A stretch of 49,170 nucleotides of DNA from Candidatus Eisenbacteria bacterium (GTDB lineage Bacteria; Eisenbacteria; RBG-16-71-46; SZUA-252). The stretch lies in assembly GCA_005893305.1 (NCBI GenBank), contig VBOZ01000016.1:14453-63622 (forward strand). Reading direction: 5' to 3'. The notes beneath the pieces were generated by a model. The model was not told the origin of the DNA, did no database searches, and worked only from the letters and a program-made list of their open reading frames with translations. A program made the translations under genes and the position numbers. Below are positions 1-49,170 of the stretch, one piece after another (position 1 is the first letter of the stretch; the number at the start of each line of letters is the position of its first letter).

Positions 1-182
1 TAGCCGCGATCGAGCAGGTCATCAACGAGAGTGGAATCGCCTCCGCCGACATCGATCACAGGGGCGCTCTTATCCAAGCCGGCCGATTCGATCAACTGGA
101 CCGAATAATCGAGATGGGGTCGGTACCAGCTGGGCTTTCGACCCTCACTGTAGACGCGTTCCCAGTGGTCCCTTTGATCCAT
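1..182 (-). CDS. Class I SAM-dependent methyltransferase, N-terminal part (cut by window edge)
   Basis: Reading the minus strand from an ATG at 182 gives 60 codons without a stop, running off the left edge. The peptide begins MDQRDHWERVYSEGRKPSWY and continues to VIDVGGGDSTLVDDLLDRG. That second stretch is a typical SAM-binding motif I (V-D-V-G-G-G-D-S) at about residues 43-52. The opening 'HWERVY...SWY.PHL..S..LI' pattern is known from small class I methyltransferases of unknown substrate. A GGGGG tract lies about 6 nt upstream of the ATG. It is the third gene in a minus-strand set after the short stress protein and the hemerythrin, 75 nt downstream of the hemerythrin stop. Substrate cannot be inferred; the catalytic half lies outside the window. 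Confidence 0.75.
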   Translation of the reverse strand, partial: MDQRDHWERVYSEGRKPSWYRPHLDYSVQLIESAGLDKSAPVIDVGGGDSTLVDDLLDRG

Positions 183-257
183 TCGAACCCCCTGGATGGC
201 GGAGCATGGCGCGCTGGCCGTCGGCATCGTGCGGCCGGCCGAGGGGCCGACACCTGC

Positions 258-653
258 TCATGACTCCGCGACGTATTCCTTGAGACGGACGTCGATGCGG
301 CAGATGTGATCGATCAGCCACTTGTCTACGCTGTCCACGAGATCGCGAGCGTCGGCGCGGACGAAGCCGCTCGCCGTGTAGCGTTGCTGAAATCCGGAGA
401 GAACTTCCACGAATCTCGCGTGCGCCTTCTTATTCCCCTCTGCCACAGGGCAGCTGTATTTGTCCATGCACCTCTCCTCGAAACCGAAGTGGGTGCGAAC
501 GTAGAGCTCCAGTGACTCCAGCATCCCGCCGTACACCTTCTCTCCCGCCCCCTCGTCAAGGGCGGCCCGGAAGTCCTCGGCCATCTTGAAGATCATCTTG
601 TGCTGATCGTCGATGTGATCAATGCCGGTGGCGTACTGGTCGGACCACTTCAT
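258..653 (-). CDS. Bacteriohemerythrin-like protein
   Basis: This 131-residue protein has the four-helix hemerythrin pattern, normally a non-heme di-iron site that binds O2 or senses it. Visible ligands are H18 (in IDDQH), H55 and E59 (HFGFE), H78, H116 and D121 (DHICRID). At the first position of the usual HxxxH motif the residue is Asn (N74, in GNKKAH), so one canonical iron ligand is absent. Two cysteines, C62 and C68, flank this region. Length is normal for the single-domain family. The ATG overlaps the TGA of the upstream stress protein (ATGA), and its GAGGAG ribosome site lies inside that gene, so translation is probably coupled. Confidence 0.9.
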   Translation of the reverse strand: MKWSDQYATGIDHIDDQHKMIFKMAEDFRAALDEGAGEKVYGGMLESLELYVRTHFGFEERCMDKYSCPVAEGNKKAHARFVEVLSGFQQRYTASGFVRADARDLVDSVDKWLIDHICRIDVRLKEYVAES

Positions 654-955
654 CGTGGACTCCTCGCCAGAAGCGCGGCGCGGGGGTCTCCCACAACGGT
701 CCGTGCCTCAGCGCTCAGGCCAGCCTCCCGCAGGCGAGCCGCGGCACGCTCCGCGATCTCCTTGTGGTACTTCTCTTGCTCCGCCATCAGCCGACCAATC
801 GCATCCGCTGCCGCGGGTTCATCGGCTCCGACGAAGATGGGCGAAGCGGCCGAGAGGACGAGGAACTTCGTCGCCTTCGGCCACGCCGTTCCGGTTACGT
901 GCCCGATGACCGCATCGGAATGTGGTGAGTCGTCGATGCCTATGAGGACTTTCAT
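650..955 (-). CDS. Universal stress protein-like, C-terminally short
   Basis: The 101-residue product starts MKVLIGIDDSPHSDAVI, the usual beta1 strand and nucleotide contact region of UspA-fold proteins. It continues through 'LSAEARTVVGDPRAALLA', the strand that normally precedes the second half of the fold. Family members are usually 140-150 residues. This one stops there and lacks the C-terminal ATP-binding G-2x-G-9x-G-S/T motif and last two strands. The TGA stop overlaps the ATG of the hemerythrin gene. A GGAGGGG sequence lies about 10 nt upstream of the ATG at 955. Either it is a truncated derivative fixed by the downstream gene or a half-Usp that acts as a dimer; the sequence cannot decide. 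Confidence 0.75.
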   Translation of the reverse strand: MKVLIGIDDSPHSDAVIGHVTGTAWPKATKFLVLSAASPIFVGADEPAAADAIGRLMAEQEKYHKEIAERAAARLREAGLSAEARTVVGDPRAALLARSPR

Positions 956-1268
956 TACCTGACCCCTCCGTCAGCGGGAATCGTATCGCTACCCCGCACC
1001 CAGCAAAATGCTACCGTCGACTGCCTAGGCTAACACACTGTCTGAGCGAAGCTTAGCACGATTTCGGGCAACCCCATGCTCGATTCCATCCGGCCAACGA
1101 CGAGATCGCGCAGGATCGCATTGAATTCGACCGATAGAGAGTCTCTGTACCGGAGCGGGCTCGGCCAAGACCGGGAACCGGGGAGGGACTCTCATCGGAT
1201 CGGAGCCAAAGAGCGGCGGGGGCCGGGAAGCGTCGGCGCGAGGGTATACCCTCGTCGCGGCCCTAACC
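956..1268. other. Intergenic region, no confident gene
   Basis: This 313-base stretch separates the divergent stress-protein operon (minus) and the M23 peptidase (plus). The plus-strand frame of the peptidase stays open back to a TAG at 1134-1136, so part of it may be coding. A perfect 10-bp palindrome GGGTATACCC lies at 1242-1251. No ORF in the remainder resembles a known protein, and no RNA gene was recognised. Confidence 0.5.
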
Positions 1269-2516
1269 TTGGCCGTATTTGCGACGTCCGTGGCCGTGAC
1301 GTTCCCGCCATCCCCTCGATTCCTTCCAACGGAACAGGCGGACCTCGGACGCGTGACGTGGGGGCCGCCGCGGCGCGGGGACACCCTGAGCCGGGGAGCG
1401 CCCTTCTCCCAGGTCCTCGATTCCCGGGGATTCGATTCCGATCAGGTACGGGAGATTACGCGCCTCCTCTGGGCCTACCGCAGCCCCCAGGCGCTCCGCC
1501 CGGGCACGACCCTCCTCTTCTCGGCCGGGGCGGATAGCCTTCCGGACCGAATCCGCATCCAGCTGAACCCTGATTCCCTGCTCCATTTCGTCCGCGCGGA
1601 TTCCCTCTGGACGACACGCGTCGAGTTGGTTCCCTTCGTCATGGATACGGTGCGGATTTCCGGCGCCATCGAATCGAGTCTGTGGTCGGCCCGCCTCAGC
1701 GGGGACCTGGATCGGTTCGGGAGGAAGGACTTTGAGGATCTGGTCTACGACATCGCGGACGTATTTGCCTGGAAGGTGGACTTCACGCGGGACCTGAGGC
1801 GCGGCGACGCGGTGCGCTTGGTCCTGGAGCGAAAGGTGCGGCCAGACGGTTCCATCCGAAGCCGCCACTTTCTGGCGATCGAGCTACGCAATGGCGACCG
1901 CGTCCTGCGGGCCATTCCGCAGCCGACGCCCGGCGGGCGCTACGCGTACTTCGACGAGGAAGGTCGCTCTCTCCGGGGAGCCTTCCTGCGCTATCCGGTG
2001 CCGTACCGCATCACCAGCCATTTCACGACTCGCCGTTTTCATCCCATACTCAAACTGTGGCGGGCGCACGAGGGCATCGACTACGGCGCGCCAGCCGGGG
2101 CGCCGGTGGAAGCCACCGCATCCGGGATCGTCACGCGGGCCGGATTCATGGGCGCGTATGGTCGCCTTGTCGAGCTACGCCACCCCGGGGAGATCCGCAC
2201 GCGCTACGCGCACCTGAGCTCCATCGCGCCGGACGTCCGGCCCGGCGCGCGGGTGGAGCAGGGCCAGATCATCGGGCGGGTTGGGTCGTCCGGCCTCGCC
2301 ACGGGACCGCACCTTCACTATGAGTTCCTGAAGAACGGAAGGCATCGGGATCCCCTCACGGTCGAAATGCCGGGCGCCCCGTCGATCGCCGCATCGCAAC
2401 TGGAGGATTTTCGCCGGGATCGTGACGCGGCGCTTGCCCTGCTTTACGGCGTCCCGATTTCCGAAGCCGTCCAGATCTCCCTCGCGAGCGGGCCGGTCCG
2501 GAGCACGACGAGGTAG
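1269..2516 (+). CDS. M23 family metallopeptidase (LytM/NlpD-like), membrane-anchored
   Basis: The product is a zinc endopeptidase predicted to cut peptidoglycan cross-bridges in the periplasm. Counting from the TTG at 1269, the catalytic domain spans about residues 247-370, with HxxxD at H267-D271 (AHEGID) and HLH at 348-350. An N-terminal region of about 230 residues, probably the OapA/LysM-like module seen in such peptidases, precedes it. The start is unsettled. The hydrophobic anchor reads TLVAALTLAVFATSVAV and begins upstream of the TTG. The frame is open to 1137, but no ATG, GTG or TTG occurs before 1269. A GGGAGG stands at 1181-1186, 7 nt before an in-frame ATC at 1194. The gene is convergent with the large secreted protein. 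Confidence 0.85.
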   Translation: MAVFATSVAVTFPPSPRFLPTEQADLGRVTWGPPRRGDTLSRGAPFSQVLDSRGFDSDQVREITRLLWAYRSPQALRPGTTLLFSAGADSLPDRIRIQLNPDSLLHFVRADSLWTTRVELVPFVMDTVRISGAIESSLWSARLSGDLDRFGRKDFEDLVYDIADVFAWKVDFTRDLRRGDAVRLVLERKVRPDGSIRSRHFLAIELRNGDRVLRAIPQPTPGGRYAYFDEEGRSLRGAFLRYPVPYRITSHFTTRRFHPILKLWRAHEGIDYGAPAGAPVEATASGIVTRAGFMGAYGRLVELRHPGEIRTRYAHLSSIAPDVRPGARVEQGQIIGRVGSSGLATGPHLHYEFLKNGRHRDPLTVEMPGAPSIAASQLEDFRRDRDAALALLYGVPISEAVQISLASGPVRSTTR

Positions 2517-2547
2517 CTGCCGAGACCTCCCAAAGGGGATGTACCAA

Positions 2548-2578
2548 GGGGGCGCGACCCCCCACAAATCGCGCCCCC
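2548..2578. terminator. Hairpin between convergent genes
   Basis: A perfect 10-bp inverted repeat, GGGGGCGCGA at 2548-2557 and TCGCGCCCCC at 2569-2578, has an 11-nt loop. It sits between the stop of the M23 gene and the stop of the secreted protein. There is no T-tract, so it may act as a transcript-end stabiliser or bidirectional terminator rather than a classical intrinsic terminator. Confidence 0.6.
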
Positions 2579-2600
2579 CGTCCTCTGCCTTCCAGCGAGG

Positions 2601-5600
2601 CTACCGAAGAATCGCCGTCCTCTGCACCGTCTCCTTCCCGCCGGGCAACGTCACCCGGTAGAAGTAGATTCCGCTGGGGACGCGGCGGCCGTCAGCCCGC
2701 CTGCCATCCCAGCTGATGCCGTAGCTTCCGGCCGGCTGATCCTCCTCGAACCGGTGCACCAATCGGCCGGCGACGTCGTAGACACGCACGACGACATGCC
2801 CGCCCTGCTCCATGGCATATCGCATGACCGCCACGCCGTCGACCGGGTCGGGTATCACAACCTTCCCCGAGCCGGCGGTGCCCGCGGGCACCGCGCCCGT
2901 GAGGTGCGCCGTTGTCGAATTCGTCGTGATCACCCGGAGCGTGTACGGCATTGGCGAGCTGCCCCAGTTCATGACCGCGAAGCCGTAGCTCCCCGGGGTG
3001 GTCGGTATCGCTTGGAGGGCGCCCGTCGGGAGTAGATTCGGAGCGTCCCCGAGCAGCGCCCCGGCCGGATCGAGGATCTTGAGCTCGCGACTGCCCAACG
3101 TTTCCTCCGGAACCTCGAGCACTCCCTCGATCAGCTGCTGCTTCTCCGTGGTGCTGACATGCTCCACCGCCATCCCAGGAGCCCCGGCGACTCCCGAAGG
3201 CGCGGTTCCGGTAAAGGTAATCGTGGTCTCGGTCGGATTCGCGCTGCCCTGGGTGCTCCCGGCGATGAGTAAGCCGTCCACGTAGATGATGTCCCGGGCC
3301 AGGCCGTTCGCTGGGCCGATGTCGTTCAGGACATTGAGCCGGAAGGTGTGCGTTCCCGAGCTTGTCGGGAAGGCTACGTACTCCCCGAACGTGAGGTCGT
3401 TCTTCCCGGTTCCGTCCGGATGTGCGGGATCGGATGGCGGGCGGTAGAAAGTCACCTTCCCCTTCGATGCCCCGTCGATCTTCACTTCGGCGTCCCCGCC
3501 GCGCGGGCCGCGCGCGATCAGGAGATCCACCTCGGTTCCGGTGTAGCGAAATTCCAGGTACGCCTTCGAGCTCTGTTTCGCGCCTACGTTCCGGCAGTAG
3601 TGGCCGTCCGTGGCGCGGGCATCGGTCATGTCGTGCCATCCACCCGACTGGCTCAGACTGGCGCTGTTGCAGTCGATCTCCGTCATCGGCCCCTGACCGC
3701 CGCCGCCGAGCGGACGATTCGCGCCCTTGGTGTAGAAACAGATGGCCGCGGTGGACGGCGGATCCACGCCGTCGATGGTGTCCGCCGCATAGATGATGTT
3801 CGGGAAGCCATCATTGTCGACGGTCAGGGAGGAATACTCCGCCAACTCGCGCGTGCCGCTCGGGCAGCCCAATCCGCGAAGGCAGACTTGCCCCCTGTGA
3901 ACGACACCTCCGCCCTGCTTGCTCGCGATGTCGAGGTACACGCTCGGCGTGGTCGAGAGGGCGTTGTCGACCTGCGCGTAGACGAGCTTCCACGGCACCT
4001 GGGCAGTCTCGAAGTCCGGCGTATCGGGATCGCCCTGCACGTCCGTGGCGTACCAGATCACCCCGACCTTCCCCGGGGCGCCGCCATGAATCCACGGAAG
4101 CACGCACGTCCGCGTGAACTCGAATCCGGCAACTCGGGGCGCGTTGAGCGGGACGGGCTTCGTCCAGCTGGCGGGAAGGGTGGGGTTCGCTCCGGCCGGG
4201 CAGCTCACGAGGTAGATGTTGTGCCGGTCGGAGAACACGATGTGGATGTTGTCCCCGCGATCCACGGCCATGATCGGGAACCGGTTACTCGTCGTGAGAT
4301 CTCCCGCGCCGTGGAAAATCAGACCCGTGTCGAACGTGTTTGGCGTGAAGACCGGCACGTCCATCGTGCCTACCGGGATGTTCGCCGGAGCGCTCGAAGG
4401 ATACTTGGGCGTGCGCCAGACGTAGAGATCGTGCCTGTCCCTGCTGACGAAGGTGCCTAGCAGCGTTCCGTTGCTTTGGATCACGCTGTTGCCCCCGACA
4501 TCGTCCCCAGCGCTGCTGAGCGGATCCCGCACGAATGAGCCCTTCGGCCACGTCGCCCCACCGTCGTCCGACTGGGCGACATAGACATCGAACTGGCCCG
4601 CCTGGAGCTGGGCAGCCTTACGAAGGCTCATGTAGACGGTCTTCTCGCCGCGCGCGACATTCCACTGCCGGTCGAGCTGCGCGGTCGTGAATGGGAACGG
4701 GGTCCAGTGATCGCCTCTGTCCTGCGAGACCGACATGGTGGCGGAGCCGAGCCAGAGGCTCGTCACATAGACACGTCCCGTGGACTGGATCCCAGGGGAC
4801 ACGCCGGGCACCGGCGGAACGACGAAGAACGGATCCCCCAGAGCGATGTCATCGTCACCGCCCCCCACGCCGCCTTCCGGCGGCGGATTCGGCGTCGGAG
4901 TCGGATTCTGGGTGCCGTCCGGCTGGCCCAGGAAACGGAAGGACGTGCCGCCGTCGTCCGAGCGCCAGAAGTCCACGCCCCCTGGGATGCCACGGATGGC
5001 CCCGATGTAGATCGTCCCGAAGCGGTCGATTTCGATCTCGGGCTCGACATCCTGGTCGATGAAGACTTGACTACGCTCTTGATCGGGGAGTTTCACCTCG
5101 GGTCTGAAGCCGAAATCGAAGCGCGTGTAGGTCGCCGTCCGGAACTGGTTCGGGGGCTCGGCCGGAACCGTGACGAGGTCGGCCTTCGCGGTGTAGGACT
5201 CGTTGACCGCACGGTAAACGAGCACGGACACACGATAGACAACGGCGGGGTCGGCGGCGAACGTGACCTGCTCGGCGTTACCGACGGCCTGACCGTCCAC
5301 GGCGATCTCCGCGTTGGTCGCGTTATTGAAGACATGGAGATCGAGGTCGTTGAGGGGATTGGTCCAATCGATCCGCACCGTCACCTTGTGAATCGATGGG
5401 TCGGTGCCCGACAAAGTGAGCAGGTAGATGTCGCAGGTCGAGTTGGAGCAGTCGGCGGCGACCGGGTTGCTACTCGATCCCGTGAAGGGACCGCCGGTCC
5501 ACGCCAATGACGGCGTGGCCGTCGACATGGTGCCGCTCGACGGCGTCGCGGCTTGGGACAACGGTGTAAGAACGAGAAGCAACAGAAGCGCAACAAGAAG

Positions 5601-5627
5601 GATAGGGACATGCTGCCGCGTCCGCAT
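2601..5627 (-). CDS. Large secreted BNR/Asp-box protein with FlgD-like C-terminal sorting domain
   Basis: This predicted exported protein has 1008 residues. The start is the ATG at 5627, which has GGAGGT 5 nt upstream and opens a signal peptide (MRTRQHVPILLVALLLLLVL...SQA). An upstream in-frame start at 5666 would place 13 polar residues before it. After an N-terminal beta domain, several Asp-box motifs occur (SDDGGTSF, SQDRGDHW, SDDGGATW), typical of sialidase-like propellers. They are followed by a carbohydrate-binding-like beta domain. The C-terminal ~65 residues (VRVYDVAGRLVHRF...SGIYFYRVTL) form the FlgD/T9SS-type A-like domain common in FCB bacteria. No sialidase catalytic residues were identified, so an enzymatic role is not claimed; surface binding or adhesion is as likely. 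Confidence 0.85.
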   Translation of the reverse strand: MRTRQHVPILLVALLLLLVLTPLSQAATPSSGTMSTATPSLAWTGGPFTGSSSNPVAADCSNSTCDIYLLTLSGTDPSIHKVTVRIDWTNPLNDLDLHVFNNATNAEIAVDGQAVGNAEQVTFAADPAVVYRVSVLVYRAVNESYTAKADLVTVPAEPPNQFRTATYTRFDFGFRPEVKLPDQERSQVFIDQDVEPEIEIDRFGTIYIGAIRGIPGGVDFWRSDDGGTSFRFLGQPDGTQNPTPTPNPPPEGGVGGGDDDIALGDPFFVVPPVPGVSPGIQSTGRVYVTSLWLGSATMSVSQDRGDHWTPFPFTTAQLDRQWNVARGEKTVYMSLRKAAQLQAGQFDVYVAQSDDGGATWPKGSFVRDPLSSAGDDVGGNSVIQSNGTLLGTFVSRDRHDLYVWRTPKYPSSAPANIPVGTMDVPVFTPNTFDTGLIFHGAGDLTTSNRFPIMAVDRGDNIHIVFSDRHNIYLVSCPAGANPTLPASWTKPVPLNAPRVAGFEFTRTCVLPWIHGGAPGKVGVIWYATDVQGDPDTPDFETAQVPWKLVYAQVDNALSTTPSVYLDIASKQGGGVVHRGQVCLRGLGCPSGTRELAEYSSLTVDNDGFPNIIYAADTIDGVDPPSTAAICFYTKGANRPLGGGGQGPMTEIDCNSASLSQSGGWHDMTDARATDGHYCRNVGAKQSSKAYLEFRYTGTEVDLLIARGPRGGDAEVKIDGASKGKVTFYRPPSDPAHPDGTGKNDLTFGEYVAFPTSSGTHTFRLNVLNDIGPANGLARDIIYVDGLLIAGSTQGSANPTETTITFTGTAPSGVAGAPGMAVEHVSTTEKQQLIEGVLEVPEETLGSRELKILDPAGALLGDAPNLLPTGALQAIPTTPGSYGFAVMNWGSSPMPYTLRVITTNSTTAHLTGAVPAGTAGSGKVVIPDPVDGVAVMRYAMEQGGHVVVRVYDVAGRLVHRFEEDQPAGSYGISWDGRRADGRRVPSGIYFYRVTLPGGKETVQRTAILR

Positions 5628-5794
5628 CGGGACCTCCGTTGCAGAGGGTTTTCCTGTCGAATTCAATTGGCCGCCGACCGGCGACTTCTGGGAGTGGAGC
5701 GTAAATTTTAATGAGGAGACCGCCTACGGGGCTATCGGCGTACTTCTGAAAATTGTGTCGGGATCTGGCCTACGCGGTGTGGGGGGATACCCGG

Positions 5795-6763
5795 TCAGTG
5801 CATGTAGTGCGCGTCCATCTGGCCCGCGCGGATCGCCACCTTGAGCCGGTTCGTCGCGGGTGGGATGGGGCAGTTGTAGTGCTCCGAATAGGCGCACGCT
5901 GGGTCGTAGCAGAGGTTGAAGTCGAGTACGTAGAGGCCGTCGGGCCGCAGCTGGGCATCGAGATAACGCCCCACGCTGTAGGTCTCCTTGCCGGTCGTCG
6001 CGTCCGTGAAGAACAGACTGAAATCCTTCTCCCCCACCCCTGGCTCGAGGAGCCGCGTCGCCTCGAGGCGGCACGGCGTGCCCCCCACCTTGAAGTCGAA
6101 CCACCCCACCCGGACGGCGCGTCTCTGGTTGCCTCGGGTCGAGAGGATGATGGTCGTATCGGGCTTCGGATTCGGCGTGAGCGCCGCGACGATGTGGTAG
6201 GAAAGATCGGGCGGGAAGAACTTCATGCCCTTGTAAAGCTTGTACCGTGGGCTCTGCGGATCGAACACGATGATCGCCGGGAAGCGTTGGTGCGAGAGCC
6301 GGAGTGTGAAACGCCCCACGCTGATGGTGCTCGCCGGGAGTGTCGCGGAGGACATCTCGGCGTCCTTGACCTTGAAGCTCGCCCCGCGGGCGAGAGTCTC
6401 GACGCGGAACGAATCCCCCACGACGGTCGCTCGTAGATGGCGCGGCTTGACGCCCGGATCTTCGATCCGCACGTCGTTACCGGACGCGCTGCCCACCGTG
6501 AGCGACGTGCTGCTCCCAAAATCGCGCCGCTGGACGGTGGCCAGGTAGGAGGTCGGCGCGCTCTTCAACCAGTCCTCGGTATCGGCGCGGTCCTTGGCAT
6601 AGGATTGGAGCAGCGTGTCGGCCTCGGCAGCGCTCATGGCCTTTGAGCCGGCGCGCGTCGCGTCGCTTCCGCCCCCCGAGCAGCCTGCAAGCAGGCCGGC
6701 GAGCAGAAGTGCCGCAGGCGGAGCGGCGCGAGACATGCGGCGCAGGTAATCATGTATGGTCAT
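5795..6763 (-). CDS. DUF1684 family lipoprotein
   Basis: The product is 322 residues. It starts at an ATG with GGAGGAG 7 nt upstream. A longer reading from 6853 adds a low-complexity Ser/Ala stretch and has no such support. A lipobox LAGC puts the lipidated cysteine at C28. The C-terminal half has the conserved DUF1684 signature: 'GKETYSVGRYLDAQL..DG.YVLDFN', 'CAYSEHYNCPIPP' and 'NRLKVAIRAG'. The family is widespread in bacteria without an assigned reaction. Residues about 85-165 look like an FHA-like beta domain (TVGSASGNDVRI...PRHLRATV). It lies 128 nt or more from its neighbours on each side and appears to be its own transcription unit. Confidence 0.85.
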   Translation of the reverse strand: MTIHDYLRRMSRAAPPAALLLAGLLAGCSGGGSDATRAGSKAMSAAEADTLLQSYAKDRADTEDWLKSAPTSYLATVQRRDFGSSTSLTVGSASGNDVRIEDPGVKPRHLRATVVGDSFRVETLARGASFKVKDAEMSSATLPASTISVGRFTLRLSHQRFPAIIVFDPQSPRYKLYKGMKFFPPDLSYHIVAALTPNPKPDTTIILSTRGNQRRAVRVGWFDFKVGGTPCRLEATRLLEPGVGEKDFSLFFTDATTGKETYSVGRYLDAQLRPDGLYVLDFNLCYDPACAYSEHYNCPIPPATNRLKVAIRAGQMDAHYMH

Positions 6764-6859
6764 CCAATCACTCCTCCGAGAGGCTGTCGCGGCCGTCGAA
6801 GGAGAACTCGAGGTCGGAGCGGAATCGCTAGGAGCAAAGCGCGAGCGGAGCAAGGACCA

Positions 6860-7180
6860 CTACCGAATCTCGAGCGACGCGATCTTGTCGCCGCCGAGCT
6901 CGAAGATGTGCTCGAGGGTCAGGGGGCTGTTCGGAAAGTTGCCGGAAACTCTAGCCTTCACCACGATCTTACCCTCCCTCAAAACGGAATCGAGCGGCTC
7001 GACCGTATGGTGATACTTCTTCCTCGCCTCGGCGTTCCACTCCTTGATTGCCGGAAGACCTCTTACCGTCTGGCCCTCATCCCGGACGACCCCGTCGGCG
7101 ACAAAGCAAAGAGCCACCGCGTCCGCATCTTTGTTCTTCTCGGCCGCGAAATACGCGGCGACTGGTCTCGGTAGTGTCAT
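6860..7180 (-). CDS. SnoaL-like / NTF2-fold polyketide-cyclase-like protein
   Basis: The protein is small, 106 residues (109 if started at the ATG at 7189). It begins MTLPRPVAAYFAAEKNKDAD and contains 'CFVADGVVRDEGQTVRG', the pattern of single-domain NTF2-like proteins. These form a hydrophobic cone and serve as cyclases, isomerases or simple binders. The ATG at 7180 has GGGGA close upstream; the ATG at 7189 has no recognisable site, and much longer readings overlap the dsbA-like gene in a shadow frame. It follows the DsbA-like gene by 37 nt on the same strand and probably belongs to the same transcript. No specific substrate can be named. Confidence 0.8.
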   Translation of the reverse strand: MTLPRPVAAYFAAEKNKDADAVALCFVADGVVRDEGQTVRGLPAIKEWNAEARKKYHHTVEPLDSVLREGKIVVKARVSGNFPNSPLTLEHIFELGGDKIASLEIR

Positions 7181-7217
7181 GATCCCCATGTCTGGAGGTT
7201 TCCCGAAGGAGGCTCCG

Positions 7218-7772
7218 TCACTCGACCGTGGCCTCGATGGCCGCCTCGATCGCGGCGACCAGATCTTGGTGATACCACGGCCCGTCGTGACGCTCGCCGT
7301 TGATAAAGAACGTCGGGGTCCCATTGACCCCGCTCTTCACCCCGCTCATGAAATCCTCCTTCACGCGCGCGGCGTGCTTGTGCGACTTGAGCTCGCCGGC
7401 GATCCGGTCGGCATCGAGCCCGAGGCCGGCGGCATAGGCAACGAGATCCCGAGTCAGGAGGGCGCTCTGATGCTCGAAGAGCGTATCGTGCATCTCCCAG
7501 AACTTCCCCTGCGCCCCGGCCGCCTCGGCCGCTTCCGCTGCGTTCGACGCGTTCGGATGCATTTCGCTTAGGGGGAAATTCCGGAACACGAACCGGACGC
7601 GTGGGCCGAGCGTCTTTTGAACGGCCTTCACGATCGGGTAGGCTTGGCCGCAGTACGGGCATTCGTAGTCCCCATACTCGACGAGCGTGACGGGCGCACT
7701 CGCCGAGCCCTGCGCGTGATCGCGATCGCCGACCGGCAGAACGAGAGTGGGGCCATGATGTCCGCTCTTCAT
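7218..7772 (-). CDS. DsbA-like thioredoxin-fold oxidoreductase
   Basis: This 184-residue protein has a redox CPYC motif at residues 38-41 (YECPYCGQA) and the cis-proline segment 'GTPTFFING' near 151-159. The insertion between them matches the DsbA-type helical domain. There is no signal peptide, so it is probably cytoplasmic, like the DsbA-family domains found beside or fused to NhaA antiporters. The ATG at 7772 overlaps the stop of the peroxiredoxin gene (ATGA). Longer N-terminal readings run through the peroxiredoxin in another frame and are artefacts. Pairing with a peroxiredoxin suggests a thiol reductant or isomerase role; this is inference from context. Confidence 0.88.
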   Translation of the reverse strand: MKSGHHGPTLVLPVGDRDHAQGSASAPVTLVEYGDYECPYCGQAYPIVKAVQKTLGPRVRFVFRNFPLSEMHPNASNAAEAAEAAGAQGKFWEMHDTLFEHQSALLTRDLVAYAAGLGLDADRIAGELKSHKHAARVKEDFMSGVKSGVNGTPTFFINGERHDGPWYHQDLVAAIEAAIEATVE

Positions 7773-8290
7773 GTCTTGCTCACCTCCTGCTGAAGCGCCT
7801 CGAGCGCCGCAAGAATGCCCTCGGCGCCCGGATTGACCCCCACCGGGGAAACGTGACTCCATCGAATCACCCCATCCGCATCGATTACGAACAGGGCACG
7901 TTCGGTGAAGCCATCCGAGGGTCGATAGACGCCATATGCTCGCGCGACCGCACCCTTCGGCTCGAAGTCGGCCAGGAGCGGAAAATGCAGCTTCCGATCC
8001 GTGGCGAATGCCGAATGACACCACGCCCCATCCACGGAGATCCCGAGTAGCTCTGCCTGGTAGCGCCGGAACTCCGGCAGGATCTCGTTGTAGAGCGCCA
8101 TCTGATCGCCACAGACCGGGCTCCAGTCGGCGGGATAGAAGGCGAGGATCACCGGCTGCCCGCGAAAATCCGAAAGGGATACCGACTGATCGGGCGTCGT
8201 CTTGAGTGAGAACTCGGGCGCAGGACTGCCCGGCTGAAGCGCGAGCCCATGGTGCTGGTTCGCGCCGTGGATCGTCTCGGGGTCGTTCAT
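7769..8290 (-). CDS. Peroxiredoxin (AhpC/TSA family)
   Basis: This is a 173-residue thiol peroxidase. The active-site segment reads 'FYPADWSPVCGDQ', with peroxidatic Cys about residue 60 and the supporting Pro and Thr/Ser-type context (AhpE/BCP-like). A second cysteine occurs in 'SVDGAWCHSAFA', some 30 residues later, as in atypical two-cysteine enzymes. It reduces hydrogen or organic peroxides using a thioredoxin-like donor, possibly the DsbA-like protein encoded next. The ATG at 8290 has GGAGG 4 nt upstream and is the first gene of a three-gene minus-strand set. Confidence 0.92.
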   Translation of the reverse strand: MNDPETIHGANQHHGLALQPGSPAPEFSLKTTPDQSVSLSDFRGQPVILAFYPADWSPVCGDQMALYNEILPEFRRYQAELLGISVDGAWCHSAFATDRKLHFPLLADFEPKGAVARAYGVYRPSDGFTERALFVIDADGVIRWSHVSPVGVNPGAEGILAALEALQQEVSKT

Positions 8291-8591
8291 GGATCCTCCT
8301 GGCTGTGAAGCAATCGAGTCTGATTCCCGGATTGACGCAGGTCAAGGATCGGTGATGAGACCGCCATTTTATCACGAACGGTCCGGGCCGCCATACGCAG
8401 CCGGTTCACCAACAAGCTTCTGATGCACTGGCGTGCCGCCGGATGCACAACGGGCGGAGCCGCATCTCCTCCACGAAGGCAGACTAGCATCGGTTCCCGC
8501 CGCCAGCTACCCTGCAGCCAGGTCGAAATGGTGGCGATCCGGATCCGGTCCGGATCCGCCAGCCGTCCTCCTACCTCAAAGGGGCCAAACC
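8291..8591. other. Divergent intergenic region
   Basis: About 300 bases separate the peroxiredoxin operon (minus) from a membrane-protein gene (plus). The only clear structure is an inverted repeat at 8540-8558. A minus-strand frame of 108 codons crosses the region but has no recognisable domain and no ribosome site, so it is not called. Confidence 0.5.
8540..8558. promoter_or_regulatory. Perfect inverted repeat upstream of membrane-protein gene
   Basis: CGGATCCGG-T-CCGGATCCG has two perfect 9-bp arms around one base, ending 33 nt before the ATG at 8592. It may be an operator or a 5'-UTR hairpin. No regulator is assigned. Confidence 0.45.
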
Positions 8592-9152
8592 ATGCACGAC
8601 GTTGCCGCCGCACACCTCTCGGCGTGGGAGAGCTTTTACATCATCGTGGGTTCCTCCGCCGGGGCGCTGACCGGATTGCAGTTCGTGGTAATGGCGCTGA
8701 TTCGGGAGGCCCGCCCCCATGGCAGCAGACATGAGGTATCGGCGTTCGGCACCCCGACCGTGGTGCACTTTTGCGCCGTCCTGCTCCTCGGCGCGGTGTT
8801 GAGCGCGCCGTGGGGTGCGGTCTCGAAAGCCGCGTTCCCCTTGGGGGTGCTGGGATTGGCGGGCATAGCCTACACGGCGGTCGTAATCAAGCGCGCCGTG
8901 AGGCAGCAGGGTTATAAGCCGGATTTCGGAGATTGGACATGGCACACCGCGCTTCCCCTCTTGTCCTATGCGGCGCTCCTGGTCGCGGCAATAGCCATGT
9001 CGCGAAGCCCGGCGCAAGCGCTCTTCGTGATCGGCGCATCTTCCCTCACCCTTCTATTCGTCGGGATCCACAATGCTTGGGACACGGTTACCTACATCAT
9101 CGTGAGCGAATGGGAGTCAACGAAGGCAAAGCGAAAAGCGGAGGAGTCCTAG
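8592..9152 (+). CDS. Conserved integral membrane protein, unknown function
   Basis: The 186-residue protein has about five hydrophobic segments. They begin at FYIIVGSSAGALTGLQFVVMA, followed by FCAVLLLGAVLSAPWGA, FPLGVLGLAGIAYTAVVI, ALPLLSYAALLVAAIA and FVIGASSLTLLFVGI. An invariant-looking 'HNAWDTVTYI' follows near the C-terminus. The start at 8592 has AAAGGGG about 8 nt upstream; in-frame codons before it are compositionally non-coding. The family is found in soil bacteria without a known role. Its stop overlaps the stop of the convergent glycosyltransferase gene by 4 bp. Confidence 0.8.
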   Translation: MHDVAAAHLSAWESFYIIVGSSAGALTGLQFVVMALIREARPHGSRHEVSAFGTPTVVHFCAVLLLGAVLSAPWGAVSKAAFPLGVLGLAGIAYTAVVIKRAVRQQGYKPDFGDWTWHTALPLLSYAALLVAAIAMSRSPAQALFVIGASSLTLLFVGIHNAWDTVTYIIVSEWESTKAKRKAEES

Positions 9153-10636
9153 GACCGGTCCCGCCAGCGCGCCAGCGTGGGCGGCTCCTTGAATAATTCG
9201 GGGACGGTGACGAATCGATATCCCTTCGCGCGTAGTCGCTCGATGACCGACGTCAAACCGCGGACGACGACACTCCGATCGGCGCCGGGCGCGAGGTTGA
9301 GCCCGTCGTGAAGCAGGATGATCGCGCCGGGATGCGCGTTTGCCACCACGCGGTCCGAGAGCTGTTGAGCCGTCACTCGATTCCAGTCGATGGCCGAATC
9401 GTCCCACGTCACGGTATCGAGCGAGTCTCCCTGGGCGACCCGCATCAGCCATGGGGAGCGCAGCCCCTGAGGCGGGCGGAAGAGGTGCGGGTAGATCCCC
9501 GTCGCATCATGGATCGTGATCTCCGCCCGATTGATCTCCCCTTGGATGCGGTCCGGGGACTCGAACGCCAGGCCGAAGGGATGGGTGTCGCTGTGATTCC
9601 CCACAACGTGCCCTTCCCCGACGATCCGCGCCGCGATGCTGGGGTCCCGCCTCACTCGCTCGCCGATCAGGAAGAACGTCGCGCGGACGTGCTCCCGCCT
9701 CAGGACCGATAGGACTTCGGACGTGTACGGCTCGTTCGGCCCGTCGTCGAACGTCAACGCCACGACCCGATCCCGATTCGAGCCCGTCCAGTGCGTGGTG
9801 CCGAACGCGCTCGACCAGGGCGAGACCGCGTCGTAGACGCCGATCCCGACAACCGCGGAGACAAGCGCGGCCGCCGCCCACCGTATCGACCACTTACGGC
9901 CGCCGGCCGGGGTCTTGCCGGGGCCCTCATCCCGCACGTCGGGAAATGCCCTCCAGAGCGGCCGGCCCCGCAGCTCGAGCGAGAAGAAATTGGTGGCGTA
10001 GAGAAACAGGCTGCGGCCAAGCATTCGGTTCCAGCGCCGGCACGAGGTGTACACCGGAAGGTCCTCGAGGAGCACGACCTGACCGAACTCGCGCAAACGC
10101 TCCGACAATTCGGTATCGACTTGGAGATTGAAATCGAGGTTCCACCCGCCGGCCGCATCGAAGGCCGAGCGACGAACCGAGAAGTTGGCACCCCAGAGGT
10201 GCGGCCCTTCGGGGCAATTTCGATCGAGGCGATTCAGGACCGGAAGCAGGCCCCGGGTGAACAGTTTGGCGCGGCGGTTCGGGTTGCAGAAGACGATCTC
10301 GCCGCCGACCGCCACGACCTCCGGCCGCGTTTGGTACTCGCGTACCAGCCGGGAGACCCAGAATCGAGGAACGACGGTGTCGGCATCGGTGCTCGCGAGG
10401 ATGTCCCCGCGAGCGACCGCGAAGCCGCGGGCGAGCGCCCGGCTATAGCCGTGCTCCGGCTCCTCCACGACCCGCACGCCGCGGGAGCGCGCCACGGCTG
10501 CCGTGGCGTCGGTGCTTGCGTTGTCAACGACAATGACCTCGATGTCGCCCTCATAGTCCTGCTGGAGAAGCGAGTCGATGCAGGCGGCGAGGAGGACCTC
10601 TTCGTTGAAGGCGGGGATGACGACGCTGACTTTCAT
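9149..10636 (-). CDS. Family 2 glycosyltransferase fused to NodB-type polysaccharide deacetylase
   Basis: This 495-residue protein joins two enzymes. Residues 1-230 are a GT-A glycosyltransferase: VVIPAFNEE, DNASTD (38-43) and the DxD-type metal site at 84-86 (STDADT). Residues 252-270 are a transmembrane segment. Residues 290-485 are a carbohydrate esterase 4 domain with TFDDGP (295-300), the metal-binding H348 and H352, RPPQG (387-391) and a late HDG motif (443-445). This places a sugar-transfer domain and a deacetylase domain on either side of one membrane helix, as would suit making then de-N-acetylating a polysaccharide. The ATG overlaps the stop of the upstream exported-protein gene (ATGA). 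Confidence 0.9.
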   Translation of the reverse strand: MKVSVVIPAFNEEVLLAACIDSLLQQDYEGDIEVIVVDNASTDATAAVARSRGVRVVEEPEHGYSRALARGFAVARGDILASTDADTVVPRFWVSRLVREYQTRPEVVAVGGEIVFCNPNRRAKLFTRGLLPVLNRLDRNCPEGPHLWGANFSVRRSAFDAAGGWNLDFNLQVDTELSERLREFGQVVLLEDLPVYTSCRRWNRMLGRSLFLYATNFFSLELRGRPLWRAFPDVRDEGPGKTPAGGRKWSIRWAAAALVSAVVGIGVYDAVSPWSSAFGTTHWTGSNRDRVVALTFDDGPNEPYTSEVLSVLRREHVRATFFLIGERVRRDPSIAARIVGEGHVVGNHSDTHPFGLAFESPDRIQGEINRAEITIHDATGIYPHLFRPPQGLRSPWLMRVAQGDSLDTVTWDDSAIDWNRVTAQQLSDRVVANAHPGAIILLHDGLNLAPGADRSVVVRGLTSVIERLRAKGYRFVTVPELFKEPPTLARWRDRS

Positions 10637-11181
10637 TTGCCGCGCCCGTCACTGTTCTGGCGACCGCTGAGACGGGTCGCCAATAGAATTCGGACGTCCC
10701 GCTGCCAGTTGCGGGCTGCCGTCGCGTAGGCGCGTTCCGCGAAACCTTTCGCCGGGTTGTGCTCGATATCGCGCCGGGTGGCCAGGCCAGCCAGGAAGGT
10801 GACCTCCACGCTGTCCCGCGGCAGGGATCGGACGGCGACGAAACAGCGGCCGAACGCCTTTCCCGAGAAGAGGCGGAAGAAGAAGTTGTGGATCGGCTTC
10901 CACTGAGTCGTCAGGTGGGAGTCCTCCTGTCGCGGAGGCTCGAGCTGCCAGTGATCGTCCTCGAGCGCCAGGCGGGACGCGAGGAGCGCTGTCCTGAGAG
11001 AGGTGGCGAGCGTGTCCCGGTGCGCACGTCCGAGGTGCAGATGCCATCCCCCCCCATTCGCCCAACCGCGTGGGTCGCGTCCGACCGAAGGCGGGGGCGG
11101 ATCCGGCTTCTTGGCCCACGCGGCCGCGGGGCATGCGACCGCGGCGAAGAGGGAGAACGCGGCGAGCGAGCGCGCGATCAA
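10633..11181 (-). CDS. Exported protein of unknown function
   Basis: It is 182 residues, starting at a TTG (11181) that overlaps the TGA of asnB. The N-terminus LIARSLAAFSLFAAVACPAA is a signal peptide, either cleaved after AAAWA or lipidated at the cysteine (AVAC is a weak lipobox). The mature part has no recognised domain; it includes 'GGGWHLHLGRAHRDTLATSL' and 'KPIHNFFFRLFSGKAFGRCFVAV'. Longer ORF readings from 11535 run antisense-like inside asnB and are rejected. It lies between asparagine synthase and the GT2-deacetylase fusion with overlaps on both sides, so it probably serves the same envelope-polysaccharide process. Confidence 0.65.
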   Translation of the reverse strand: MIARSLAAFSLFAAVACPAAAWAKKPDPPPPSVGRDPRGWANGGGWHLHLGRAHRDTLATSLRTALLASRLALEDDHWQLEPPRQEDSHLTTQWKPIHNFFFRLFSGKAFGRCFVAVRSLPRDSVEVTFLAGLATRRDIEHNPAKGFAERAYATAARNWQRDVRILLATRLSGRQNSDGRGK

Positions 11182-13118
11182 GCGACACCCGCGGCGGTGA
11201 CGGCGGGATGCAGCTCCAACACCCCGTCCAACGGGGAATGCAGCTCTTCCCTGGGCCGATCGACGTAGGTGCGGGCCCACAGCTCGAGGCAGGTCAGTGC
11301 GAATATCTGATGCGCTTGCCGGCCCGGTTGCCACGAGTCCCGGTCGAGCATCGCGGCCACCCCCTTGGGATTCAGCCAACCGCGTCGCGCACAACGTCCG
11401 TCCAGCAGCGTCTGGCGGGCAAGGGTTCGGAGTCCGTGATCCATCCATCGGTGGAGAGGGATTCCGAAGCCACGCTTCCCTCGACGGAGGATCGCATCCG
11501 GCAGGAGCTGCTTCGTGCTCTCGCGGAGTATCCATTTCGTTACTCCCTGGCGCACTTTCATGGAGAACGGAAGCCGAGCGGAGAACTCGACGATGCGCTG
11601 GTCCAGCAAGGGAGTGCGTACTTCCAGCGTGTTGAGCATCGACATCCGATCGACCTTGGTCAGGACGTCGTCCGGAAGGTAGGTCTTCGCGTCATAGTCG
11701 AGCAGCGCGGCGAATGCCTCGCCGTTCCGCCCGGCTTGCGGGCTGGGCGTCTCAGCGAGCAATCCAAGTGGGCCGGAAGTCGCCGTCGCGGCCATGTCGG
11801 GCGTCAACAAGCTCCCGATATCTTCGGGACGGAACAGCGACATGTTCGCCAGATGGCGTTCGAGGATACCTCGATCCAGCTGGCGCAGCCGCCCCAGAGC
11901 GCCTTGCCCGAGAGGAAGCGCCCTCGCCGCGGAGGCGACTTGTCTCCGCAACGCCAAGGGCACCCAATCGCCCGATGCGTGCCGCAGCGCCTTCCGGTAC
12001 GTGTCGTATCCGCCGAACATCTCATCGCCGCCGTCCCCCGAGAGAACGACCGTCACCTGCTCGCGCGCCAGGCGCGCCACGTGGTAGCTCGGCAGGATGG
12101 ACGGATCGAAAAACGGCTCGTCGAGCCCCCACACGAGACGAGGCAGCAAGGACAAGGAGCTGGGCCCGATAAAGTACTCGCGATGCTCGGTGTGAAGATG
12201 GTCCGCCATGAGCCTCGCGTGCGCGATGTCCCCCTCCGTCTCTCCTTCCACGCCGATGCTGAACGTCGGAATGGATGGGCCGCACTGCGCGGCCACCACG
12301 GCGGCAACGCAGCTCGAATCGATTCCACCGGAGAGGAAGACGCCGATCGGCACATCCGCGACGAGGCGCGTCCGTACGGCGTCGTCGATCAGGCCCCGGA
12401 GCTCGTCCGCGGCATCGTCGTCCGATCGGGGCTCCATCCTCTCGGTTGGGGCCGCCCAGTATTGCTCGGTGCGCGGACCCGACGAGTCACAGAGGAGGCG
12501 TTGTCCCGGAAGGAGCTTCTGCACGCCCTTCCAGATCGTCCGAGGAGACGCGATGTAGCCGAACGTGAGTGCCTCGACGACCGCGCTCTCCTCGACGTTG
12601 CGAGGGACGGCCGGGTCGAGGAGTAGCGCTTTCAGCTCCGACGCGAAGACAATCCGATGCCCGTCGTCGTACCAGTAGAGCGGCTTCTTCCCCATCCGAT
12701 CCCGCGCGAGGAGCAACACCCGGGTCCTGGTGTCGAAGACGGCCAACGCGAACATTCCCGTCAATTCTTGAAGCGCGGCCATGCCCACCTCTTCCCAGAG
12801 ATGGACCAGCACTTCGCTGTCGCTGGCGCCGCGGAAGGTGTGGCCGCGATGCCGCAGGCGATCGCGGATCGCCCCGCTGCCGTAGAACTCTCCGTTCACG
12901 ACGACGACGACCGTCCCATCCTCGTTCTGGATGGGCTGTCTTCCGCCTTCGGTTGTATCGATGATTGGAAGTCGCTGATGCCCCAGCCTGGCGCGCTCCC
13001 CTCTCCAGACGCCGGGTGTTTCGGGACCGCGATGACGGAGCGCGTGAAGCTGACTTTCGAGGACGTCGAGCGCGGCGGGACCATCGGCATACGCGAACGA
13101 CCCTGCGAAACCGCACAT
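11178..13118 (-). CDS. asnB: Asparagine synthase (glutamine-hydrolysing)
   Basis: This 646-residue enzyme has an N-terminal class II glutaminase domain with the nucleophile Cys2 (MCGFAG), RHRGPE at 29-34, VNGEFYG at 74-80 and SDSE at 99-102. It also has a C-terminal AMP-forming synthetase domain with the PP-loop SGGIDS at 263-268. Length fits the AsnB group. The usual RHRGPD reads RHRGPE. The ATG at 13118 has GGAGGGG about 7 nt upstream. It leads an operon with an exported protein and a GT2-deacetylase fusion. In such contexts AsnB paralogs often amidate sugar acids or peptides in surface polymers, so a housekeeping Asn role is not certain. Confidence 0.92.
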   Translation of the reverse strand: MCGFAGSFAYADGPAALDVLESQLHALRHRGPETPGVWRGERARLGHQRLPIIDTTEGGRQPIQNEDGTVVVVVNGEFYGSGAIRDRLRHRGHTFRGASDSEVLVHLWEEVGMAALQELTGMFALAVFDTRTRVLLLARDRMGKKPLYWYDDGHRIVFASELKALLLDPAVPRNVEESAVVEALTFGYIASPRTIWKGVQKLLPGQRLLCDSSGPRTEQYWAAPTERMEPRSDDDAADELRGLIDDAVRTRLVADVPIGVFLSGGIDSSCVAAVVAAQCGPSIPTFSIGVEGETEGDIAHARLMADHLHTEHREYFIGPSSLSLLPRLVWGLDEPFFDPSILPSYHVARLAREQVTVVLSGDGGDEMFGGYDTYRKALRHASGDWVPLALRRQVASAARALPLGQGALGRLRQLDRGILERHLANMSLFRPEDIGSLLTPDMAATATSGPLGLLAETPSPQAGRNGEAFAALLDYDAKTYLPDDVLTKVDRMSMLNTLEVRTPLLDQRIVEFSARLPFSMKVRQGVTKWILRESTKQLLPDAILRRGKRGFGIPLHRWMDHGLRTLARQTLLDGRCARRGWLNPKGVAAMLDRDSWQPGRQAHQIFALTCLELWARTYVDRPREELHSPLDGVLELHPAVTAAGVA

Positions 13119-13175
13119 CGAATCGCCCCTCCGGGCTGATCAGAAGTTACCGTCCGCGCTGCACAGCTACTCTAT

Positions 13176-13207
13176 GGGTATAAGTCGTTCGATACGAGCG
13201 TATACCC
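13176..13207. promoter_or_regulatory. Inverted repeat upstream of asnB
   Basis: GGGTATA (13176-13182) and TATACCC (13201-13207) form an inverted repeat with an 18-nt centre, about 58 nt upstream of the asnB start. It is a candidate operator. The same 7-mer arms meet directly as GGGTATACCC at 1242-1251. Confidence 0.35.
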
Positions 13208-13360
13208 CTCCCGCATTGCACGGTTGCACGGACGCGAGGAGAAAGTGAACCGGACCCAAACGTTGGCGGCGCGGCGAGGTCCTTCGACGGGCGCCCGTAA
13301 TGTGGAGTAGCCTTGGTCAAGTGAAGTTAATTCAGCTACTTAACGTCTTGCCTTCATGTT

Positions 13361-14098
13361 TCATGGCAGCCCATCCGACATCCGATAGCCCACGCCTGTT
13401 TCGGTCATGAGCAGCCGCGGCCGCCCCGGATCCGGTTCGAGCTTGTGCCGGAGCTGAGCCATGTAGACCCGTAGATAATGAGACTGGGTGGTATACGCCG
13501 GTCCCCATACTTCTCGGAGCAAGAACTCATGGGTCAGCACGCGACCGGCATGTCTCGCCAGTGTGACCAGCAAGCGGTACTCGATCCGCGTGAGCGAAAC
13601 CGGCGTACGTCCGATCGACACGCGCCGTCGCCCGAGGTCGATCCGCAGAGCTCCAATGCCGAGGACGCTGGTTCCCGAGTCGGACTCGCCGCGAGCCCGA
13701 TGCCGCAGCGCGACTCGCATTCGGGCCAGAAGCTCCGGCATTGAGAATGGCTTCGTCACGTAGTCGTCCGCGCCGGCGTCAAGCGCACCGATCTTGTCGG
13801 ACTCCTGCCCACGAGCCGTCAGTACGATGATCGGGATTCCTGACCACTCCCGAATCCGCCGCACGACGGCCAATCCATCGAGATCGGGGAGCCCGAGGTC
13901 CAGAAGAACGACGTCCGGGGATCGCGTGGCGGCTTGAGTCACTCCTTCCCCACCTGTGCTGGCCTCGATGCAGCGATATCCCTGGCCTTCCAGCCCGGTG
14001 CGCAGAAATTTTCTGATGCCACCCTCGTCTTCGATCACGAGCACGAGCGCGGCAATGCTCCGGTTGACGGGGTCTTTGGCGACTCCGCTCGCAGTCAC
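13361..14098 (-). CDS. kdpE: KdpE-like response regulator
   Basis: The 245-residue OmpR/PhoB-type regulator has a receiver domain with acidic D24/E25 and phospho-acceptor D67 (LLDLGLPD), and TKPFS near 115. Its winged-helix DNA-binding domain carries the KdpE-typical 'REVWGPAYTTQSHYLRVY' and 'GVGYRM'. KdpE normally responds to low K+ or osmotic stress and activates kdpFABC. The start is a GTG that overlaps the kdpD stop (GTGA). No kdpABC genes occur here; the nearest divergent gene is a KimA-like K+ importer, the likely target. Confidence 0.92.
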   Translation of the reverse strand: MTASGVAKDPVNRSIAALVLVIEDEGGIRKFLRTGLEGQGYRCIEASTGGEGVTQAATRSPDVVLLDLGLPDLDGLAVVRRIREWSGIPIIVLTARGQESDKIGALDAGADDYVTKPFSMPELLARMRVALRHRARGESDSGTSVLGIGALRIDLGRRRVSIGRTPVSLTRIEYRLLVTLARHAGRVLTHEFLLREVWGPAYTTQSHYLRVYMAQLRHKLEPDPGRPRLLMTETGVGYRMSDGLP

Positions 14099-15639
14099 GG
14101 CGTTTCCATCTCCGGCGAATCGCCGGCGTCCTCACGCTCGACGGTGGGCGGCGCGCCCCCGAGCGGAAGGTTTACGGTGAACACGGAGCCGCCGCCGGCG
14201 CGCCTCGCCGCGAGGATGGTCCCTCCGTGAGCATCCACGATCCCTCGACAGATCGAGAGACCGAGCCCGGCGCCCGGTCGGATCGCGACTCGCGATCCTC
14301 GATAGAACTTCTCGAAGACTCGCTTCTCCTCGCCGGCCGCGAGCCCTTCCCCTCGATCGGCGACCTCGAGGCGAAGCTGCTTCTTGTCGACGGCCGCATT
14401 GATCTCAATGGGACAGCCCGCTGCCGAGTACTTGTGCGCGTTCTCGACGAGGTTTCGGACGACTTGCTCGAAGAGCACGTCGTCCATCGGAATGAGAGGG
14501 AGGTCGGCCGGGAGCGAGACATTGACCTCTCGACCCGACAGCTCGGGACCGAGCCTCGTCAGCGAGGCCCCGACCACTTCCTCGAGCGAGTGCCACTCCT
14601 TCTTCACGCGAAGGGTGCCGGACTCCAGCCGCGTCATGTCGAGCAGATTCCCGATGAGGCGGTTCAACCGCTCCGCTTCCTCCGAGATCGTATCCGCAAG
14701 CTCTCGACGGGCACGCTCGCCGATCTTGCTCCCATCGTCTCGAAGGGCGCTTGCCGCGCCGGTAATCGCGGCGAGCGGCGTCCGCAAGTCATGCGACACG
14801 CTGCTTAGGAGCGCGTTTCGGGCGCGCTCGGCTTCGATCTGGGTCTGGATCCGACGTGCGTCCTCCGCTAGGCGACAGCGCTCAAGGGCAAGCGCGGTGA
14901 GATTGGAAAACGCCCGGATCATCTCCATGCGCTCGGGGTCGAGAAGATTCTCTGGATCCATGGCGCTCAACGACAGGACCGCGTTCACTTTCGTTCCGGC
15001 GACGAGGGGAAGGTGCAAGCCTCGGACTCCTTCCGGCGTGCCCCGTGTGAATCCGATGGGCCGGCCATGAAGCAACGCCGACCGAGCGGCGGCACGATCG
15101 GGTTCGGACGCGAGGATCTCGGGATCGCCGGCCGCCACAGTGACCGCGCCTTGCCCGTTGGGCAGCACCGCGGCGGCCTCGATTCCGAGGATCTCTCGGA
15201 TACGACCGACCGCGGCCTCCAGCACCTCGGTCGGGCCGCTGCGTAAGGCGAGATCCTGGCTCAGCCGCTGCAGGGACGTGATGCGTCTCTCGCGCAGGAG
15301 GGCCCGCTCCCGCTGCTCGCGTAGGCGGGCGGTGAGCGTGCCGGTGATCACGGCCACCGTCAGCATCACCGCGAAGGTGACGAGGTATCGTGCTTCCGAA
15401 ACACGGAAGGTGAATCGAGGCGGAACGAACAGGAAGTCAAATGCCGCCACACTCAGCAATGCGGCGACAATCGCCGGACCCCGACCAAAGGAGATGGCGA
15501 TGATCACGACGCCCAGCAGGTAGAGCATCGTCAGATCGGATAGTTCGGCGTGGTTCTGGAGGAAGGACGAAATGGCGGTCGCGCCGGCCACGACGGCGAT
15601 GGCGCCCGCGTAACCCTTTCCACTCCCCCGTCGCGCCAT
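14095..15639 (-). CDS. KdpD-type sensor histidine kinase lacking the N-terminal KdpD/Usp part
   Basis: The 514-residue kinase begins directly with the four-helix DUF4118 membrane region (about residues 10-105). A GAF-like domain (125-255), HisKA with H283 (SSVSHDLRTPLAA) and an ATPase domain (N box VRNLVENAHKY, G box GAGLGLSICRGIV) follow. Classical KdpD has about 390 extra N-terminal residues with a Walker-type and Usp domain; these are absent. Such short KdpD forms are known beside KdpE. It is translationally coupled to kdpE and divergent from the KimA-like importer. The truncated form presumably senses through the membrane, GAF or C-terminal regions. Confidence 0.88.
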   Translation of the reverse strand: MARRGSGKGYAGAIAVVAGATAISSFLQNHAELSDLTMLYLLGVVIIAISFGRGPAIVAALLSVAAFDFLFVPPRFTFRVSEARYLVTFAVMLTVAVITGTLTARLREQRERALLRERRITSLQRLSQDLALRSGPTEVLEAAVGRIREILGIEAAAVLPNGQGAVTVAAGDPEILASEPDRAAARSALLHGRPIGFTRGTPEGVRGLHLPLVAGTKVNAVLSLSAMDPENLLDPERMEMIRAFSNLTALALERCRLAEDARRIQTQIEAERARNALLSSVSHDLRTPLAAITGAASALRDDGSKIGERARRELADTISEEAERLNRLIGNLLDMTRLESGTLRVKKEWHSLEEVVGASLTRLGPELSGREVNVSLPADLPLIPMDDVLFEQVVRNLVENAHKYSAAGCPIEINAAVDKKQLRLEVADRGEGLAAGEEKRVFEKFYRGSRVAIRPGAGLGLSICRGIVDAHGGTILAARRAGGGSVFTVNLPLGGAPPTVEREDAGDSPEMETP

Positions 15640-15691
15640 GGATCATGATTCTAGCGCAGCCGAACCCGGCGCGAGGGTCAACGCCCATAAA

Positions 15692-15743
15692 TTGATGAAA
15701 TCTTGATGTGCCCGGCCCGCCTCCTGACACCGCATTGACACCG
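15692..15743. promoter_or_regulatory. Direct repeats with 11-bp period between kdpD and KimA-like gene
   Basis: TTGATG occurs at 15692 and 15703, and TGACACCG at 15725 and 15736. Each pair has exactly an 11-bp period, one helical turn. The two pairs are nearly in phase (TGAT at 15693/15704, TGAC at 15725/15736). OmpR/PhoB-family regulators bind such tandem 11-bp repeats, so this is a candidate KdpE-binding region serving both directions. Confidence 0.5.
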
Positions 15744-15765
15744 TTCCGTCATCTACTTACGCGAG

Positions 15766-17775
15766 GTGCGACCCAACGAGAACATGCCTCGGGACATCTT
15801 CGCGGAGCTTCGTCGCTTCTTCATCGGCGGACCCAAAAACCTGTTGGATCCACGCATTCACCAGCATCTCGCCCTCGTCGCCTTCTTCGCCTGGGTCGGC
15901 TTGGGCTCCGACGGGCTTTCGTCTTCTTCATACGGCCCGGAGGAGATATTCCGCCAGCTCGGAGCCCACCAACACCTCGCTCTCTACCTCGCGGCGGCGG
16001 TCGTGGGGACCGTCTTCCTCATCTCGACCTCGTACAGCCAGATCATCGAGCAGTTCCCGTCGGGAGGCGGCGGCTACCTGGTTGCAACGAAGCTGCTCGG
16101 CCCCACTCCTGGGGTAGTGTCCGGATCCGCACTCGTCACGGACTACGTGCTCACAATCGCCATCTCGGTCGCCGCGGGATGCGATGCAATCTTCTCCCTC
16201 CTCCCTGGTGCATCGGGCTGGCTCAAGCTCCCTGCGGAGTTCGCCGTCCTCGGGTGTCTCATCCTGCTCAACCTGCGCGGCGTGAAGGAGTCGGTCTACG
16301 TCCTGACGCCGATCTTTCTCGCCTTCATCGTGACACACGCCGGGTTGATCGTGTACGGCATCGCGCGGCATGCGAGCTACATCGTCCCAACGGTGACGGC
16401 CACCGTCGCGGAGACGCGTGGCGCGGCGGGCGAGCTGGGGATGGCGGGCCTGGCTGTCGTCCTCCTGAGAGCGTTCTCGCTCGGCGGGGGAACATTCACC
16501 GGGATCGAAGCCGTTAGCAATGGCGTCGGCATCCTCCGAGAGCCCCGCGTGGAGAGCGGGAAGCGAACCATGCTCTACATGGCTACGTCGCTCGCGTTCA
16601 CGGCTGGCGGGATCCTTCTCTGTTACCTGCTGAACCGCGTTCAGTTCGAGCCAGGGAGGACCCTGAATGCCTCCCTGTGGGATCAGCTCGCGGGCGGGTG
16701 GAGGCTGGGCTCCATGGAGATCGGATCCCCGATCGTCTGGATCACCCTCGTTTCCGAGGGAGCCCTCCTCTTTGTTGCGGCACAGACAGGCTTCGTCGAC
16801 GGTCCTCGCACGCTCGCCGCCATGGCCGTCGACGAATGGGTCCCCCGTCGGTTCAAGAACCTCTCGGACCGCCTCGTGACGCAGAATGGAGTGCTGACGA
16901 TGGGCACTGCCACCGGCGTGGTGTTGTGGTACACGCGGGGCGCGGTCGAGCTGCTGGTCGTCATGTATTCGATCAATGTGTTTCTGACATTCACGCTCAG
17001 CCAAACCGGCATGGCGCTCCATTGGGCCAAGGCGCGAGGCCACGAACGCCACTGGCGCCGGCGGCTGATCGTGGCTTCCCTAGGCGCGCTGGTCACCGGG
17101 ATGATTCTCTCCATCATGATCGCCCTCAAGTTCCTCGAAGGAGGCTGGGTCACGCTGCTCGCCACGGGCGGATTGATCGGCGTCTGCTTCGCGGTCAGGG
17201 GACACTACAACGACGTCCGCCGGCACCTCACCGCCCTCGATGAAACCCTGCTCGATCTCCCCCTTCCGGCCGCTGCCGAGGTTCCCAGGCGATCACCGAC
17301 CAGCGCCACCGCGATCATGCTGGTCGAGTCCTACAGCGGGCTCGGGGTCCACACGTTTCTCTGGATCCATCGCCTCTTCCCCGAACAGTTCAAGAACTTC
17401 GTCTTCGTCTCCGTGGGACTCGTCGACTCCGCCCAGTTCAAAGGAGTCCAGGAGCTCGGCGCCCTCGAAGGGCGCGTGCGTGAGGATCTCGAGAAGTACG
17501 TCCATCTGGCCCACCGGCTCGGGTGCTACGCGGAATACCGCTACGCCCTTGGAACCGATGTTCCTCTGGAGCTGGAGGGCATTTGCACGGCTCTCGCGGG
17601 AGAGTTCCCTAGCCCCACCGTGTTTGCGGGAAGGCTGGTGTTTCAGCGGGAGTTACTGATTACCCGCTCCCTTCACGACCAGACGGCCCATTCCCTCCAG
17701 CGCCGGCTCCTCTTTCATGGGATCCCGGTCATCATTCTGCCTGTGCGGGTATGGGATATCGCGAGCGTCGGCTGA
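15766..17775 (+). CDS. KimA-like APC-superfamily potassium importer
   Basis: This 669-residue protein has about 12 hydrophobic helices and a C-terminal soluble domain of about 180 residues. Early motifs 'GSDGLSSSSYGPEEIF', 'SYSQIIEQFPSGGGGYLVA' and 'VTDYVLTIAISVAAGCDAIFS' match the KimA/YdaO branch. Those H+-coupled high-affinity K+ transporters use 'LSS.AYG.E' and 'YPQGGGAY'. The GTG at 15766 is given; an ATG at 15784 would shorten it by six residues, and neither has a strong ribosome site. It is divergent from kdpDE and near a K+ channel gene. In some bacteria KimA is riboswitch-controlled by c-di-AMP; no such riboswitch is seen here. An amino-acid permease remains a less likely alternative. 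Confidence 0.82.
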   Translation: MRPNENMPRDIFAELRRFFIGGPKNLLDPRIHQHLALVAFFAWVGLGSDGLSSSSYGPEEIFRQLGAHQHLALYLAAAVVGTVFLISTSYSQIIEQFPSGGGGYLVATKLLGPTPGVVSGSALVTDYVLTIAISVAAGCDAIFSLLPGASGWLKLPAEFAVLGCLILLNLRGVKESVYVLTPIFLAFIVTHAGLIVYGIARHASYIVPTVTATVAETRGAAGELGMAGLAVVLLRAFSLGGGTFTGIEAVSNGVGILREPRVESGKRTMLYMATSLAFTAGGILLCYLLNRVQFEPGRTLNASLWDQLAGGWRLGSMEIGSPIVWITLVSEGALLFVAAQTGFVDGPRTLAAMAVDEWVPRRFKNLSDRLVTQNGVLTMGTATGVVLWYTRGAVELLVVMYSINVFLTFTLSQTGMALHWAKARGHERHWRRRLIVASLGALVTGMILSIMIALKFLEGGWVTLLATGGLIGVCFAVRGHYNDVRRHLTALDETLLDLPLPAAAEVPRRSPTSATAIMLVESYSGLGVHTFLWIHRLFPEQFKNFVFVSVGLVDSAQFKGVQELGALEGRVREDLEKYVHLAHRLGCYAEYRYALGTDVPLELEGICTALAGEFPSPTVFAGRLVFQRELLITRSLHDQTAHSLQRRLLFHGIPVIILPVRVWDIASVG

Positions 17776-17807
17776 TTTCCGGCAGCGAACCATCGGTGCC
17801 CGCGGCG

Positions 17808-18929
17808 CTAGTGCGCTCCGTCGTGAATCGAGGGCGATGAAGCGCTAGTACGCCAGTTGTACCGCGCCTTTTCCGGCGGCAGCCAATTGGGAAGCGGCAT
17901 CAGCAAGTAGTCGGAGAGGGCCGTAAGGTAGGGCGTATACAGTCGTCGGAGGTCTCGGAACCGGGCATCGGCTTCGGGTCCTTGCTCCAACGGTAGGCCC
18001 GCCGCTTCGAGCCAGGCGCGCAATCCCGCGATCCGCTCGGTCTCGCCGCCGGCGCTTCCTTCATCCCGAGGCTTCAGCCGAAATACCTGACTTACGTCGA
18101 CCAGGGTGTGGCGGCAGATCGCGAAGGTGAGCCGCGCCTGGAACGGGTCGACGCCCTTCACCCAAGCGCCGGCAAGGGCCGAGGCATCCAAAATGGCGCA
18201 GAGCGACGCTAGCCACGACTGGTTGTCGTGCTGCGAGCGGAAGAAGGCGAGCGTTGGGTACGAGAGGTGGCTCTCGAGGATCTCGGCCGCCGTCAGCTCC
18301 CAATCCCGGAACAGTCGATCCAGCTCGCCGCCGGGATTTCCGCTCTCGAACGCACGCTTCAAGATGAGGCCGGCGGCGGGCGGCGATCCCGCCCACTGAT
18401 CGAGCATCGTGATCCGGGCCTCCCGCCGGGAGAAGAACTGGTAGAGAACCGGCACGTACGCGATCACGAGCGCGAGGAATCCGAAGCCTATTCCCGCCTC
18501 CAGCACGGTGAGCACGCGAGCGAATTGCGTCATCGGGACGACGTCGCCGAGCCCCAGCGTGAAGAAGGTAGTGCCGCTCATGTAGAGGTCTTTTCCAAAA
18601 CCGGCGACCCCGCTGGGCGCCGCGAGGTGCGATCCGACCGCCCAGTGAAGCAACGCGAAGCCCAGGATGAGCCCCGCGGCCCAGACGCTGAAGAGCCCGA
18701 GGAGCGACAACTGCGCGTAGAAGCTGAGGAACAATTCACGATCGTTTCGGGCGCGGATCCCCCGGGAAAGCCTCCTCCACACCCTCCAGATACTCCGGAG
18801 CACCAGGCGCGAGACGCGGATGTCCCCCGGAAGTCTACGCGGGAGCAAAATGGTCTCGTACGCGTCCCACAAGAGGATCGCGAGAAGGAAAACGCCGAGC
18901 GCTCCCGTGAGCGTCGTGATTAGGCTCAT
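17808..18929 (-). CDS. Two-helix potassium channel with C-terminal cytosolic domain
   Basis: This 373-residue membrane protein has helices about 5-25, 70-96 and 135-160. A pore loop 'GTTFFTLGLGDVVP' precedes the last helix. The selectivity filter reads TLGLGD (124-129) instead of the common TVGYGD. About 210 cytosolic residues follow without a recognised RCK motif. Its ATG overlaps the stop of the DUF1259 gene. It is the last gene of a four-gene operon and convergent with the KimA-like importer. The function is probably K+ (or less selective cation) conduction; gating signal unknown. Confidence 0.82.
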   Translation of the reverse strand: MSLITTLTGALGVFLLAILLWDAYETILLPRRLPGDIRVSRLVLRSIWRVWRRLSRGIRARNDRELFLSFYAQLSLLGLFSVWAAGLILGFALLHWAVGSHLAAPSGVAGFGKDLYMSGTTFFTLGLGDVVPMTQFARVLTVLEAGIGFGFLALVIAYVPVLYQFFSRREARITMLDQWAGSPPAAGLILKRAFESGNPGGELDRLFRDWELTAAEILESHLSYPTLAFFRSQHDNQSWLASLCAILDASALAGAWVKGVDPFQARLTFAICRHTLVDVSQVFRLKPRDEGSAGGETERIAGLRAWLEAAGLPLEQGPEADARFRDLRRLYTPYLTALSDYLLMPLPNWLPPEKARYNWRTSASSPSIHDGAH

Positions 18930-19837
18930 CGCTTCGCGTGGGACTCCGTCGTCTTGTCGAGAGCGGCGCGGAGCCCTTCCGCGAGAGCCCTGGTGGAGCC
19001 CACTCCCCAGTAGTGAAGAAAGACGATCCTCGGTTCCTCTCCTGTCATGTGTTGATGGATCGCAACGATGTTGATCCCCGCGGCTCGCAGTGCCTTCAAC
19101 ACGCCCTGCAATTCGGATTCGAGCATCGCGAAGTCGCCATCCACGACCGAATGATCGTCAGTTCCCACAAAGGCTGCCCATGTATTCACGCCCATCGTGT
19201 TACCCATGAGATGACCGTGCATTTGGGTCGTTCTTCCCACGACGACCTTGTAGACCCCGTCATTCAGGCTTCCCTTTTCGCGCAGTGCCGCGTCGATCTT
19301 GGACGGGTCCAGCGTGGTCTTCGAGGGGTCGAGGTCGGAGGCCGGGGTATCCCCCTTGCCGCCTCCGGTGTCCTTGATCTTCGCGAACACAAATCCGACG
19401 GCCGCGGCGAGCTTCGCCTCGTCGCCCATGCCGCCGATATGCATGAACATCACCCTCGGGCTGTCCCAGAGGAAGTGATTATGGAGAGCGGTGACCTCCA
19501 GCCCGTTGTCGAGCGCCACGCTCATGACCGGATTGACCTGATCTTCGAGCAGGACCATGTCACCCATGACCACCGTATTGCTGCCTATACGCTTGAATGA
19601 GGCCCATGACGTCAGGCCCATCGGCGGTGTCATTCGCACCCCTGCAACCCTGATGTCCAGGTCCGCGCGCGGAACCGACACCTTAAAGACGCCCTCGTCG
19701 TCGAGTTTTCCTCTCGCTCCGGTCAGCTCTTCGATTCGGGCCGTGTCTGGCCGCGTCGTCTCGTGGGCTGGGGCTCCCGCCGCACTCGAGACCGCTGCAA
19801 TCAAAATGAATGCCGGTGCGAGCAATGCTGCTTTCAT
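18926..19837 (-). CDS. DUF1259 (LppY/LpqO-like) exported protein with tandem domains
   Basis: The product is 303 residues from an ATG with GGAGG 5 nt upstream. MKAALLAPAFILIAAVSSAA is a signal peptide. Two similar halves are visible. The first has 'SWASF...VMGDMVLLEDQVNPVM...LEVTALHNHF...PRVMFMHIGG'. The second has 'TWAAF...VDGDFAMLESELQGVL...INIVAIHQHM...PRIVFLHYWG'. This is an internal duplication of the DUF1259 unit, each with a conserved (A)LHxH-type pair that could bind metal. The family is known from mycobacterial lipoproteins LppY and LpqO and has no assigned reaction. It follows the beta-propeller gene by 19 nt and overlaps the channel gene. Confidence 0.85.
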   Translation of the reverse strand: MKAALLAPAFILIAAVSSAAGAPAHETTRPDTARIEELTGARGKLDDEGVFKVSVPRADLDIRVAGVRMTPPMGLTSWASFKRIGSNTVVMGDMVLLEDQVNPVMSVALDNGLEVTALHNHFLWDSPRVMFMHIGGMGDEAKLAAAVGFVFAKIKDTGGGKGDTPASDLDPSKTTLDPSKIDAALREKGSLNDGVYKVVVGRTTQMHGHLMGNTMGVNTWAAFVGTDDHSVVDGDFAMLESELQGVLKALRAAGINIVAIHQHMTGEEPRIVFLHYWGVGSTRALAEGLRAALDKTTESHAKR

Positions 19838-19856
19838 GGTGCCTCCACTGGGCTCG

Positions 19857-20852
19857 CTACGGAACAACATCGAAAACACGAATCTCGGACTGCTGGGAAG
19901 CATGGTGAGGCACCGCGACGAAGAGCCGTTGGCGTTCCGGAACGAAGAGCGCGGTTCGGGCTCCCGGCGCCGTCGGGACCCTGGCGATCACACGGAGCCC
20001 ACCGAGGTTAGCAGGCTCCAGCACATCGACGAATCCTGCGCCGCACGCGACGTACAGACGTTCGCGCCGCGCCTCGTAGAACATATCATCGGGGTCGCCA
20101 TCGACGGGTACTGCTTCTAGAGTTCGCCCGGACCGGGTGTCCAGGACCACGACCGCCGCGGGAGTGCGGCAGCCCACGAATAAGCGATGCCCTGGATCGT
20201 CAAGCTCCATGGGGTAGTTCGCGCGATAGGCCCCGAGCTTCCACGTCGCGATGACCTGGCCGCTCGCGCGGTCCGCGACAGCAACCTGACTGGCATCCGG
20301 GATGTTTACGAATATTCTGGCACCGTCCCGTTCGAGCTGGAACGACTCGGGATGACCGGCAAGCGCGACGTTGCCCAGGCTGTCGCCTGTCCGAGCGTCG
20401 ACGATCCCGACCGCGCCGCCGCCGTATCCCACGTAGATTCGATTCGCCTTTGCGTCGTACCGGATGTTGTCGGCGTCGCCGGAGAAGCGCAGAGTTCGCA
20501 AATGATGAAACGTCGCCCCGTCGACCATGTCGCACGTGCCGTCGCCGCCGTTGGAAACGAAGAGGCGTGTGGGAATGTTCGTGAAACCGAGACCCTGTGG
20601 CTCGCGGAACCCACGAAGACTCCGTTCCCGCCTTCCCGACCGAAGGTCGACAACCTCAACCGTCCCATTTCCGAGCGCGGCGACGAAGAGCCGCTCTCCC
20701 TGGGGATCGACCGCCATATGGTCAATGCGACCTTCGACCCCGGCGAGCGGGACAGACTGAACGAGCCGCAATGGGTTTTCGTCCCGCGCCGCGGCTGCCG
20801 GCATGCCGCAGCATAGGAAGCTGAGGGCCAGGCACAGGGTGATTCGGCTCAC
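19857..20852 (-). CDS. YncE-type exported beta-propeller protein
   Basis: This 331-residue protein starts at a GTG that shares a base with the TAG of the upstream gene. The signal peptide is MSRITLCLALSFLCCGMPAAA. The body contains about seven repeats of the 'G.VEVVDLRSGR', 'RIYVGYGGGAVGIVDARTG', 'AVVVLDTRSGR' type, as in YncE and cytochrome d1-like propellers. These act in the periplasm as binding scaffolds; no heme ligand or catalytic site was identified. It lies second in the operon with a His/Met-rich outer-membrane-type protein, DUF1259 and a K+ channel. Confidence 0.85.
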   Translation of the reverse strand: MSRITLCLALSFLCCGMPAAAARDENPLRLVQSVPLAGVEGRIDHMAVDPQGERLFVAALGNGTVEVVDLRSGRRERSLRGFREPQGLGFTNIPTRLFVSNGGDGTCDMVDGATFHHLRTLRFSGDADNIRYDAKANRIYVGYGGGAVGIVDARTGDSLGNVALAGHPESFQLERDGARIFVNIPDASQVAVADRASGQVIATWKLGAYRANYPMELDDPGHRLFVGCRTPAAVVVLDTRSGRTLEAVPVDGDPDDMFYEARRERLYVACGAGFVDVLEPANLGGLRVIARVPTAPGARTALFVPERQRLFVAVPHHASQQSEIRVFDVVP

Positions 20853-22177
20853 TACCGCAATTCCACGTGGGCGAACACCATCCCCGACGTCGGATTGCTT
20901 CCGTAGACGTCCTGGATCTCTTGGGGCACCAACGAGAGCGTACCGAGAACTCCCAGGCCCGCGGCCAGGTGTTGATTCCTCCAGAAGTCATACCGGTAGC
21001 CAAGACTCAGCTCACCCACGTCGAATGCTTCCCCGCTCCGCGAATCGCCCTCCGGGAAAAGCTCGTTCTTCTCGACACGCTCCGCGCGCGCAAACAGCGT
21101 GTGCTTCTCTTGAAGCTGTACCGCGGCCTCGGCGGTGAAGGCGTCGAGAATGGGACCGGGGCGACTGCGGTTTCGACCCCAGGCCACGGTCGTCTCCCAC
21201 CGCCCACCCGTCCAGGCCCCCGCGTACATCGCTGATGCCGTGGTGCGGTCGACGTTCACCTCGGGCTCGAGCTGCTCGGGGCTCATCAATCGACCGTAGC
21301 TCACCTGGAATGCCCATGCCGGCGCGGGATTGAGCGACAGGCGGAAGGAGTGGGAGTCCAGCTTAGGCGACTCGATGTCGTAGCGGTTCTGATCGGGCTC
21401 GCGGCCGCGGAACGCCGACGCCTCGATCTTAGCGCCTCCCACCACCGCTCCCGCCGTCAGAACGCCGAAGGTGATGTGGGAGGAGTCGAGCCAGTGGTGC
21501 GTGATGGGAGCCTGCGGGATGTTCGAGCCCGAGAAGCGGTGCATGAACGCCGGAGGCCCCAGCGCGGGCTCACCCGGAAGGCCGCCGTAGACGAAGAGCG
21601 ACCGGTTCCCCCTCGCGATGCTGTAGGTGGCCGCGAGCTCCATGAAGAGATCATGAGGATGCTGCCGGTCGATCAGATGGGTTCGGCCGTTCGCCGTCTC
21701 TCCTGTCTGAAGCAAGAGCGGATAGCCTTCCTTCCCGATCGTCGTGGGTTCCAAGGAAACCATCGCCCGGAAACCTAGCGTGCCGGGACCAGCCGGCCGC
21801 TGCGCCATGCCCATGAGCATGTTCGAGCTGAAGACCTTATCGTCCCCGCGCGCGCCGCCCTGCTTGTCGTACACCACGTCCGCCATGCCGTGAAGCATGA
21901 GCACCCACGATCCCCTCATTTCGTGAATGCCATGGTGACCCGCTCGGTCGGGTTGCCAGGCCGTCCCCGAAGCCTCGCGAGACATGGAATAAGGACCGTA
22001 CAGACCGTTCATCGCCATCTCGTGATCATTGCCCATCGCCGCCATGTCATGCCCCATCGCGGACATGTCGTGGTGGTGAGCCGTAGCCGAGGTGTCGACT
22101 TGCGCCGACGCGGGTTGTGTCAGGGCCAAGCCAGCGGCTAGGACGTACGCCATCCGCCAAAGTAAATGATCCAGCAT
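20852..22177 (-). CDS. Exported beta-rich protein with His/Met-rich N-terminus
   Basis: It is 441 residues from an ATG with TTGGAGG about 6 nt upstream. The signal peptide is MLDHLLWRMAYVLAAGLALTQPASA. Next comes a segment rich in His and Met (HHHDMSAMGHDMAAMGNDHE), which suggests Cu(I) or other soft-metal binding. The remaining ~370 residues alternate polar and aromatic residues in strands and end in a strand finishing 'FAHVELR', as expected of an outer-membrane barrel. Upstream in-frame codons to 22309 look non-coding. No family name is given; homologous proteins near copper genes are known to me only as a general pattern. It heads the four-gene operon. Confidence 0.75.
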   Translation of the reverse strand: MLDHLLWRMAYVLAAGLALTQPASAQVDTSATAHHHDMSAMGHDMAAMGNDHEMAMNGLYGPYSMSREASGTAWQPDRAGHHGIHEMRGSWVLMLHGMADVVYDKQGGARGDDKVFSSNMLMGMAQRPAGPGTLGFRAMVSLEPTTIGKEGYPLLLQTGETANGRTHLIDRQHPHDLFMELAATYSIARGNRSLFVYGGLPGEPALGPPAFMHRFSGSNIPQAPITHHWLDSSHITFGVLTAGAVVGGAKIEASAFRGREPDQNRYDIESPKLDSHSFRLSLNPAPAWAFQVSYGRLMSPEQLEPEVNVDRTTASAMYAGAWTGGRWETTVAWGRNRSRPGPILDAFTAEAAVQLQEKHTLFARAERVEKNELFPEGDSRSGEAFDVGELSLGYRYDFWRNQHLAAGLGVLGTLSLVPQEIQDVYGSNPTSGMVFAHVELR

Positions 22178-22365
22178 GTCTGCCTCCAATGTATTGCTTT
22201 GAGTCACGCGTTCCCGGGAAAGTGGAGAGTGCTGCGGAATTTCTAAGTGCGGAGAACCGCGGACCCCATCCACCAACCGTGACGGCGACCAGCCACCGAC
22301 GCAAGGCATTTCTCGCCTAGCCTCGGGGGCACCGGAAACCGCTGGCCACGGCTTCCCCCAAGAGC

Positions 22366-22394
22366 AAAACGGGCCGGGAAAATTGCCCGGCCCG
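22366..22394 (-). terminator. Rho-independent terminator of the Spy/CpxP-like gene
   Basis: On the minus strand a perfect 9-bp stem, CGGGCCGGG and CCCGGCCCG with a 7-nt loop, is followed by TTTT. It starts 23 nt after the stop of the Spy-like gene and separates that gene from the downstream operon. Confidence 0.85.
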
Positions 22395-22417
22395 CTTCGG
22401 TTCCATCATGGATCTCG

Positions 22418-22873
22418 CTACATCAACAAGCTCCCCGTGCGGAGCAGATACGCTAGCTTTGTCCGCTGGTCCGGGTTCAGCAGGGCGTGGAGTCGATCCA
22501 CGGACTCGACCACCTTCCGCTGTACGTGCTCGGCGCTCTTCGTTCGCAGCGCCGCGGCCTCGTCCGCCTTCGCGCGATCGAATACCTCGCCCTCGGCGGC
22601 TTCGGCAAGCAAGCTCACGGCGCGACGGTCATCCACCTCCGCCTGCGCCCGCTCGATCTTCAGCTGATCCAGGATCGCGGCGAGCTGTTTCATTTGCGGC
22701 TCGTCGAGCTGAAGCTTCCACGCCAGGAAACGGAGTGGACGGCGGACGCCGAGGCCCGGCGAATGCCCGAAGCCTGGGAAGTGGTGGTGCTCGAAGTGGG
22801 TGAACGGGTGGCTCGCGCCCCAGTTACGGGGACCGCAGTGGGCGCGCGCCATAAACACGGCGGGACGGCACAT
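22418..22873 (-). CDS. Spy/CpxP-like (heavy-metal-resistance-type) helical protein
   Basis: The 151-residue product starts at an ATG with GAGGAGGAA about 6 nt upstream. It has the features of the Spy/CpxP/ZraP group: 'RRPLRFLAWKLQLDEPQMKQLAAILDQLK', then long charged helices and a final 'LHALLNPDQRTKLAYLLRTG'. The N-terminus is short, with histidines and two cysteines (HCGPRNWG, HFEHHHFPGFGH) and no clear signal peptide. Related periplasmic proteins act as chaperones or metal sensors. A longer frame reaching 23848 is antisense to the acetyltransferase and is rejected. Its neighbourhood with the His/Met-rich exported protein suggests metal or envelope stress, by inference. Confidence 0.75.
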   Translation of the reverse strand: MCRPAVFMARAHCGPRNWGASHPFTHFEHHHFPGFGHSPGLGVRRPLRFLAWKLQLDEPQMKQLAAILDQLKIERAQAEVDDRRAVSLLAEAAEGEVFDRAKADEAAALRTKSAEHVQRKVVESVDRLHALLNPDQRTKLAYLLRTGSLLM

Positions 22874-23029
22874 AGGTTGTTCCTCCTCGCGCCGGGGTTG
22901 GATAACGCCCGGCGGGTCGTCAAGACGCGGGCACCATACCTCGCGTCCCAATAAATATAGCATACTAATGTCGATTCCGGGCCCCTCCAGGGAGGTACCC
23001 ATTACCGCCGGCCGTCGCGCTCCAGTGTC

Positions 23030-23554
23030 GTGAAGGTTCTCGAAACCCAGCGCCTGATCGTCCGGCGCTTCTCTCTCGAAGACGCCGCGTTCGCCCTCGA
23101 GCTGGTGAACGATTCGGCGTGGCTCCAGTACATCGGCGATCGCAAGGTGAGAACGCTCGCGGACGCCCGTGCCTACCTTCGCAAGGGCGCGCTCGACATG
23201 TACGATCGCGTCGGTTTTGGCATGTTCGTGGTGACGCTGAAGAGCTCCGGGGAGCCGATCGGGACCTGCGGCCTCATCAAGCGGGACTCGCTGGACGATG
23301 TCGATATCGGATTCGCGTTCCTGCCGGGATTTCGAGGCCAGGGATTTGCTCTCGAGTCCGCCGCCGCGGTCCTCGACTACGGCCGCCGCTCCCTCGGCCT
23401 CACGCGGATCGTCGCGATCGTCTCCCCCGCCAACCGCCGCTCCATTGCGATTCTCGAGAAGATCGGCCTCAAGTACGAGCGGATGATGAAGCTCCCCGGA
23501 GAGGACGAGGAGATTTCTCTGTACGGCTACGAGACTGCGGATGCCGGGAGCTGA
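23030..23554 (+). CDS. GNAT family N-acetyltransferase (RimJ/RimL-like)
   Basis: The 174-residue enzyme opens with the signature 'LETQRLIVRRFSLEDA'. It has the acetyl-CoA-binding loop 'FLPGFRGQGFALESA' near residues 98-112 and the late 'ANRRSIAILEKIGLKYE' motif. It transfers an acetyl group from acetyl-CoA to an amine, often a protein N-terminus or a small molecule; the acceptor is unknown. The start is a GTG at 23030. Its last 28 bases overlap the end of the convergent esterase gene. Confidence 0.9.
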   Translation: MKVLETQRLIVRRFSLEDAAFALELVNDSAWLQYIGDRKVRTLADARAYLRKGALDMYDRVGFGMFVVTLKSSGEPIGTCGLIKRDSLDDVDIGFAFLPGFRGQGFALESAAAVLDYGRRSLGLTRIVAIVSPANRRSIAILEKIGLKYERMMKLPGEDEEISLYGYETADAGS

Positions 23555-24216
23555 TCGATCATCTTCTGCACGTGGGCCAGCTCGTCCCGATTGATGGTGT
23601 GCCCTAGCGCCGGATAGATGCGGAGCTCCACCTCCCCGCCGATTCGCGTGAGCTCCGCGCCCGACTCCTCGACCCGCTCGCGCGGGATGTGCGGATCGGT
23701 GTCGCTGCAGCCGAGAAAGACCGGCGTCCGGTCCAGAGAGCCCGTGAAATTCCACCGCCGGCCGGGCGGTCCGATGAGGCCCGCCGAGAGGCCCGCGACT
23801 CCACCCCAGCGCCGGGCAAACCGGCCAGCGAACTCCACGACCAGGCAACCGCCCTGAGAGAATCCAAGCAGGATCTGCCGCTCGGCAGGGATGCCCCGAA
23901 GGCCCAGCTCATCCACGATCGCTCCAAGAAGCGCGATGGCCGACGAAAGATGGGGCTCGTTCTGCTCGAGCGGAGCGAGGAAAGTATACGGATACCAGGT
24001 GGACCCCGCGGCTTGGGCAGCGACGAAGGCGAATCCTGCCGCGCTCCATTCCTCCCGCAGCATCAGGATGTCCTCGGCTGATGCCCCTCGACCGTGCACC
24101 AGGACCATCGCCGCCCGAGCTTCCTTGAGGGGCGTGCCCGCCGTCCGGATGATCGCATCACCGTGGGGAGGAGGAACCTCACTACTCAGAGTGAGGCGGT
24201 CCCTGCGCTCGTTCAT
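23527..24216 (-). CDS. Phospholipase/carboxylesterase family alpha/beta-hydrolase
   Basis: The 229-residue hydrolase has 'LVHGRGASAEDIL' near the oxyanion region and the nucleophile motif GFSQGG about residues 118-123. Its Asp lies in 'GCSDTDPHIP' and its His in 'YPALGHTIN'. This is the COG0400 (YpfH/predicted esterase) group, which cleaves short acyl esters. There is no signal peptide, so it is cytoplasmic. It is convergent with and overlaps the GNAT gene. Confidence 0.9.
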   Translation of the reverse strand: MNERRDRLTLSSEVPPPHGDAIIRTAGTPLKEARAAMVLVHGRGASAEDILMLREEWSAAGFAFVAAQAAGSTWYPYTFLAPLEQNEPHLSSAIALLGAIVDELGLRGIPAERQILLGFSQGGCLVVEFAGRFARRWGGVAGLSAGLIGPPGRRWNFTGSLDRTPVFLGCSDTDPHIPRERVEESGAELTRIGGEVELRIYPALGHTINRDELAHVQKMIDQLPASAVS

Positions 24217-24277
24217 CGCGCGAAGGGTAGCTCAGAAATCCACCGGCGGGGGTGAGAGTCTCGAACCGTTGGGTCGC

Positions 24278-26236
24278 CTACGCGATACCGGTCGCCGATG
24301 CCTTCAGAACATCGCGCAGCTTCTCCAACAGCGCGTCAGCGTTGAATGGCTTCTGGATGAACGCGACGCGCGGGCCGAGGAGCGAGCCCAAAGCTTCCAC
24401 GTTCTTTCCAACATACCCCGACATCAGCAGCATGGGCAGATTGGGCCGGATCTTTGCCACTCGACGGGCCAGCTCTCGCCCGTTCAGGTTCGGCATGACG
24501 ACGTCCGTGACGACGGCGTCAATCACCGAACCGTCATTCTCGAGCATGGTCAAGGCCATTTCTCCGTTGTTCGCCTCAACCACGGTGTAGCCGTGGAGTC
24601 TTAATATCTCGCTCACCAAGCCGCGCAGCGAAGCATCATCGTCGACGACGAGAATCGCCTCCGTACCCCGGGCCGGCTGTGCGTGCGAAGCCGTGGACTT
24701 CGAGACTTCCTGACCGGCCGAGACCCTGGGGAAGTGGATCCGGAACGTTGTTCCTTGGCCCAGTTCGCTTTGAACCGCGATGTGACCTTCGCTTTGCTTC
24801 ACGATCCCGTGCACGGTCGAGAGCCCAAGGCCGGTGCCTCTCCCGAGCTCCTTCGTTGTGAAAAAAGGCTCGAAGATCCGCGATGACGTCTTGGCGTCCA
24901 TTCCGGAGCCGGTATCGGAAACCGTCAGAAGGACGTACGAGCCGGACGGAATCTCGGATCGGTCTCTGATCTCGACGTTCTCGGTCTCTATGGTGATCCG
25001 CCCCCCATCGGGCATCGCGTCACGAGCGTTGACGATTAGGTTCAATAGCACCTGCTCCACTTGGCCGGCGTCCGCCCGGAGCTGCCCCAACCCCTCGGCT
25101 GGCCGGAACCGAAGGTCGATGTCGGCGCCCAGAAGCCGGCTGAGCATCTTCTCCACGCCCTCGATGACCTCGTTCAGGTCGAGGACCCGAGGCTCCAGAA
25201 CTTGCTGGCGGCTGAAGGCGAGTAATTGCCGGGTCAGATTGGCGGCCCGCTCGCCGGCTTTCACGACCTCCGCGAGATCACGCAGCACCGGATGTCCCGC
25301 CTGCAGTCGTGCTTGTGCGAGTTGGCAGTAGCCCGAGATCACGGTCAGCAGGTTGTTGAAATCGTGCGCCACACCGGCCGCCAGGAGGCCCATGGCCTCC
25401 ATTTTTTGAGCCTGCTGAAACTGTCGCTCGAGCTGCTTGAGCTCGGTCACGTCCCGCATCGTGATCACGGCGCCAAGCTTCTCCCCGCCGTCATCGATGA
25501 TCGGCTGACCGCTGACCACCATCACGTGCGCGGCGCCCTCCCGGTGGCGGATCGTGATCTCCGCATGGCGCAGATGCTCGCCCTGCAGGGCGCGATGAAG
25601 CGGGATCTCCTCGGTGGTGAGGGGAGTCTCTCCGTCGGCCTGGTAGAGCTTGTATTGGCTCGCCCACTGCTCCGGGGGTATCGACTGCTCCTCCAGGCCG
25701 TGCAGCTCCCGGGTCGCGCGGTTGAAGAGCGTGAGCGTCCCATCCTGGTCGCAGGCCACGACGCCGGCATCAAGACTGTCAAGCAGGGCTCGGAGGAATT
25801 TGCGCTCGCGTTCGAGAGTCACCTCAGTCTGGTGCCGGGTCTTCCGCTCGTTGGCTTCCTCCACGGCGCGCCGCACCGCCGGCGCCAGACGAGTGAGACG
25901 ACTCTTCAACACATAGTCGGTTGCCCCGCCGCGCAGGCTCTCGATCGCGGCTTCCTCGCCCATCGTTCCCGAGACGAGGATGAACGGCGTGTTGGGCTGA
26001 ACGCGGGAGGCGATCGCCAGCGCCGAGAGCCCGTCGAAGCCGGGTAGTCCGTAATCGGAGAGGATGAGATCGATATCTGCCCGCTCCAGCGCGCGGACGA
26101 ACTCATCCTTGGTGGAAACGCTCGCGACCTCGCAGTGGACGCCCTGCTGCTTCAGGGTCGCGCGGACGATCAATTTGTCGTTCGGATCGTCCTCGAGGTG
26201 GACGATTTGTAGCGGTCGTTCCACGGCGTCACTCAT
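24278..26236 (-). CDS. Hybrid sensor histidine kinase (REC-PAS-HisKA-HATPase-REC)
   Basis: This is a 652-residue soluble kinase. A receiver domain (about 8-125, Asp in LILSDYGLPG) is followed by a PAS domain (about 145-270), HisKA with 'AAGVAHDFNNLLTVISGY' near 300 and an ATPase domain (G boxes DTGSGMD and GTGLGLS). A second receiver follows (about 530-645, Asp in AVVTDVVMPNLNG). The ATG overlaps the TGA of the membrane kinase gene upstream (ATGA), so the two are made together. The N-terminal receiver may accept phosphate from that kinase. No output DNA-binding domain is present. Confidence 0.92.
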   Translation of the reverse strand: MSDAVERPLQIVHLEDDPNDKLIVRATLKQQGVHCEVASVSTKDEFVRALERADIDLILSDYGLPGFDGLSALAIASRVQPNTPFILVSGTMGEEAAIESLRGGATDYVLKSRLTRLAPAVRRAVEEANERKTRHQTEVTLERERKFLRALLDSLDAGVVACDQDGTLTLFNRATRELHGLEEQSIPPEQWASQYKLYQADGETPLTTEEIPLHRALQGEHLRHAEITIRHREGAAHVMVVSGQPIIDDGGEKLGAVITMRDVTELKQLERQFQQAQKMEAMGLLAAGVAHDFNNLLTVISGYCQLAQARLQAGHPVLRDLAEVVKAGERAANLTRQLLAFSRQQVLEPRVLDLNEVIEGVEKMLSRLLGADIDLRFRPAEGLGQLRADAGQVEQVLLNLIVNARDAMPDGGRITIETENVEIRDRSEIPSGSYVLLTVSDTGSGMDAKTSSRIFEPFFTTKELGRGTGLGLSTVHGIVKQSEGHIAVQSELGQGTTFRIHFPRVSAGQEVSKSTASHAQPARGTEAILVVDDDASLRGLVSEILRLHGYTVVEANNGEMALTMLENDGSVIDAVVTDVVMPNLNGRELARRVAKIRPNLPMLLMSGYVGKNVEALGSLLGPRVAFIQKPFNADALLEKLRDVLKASATGIA

Positions 26237-28608
26237 GCCGCCGCCTCGTTCAGAGCAACGGCCGAGGCACGAGGAAAGGCCACATAGAACGTCGCGCCGC
26301 AGTCCACCGCTCCTTCCGCCCAGGTCCGTCCGCCATGCCGGTGGATGACACGCCGGACCGTCGCGAGGCCGATGCCGGTTCCTTCAAACTCCTCGTCGCT
26401 GTGGAGCCGCTGGAATACGCCGAACAGCTTGTGCGCGTAGGCCATGTCGAAACCGACTCCATTGTCCCGGACGTAGAGGACCAGTTCGTCCTCGGACTCG
26501 CGGTTCCCCACCTCGATCCGGGCACTTGCGGCGTGGCCCGTGTACTTGACCGCATTCGCGAGCAGATTGGTGAACACGACCCGTAGCATCCGTTCGTCGC
26601 CGTGAATCGTCGGCAGTCCGTTGATCTGCCATTCGATCCCTCTTCCGTTCGTCTCCGCAGCGAGAGTCTCCCGCACCTCGGTCACCAGCCGGCCGAGATC
26701 AACGATCGTGTTCTGCATTTGGGTTCGGCTCATCCGCGAAAACGAGAGCAAGTCGTCGATCAGCTGCCCCATCTCCTTCGCGGAGCTGCCAATGGCATCC
26801 AGGTAGCGCCGCGCGGTCTCATCGAGATTCGCGCGGGCGTGGCGCGCCAGGAGATCGGCGAATCCATTGATGTGGCGGAGGGGCGCTCGAAGGTCGTGGG
26901 ATACGGAATAGCTGAAGGCTTCGAGCTCCTTGTTCGCGGCTTCCAGGTCCTCCGTGCGCCGGCGGATTCCTTCGTTCAGTCGCCCCATCTCCCGATCGGC
27001 TTCCTTGCGGGCGGTGATGTCCTCTGAAATCCCGAGCAGGTAGTGCGCCACTCCCTGCGAATCGAGAATCGGGACCTTCTTGGTGTGAAGGATCCTCGTT
27101 CCGCCCGACGCCGTCTGTACCGGTTCCTCGGGAATGTCCAGCAGCTCCTGGCTCGAGAGGACCGACCGGTCCTTCGCGGTGAAGAAATCGGCTTGCTCCC
27201 TGGGGAAGAGGTCGTAATCGTTTCTTCCGATGAGCTTCTCCCGCGCGATGCCGAGCAGCTCCTCGCCGGCCCGGTTCATCCGCACGAATCTCAGCTCCTC
27301 GGCGTCCTTCACGAAGACCATGGTCGGCAGGTTCTCAAAGATCGAGTCGAGGAACAGCCGCATGCGCTCGACCTCGAGCTCCGCACGCCGCTTGCCGCTG
27401 AGATCGACGATGAACGCGACCACCTCGCCGTCCGAGCCGGGGACGCTCGCGGCCCCGACGAGCGCGGGCACGCGGGTGCCGTCCGGGCGCATGTACTCCT
27501 TCTCGAAGGGCGTCGCGATATCGCGCTCGGCGAGCTCGCGAATCGCCGTTTCGGTCCTGCTGAGCCACTCCGGCGGAGTGACCAGTTCGGTGCGGAACGG
27601 TAGATCTTCCGGGCGGCGCCCAATCATGGCGAGGAACGCAGCGTTGGCCTCGGTGATCAAGCCGTCCCGGTTCGCGGTGAGCACTCCGACGAGGTTCGAG
27701 TGGAGGAAGAGAGTCTGACGCTCGAGGCTTCTCTTGAGCGCCTCGTCGGACCGGGCCCGCTCGCGGTCCGCCTCATCCAGACGTCGCCCGGTCACAGCCA
27801 CAAGCCAGACCAGAATGCCGACGATGACCAACATCAGAAGCCCGGTCCCAATTTCCAATCCGAACAAGCCTGCCCGCTGGCCCAGTATCCGGAGCCAGCC
27901 GAGGAGCAGGGGCAGGAGGATGGCGCTAGGAAGCACACGTCTCGCCAGGACGCCGCCCGGTGAGTTGCTCAACACGAGCCCGCAGAGCCCCCGGTCGGGT
28001 CGGGACACGAGCATCGCCGTTCCGAGCAGAAGAAACGCCACCGAGCTGTTGAACGCCATGAGGCCGTGGAGCGGAGAGGCGGCGTAGATGTAGCCGATGA
28101 GCGCCATCAGCGAGACCGCCAAACCGGCGAGGGCTAAGGGCCCGCCCGGGCTCCAGCGGCGGCCCGGGCGGAAGTCGAGCAGGAGGAGGCCCGCGCCGTT
28201 GCAGACGCACGCGAACGACGAGAAGAAACCCATTCGGGAGGGGACCGGCGAAGCAAGGACTTGTGAACGAAGGATTACTTGGTCCAGATGCAGCTCGATT
28301 CCGAAGATGATCGAGAGGAGCCGAACCGCCCCGATTCCCACGAGGAGGGCGGCGCATCCCTGAGCCGATCTCTTCGTGAGTCGTCCCGGGTGCGACCGCC
28401 GCAGGAACCAAAGTGACACGGCCGCGAGGAGTATGCAGACGGCCGTCAACGGGTTCATCGCCGGGTTCCCGGGCAGAACATCGGTCAGGGCGAGGGTCCC
28501 GGTCTGCCAACCGACCAGGGCCAAGGCGGCGATGGCAAAGGCGCTCACGCAGGCGGCGCCGCTCATCGTCTCTAGGAGCGAATTCAAACGGGGTCCGGGA
28601 CGCGTCAT
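26233..28608 (-). CDS. Membrane PAS sensor histidine kinase (phytochrome-type HisKA)
   Basis: This 791-residue kinase starts at an ATG with AGGAG 8 nt upstream; a TTG two codons earlier is less likely. About eight hydrophobic helices occupy residues 15-265. PAS domains lie about 295-405 and 415-535. HisKA has 'FSYSVSHDLRAPLRHINGF', the form common in phytochrome-like kinases, and the ATPase domain ends 'GTGIGLATVRRVIHRHGGR'. No GAF/PHY chromophore domain is seen, so light sensing is not claimed. It is the first gene of a two-kinase operon, and its cognate receiver is probably in the next gene. Confidence 0.9.
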   Translation of the reverse strand: MTRPGPRLNSLLETMSGAACVSAFAIAALALVGWQTGTLALTDVLPGNPAMNPLTAVCILLAAVSLWFLRRSHPGRLTKRSAQGCAALLVGIGAVRLLSIIFGIELHLDQVILRSQVLASPVPSRMGFFSSFACVCNGAGLLLLDFRPGRRWSPGGPLALAGLAVSLMALIGYIYAASPLHGLMAFNSSVAFLLLGTAMLVSRPDRGLCGLVLSNSPGGVLARRVLPSAILLPLLLGWLRILGQRAGLFGLEIGTGLLMLVIVGILVWLVAVTGRRLDEADRERARSDEALKRSLERQTLFLHSNLVGVLTANRDGLITEANAAFLAMIGRRPEDLPFRTELVTPPEWLSRTETAIRELAERDIATPFEKEYMRPDGTRVPALVGAASVPGSDGEVVAFIVDLSGKRRAELEVERMRLFLDSIFENLPTMVFVKDAEELRFVRMNRAGEELLGIAREKLIGRNDYDLFPREQADFFTAKDRSVLSSQELLDIPEEPVQTASGGTRILHTKKVPILDSQGVAHYLLGISEDITARKEADREMGRLNEGIRRRTEDLEAANKELEAFSYSVSHDLRAPLRHINGFADLLARHARANLDETARRYLDAIGSSAKEMGQLIDDLLSFSRMSRTQMQNTIVDLGRLVTEVRETLAAETNGRGIEWQINGLPTIHGDERMLRVVFTNLLANAVKYTGHAASARIEVGNRESEDELVLYVRDNGVGFDMAYAHKLFGVFQRLHSDEEFEGTGIGLATVRRVIHRHGGRTWAEGAVDCGATFYVAFPRASAVALNEAAA

Positions 28609-28735
28609 CCTCAATCTCCTGGGGGGGTTCGCTCAAAAGTATCGACCAGGCCGAGACCTGACTTGAGCCTGCCGTGGTGCGGGTGGGGAGGGGGTTGGCG
28701 GCTGTCGGATGGCGGCCGGAGGGCCGGCTGGGCGC

Positions 28736-29860
28736 CTACACCCGGCCCATGAGCCTCAAGTATTCCCTATCCCATGCGGCAGGAATGCTTTCCCGGGGCG
28801 AGTAGGGGCCGGGGGTGTAGCGGCGGGAGCCGACGCCTAGCTGGCTGCGCTCCACGATGTCCCAATCCTGGCGGTTCGTGAGGTCCCAGAACTCGATCGC
28901 GTCTTGAATGTTGTTCTTGGGATCGGCAACGGTGTCGGGATGGAACAGCCACTCCGATTCCACGCGCGTCCGGTTCGACGCGACCGGGTGGACGAGGTAG
29001 TAATTGACGTAGTCGGGGTGGAGGCTGAGCAGCAGATTCGGCATCAGCGTGTAGTAGTAGGCGCGCCGTCGATCCGACTCCGGAATGTCGCCGCTCACGA
29101 TCCGGCCGCACGCGCGGCCGCTCATCGTCGCGCTCACGTTCGGCGGCTTGATCTCCATGTACCCGCCGAGAAACGGCCCCTCGGTGAGGTCGTTCGCGCC
29201 GCTCTGGTACGGTAGCACCGTGGCGAGCTTCGGATGGATGGTCGGACAGTGGAGGCACTCGGAGTAGTTCTGGAACACGAGCTTCCAGTTCGCCCCGACG
29301 TCGTAGACGGCACGATGTCCCACCTGAAGCCTTTCCAGACCGAAACGATCGAGGCGGCCCCGCATCGGTGCCCAGACCTTCTCGAACGGCTCGGGGTCGC
29401 GCGCGATGTTCACGAAGAGGAATCCCCCCCATTCCGCGAGAGCAGCCGCGTGGAGCGGGTATTCGCCCCTATCGAATCCTTCCACCTCCTGCATTCCCGG
29501 GGCGCCGACGAGGGCACCGTCGAGGGCATACGTCCAGGCGTGGTAGGGACACTGGATCGCCGCGTTGAAATGGCCCGAGTCCTCGCGGCAGATCCGCGTG
29601 CCGCGGTGCCTGCAGACATTGAAGAACGCGCGCGGAGTCCCCTTCCCGTCGCGCAAAACGACGATCGACTCCCCGGCGATCTCGCGCACGAAGTAATCGC
29701 CGGGCTTCTCGAGGCGGGAGGCGCGGCCGACGCAATTCCAGGTCTTCGCGAAGAGGCGCTCCATCTCGTCGGCGAGGATCGCCGGCGCGGTGTAGAGCAC
29801 TCCCGGGAGCGTCTTCGAGCCCTCTCGATACGTCGTGGCCGTCGGACGAAATTCGGTCAT
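28736..29860 (-). CDS. Rieske non-heme iron oxygenase, alpha subunit
   Basis: This 374-residue oxygenase has a Rieske [2Fe-2S] site with C83/H85 and C104/H107 (CRHRGT, CPYHAW). Its catalytic domain has the mononuclear iron ligands H204 and H209 in 'SECLHCPTIHP'. The segment 'NWKLVFQNYSECLHC' resembles quaternary-amine oxygenases such as glycine-betaine, carnitine and stachydrine demethylases more than aromatic dioxygenases. The ATG at 29860 overlaps the stop of the flavoprotein gene and follows a purine-rich AAGGGGAACGGGG. No ferredoxin or reductase gene is adjacent. It is the last gene of the operon; substrate is inferred, not shown. Confidence 0.9.
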   Translation of the reverse strand: MTEFRPTATTYREGSKTLPGVLYTAPAILADEMERLFAKTWNCVGRASRLEKPGDYFVREIAGESIVVLRDGKGTPRAFFNVCRHRGTRICREDSGHFNAAIQCPYHAWTYALDGALVGAPGMQEVEGFDRGEYPLHAAALAEWGGFLFVNIARDPEPFEKVWAPMRGRLDRFGLERLQVGHRAVYDVGANWKLVFQNYSECLHCPTIHPKLATVLPYQSGANDLTEGPFLGGYMEIKPPNVSATMSGRACGRIVSGDIPESDRRRAYYYTLMPNLLLSLHPDYVNYYLVHPVASNRTRVESEWLFHPDTVADPKNNIQDAIEFWDLTNRQDWDIVERSQLGVGSRRYTPGPYSPRESIPAAWDREYLRLMGRV

Positions 29861-31455
29861 GAAGCCCCGTTCCCCTTGCGTCGGTCGGCGAGAAGCCGCC
29901 GCGCCGCGAGCCACCCGGGTCCGCCCAGGACGCCGGGCCCCGGGTGGGTCCCCGCTCCACCGAGATAAAGTCGCGCGATCGGCGTGGCGTGCTGGCCCCA
30001 GCCGGCGACCGGTCTCATAAAGAGTATCTGGTCGAGGCCCAGCTCACCATGAGTAGCCGCGCCTTCCCGGAGGCCGAATTGCCGCTCGAGATCGAGCGGG
30101 GACCATGCCGTCCGGTGGAGCACGGAAGACGCGAAGCCGGGCGCCACCGCCTCGATCGCGGCGGTGATCGAATCGGCGAGGGCATCGCGGCGCGACGCAT
30201 CCCAGGACGCGGCGCCCGCCAAGCGATAGGGCGCGTACTGGACGCGGGCCGCGAGGACGTGCTTGCCCTGAGGAGCGAGATCGGGCCAGAGGAGCGTGGG
30301 CACGGTCACCTCGACATGAGGCTTCTCCGAGACGGCGCCGTACTTGGCCGCGTCGGCCGCGCGCTCGAGCGATTCCACGTGCGGCGTCAGGGTGACGATG
30401 CCTGCGAGCGCCTCCGCGGCGAGACCGGGAACGCGCGGCAGGGCCCCCAGCGCATAGAGCACGACGGCGGTGCAGCCGCGGAATCGGATATTCCGAACCG
30501 CGTGGATGAACTCCGGATCGAGCCAGACCGGGTCAACCCAATCGAGAAACGTGCGCGCGGGATCGGCGGTCGAGAGCACGTACCTCGAGTCGATCACCTC
30601 CCCACCCTCGAGCACCACCCCGGCGACCGCGTCGTCCTTCACCTGGACGCGCGCGACCGGGGCGCCGGTGCGAACGGTAACGCCGGCCCTGCGGGCCGCC
30701 TGCTCCGCCGCCTCGGTGAACGCGGCGGGTCCGGCCCGCCACGGCACGCGGCCCCGCACCAAGCCAGCGGGCGCCCCGACCAGGTAGTGGAGCAGGACGA
30801 AGCCGGTGCCGCCGGAGCGCGGGCCCTGCTGGAAGTCCTGAATTCCTCCCGCGGCCACCGCGGCCTTGAGCGGCGCGCTCTCGAACCAGTCGTCCAGAAG
30901 CTCCCACACCGACATCGGGAGCGTTCGGAGGAACTCGATCATGTCGACGCGCCCCAAAGCCCGGAACTTCCGGCCGACCCCGAGCAGCGGAAGGAGGTCG
31001 CCGAGCGCACGCGCGTCGATGTCCGGAGCAGGCGTCTGGTAGAGGACCTCGAGGAACCCTGCCAGCTTCCGGATGCGCGTCGTGAAGGCCGGCCATTTCG
31101 CGGCATCCCCTGGCGAGTGAGCGCGGATTGCCTCTGCGGCGCGGGAGACGTCGCGTGAAAGGGTGAGGAACTTCCCGGGCTCCACCGCGACCGACAGCGG
31201 CGCGTCCGAGGCCGCGCGCTCGATGGCGCTCAGCCGGAGGGCTTTGGCGACCGTCGGAGGCAGCCAGCCGGGATCCGACCCAAGCGGAGCGGCCCGAAAC
31301 CCAGGCGCGAACTCCACGACGGCGCCCTGGCCGCCGGCCGCCTCTCCCCCCTCGAGCAAGAGGACGCGGAGCCCGGCATCGCCCAGCGTCGCGGCGGCGG
31401 TGAGCCCGTTCGCTCCCGCGCCGATCACGATGGCGTCGTATCTCTGCGCCGTCAT
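29857..31455 (-). CDS. FAD-dependent oxidoreductase, PYROXD2/phytoene-desaturase-like (copy 1)
   Basis: It is 532 residues from an ATG with GAGGAG 8 nt upstream. The Rossmann dinucleotide motif is 'VIGAGANGLTAAATLGDAG' followed by LLLEGGEAAGG. The C-terminal FAD contact is 'YLGGAGTHPGPGVLGGPG'. The family (COG1233) covers carotene desaturases and related amine or alkane oxidases. Similarity to the next flavoprotein, such as 'GGT...LLHY', 'KYG..S..P..EV..P' and 'QYAPY.L', shows a gene duplication. A frame extending to 31782 runs through the neighbour gene and is rejected. It overlaps copy 2 and the Rieske gene by 4 bp each, so a joint pathway is likely. Confidence 0.88.
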   Translation of the reverse strand: MTAQRYDAIVIGAGANGLTAAATLGDAGLRVLLLEGGEAAGGQGAVVEFAPGFRAAPLGSDPGWLPPTVAKALRLSAIERAASDAPLSVAVEPGKFLTLSRDVSRAAEAIRAHSPGDAAKWPAFTTRIRKLAGFLEVLYQTPAPDIDARALGDLLPLLGVGRKFRALGRVDMIEFLRTLPMSVWELLDDWFESAPLKAAVAAGGIQDFQQGPRSGGTGFVLLHYLVGAPAGLVRGRVPWRAGPAAFTEAAEQAARRAGVTVRTGAPVARVQVKDDAVAGVVLEGGEVIDSRYVLSTADPARTFLDWVDPVWLDPEFIHAVRNIRFRGCTAVVLYALGALPRVPGLAAEALAGIVTLTPHVESLERAADAAKYGAVSEKPHVEVTVPTLLWPDLAPQGKHVLAARVQYAPYRLAGAASWDASRRDALADSITAAIEAVAPGFASSVLHRTAWSPLDLERQFGLREGAATHGELGLDQILFMRPVAGWGQHATPIARLYLGGAGTHPGPGVLGGPGWLAARRLLADRRKGNGAS

Positions 31456-33035
31456 TGCCGGCTCCTCAAGATCTCGAGGGCCGCGAGCCTTCCCGATGCG
31501 CCCATGATCCCCCCGCCGGGGTGGGTTCCCGCCCCGCATTGCCAGTAGCCGTGGATCGGGGTGCGGTACTTCGCCCACTCCGGGACCGGCCGGAGGAAGA
31601 AGAGCTGCTGGAGCGCCAGCTCGCCCTGGAAGATGTTCCCCTCGGAGAGGCCCGTGATGCGCTCGATGTCGGCGGGCGTCAGCACCTGGCGGTGGAGGAT
31701 CAATGATTTGATGTTCGGGGCGTAGCGCTCCAGGGTGTTGACCACCGCGTCCCCGAACGCCTCGCGCTTCGCGTCGGTCCATCCGCCGTTCAGGGCGTAG
31801 GGCGCGTACTGGACGAAGATGCTCATGACGTGCTTCCCCGGCGGCGCCATGCCGGGATCGATCATCGACGGGATCACGATGTCCATGTACGGATTCCGCG
31901 AGAATTCCCCGTACTTGGCGTCGTCGTAAGCGCGCTCCAGGTATTCAATGCTGGGACTGATGGAGACCGCGCCGCGAAGGTGCGGACCCTTCCCAGGAAG
32001 GCAAGTGAAGTCGGGGAGGCCGGACAGGGCGAGGTTCACCTTCCCCGAGGAGCCGCGGAACTTGTAGCGGCGCACTCCTTCGAGGAGCTCAGCCGGAAGC
32101 GACCCCGGCTCGACGAGGCGCGTGAACGTGAGGCGGGGATCGAGCCCCGATACGACGAGGTCCGCGGCGATCTCTTCCCCGCTCGCGAGCGCGACGCCTG
32201 TCGCGCGCCCGTTCCGGACGATCACGCGCTCGACGGCCGCGTCGGTGCGGATTTCGGCGCCGGCCGCGCGCGCCGCGCCGGCGATCGCGTTGCTGATCCC
32301 TCCCGTGCCCCCCTTCTGGAAGCCCCATGCGCGGAACGCTCCGTCGATCTCGCCCATGTAGTGATGAAGCAGCACGTAGGCCGAACCGGGCGAGCGCGGC
32401 CCCAGGAATGTCCCGATGATGCCGCTGGCCGATTTCGTCGCCTTGAGCGGCCCGAACTCGAACCACTCGTCGAGATAGTCCGCGCTGCTCATCGTCATGA
32501 GCTTGTGGAGCGCGTGGAAGCGCTCGGCCCCGAGCGAGCGGAAATGCCCGCCCAGCTTGAGGAGCCCGCGCAGATCCGACGGCGCGAGCGACGCCGGGTC
32601 CGGCGGGACCATGCCGATGATCGGCTTCACCGCCATGGCCATGTGGTGCATGAGCCGTCCGAAGACCGACGCGGCATCCGCGTCGCGCGGGGAGTGGCGC
32701 TCGAGCTCTCGCCGCGTCTCGTCCGGGTCCGACCACGACCCAAGATAGTCCCCATTGTCCATCGGGGTGATCGTGCTCTCGAGCGGCAGGATCTGGAGCC
32801 CGTGCCGCGGAAGGTCGAGGTCCCGGATGATCTCGGGGCGCAGGAGGCTGACCACGTACGAAAAGACCGAGAACTTGAATCCGGGGAAAACCTCCTCGGT
32901 CACGGCGGCGCCGCCGATGAGCGGCCGCCTCTCGAGCACGAGGGTCTTCTTGCCCGCGCGCGCGAGATAGGCGGCCGCGACCAATCCGTTGTGCCCGCCC
33001 CCGATGAGGACGGCGTCGTATCGCGGGGCGCTCAT
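31452..33035 (-). CDS. FAD-dependent oxidoreductase, PYROXD2/phytoene-desaturase-like (copy 2)
   Basis: This 527-residue protein has the N-terminal motif 'GGGHNGLVAAAYLARAGKK' and 'VLERRPLIGGAA', then 'GAGTHPGGGIMGASGR' at the end. 'GGGHNGLVAAAYL' is especially close to the PYROXD2 branch. The start overlaps the stop of the GcvT-like gene (ATGA). Two paralogous flavoproteins in one operon could form a heterodimer or act on successive intermediates. A larger ORF from 34265 joins shadow sequence of the GcvT-like gene and is not real. Sequence alone does not give the substrate. Confidence 0.9.
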   Translation of the reverse strand: MSAPRYDAVLIGGGHNGLVAAAYLARAGKKTLVLERRPLIGGAAVTEEVFPGFKFSVFSYVVSLLRPEIIRDLDLPRHGLQILPLESTITPMDNGDYLGSWSDPDETRRELERHSPRDADAASVFGRLMHHMAMAVKPIIGMVPPDPASLAPSDLRGLLKLGGHFRSLGAERFHALHKLMTMSSADYLDEWFEFGPLKATKSASGIIGTFLGPRSPGSAYVLLHHYMGEIDGAFRAWGFQKGGTGGISNAIAGAARAAGAEIRTDAAVERVIVRNGRATGVALASGEEIAADLVVSGLDPRLTFTRLVEPGSLPAELLEGVRRYKFRGSSGKVNLALSGLPDFTCLPGKGPHLRGAVSISPSIEYLERAYDDAKYGEFSRNPYMDIVIPSMIDPGMAPPGKHVMSIFVQYAPYALNGGWTDAKREAFGDAVVNTLERYAPNIKSLILHRQVLTPADIERITGLSEGNIFQGELALQQLFFLRPVPEWAKYRTPIHGYWQCGAGTHPGGGIMGASGRLAALEILRSRQ

Positions 33036-34219
33036 GCCTTCTTGCGCTCGGGATCGTAGAATGGGAGCTTGCGCACGACGGCGTTGGCCGTCTTCCTCTG
33101 GTGCTCGACCGTGATCTCGAGCTGGACGCCGGTGCCGGCCTCGAAGTGGGGCGACTTCAGGTGTGCCAGGGCCAGCGATTTCTTGAGGAGCGGCGACCAC
33201 GACCCGCTCGTCGCGTAGCCCACCTGAACGCCGTCCCGGTAGACCGGGGCGCTGGTCCGCCAGGCGATGTTCGAGAGATGAGGCGGGAGGTGATGCGCGC
33301 GGAAGAGGCGCTCGAACGAATCCCAATCCAGCTCGAGGCCCACGAACCCCCAGGCCGCGCCCCGGGCGCGCTCGGCCGCGAGCGCCCGCCGGCCGTTGAA
33401 CGGCCCCTTCGCCGCGCTCACCGCCCAACCGAGGTTGATCTCGTAGGGCGACGACTTCCGCGCCTCGATCAGCGCGTGCTGCGCCGAGAAGTAGTCGACG
33501 TCGAGCATGATGAGCCCCGCCTCGATCCGCGCGATGTCGAGCGCCCAGACGCCGGTGGGCGTGATCCCGAAGGGCGTGCCGGCCCGGACGAGGGCGTCCC
33601 ATAGCTCCTCGGCCCGCGCCGCCTCCGCCCAGATCTCGTACCCCAGATCGCCGGTGTACCCGGTGCGGGAGACGGTCACCGGGACGCCGCCCACCGTGGT
33701 CTCGACGACGCGGAAATACTTGAGCTTCGTGAAATCGGCCGGAGAGACCTGCTGGAGGATCGCGCGGGATGACGGACCCTGGAGCGCGAGCGTCCCGACC
33801 CGCTCGGACACGTCCTCGATCTGAACGTTCATCCCGACCGCGTTCATGTGGAGCCAGCGAAGCGAGGAATCCGCGCTGGTCAGACGGTAGGTGGAGTCGG
33901 CCAGCCGGCTCACGGTCCCATCGTCGATCACCTTCCCCGCCGCGTCGCACCACGGCGTGTAGTAGACCTGCCCCACCGAGCACTTCGCCATGTCGCGGGT
34001 GATCATCCGGTCGAGGAGCCGGGCCGAATCCGGGCCGGTCAGCATGTACTTGTGGAGGGGCGAGACGTCGATCAGCGCGGCCGCGTTCCGGATCGCCGCG
34101 TACTCTCGGTCCGGATGCGGATCGTAGGCGCTCGCCATCTGATAACCCGCCCAACGACGCCACGTCTGGGCGCGCACCAGGGGCGCCGTGCGCGAATGAA
34201 ATGGGCTGATTTTCAACAT
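33032..34219 (-). CDS. GcvT-like aminomethyltransferase (folate-binding)
   Basis: This 395-residue protein has the GcvT/YgfZ fold. Its 'AAALIDVSPLHKYMLTGPDS', the folate-site acidic pair 'KVIDDGTVSRL' (D99-D100), 'LALQGPSSR' and 'SRTGYTGDLGYEIW' all match tetrahydrofolate-dependent aminomethyltransferases and demethylases. No gcvH, gcvP or lipoyl genes are nearby, so a role in the glycine cleavage system is unlikely. With two flavoproteins and a Rieske oxygenase downstream, it probably takes a one-carbon unit from an N- or O-methyl compound. It leads the operon; the start ATG is at 34219 with only a weak ribosome site. Confidence 0.9.
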   Translation of the reverse strand: MLKISPFHSRTAPLVRAQTWRRWAGYQMASAYDPHPDREYAAIRNAAALIDVSPLHKYMLTGPDSARLLDRMITRDMAKCSVGQVYYTPWCDAAGKVIDDGTVSRLADSTYRLTSADSSLRWLHMNAVGMNVQIEDVSERVGTLALQGPSSRAILQQVSPADFTKLKYFRVVETTVGGVPVTVSRTGYTGDLGYEIWAEAARAEELWDALVRAGTPFGITPTGVWALDIARIEAGLIMLDVDYFSAQHALIEARKSSPYEINLGWAVSAAKGPFNGRRALAAERARGAAWGFVGLELDWDSFERLFRAHHLPPHLSNIAWRTSAPVYRDGVQVGYATSGSWSPLLKKSLALAHLKSPHFEAGTGVQLEITVEHQRKTANAVVRKLPFYDPERKKA

Positions 34220-34295
34220 GGGACGGAGATTCTAGGGGGCCACGTAAGTTCTGGCAACGTGGCATCTTGAGCGCCTTGCGCCCGAGGACAGCTGC

Positions 34296-34538
34296 TTACT
34301 CTCTCAAATGATTCCGCACGACCTCGACAACCCGCCGCCCCGAAGGAAGGATTCCCATGGTCGAGAGCAGGCCTGCCTGGATCACGGTTCGGCCATCGAC
34401 GAGGATCTTGTACTCGCCGTAGTGTCCTCGGATCATGTCGACCTCGATTCCAAGCTCACGGCGGATCTTCGCCGCCACACGGGCGGCGTGGAACCGCGAG
34501 ATTCAATAGGCGCAGAATCGGATGGATACTCTGACCAT
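34296..34538 (-). CDS. SelW/Rdx-like selenoprotein with in-frame UGA (predicted Sec12)
   Basis: Reading through one TGA (34503-34505), the minus-strand ORF gives 80 residues from an ATG with AAGGTGAGGG about 8 nt upstream. It starts MVRVSIRFCAYU, a CxxU redox motif at residues 9-12 directly after the first strand, as in SelW/Rdx proteins. Helix 'SRFHAARVAAKIRREL', strand 'GIEVDMIRGHYGEYKILVDGR' and a final helix follow the Rdx order, and 'GEYKILVDG' matches the family's G-F-E-V-x-V-D-G. A SECIS-like hairpin lies downstream of the TGA. A shorter start at the GTG at 34478 would lose the redox site and has no ribosome site. No selA/B/C/D is in the window, so Sec insertion is inferred. Confidence 0.75.
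34455..34500 (-). promoter_or_regulatory. Bacterial SECIS-like hairpin inside the selenoprotein gene
   Basis: Immediately after the TGA, the minus-strand RNA can form a lower stem of 7 pairs (CUCGCGG at 34500-34494 with CCGUGAG at 34461-34455, one G-U). It also forms a perfect upper stem GCCGCC/GGCGGC (34487-34471) with apical loop CGUGU. The loop's GU lies 22 nt after the UGA. Bacterial SECIS elements have this position and a GU in the apical loop. Confidence 0.65.
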
Positions 34539-34585
34539 GCTCAGTCCCTCACCTTGCGGAAACAATACCACCTGGCCGCCGCGCT

Positions 34586-35308
34586 CTAGAGAAGCCCGAG
34601 CCACCCCGCCCAGATGTCCGACCAAGCGTGCGCGATCATCACGGGCCGGAGGCTCCGGCGCCAGAGCGCGAGCGAGCCATACAGAATGCCGAAGAGAGCG
34701 ATCTTGGCAGTCGCGGCGACCCCCTGATAACCGTGCGAGACCCCGAAGAGCAGGGCTTGCAGCAAGAGCCCGATCACGTTGCTCCGGGTGAGGGCCGCGA
34801 ACTGCCTCTGTAGATAGCCGCGAAAGACCAGCTCCTCGCAGAATCCCGCGCTGATCGAGAGCGCGATCCAGAGCGTTATTTCCACAATGCCCTTGGGCAA
34901 GAGATTCTCGATCGACTTCGCATGGTCGGGGCTCAGCCATCGATCCCAACTGACCTGGATCCCGACCCACGCGAGCCATGCTCCGAGCGCCAGGGCGCCA
35001 TCGCGCACGACGTCCAGTGGGCGGCTCCACCGCCCGCCGATCAGATCCCTGAGTCTCGCCGCGTCGCCTCCGAGGGCGCCGCGCCAGACGAAGAGGACGA
35101 GTCCCCACTCGAGGACGAGAAGCGACAGATAGAGCGGCACCACGCCGGCGTGTGCGGGAGGTGCCGCGGTCTCCCGTCCCCGACCCTGAAATACCGCGCC
35201 GCCGACCGTCAGGAGAAGAAACAGTGCGACCAGCACCGCGGTGTGTCGGTACGGAGCCACCGGTTGTGGATGGGTGTATACGCGTTGGGGAGTTGCAGAG
35301 TCGGTCAC
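34586..35308 (-). CDS. CPBP family intramembrane protease
   Basis: The 240-residue membrane protein has the CPBP/Abi metalloprotease motifs: EELVFRG with E158/E159 and R163, 'GVSHG' with H192 and 'IAHAWSD' with H227/D231. It has about six helices. Family members cleave prenylated peptides, bacteriocin leaders or anti-sigma factors. The GTG start overlaps the padR stop (GTGA), so PadR and the protease form one operon, with the selenoprotein gene 47 nt downstream on the same strand. Target unknown. Confidence 0.9.
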   Translation of the reverse strand: MTDSATPQRVYTHPQPVAPYRHTAVLVALFLLLTVGGAVFQGRGRETAAPPAHAGVVPLYLSLLVLEWGLVLFVWRGALGGDAARLRDLIGGRWSRPLDVVRDGALALGAWLAWVGIQVSWDRWLSPDHAKSIENLLPKGIVEITLWIALSISAGFCEELVFRGYLQRQFAALTRSNVIGLLLQALLFGVSHGYQGVAATAKIALFGILYGSLALWRRSLRPVMIAHAWSDIWAGWLGLL

Positions 35309-35898
35309 GATGCCCTCTTAGGTTGGGGACGGCGGGGCTTGGCCCCGGGGAGACGAGCACCCATTCGCCGGATTGCCTCGTCGCACCAGAGCACGTGCGC
35401 CTCGAGCGAGAGAAGGCCCTTCCGAAGGGTGAGCTGAAGGTGAAGCTCGGAGGTCGGGAGATCGTCGGGATAGCGCGGATCGGCTTCCGCCCATCGGCGA
35501 TCGAGCATGCGCAGGGCGTCCAGCTTCGTGGCGAAATGGTCCCGCATGCGTCCGAAGAATCGGATCGTCTGCCGCAAGTCCTTCAGCTCGTCCATGAAGT
35601 AGACCTGGGCCAGATACGCGAATCGCTCGTCGCCGAATTGGGGCTCGCCGCGAAGCCATTCGCGCAGCGCCCGCCGGCCGGCTGGGGTAGTCACGTAGAC
35701 GCGGCGACCGGAGCCGCGCTTGGAGGCGGCGGCACGGCTCCGCACCCACCCGCGCTTCTCGAGCCGCTTCAGGGTCGGGTAGATCTGGCTCAGCTCGGCC
35801 GCCCAGAAGTAGCCGATCCCCTCGTCGAAGAACTTCTTCAGGTCGTAGCCGGAGGCGGGCCGGCGCAGGAGACCCAGGAGGATGAATTCGAGGCTCAT
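35305..35898 (-). CDS. PadR family transcriptional regulator
   Basis: The 197-residue regulator begins 'SLEFILLGLLRRPASGYDLKKFFDE', the PadR winged-helix start. The wing carries 'GRRVYVTTPAGRRALREWL'. A C-terminal helical dimerisation domain follows (about 95-180, 'TIRFFGRMRDHF'). PadR proteins repress until a small ligand binds. The promoter region just upstream holds an AT-rich inverted repeat inside the spacer, consistent with autorepression. It is the first gene of an operon with a CPBP protease. Confidence 0.93.
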   Translation of the reverse strand: MSLEFILLGLLRRPASGYDLKKFFDEGIGYFWAAELSQIYPTLKRLEKRGWVRSRAAASKRGSGRRVYVTTPAGRRALREWLRGEPQFGDERFAYLAQVYFMDELKDLRQTIRFFGRMRDHFATKLDALRMLDRRWAEADPRYPDDLPTSELHLQLTLRKGLLSLEAHVLWCDEAIRRMGARLPGAKPRRPQPKRAS

Positions 35899-35904
35899 GG
35901 CGTG

Positions 35905-35932
35905 AATATATAACTAATTATACAATTGTCAA
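35905..35932 (-). promoter_or_regulatory. padR promoter with operator-like inverted repeat
   Basis: On the minus strand, TTGACA (35932-35927) is separated by 16 nt from TATATT (35910-35905), just before the padR ATG at 35898. The spacer and -10 edge contain TATAA-TTAG-TTATA (35922-35909), a perfect 5-bp inverted repeat in a strongly AT-rich patch that stands out from the GC-rich surroundings. The transcript leader would be nearly absent. Confidence 0.65.
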
Positions 35933-36107
35933 CATAAAAGACGGCCGCGGCCTTGCGCTGGCTCGTTGCCACCCGCCGGGCCGGTCCGGTCGCCCCAGCC
36001 TCCTAAGCTCCACGCAGCGGGGGCTTTAAGACTCTCCGCCTCCTCAAGATGGACCGGCAACCCGCCGATAATCCCCGGATAGCCGTCCGCTCTCCGGAGG
36101 AGTCGCC

Positions 36108-37007
36108 GTGAAACTCGTCGCGTGCCCGAAGTGCCACGCCCATTACGACGTCGCCGACATCACCGACGAGGCGGTCCGCTGCCCTTGCGGCGCGATCATC
36201 CCGGCCAAGCCGCCGGCCGCCGTCGACGCGGCGGTGAAGCGGTGCGCGGCGTGCGGCGCCCTCGTGGCCGACGGCGAGCAGGTCTGCTCCTACTGTCAGG
36301 CAGCGGTCGCCCGGGACCCGGCGCCGGCGGGCCCCGTCTGCCCCGAGTGCTACGCCCGCAATCCGGAGGGGGCGCGCCACTGCACGGCGTGCGGCGTTGC
36401 GTTTCTGCCGCAGCCGATCCGCCGGACCGCCGATCCCCTCGAGTGCCCGACGTGCGCGGGCGTCCATCTCGCCGCGCGAAGCCTCGGCGGGCTGTGGGTG
36501 GACGAATGCCCGATGTGCCTCGGCCTCTGGGCGCCGGGCGACGTGATGGACCGCCTGGTCGAGCGCGTTCGCGAGCGACGGCGCCGCGACGGCAAGCCTG
36601 CCGCCGAGCACGCACACCGGGAGCGGCGCGCGGCGTGGCAGGCCGAGGTCTCCTACCGGCGCTGCCCCGTCTGCCGGGGAGGCATGCAGCGGAAGAACTT
36701 CGGGCATCGGTCCGGCGTCGTCGTCGACTGGTGCGGGAGCCACGGCACCTGGCTCGACGCGCACGAGATGGAGGACATCGCCGCGTTCGTCCTCGAGGGC
36801 GGCCTCGAGACCGCGCCCGCGCAGGGGAAAGAAGGAACCTGGAATCTACCGGCCGACCCGGCGCGCACCGCGGCGATTCTCGCCGCCGAGCAGCTCCTCG
36901 CCGATGAGAGGGCGCGATCCAACGAGCGAACCCAGCAGTGGACATTCGGCCCCGGGCATCCCTTCAAGGGGATCGGAGATTTGATCGCGGAGTTTCTGAA
37001 GCGATGA
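36108..37007 (+). CDS. Multi-zinc-ribbon protein
   Basis: This 299-residue cytosolic protein starts at a GTG with GGAGGAG 6 nt upstream. It has at least eight CxxC or CxC knuckles: C6/C9, C25/C27, C46/C49, C60/C63, C78/C81, C92/C95, and then 'ECPTCAG', 'ECPMCLGLW' and 'CPVCRGG'. The last units, each followed by a 'W.D.C..C...W' pattern, resemble the zf-TFIIB (YjdC-type) ribbon. Such proteins have been annotated only by domain. The next gene, 49 nt downstream, encodes an SPFH-GYF protein, a pairing often seen with zinc-ribbon proteins. Role in protein-protein interaction is plausible, not shown. Confidence 0.85.
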   Translation: MKLVACPKCHAHYDVADITDEAVRCPCGAIIPAKPPAAVDAAVKRCAACGALVADGEQVCSYCQAAVARDPAPAGPVCPECYARNPEGARHCTACGVAFLPQPIRRTADPLECPTCAGVHLAARSLGGLWVDECPMCLGLWAPGDVMDRLVERVRERRRRDGKPAAEHAHRERRAAWQAEVSYRRCPVCRGGMQRKNFGHRSGVVVDWCGSHGTWLDAHEMEDIAAFVLEGGLETAPAQGKEGTWNLPADPARTAAILAAEQLLADERARSNERTQQWTFGPGHPFKGIGDLIAEFLKR

Positions 37008-37056
37008 TCGGCGCGCGCCAACGCGCTCGCCAGGACGTTTGATCGAGGAGGAACCG

Positions 37057-38154
37057 ATGGGATTCGTGAACAAGCTCCGCGGCGAGTTGGTCGACATCAT
37101 CGAATGGGTCGACGACAACCGGAACACGCTCGTCTGGCGCTTTCCGCGCTACCAGAACGAGATCAAGAACGGAGCGCGCCTCGTGGTGCGGCCGGGTCAG
37201 TCCGCCATCTTCGTCGATGGCGGACGCATTGCAGACGTGTTTCAGCCCGGCACCCATGAGCTCGCGACGAAAAACCTCCCGCTCCTGACCACGCTCCGCG
37301 GGTGGGGGTTCGGATTCAACAGCCCCTTCAAGGCCGAGGTCTACTTCGTCGCCACGCGCCAGGTGACCGAGCTCAAGTGGGGCACCCCGCACCCCGTGCT
37401 CCTCCGCGACCCCGAGTTCGGACCGCTCCGGGTGCGCGCATTCGGTACGTACACGCTTCGCGCCTCCAAGCCGGAGGCATTGCTCAAGGAGCTGGTCGGT
37501 ACCGACGGCTCCTTCGAGGCGGACGAGATCGAGGTTCTCCTCCGATCGATCGTCGCTTCGGAGTTCTCGAAGATCGTATCCACGACGGAGGTCTCGGTGG
37601 TCGACCTCGCTTCCAACTATGGCCGGCTCTCCGAGCAGCTCCGGACGGCGGTCGTGTCGAAGATCGACAACGAATACGGCCTCGACCTCCCACAGCTCAT
37701 CATCGTGAACATCTCGGTTCCGGAGCAGGTGGAGCAAGCGCTGGACGCCCGCTCGAGCATGGGCGTGATCGGAGACATGAATCGCTACCAGCAGTATCAG
37801 CTCGGCTCGTCGATCCCGACCGCGGCGGCGAATCCGGCCGGCGGGCTGGCCGGGGCGGGGGTCGGACTTGGGATGGGCATGGCGATCGCCGGGCTCGGCA
37901 CCGCAGGCGCGCCGTCGAGAGCGCCTCTCCCGCTGATCCCCCCGACTCCGGAGGCTGATCTCTGGCACGTGGCGTCGGGCGGGCGGACGTTCGGCCCGTA
38001 CACGCTGGCTCAGCTCGGACAGGCGGTGTCGGCGGGACAGCTCAGCGGGGAGAGCATGGTGTGGACCGCCGGGATGGACGCCTGGACGCCGATGGGACGC
38101 GTGCCGCGGCTCGCGATCCTGTTCGCGCCGCCGCCGCCGCCCTCGGCGGGTTGA
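37057..38154 (+). CDS. SPFH domain protein with C-terminal GYF_2 domain
   Basis: The product is 365 residues from an ATG with GAGGAGGAA about 4 nt upstream. Residues 1-250 are the YdjI-like SPFH/virion-core domain: 'IIEWVDDNRNTLVWRFPRYQNEIKNG', 'LVVRPGQSAIFVDGG' and 'LPQLIIVNISVPEQVEQALD'. A Gly/Ala-rich linker follows, then a GYF_2 domain ('WHVASGGRTFGPYTLAQLGQAV') at about 300-350. It lies 49 nt after the zinc-ribbon gene. SPFH proteins scaffold membranes or bind proteases; the GYF part binds proline-rich tails. The specific role is unknown. Confidence 0.88.
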   Translation: MGFVNKLRGELVDIIEWVDDNRNTLVWRFPRYQNEIKNGARLVVRPGQSAIFVDGGRIADVFQPGTHELATKNLPLLTTLRGWGFGFNSPFKAEVYFVATRQVTELKWGTPHPVLLRDPEFGPLRVRAFGTYTLRASKPEALLKELVGTDGSFEADEIEVLLRSIVASEFSKIVSTTEVSVVDLASNYGRLSEQLRTAVVSKIDNEYGLDLPQLIIVNISVPEQVEQALDARSSMGVIGDMNRYQQYQLGSSIPTAAANPAGGLAGAGVGLGMGMAIAGLGTAGAPSRAPLPLIPPTPEADLWHVASGGRTFGPYTLAQLGQAVSAGQLSGESMVWTAGMDAWTPMGRVPRLAILFAPPPPPSAG

Positions 38155-38217
38155 TCGCGCGGCCGCCGCCACCCGAGACGGCTTGATCGCGCGGCAGCAT
38201 CACCACCCACCCGCGGG

Positions 38218-39450
38218 CTAAGCGCTCTTCCGGGTTTTATCGAAGGCTTTGCCGAGGAGCCGGGCCGCGACCCGGCCCACGGGCCCCGACTTCTCCAGCT
38301 GATCGAGCGTCAGCGTGATCTCTGCCTGCCGAGCCTCCCGCCTCGTGCGGTCCTCGAGCGGGACGCCCGCCGCTTTGGAGAGCCACGCACCGAGCAGGCG
38401 CGGCACGCTGGGATCCCGAAGGACCGACGTAATGCGCCGGCGGTTCTTCGACGACACGCGCGTCCATTGCTCCGGTCTCGACTCGGCGGCGCCCTCCCCC
38501 AGGGCCTCCAGGGCGATCCACTCGTCGCTGTCGCTGTCTCTCGACACGACCAGCTCGAGGCGACGCCCCTCGAAGACGTCCTTGATCGTGGATCCAAACC
38601 GGCGGCGGAGCGTCAACGATCCCCTTCCGATCCTCCATTCCATGCGACCCCGGGCGAGCCAGACGGTGAGCCACGAGACCCCGACCGTGCCGGCCACGGC
38701 GATGATCGCCACGGGGAGCACTTCAACCCGGTGCAGCGACTCCATGACCAGGCCGTACGCCAAGGCACCGGCCGCCAGCGCGGCCAGGGCAACGACCCGG
38801 ACCCGCAGCCTCTTCGTCGCGGCATCGACCGTAACCGCGCGCTCGCCTTCCGGCGTGATGACCTCGGCCCAACCCTTCGGCAGCGCCACCGGGTCGGTGC
38901 GGGGCGCGTCCTCTCGAATCCCCAGCTCCGATCTCAAGGCGGCCGCCGATTCTTCCCTCTCCTCGTTGGTCCCGAGGCGGGTGATCTCGATCCGTCCCTG
39001 CGGCGTCTCGGCGACAACGGGGCCGCTCGGGGAGTCGATGACGATGCGCCGGAGCAAGTCCCGGGGAATCTCGCGCCTGCTCCGGAACGGGCCCCGGCAG
39101 CGAACAATCGTGAGCCCGCCGGCATTCACGATGAGCCGATCCTCGCCCCACAAGAGCCGCAGCACCTCTCCGATCGCCATGATCCCGCCGAGGGTCCAAA
39201 GCGAGAGCCAGAGCAGCAGGAAGCCCCCGGCTGCCAAGGCGGGGCCAAGCTGGAGCGGCGAACGCCCCTCCTCGAACGGCGCCCCGTTCATCAGGGCCAG
39301 AATGCCCTTGGCCAGGAATGTGAGCGCGACGCCCTCGCCGATCGCCCACCCGCAGAGCCAGAAAAGCAGGAACGCGGCGGAAACGTACCGCATGGGCCCG
39401 CACGACTTGAGCCGCACCTGCCAGCCTTCCGTGACGCGCTCGCCGATCAT
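38218..39450 (-). CDS. Membrane protein with PH-like domains, unknown function
   Basis: This reading has 410 residues. Two N-terminal helices (YVSAAFLLFWLCGWAIGEGVAL and LAAGGFLLLWLSLWTLGGIMA) precede a beta-rich cytosolic region. Two more helices (VVALAALAAGALAYGLV and VAIIAVAGTVGVSWLTVWLA) precede a second beta-rich part ('GRGSLTLRRRF', 'GRRLELVVSRDSDSDEW'). The two halves suggest a duplication of a short membrane-plus-PH unit. The start is uncertain: ATG at 39450 has no good ribosome site, while a GTG a little downstream has GGAAGG before it. The ORF is open upstream to 39747, antisense to nothing real, but that part overlaps the DUF1203 gene. Confidence 0.65.
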   Translation of the reverse strand: MIGERVTEGWQVRLKSCGPMRYVSAAFLLFWLCGWAIGEGVALTFLAKGILALMNGAPFEEGRSPLQLGPALAAGGFLLLWLSLWTLGGIMAIGEVLRLLWGEDRLIVNAGGLTIVRCRGPFRSRREIPRDLLRRIVIDSPSGPVVAETPQGRIEITRLGTNEEREESAAALRSELGIREDAPRTDPVALPKGWAEVITPEGERAVTVDAATKRLRVRVVALAALAAGALAYGLVMESLHRVEVLPVAIIAVAGTVGVSWLTVWLARGRMEWRIGRGSLTLRRRFGSTIKDVFEGRRLELVVSRDSDSDEWIALEALGEGAAESRPEQWTRVSSKNRRRITSVLRDPSVPRLLGAWLSKAAGVPLEDRTRREARQAEITLTLDQLEKSGPVGRVAARLLGKAFDKTRKSA

Positions 39451-39544
39451 GACCGTGAATATCGGCAGATTGAGCGGCGTTACTTGAGACGAAGATCGGG
39501 GGAGGCCCCACCGCGGTCCGCCAGAACCGCGAGGGCTGACTCCA

Positions 39545-40024
39545 TCAGGCGCGATCCACCCTGCAGCTGTAGCAGCCGGCACGGGCGTTGTGGAGGTGCA
39601 GGTAGTCGACCCGCTCATCGGAGAACAGCCGGGACACGACTCCCTCGAGCGACCGGCCCTCGGTGACATCGGAGGCAACCATGATCCCCTCCCGGTCGTA
39701 GCCGCGAACGGAGAGCAGGCGGGCCCGGACCGATTCTGGGACTTCATTCACGCCCAAGCGCGCCTCCCGCGCGGCCTCGCGAGCGAATACAGGACCGGAG
39801 GAGCGGTATGGGCCCGGCCCGGTGTGATGCGCGTAGGGCAGAAGGATCACCCGCTCGCCCACCTCGGCATCCACGAGGCTCACCCGGCATGGATACCCGG
39901 GCTTGGAGTCGGCGACAATCCGGCGCATCCCCCGCGTGGCCAGCTCGGCATCGCTCAGCTCGAAGAGTGCCGCGAATGCATCTAAGGGAAGAGGGGAAAT
40001 TCGAAACGGTACGGTGGCGATCAT
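39545..40024 (-). CDS. DUF1203 family protein
   Basis: The 159-residue product starts at an ATG with GGAGG about 5 nt upstream (an in-frame start at 40054 has no such site). It shows the family's pattern: 'RIVADSKPGYPCRVSLVDAEVGERVILLPY', 'PYRSSGPVFARE', and a C-terminal 'VDYLHLHNARAGCYSCRVDRA'. The family is common in bacteria and has no known reaction. The repeated Cys/His residues near the end may bind metal. Confidence 0.88.
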   Translation of the reverse strand: MIATVPFRISPLPLDAFAALFELSDAELATRGMRRIVADSKPGYPCRVSLVDAEVGERVILLPYAHHTGPGPYRSSGPVFAREAAREARLGVNEVPESVRARLLSVRGYDREGIMVASDVTEGRSLEGVVSRLFSDERVDYLHLHNARAGCYSCRVDRA

Positions 40025-40215
40025 CGGATCCTCCTCTGGAGAGAGATTCAACACCCTCAGAGGATCGGGCCGGCCGCGGACCTCGACTATCCGATGCTTG
40101 CGGGGAATTTGAGATTTGCTCGATAACGCACGAAGATCAGACTTTAACTGACTGTGTGTAATAGCGTTAGGAGCGACTCCACAAGTAGACCGGGCGGGCC
40201 GATAGAGAGGGAGGC

Positions 40216-42096
40216 ATGCACGAGATTCCAGAACATATCCCGATCGTGGTGCAGGACGCCTACGATGACATCGCCCGGCGCCTTGCCGGGCGGATCGCCG
40301 AGGTCATCCGCGATCGGCGCAGCCAGGGACAGAAAGCGGTCCTCGGCTTGGCCACCGGCTCGACGCCGGTCGGAATCTATCGGGAGCTGATCCGGCTCCA
40401 CCGTGAAGAGGGTCTCGATTTCTCGAACGTCGTGACCTTCAACCTCGACGAGTACTACCCCATGTCTCCCGACAGCCTGCACAGCTACCACCGGTTCATG
40501 CGGGAGAACCTCTTCGATCACGTCAACATGCCGCCGGAGAACATCCACATTCCCCGCGGCGACATTCCCCGCGACCAGGTCGAGGCGCATTGCCACGATT
40601 ACGAGCGCGCGATCGCGGACGCCGGCGGCATCGACTTCCAGATTCTCGGCATCGGACAGACGGGCCACATCGGATTCAACGAGCCGGGATCGGACTCCAC
40701 TTCCCGCACCCGGCTCGTCGTCCTCGACACGATGACGCGCCGCGTGGCCGCGGCGGACTTCTTCGGGACCGAGAACGTGCCGGTCGAGGCCATCACGATG
40801 GGCGTCGGGACGATCTTGGAGTCGAGGGAGATCGCGCTCGTCGCGACGGGCGAGCACAAGGCGGCGATCGTGAAGCGCGCCGTCGAGGGCGACGTCGACC
40901 GCTCCGTGGCGGCCACCTATCTCCAGCAGCACCCCAACGCGACGGTCTACCTTGACGCCGCCGCCGCGGCCGACCTGACGCGGAGGAAGACGCCCTGGCT
41001 ATTGGGCGAGATCGCCTGGACCCGCCCGCTCGAAATCCAAGCCGTCGTCTGGCTCAGCCTGACGACCGGAAAGTCCGTGCTCAAGCTGGACGACGTCGAC
41101 TATCGAGAGCACCACCTGACGGGACTTCTCTCCCGCTACGGCTCCTCCGGAGAGCTCAACGGAATCGTGTTCAACGCCTTGAGCGCCAAGATCCGTGGCC
41201 GGAGCCGCCTCCCGCAGGGCCAGCGCATCATCGTCTTCTCCCCGCATCCGGACGACGACGTGATCTCGGCGGGCGGGGTCTTGCGGAAGCTTCACGAGAA
41301 TCAGAACGATATCCTCGTCGCGTACCAGACGTCGGGCAACATCGCCGTCTTCGACCACGAGGTCCGCCGCTACCTCGAATTCCTGCGCCGGACGGCCCAT
41401 GATTTCGACTACGGGAACGAGCACTTGGCCCCGCTGATCCGGGAGGTCGAGGACTTCCTGGAGCACAAGCAGCCCGGCCAGGTCGACAGCGACGCGGTCC
41501 TGATGCTGAAGCAGCGGATTCGGGAAGTGGAGGCGATCTCCGCGATCGAGGTGCTGCGCCTTCGGCCGGATCAGGCGCACTTCCTCAACCTGCCCTTCTA
41601 CCAGACCGGAAAGGCGCGGAAGGATCCGATCGGGGAGGAGGACGTCGAGATCATTCTGGGGGTTCTGGAGCAGCACACGCCGCGCATCATTCTCGTCGCG
41701 GGCGACCTATCGGATCCGCACGGGACGCACCGGATGTGCAACGAGGCGGTCGAGCGGGCGCTCGAGCGCTACGCCGGCGAGAGGCCGGAGATCTGGTATT
41801 ACCGGGGCGCGTGGCAGGAGTGGACCATCGACGAGGCCGACGTCCTGGTCCCACTATCCGAGGAAGAGCTGCGCCTCAAGATCAGCGCGATCTTCAAGCA
41901 CCAGAGTCAGAAGGACCGCGCGCCCTTCCCCGGCGTGGACGAGCGCGAGTTCTGGCAGCGCGTCGAGGAGCGGAACCGGGCCACGGCGCACCTGGTCGAT
42001 CAGCTCGGACTGCCCGAGTACTTCGCGATGGAAGCGCTGGTGGTGCGCCGGGGATCGATGCGGTTGGAGCGCGTCCCCTCGTTGATTCCGGGGTAA
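40216..42096 (+). CDS. nagB: Glucosamine-6-phosphate deaminase-like / PIG-L deacetylase fusion
   Basis: The 626-residue protein has a NagB domain (about 10-260) with 'GLATGSTPVGIY', 'FNLDEYYP' (D78) and 'GIGQTGHIGFNEPGS' (H151, E156). Its second domain is LmbE/PIG-L-like (about 330-610), with the metal motif HPDDD at 344-348 and 'DPHGTHR' near 503. In E. coli NagB the residue before GHI is Asp141; here it is Thr149, so the canonical catalytic triad is incomplete. The same variant occurs in long NagB-like proteins of Bacteroidetes. A bifunctional amino-sugar enzyme is likely, but which step each half performs is uncertain. The gene is convergent with hppA. Confidence 0.88.
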   Translation: MHEIPEHIPIVVQDAYDDIARRLAGRIAEVIRDRRSQGQKAVLGLATGSTPVGIYRELIRLHREEGLDFSNVVTFNLDEYYPMSPDSLHSYHRFMRENLFDHVNMPPENIHIPRGDIPRDQVEAHCHDYERAIADAGGIDFQILGIGQTGHIGFNEPGSDSTSRTRLVVLDTMTRRVAAADFFGTENVPVEAITMGVGTILESREIALVATGEHKAAIVKRAVEGDVDRSVAATYLQQHPNATVYLDAAAAADLTRRKTPWLLGEIAWTRPLEIQAVVWLSLTTGKSVLKLDDVDYREHHLTGLLSRYGSSGELNGIVFNALSAKIRGRSRLPQGQRIIVFSPHPDDDVISAGGVLRKLHENQNDILVAYQTSGNIAVFDHEVRRYLEFLRRTAHDFDYGNEHLAPLIREVEDFLEHKQPGQVDSDAVLMLKQRIREVEAISAIEVLRLRPDQAHFLNLPFYQTGKARKDPIGEEDVEIILGVLEQHTPRIILVAGDLSDPHGTHRMCNEAVERALERYAGERPEIWYYRGAWQEWTIDEADVLVPLSEEELRLKISAIFKHQSQKDRAPFPGVDEREFWQRVEERNRATAHLVDQLGLPEYFAMEALVVRRGSMRLERVPSLIPG

Positions 42097-42109
42097 CGCG
42101 CTCGCCGCG

Positions 42110-42117
<8 letters not shown>
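42089..42117. terminator. Hairpin shared by the 3' ends of nagB-fusion and hppA
   Basis: An inverted repeat, CGGGGTAACGCG at 42089-42100 and CGCGTCACCCCG at 42106-42117, has a 5-nt loop and one A-C mismatch in 12 pairs. It overlaps the TAA of the plus-strand gene and the last codons of hppA. It lacks a T-tract. It probably ends both convergent transcripts. Confidence 0.6.
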
Positions 42118-44602
<2,485 letters not shown>

Positions 44603-44710
44603 GTCTACCTCACTTCGAGCTTGAGCTGTCCGTGGGGTTGGCCGCCTGGTGGGGGGTGCCAGACGCTTCATCGCCCGTGACTGAGTGGAAACCCCCGCGC
44701 AAACCTTGGG

Positions 44711-44739
44711 TTTATAGCAGGTTGAGGGGCGGGTGTCGA
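44711..44739 (-). promoter_or_regulatory. Sigma70-type promoter of hppA
   Basis: On the minus strand TCGACA (44739-44734), a 17-nt spacer and TATAAA (44716-44711) lie about 109 nt before the hppA ATG. Both hexamers match consensus at five of six positions. No other such pair was noticed in this gap. Confidence 0.6.
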
Positions 44740-44787
44740 GGGCTGGGTTCGCGGGCCGGGTCGAGCCGAAACGGGCCGACGAGGGCC

Positions 44788-46029
44788 TTACGACGCCTCG
44801 CTGACCTCATTCGAGAGTAGCTGGTCGATCGTCTCGCGCCGCCTGACGAGGCGGAACCGGCCTTCGCTCTCGCGCATGACCTCGGGGGCCGTGGGGTAGG
44901 AGTTGTAGTTCGAGGTCGACATTGCCGCGCAGTAGGCACCGGCGCCGCCCACCACCACCAGATCGCCGATCTCCGGCAGCGGCACCTCCCGCGGCGCCAG
45001 CGCCTCCGGGTCGCCCGAAGCGGGCGTGAGGATGTCGCCCGTCTCGCAGCAGGGTCCGACGAACACAACCGCGGTCTGGGGCCGCTTGCTGGCGACGACC
45101 TCGATCGGGTGCTGGGCGCCGTAGAGGGACGGCCGGGTCACTTCCGTCATGCCGGTGTCGAGCTTCGCGAAGACGTACCCGCCGACGCCGGTATCCACCA
45201 CGTCGACGCAGGTCGCCAGGACGAGGCCGCCGTTCGCGACCAGGTAGGTGCCGGGCTCGATCTCGAGGCGGAGCGAACGTCCGGTGCGACGCTGGAAATC
45301 GAGAAGCGCATCGCGTACGACCGCCCCGACCACCGCGAGGTCGGTCTCGTGCTCCCCCGCGACGCGCGCCACCTTGAATCCGCCCCCGAGGCTCACCGTC
45401 GCCACGTCGAGCAGGCGCTCGGCGATGTCGAGTACCATCGAGGCGACCCGGGTCCAGACGGCGGGATCGTTCCCCGATCCGATATGGGTGTGGAGGCCGC
45501 GGATCGTGACCCGGTGCCGCGCGGCGGTCGCCTTGGCTTCGTCCAGGTACTCGTGCCAGATCCCGAAGCTCGAGGCGGGCCCTCCGGTGTTCACGCGGTG
45601 TATCGACCCGCTCCCCAGGCCCGGGTTGACGCGGATCGTGACGTCCCGACCGGCGAACGCGTGGCCAAAGCGGTCGAGCTGATGGAGGGAGCAGGCGTTG
45701 TAGAGGATTCTTCGCTCGACGAATTCCTCCAGGCGCCTGGAAGGCATCTGCGAGGTGAGCATGATGCGCTCGGGCGCGAATCCGGCCCGGAGCGCCCGCT
45801 CGACCTCGTGATCGCTCGACGCATCGATGTGGAGCCCGAGATCCCGGAAGATCCCGAGAACGGCGTGGTTCGAATTCGCCTTGATCGCGTAGCGGACGGT
45901 GATGCCGAACGCATGGGGGAACGCGAGGGCGCGCCGCGCCGCCGCCTCGAGGGTCGCGCGGTCGTACACGTAGCATGGGGTGCCGAAACGCTCTCGTACG
46001 GCCGCGGCCTCGCGCGGTGTCAGGAACAA
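44788..46029 (-). CDS. lysA: Diaminopimelate decarboxylase
   Basis: This 413-residue PLP enzyme has lysine K50 (RYAIKANSN) as the Schiff-base residue. It also has 'GLHTHIGSGND', the glycine-rich phosphate site 'SLGGGFKVA', 'IEPGTYLVANGG' and the partner-subunit motif 'GPCCETGD'. It converts meso-diaminopimelate to lysine in the last step of lysine synthesis. The start is a TTG with a weak TTGAGAA upstream, 18 nt after the purA stop; no ATG is available because purA's TAG is in the same frame. It follows purA in a likely operon. Its 'EVMRESEGRFRLVRRRET' end is typical. Confidence 0.9.
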   Translation of the reverse strand: MFLTPREAAAVRERFGTPCYVYDRATLEAAARRALAFPHAFGITVRYAIKANSNHAVLGIFRDLGLHIDASSDHEVERALRAGFAPERIMLTSQMPSRRLEEFVERRILYNACSLHQLDRFGHAFAGRDVTIRVNPGLGSGSIHRVNTGGPASSFGIWHEYLDEAKATAARHRVTIRGLHTHIGSGNDPAVWTRVASMVLDIAERLLDVATVSLGGGFKVARVAGEHETDLAVVGAVVRDALLDFQRRTGRSLRLEIEPGTYLVANGGLVLATCVDVVDTGVGGYVFAKLDTGMTEVTRPSLYGAQHPIEVVASKRPQTAVVFVGPCCETGDILTPASGDPEALAPREVPLPEIGDLVVVGGAGAYCAAMSTSNYNSYPTAPEVMRESEGRFRLVRRRETIDQLLSNEVSEAS

Positions 46030-46047
46030 ATTCTCAACCGCCCCGGG

Positions 46048-47415
<1,368 letters not shown>

Positions 47416-47437
47416 TCAACTCGGGCGTAGCCAAGTA

Positions 47438-47467
47438 AGAATACCCGAGCCGCCGGCGCGCCGTCAA
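47438..47467 (-). promoter_or_regulatory. Sigma70-type promoter of purA
   Basis: Minus-strand TTGACG (47467-47462), an 18-nt spacer and TATTCT (47443-47438) lie between the serA terminator and the purA attenuator. The -35 matches at five of six positions and the -10 at four of six. Confidence 0.5.
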
Positions 47468-47504
47468 TACGTTGGTGCGGGCGTGTCCGGTCCTCCTTGG
47501 CCCC

Positions 47505-47541
47505 AAAATAGAGAGGGGAGAGGCCGACCGCTCCTCTCCCC
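47505..47541 (-). terminator. Rho-independent terminator after serA and mini-ORF
   Basis: Minus-strand GGGGAGAGG (47541-47533) and CCTCTCCCC (47523-47515) form a 9-bp stem with a 9-nt loop, followed by TCTCTATTTT. It ends the serA transcript and separates it from the purA promoter. Confidence 0.75.
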
Positions 47542-47606
47542 GACTTCTCCGGTGGGCTGTTGGAATTAGCCAGGCCACACCAGGCTAATGCGCGCAGCGT
47601 GTAGCG

Positions 47607-47651
47607 CTAGCTACAGCCACCTCCGCTGATCCGACTGCCACATTTATGCAA
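47607..47651 (-). CDS. Mini-ORF, Cys/Gly-rich peptide MHKCGSRISGGGCS
   Basis: A 14-codon ORF starts at TTG with AAAGGAGG exactly 7 nt upstream, an ideal Shine-Dalgarno distance. The peptide has two cysteines and four glycines. It lies 80 nt after the serA stop and before the serA terminator, so it would be on the serA transcript. No radical-SAM or other peptide-modifying gene is nearby. It could be a real small peptide, a leader peptide or a chance ribosome site. No family is recognised. Confidence 0.3.
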   Translation of the reverse strand: MHKCGSRISGGGCS

Positions 47652-47731
47652 TGGACCACCTCCTTTCCGCGATTCCTCAATGCTCGCGCCGTCTCGAAAC
47701 GGTGTCAACGAAAAATCGACTGCCCGGGCGC

Positions 47732-48667
47732 TCAGCGCCCCGCCGGGGCGGTCTCCATCTGCGTAAGAAGCAGCTTCACGATCTCCTCCCCAACCGCCTC
47801 CTGGGCCTCCACGGTGGCCGCGCCGATGTGGGGGGTCAGGACGACCCGGGGATGGGAGAGGAGCGGCGAGCCCTTCGGAGGCTCCCCGGCGAAGACGTCG
47901 AGCGCGGCGCCGGAGAGGGCCCCGGTCTCGAGCGCGGCGAGGAGCGCCGACTCGTCCACCAGCCCGCCCCGGGCCGCATTGACCAGGATCGCCCCGCGCG
48001 GCATCCGCGCGATCTGGGCCGGGCCGATCATCCCCTTCGTCTCCGGCGCGAGCGGCACGTGGAGGGTCAGGATGTCGGCCCGCCCGAGGAGGTCCTGGAG
48101 GGCGAGCGGCTCGACCCCCATGACCCGGGCCCGCGTATCGGAAACATGCGGATCGTGCCCGACGCAGGGCATCTCGAAGCCACGCGCGCGTTGCGCGACG
48201 GCGCGGCCGATCTTGCCCAGCCCGACGATGCCGAGCGTCTTGCCCCGAAGCTCCCGGCCCATGTAGCGCGACTTGTCCCACTCGCCGCGCTTGACCGACG
48301 CGTCGGCGGCCGGGATCTGCCGGAGGAGACCGAGGAGGAGGCCGAAGACAAGCTCCGCCACGGCCACCGCGTTCGCCCCGGGCACGTTCAGCACCCCGAT
48401 GCCCCGCTCCTTCGCGGCGGCGACGTCGATGTTGTCGAGCCCGGCGCCCGCGCGCGCCACCCAGCGGAGCCGGGGCGCCGCCTCGATCAGCCGGCGGGAG
48501 ACCTTGGTGCCGCCACGGACGATCCAGGCGTCGATCTCGGCGACGAGCGGCAATAGCTCGGCTTCCGTGAGTCCTCGGCGTACGTCGACTTGAATCCCTG
48601 GGGAAGCGCGCAGCGTTTCGAGCGCGCGGGCGGAGAGCGGATCGCTGACGAGGACGCGGCGGGTCAT
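47732..48667 (-). CDS. serA: D-3-phosphoglycerate dehydrogenase-type 2-hydroxyacid dehydrogenase
   Basis: This 311-residue NAD-dependent enzyme has 'GAGLDNIDVAAAKERGI' (catalytic Arg in VARAGAGLDN), the Rossmann motif 'LGIVGLGKIG', and 'NAARGGLVDESALLAAL' with the late 'LTPHIGAATVEAQ' (catalytic His). It lacks the C-terminal ACT domain, so it is the short type. The start ATG follows a GGGGGCCG. Directly upstream on the same strand is a class V aminotransferase, the usual partner in phosphorylated serine synthesis; a general 2-hydroxyacid dehydrogenase is the alternative. Confidence 0.88.
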   Translation of the reverse strand: MTRRVLVSDPLSARALETLRASPGIQVDVRRGLTEAELLPLVAEIDAWIVRGGTKVSRRLIEAAPRLRWVARAGAGLDNIDVAAAKERGIGVLNVPGANAVAVAELVFGLLLGLLRQIPAADASVKRGEWDKSRYMGRELRGKTLGIVGLGKIGRAVAQRARGFEMPCVGHDPHVSDTRARVMGVEPLALQDLLGRADILTLHVPLAPETKGMIGPAQIARMPRGAILVNAARGGLVDESALLAALETGALSGAALDVFAGEPPKGSPLLSHPRVVLTPHIGAATVEAQEAVGEEIVKLLLTQMETAPAGR

Positions 48668-48698
48668 GCCGCGGCCCCCGGCACTGCGGCGGACCGGG

Positions 48699-49170
48699 TC
48701 ACTTCGCCGCGCGGCGGAACGATTCCTGCGCCGCTTGAAGCGCCGTGCCCGGCTCGGCCCTGTAGCCGTGGTCGATCAGGGCCGATTCGAAGGCGCCCAC
48801 AAGGCGGAGGATATCGCCCTCGTCGTAATAGCCGATGTGCCCCAAGCGAAGGATCTTCCCTTTGAGCTGGTTCTGGCCCCCGGCGATCTTGACGCCGTAC
48901 CGGTGCTCCATCGTTTTCATGACCGCGCCCCCGTCGACCCCCTCCGGCACCGTCACCGCCGTGAGCGTATTCGAGGGCACCTCCGCGAAGAGGCTGAGAC
49001 CCAACGCCGTCGCTGCCCGCCGGGTCGCGTCCGCGTTCCGCTGGTGCCGCTCGAAGATCTGGGTGCGCCCTTCCTTCGACATTAGGATAGCCGCGGCGCG
49101 TGCGGCCAGCACCAACGTGATCGCAGGGGTGAACGGAGTGTCGCCCCGCTCCAGCTCGGAGCGCGCCTTC
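48699..49170 (-). CDS. Class V aminotransferase (serine/alanine-glyoxylate type), C-terminal part
   Basis: The gene enters from the right edge; 157 residues are visible on the minus strand, including residues upstream of the first in-frame start codon. They include 'FTPAITLVLAARAAAILMSKEG', the pyridoxal enzymes' C-terminal region 'VPEGVDGGAVMKTMEHRYGVKIAGGQ' and 'LKGKILRLGHIGYY', typical of alanine-glyoxylate/serine-pyruvate and archaeal-type phosphoserine aminotransferases. The Schiff-base lysine is outside the window. It is 31 nt upstream of serA, which suggests a serine-pathway aminotransferase. Confidence 0.85.
   Translation of the reverse strand, partial: KARSELERGDTPFTPAITLVLAARAAAILMSKEGRTQIFERHQRNADATRRAATALGLSLFAEVPSNTLTAVTVPEGVDGGAVMKTMEHRYGVKIAGGQNQLKGKILRLGHIGYYDEGDILRLVGAFESALIDHGYRAEPGTALQAAQESFRRAAK

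Follow-up and report, generated by a model that had tools for sequence, protein, structure and literature searches.

SelW2, a divergent SelW-like selenoprotein subfamily predicted from an in-frame TGA in a Candidatus Eisenbacteria genome

A short reading frame on a contig of a Candidatus Eisenbacteria bacterium is open except for one TGA, located at the end of a CxxU motif. Is this codon decoded as selenocysteine (Sec), and to which kind of selenoprotein would the gene then belong? The window, i.e., the whole stretch of 49,170 nucleotides that was analysed, had received a first-pass annotation that proposed a SelW/Rdx-like selenoprotein with a SECIS hairpin at this place. Judged on comparative sequence evidence, the gene very probably encodes a small SelW/Rdx (thioredoxin-like) selenoprotein of a divergent paralogous subfamily, here given the working name SelW2, with the UGA decoded as Sec via the SECIS. 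The locus presents the following features:

34296..34538, minus strand: SelW-like selenoprotein gene, working name SelW2; ATG at 34538 to TAA at 34296, 80 residues, predicted Sec at residue 12
34503..34505, minus strand: in-frame TGA, putative Sec codon of the CxxU motif C9-A-Y-U12; TGA at this position in 19 of 19 subfamily members
34470..34488, minus strand: predicted bacterial SECIS apical stem-loop; 7-bp stem, loop CGUGU at 34481-34477, 21 nt after the UGA
34539..34556, minus strand: ribosome-binding region 5' of the SelW2 ATG, AAGGTGAGGGACTGAGC; a clear GGAGG is present at the equivalent place in several orthologues
34586..35308, minus strand: 5' neighbour, Rce1-like (CPBP) membrane protease gene in another frame (PF02517, 70.1 bits)
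33032..34219, minus strand: 3' neighbour, aminomethyltransferase (GcvT) family gene (PF01571, 223.9 bits)

Coordinates, length, the FCAYU motif and the CGUGU loop of the first-pass annotation were correct on re-reading of the window; it gave no strand, and the gene is encoded on the minus one. The frame extends from the ATG (34538-34536) to the TAA (34298-34296), has the TGA at 34505-34503 (residue 12 of 80) as its single interruption and reads MVRVSIRFCAYUISRFHAARVAAKIRRELGIEVDMIRGHYGEYKILVDGRTVIQAGLLSTMGILPSGRRVVEVVRNHLRE. The ribosome site claimed before the ATG is present as a modest purine-rich stretch (AAGGTGAGG). The Rce1-like gene ends 47 nt before the ATG. The SelW2 frame remains open 5' of the ATG for more than 270 codons (window 34503-35360, minus strand), and a gene finder could call a spurious ORF of 285 aa that ends at the Sec codon and overlaps the Rce1-like gene in another frame. 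A fusion of SelW2 with this upstream ORF (GTG at 35360) was rejected because of the overlap; the frame 5' of the orthologue in genome G040 meets a stop in fewer than 15 codons. Elsewhere in the window, ARAGORN reported a 93-nt tRNA-Gly(GCC) at 12243-12335 (minus strand) within an ORF of 646 codons; this call may be a false positive. Each genome examined has other genes beside SelW2: G040 has PEPCK and an alpha/beta hydrolase, G015 a prolyl-oligopeptidase-type peptidase and an HTH protein, G002 an acetyltransferase and a methyltransferase, and G219 an M20 peptidase. No neighbour recurred among these four and the window, thus gene neighbourhood was rejected as a pointer to function or partner. 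SelW2 appears to be a stand-alone gene, and the Rce1-like and GcvT genes are not part of its system.

Ninety-nine related genomes were searched for relatives; 18 contained homologues, each match with one in-frame TGA, and most of these were canonical SelW (SelW1). The group resembling the window gene was found in G040, G015, G028, G003 and G002, all of the same class, and in G219, which is related to the window organism at the domain level only. A scan of named genomes revealed eight more SelW2 loci, all in MAGs, labelled as Acidobacteria gp6 AA38, Gemmatimonas sp., Thermoanaerobaculia, Candidatus Solibacter, Acidobacteria SZAS-9 (two loci), Bryobacterales and Terriglobia. Four further loci (L099, L101, L102, L103) came from a search in 396 genomes of the SZAS-9 phylum, resulting in 18 homologues beyond the window gene. 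The subfamily thus ranges over the class of the window organism, a second phylum and MAGs named as Acidobacteria and Gemmatimonas; most relatives are MAGs. Fifteen aligned members have 39-60% protein identity to the window protein. A contig scan with the window protein alone as query gave no match, an alignment of closer members as query was successful; no relative was found by the scan among viral contigs. The two SZAS-9 loci are L093 (JAFDVU010000007.1) and L096 (JAFDVU010000053.1), the latter leaving the family pattern after about residue 62 in a frameshift-like manner. A sub-branch of L084 (G003), L085 (G002) and L103 (G603), with a tree support of 99/95, is marked by one additional residue following the Sec (CPVULVK...) and by the motif [FL]WYP[NR] close to the C-terminus.

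The assignment to the SelW/Rdx family in the first-pass annotation was upheld by profile comparison and predicted structure. The window protein matched only two families, both below the cut-off: Pfam Rdx (PF10262) with 18.1 bits (cut-off 22.6) and NCBIfam SelTWH_Campy (NF041051) with 30.3 bits (equivalog cut-off 88). Within the alignment of 15 members, Rdx matched 13 (best 7e-7) and SelTWH all; a profile-profile comparison of SelW2 and SelW1 yielded a probability of 98.6% over 71 columns. An AlphaFold model built from the single sequence was of low quality and led the fold search astray to KH domains, and a model from nine sequences was used instead (pLDDT 88.2, pTM 0.76). This model predicts the thioredoxin-like beta-alpha-beta-beta-beta-alpha order of Rdx proteins and places C9-A-Y-U12 just after the first strand (residues 4-8). 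Its 23 best PDB matches were all SelW/Rdx proteins with TM about 0.8, up to 0.83, including 2fa8, 2ojl, 3dex, 2obk, 2oka, 2p0g, MIEN1 and mouse SelW. Residue 12 aligned with the second Cys of the CxxC Rdx proteins, the redox Cys in related Rdx structures.

The window gene agrees with SelW1 in length, CxxU motif, fold and SECIS layout, as would be expected if it were the ordinary SelW of its genome and no separate paralogous subfamily existed. This reading is very unlikely. The canonical SelW is encoded on another contig (C35, 36403-36615, plus strand); the protein starts with MKVEIRYCEMUDYKPRAASLAAELK..., and its gene has an in-frame TGA of its own in a CEMU motif and its own SECIS-like hairpin. 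It scored 101.8 bits against NF041051, versus 30.3 bits for the window protein, hence SelW2 is regarded as a paralogous subfamily and not as the NF041051 equivalog. In a maximum-likelihood tree, the 18 SelW2 proteins included grouped as a single clade (97/87), distinct from SelW1 and from the CxxC Rdx proteins. Several genomes have both a SelW1 and a SelW2 gene. The family given in the first-pass annotation therefore stands, with the refinement that the gene is a divergent paralogue and the canonical SelW lies elsewhere. The sister of the SelW2 clade is L104 (G654:C691:23428-23652), a CxxU protein with a mixture of SelW1-like and SelW2-like motifs which may be an evolutionary link. L104 and the CxxU protein L098 (G391:C2) have SelW1-like residues after the Sec (DYKPRAARVAE, NYLPEASRVAAE), while their helices (ARVA/SRVA) and loops are SelW2-like.

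The proposed SECIS consists of a CGCCGCC/GGCGGCG stem (34488-34482 with 34476-34470) and the loop CGTGT (34481-34477); folding z was -3.1 for the surrounding 57 nt and -3.3 for the hairpin alone. With its 7-bp stem, its CGUGU loop and its distance of 21 nt, it agrees with the published bacterial rule, which asks for a G as the first or second loop base with G or U next to it, at 16-37 nt from the UGA (PMC13188914). Hairpins are common in the GC-rich DNA of the window, and this one is by itself weak evidence: among 9,400 control codon positions of window ORFs, 4.9% were followed by a 7-bp stem that fits the SECIS requirements for loop and distance, and a 28-nt segment as stable as that of SelW2 was seen at 1.5% of the positions sampled. 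The structure might accordingly be a by-product of GC-rich codons for an Ala-Ala-Arg-Val-Ala-Ala helix, with read-through depending on another signal or on none. The comparison across genes makes this very improbable. Third codon positions are frozen under the hairpin only: pairwise identity at 4-fold degenerate sites is 80% in codons 18-23, but 39% over the remaining codons (15 genes). The codon of Arg20 is CGT or CGG in 15 of 15 genes; a third base C or A would break the G-[U/G] rule of the loop. Of the 91 CGN codons at other positions of these genes, 48 are CGC or CGA. The invariant Arg26 is encoded by five different codons. In the 19 sequences, 96.2% of the stem cells were paired and three pairs were changed on both sides; one of 500 shuffles reached three double-sided changes and none of 500 the covariation score, figures which are uncorrected for shared ancestry and serve as support only. 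In G003 both Ala codons were silently changed (GCC to GCG, GCG to GCC), flipping a C-G pair to G-C, and in L103 stem and loop (AGUCU) were kept although Ala-Ser-Leu-Ala replaces Ala-Arg-Val-Ala (AASLAA). The SelW1 genes of the same genomes mostly have an equivalent hairpin, whose five-base loop [A/G]G[U/G][U/C]U lies 21 nt from the UGA and whose stem has one mismatch in some cases. Conserved and covarying across 19 genes, the SelW2 hairpin is selected as RNA, and the joint conservation of TGA and hairpin is far above chance.

The Sec codon position was TGA in all 19 genes and Cys in none. Cys forms were equally detectable, since the searches either translated across stops or relied on segments at a distance from this codon. 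The homologues with Cys at residue 12 which the first-pass annotation had suggested looking for were thus not found among these 19 genes; the sole Cys protein met, from G144, clusters with the CxxC Rdx protein 2oka outside SelW2 (100/98 in the tree). The 15 aligned members share invariant residues on both sides of the TGA, and the continuity of the Rdx pattern across this codon, claimed from the window alone, recurs in homologues that read on through it. A lone in-frame stop in an otherwise open gene of a draft assembly could be a sequencing error or mark a pseudogene, i.e., a former CxxC Rdx gene with a nonsense mutation. We consider this highly improbable, as relatives from several phyla all have TGA, never TAA, TAG or a Cys codon, and the conservation of protein and hairpin continues on either side.

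Decoding as Sec requires the corresponding machinery, and all four components named for a check in the first-pass annotation were found in the genome of the window (2.75 Mb, 96% complete), each exceeding the curated cut-off of its family: tRNA-Sec (68.6 bits, anticodon TCA, contig C8:164268-164175, minus strand, L002), the directly adjoining selD, SelB (357 bits) and SelA (568 bits). SelB was also present in the genomes of the tested SelW2 members, except in the incomplete assemblies G002 (78% complete) and G040 (87% complete). One SelB could plausibly serve the hairpins of both SelW1 and SelW2. A genome-wide reassignment of UGA without selenium, e.g., to Trp or Gly, would likewise have UGA read as a residue, but can practically be dismissed: the G219 and G015 orthologues terminate at their own TGA, tRNA-Sec (TCA) and the full Sec machinery are present, and the position is that of the redox Cys in related Rdx structures. 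Taken together, the constant TGA, the SECIS and the Sec machinery support computationally the initial proposal that the TGA specifies selenocysteine. Neither of the two observations named in the first-pass annotation as refuting it was made: the sel genes are not lacking, and the homologues do not stop at this TGA without conservation before it.

In other SelW/Rdx proteins, the Cys and the Sec or Cys of the CxxU/CxxC motif make up a thiol/selenol pair where strand 1 ends. For SelW2, SelB carrying Sec-tRNA(UCA) would bind the hairpin loop and thereby insert Sec at the UGA. Cys9 and Sec12, between the end of strand 1 and helix 1, would then be a thiol/selenol redox pair which may reversibly form a selenenylsulphide. 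The protein might reduce disulphides or peroxides, or shuttle electrons to them, and be reduced itself by a cellular thiol or thioredoxin. By analogy, a small selenol-based thiol oxidoreductase is the most likely function predicted. Whether SelW2 is in addition a separate subfamily restricted to Sec, having a redox partner or substrate distinct from those of canonical SelW and spread over several phyla partly by horizontal transfer and largely unannotated, we regard as evenly balanced.

Since the window protein scores too low for the cut-offs of both Pfam Rdx and NCBIfam SelTWH, routine annotation would probably miss SelW2 or call it as a truncated fragment. With this subfamily, one of the commonest families of bacterial selenoproteins gains a distinct branch in which Sec is constant, in lineages for which metagenome assemblies are the main source, and the SelW2 alignment offers a direct route to an annotation model. 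With a SelW1/SelW2 pair in one genome, the roles of duplicate SelW proteins and the missing Cys form become testable questions.

Bacterial SelW-like CxxU selenoproteins are an established and catalogued family (PMC13188914, PMC1794560, PMC2398784), represented by the models Pfam PF10262 Rdx and NCBIfam NF041051 SelTWH_Campy and TIGR02174. That SelW-like proteins have few or no Cys homologues in Sec-using bacteria was noted before (PMC1794560); a description of the SelW2 subfamily was not found in the open-licence literature. SelW1 and SelW2 have in common the length, the CxxU after strand 1, the thioredoxin-like fold, the predominance of the Sec form and a SECIS within the codons of helix 1, with the loop about 21 nt from the UGA. 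In comparison with the bSECIS consensus element (PMC13188914), the SelW2 stem varies unusually little from phylum to phylum (CCGYC/GGCGG). SelW2 lacks the signature of SelW1, which consists of Y-L/K-P-R-A after the U and FSKK..GRFP near the C-terminus, and has its own motif C-x-[YF/V]-U...AxRVAA.lR...GxyGe..VlVDG and, in the core group, a C-terminal [GL]vLPS; the window protein stays below the cut-offs of the models and falls into a separate clade. The CxxC Rdx proteins of solved structure (2fa8, 2ojl, 2oka, 2obk, 3dex, 2p0g) resemble SelW2 in predicted fold (TM about 0.8) and motif position, but have Cys in place of Sec and 15-26% identity. Mammalian SelW (2npb) and Rdx12/MIEN1 (2ljk) are alike in fold and CxxU/CxxC motif, but are eukaryotic proteins; the eukaryotic SECIS sits in the 3' UTR. 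SelW2 is best called a second, divergent subfamily within the known SelW selenoprotein kind.
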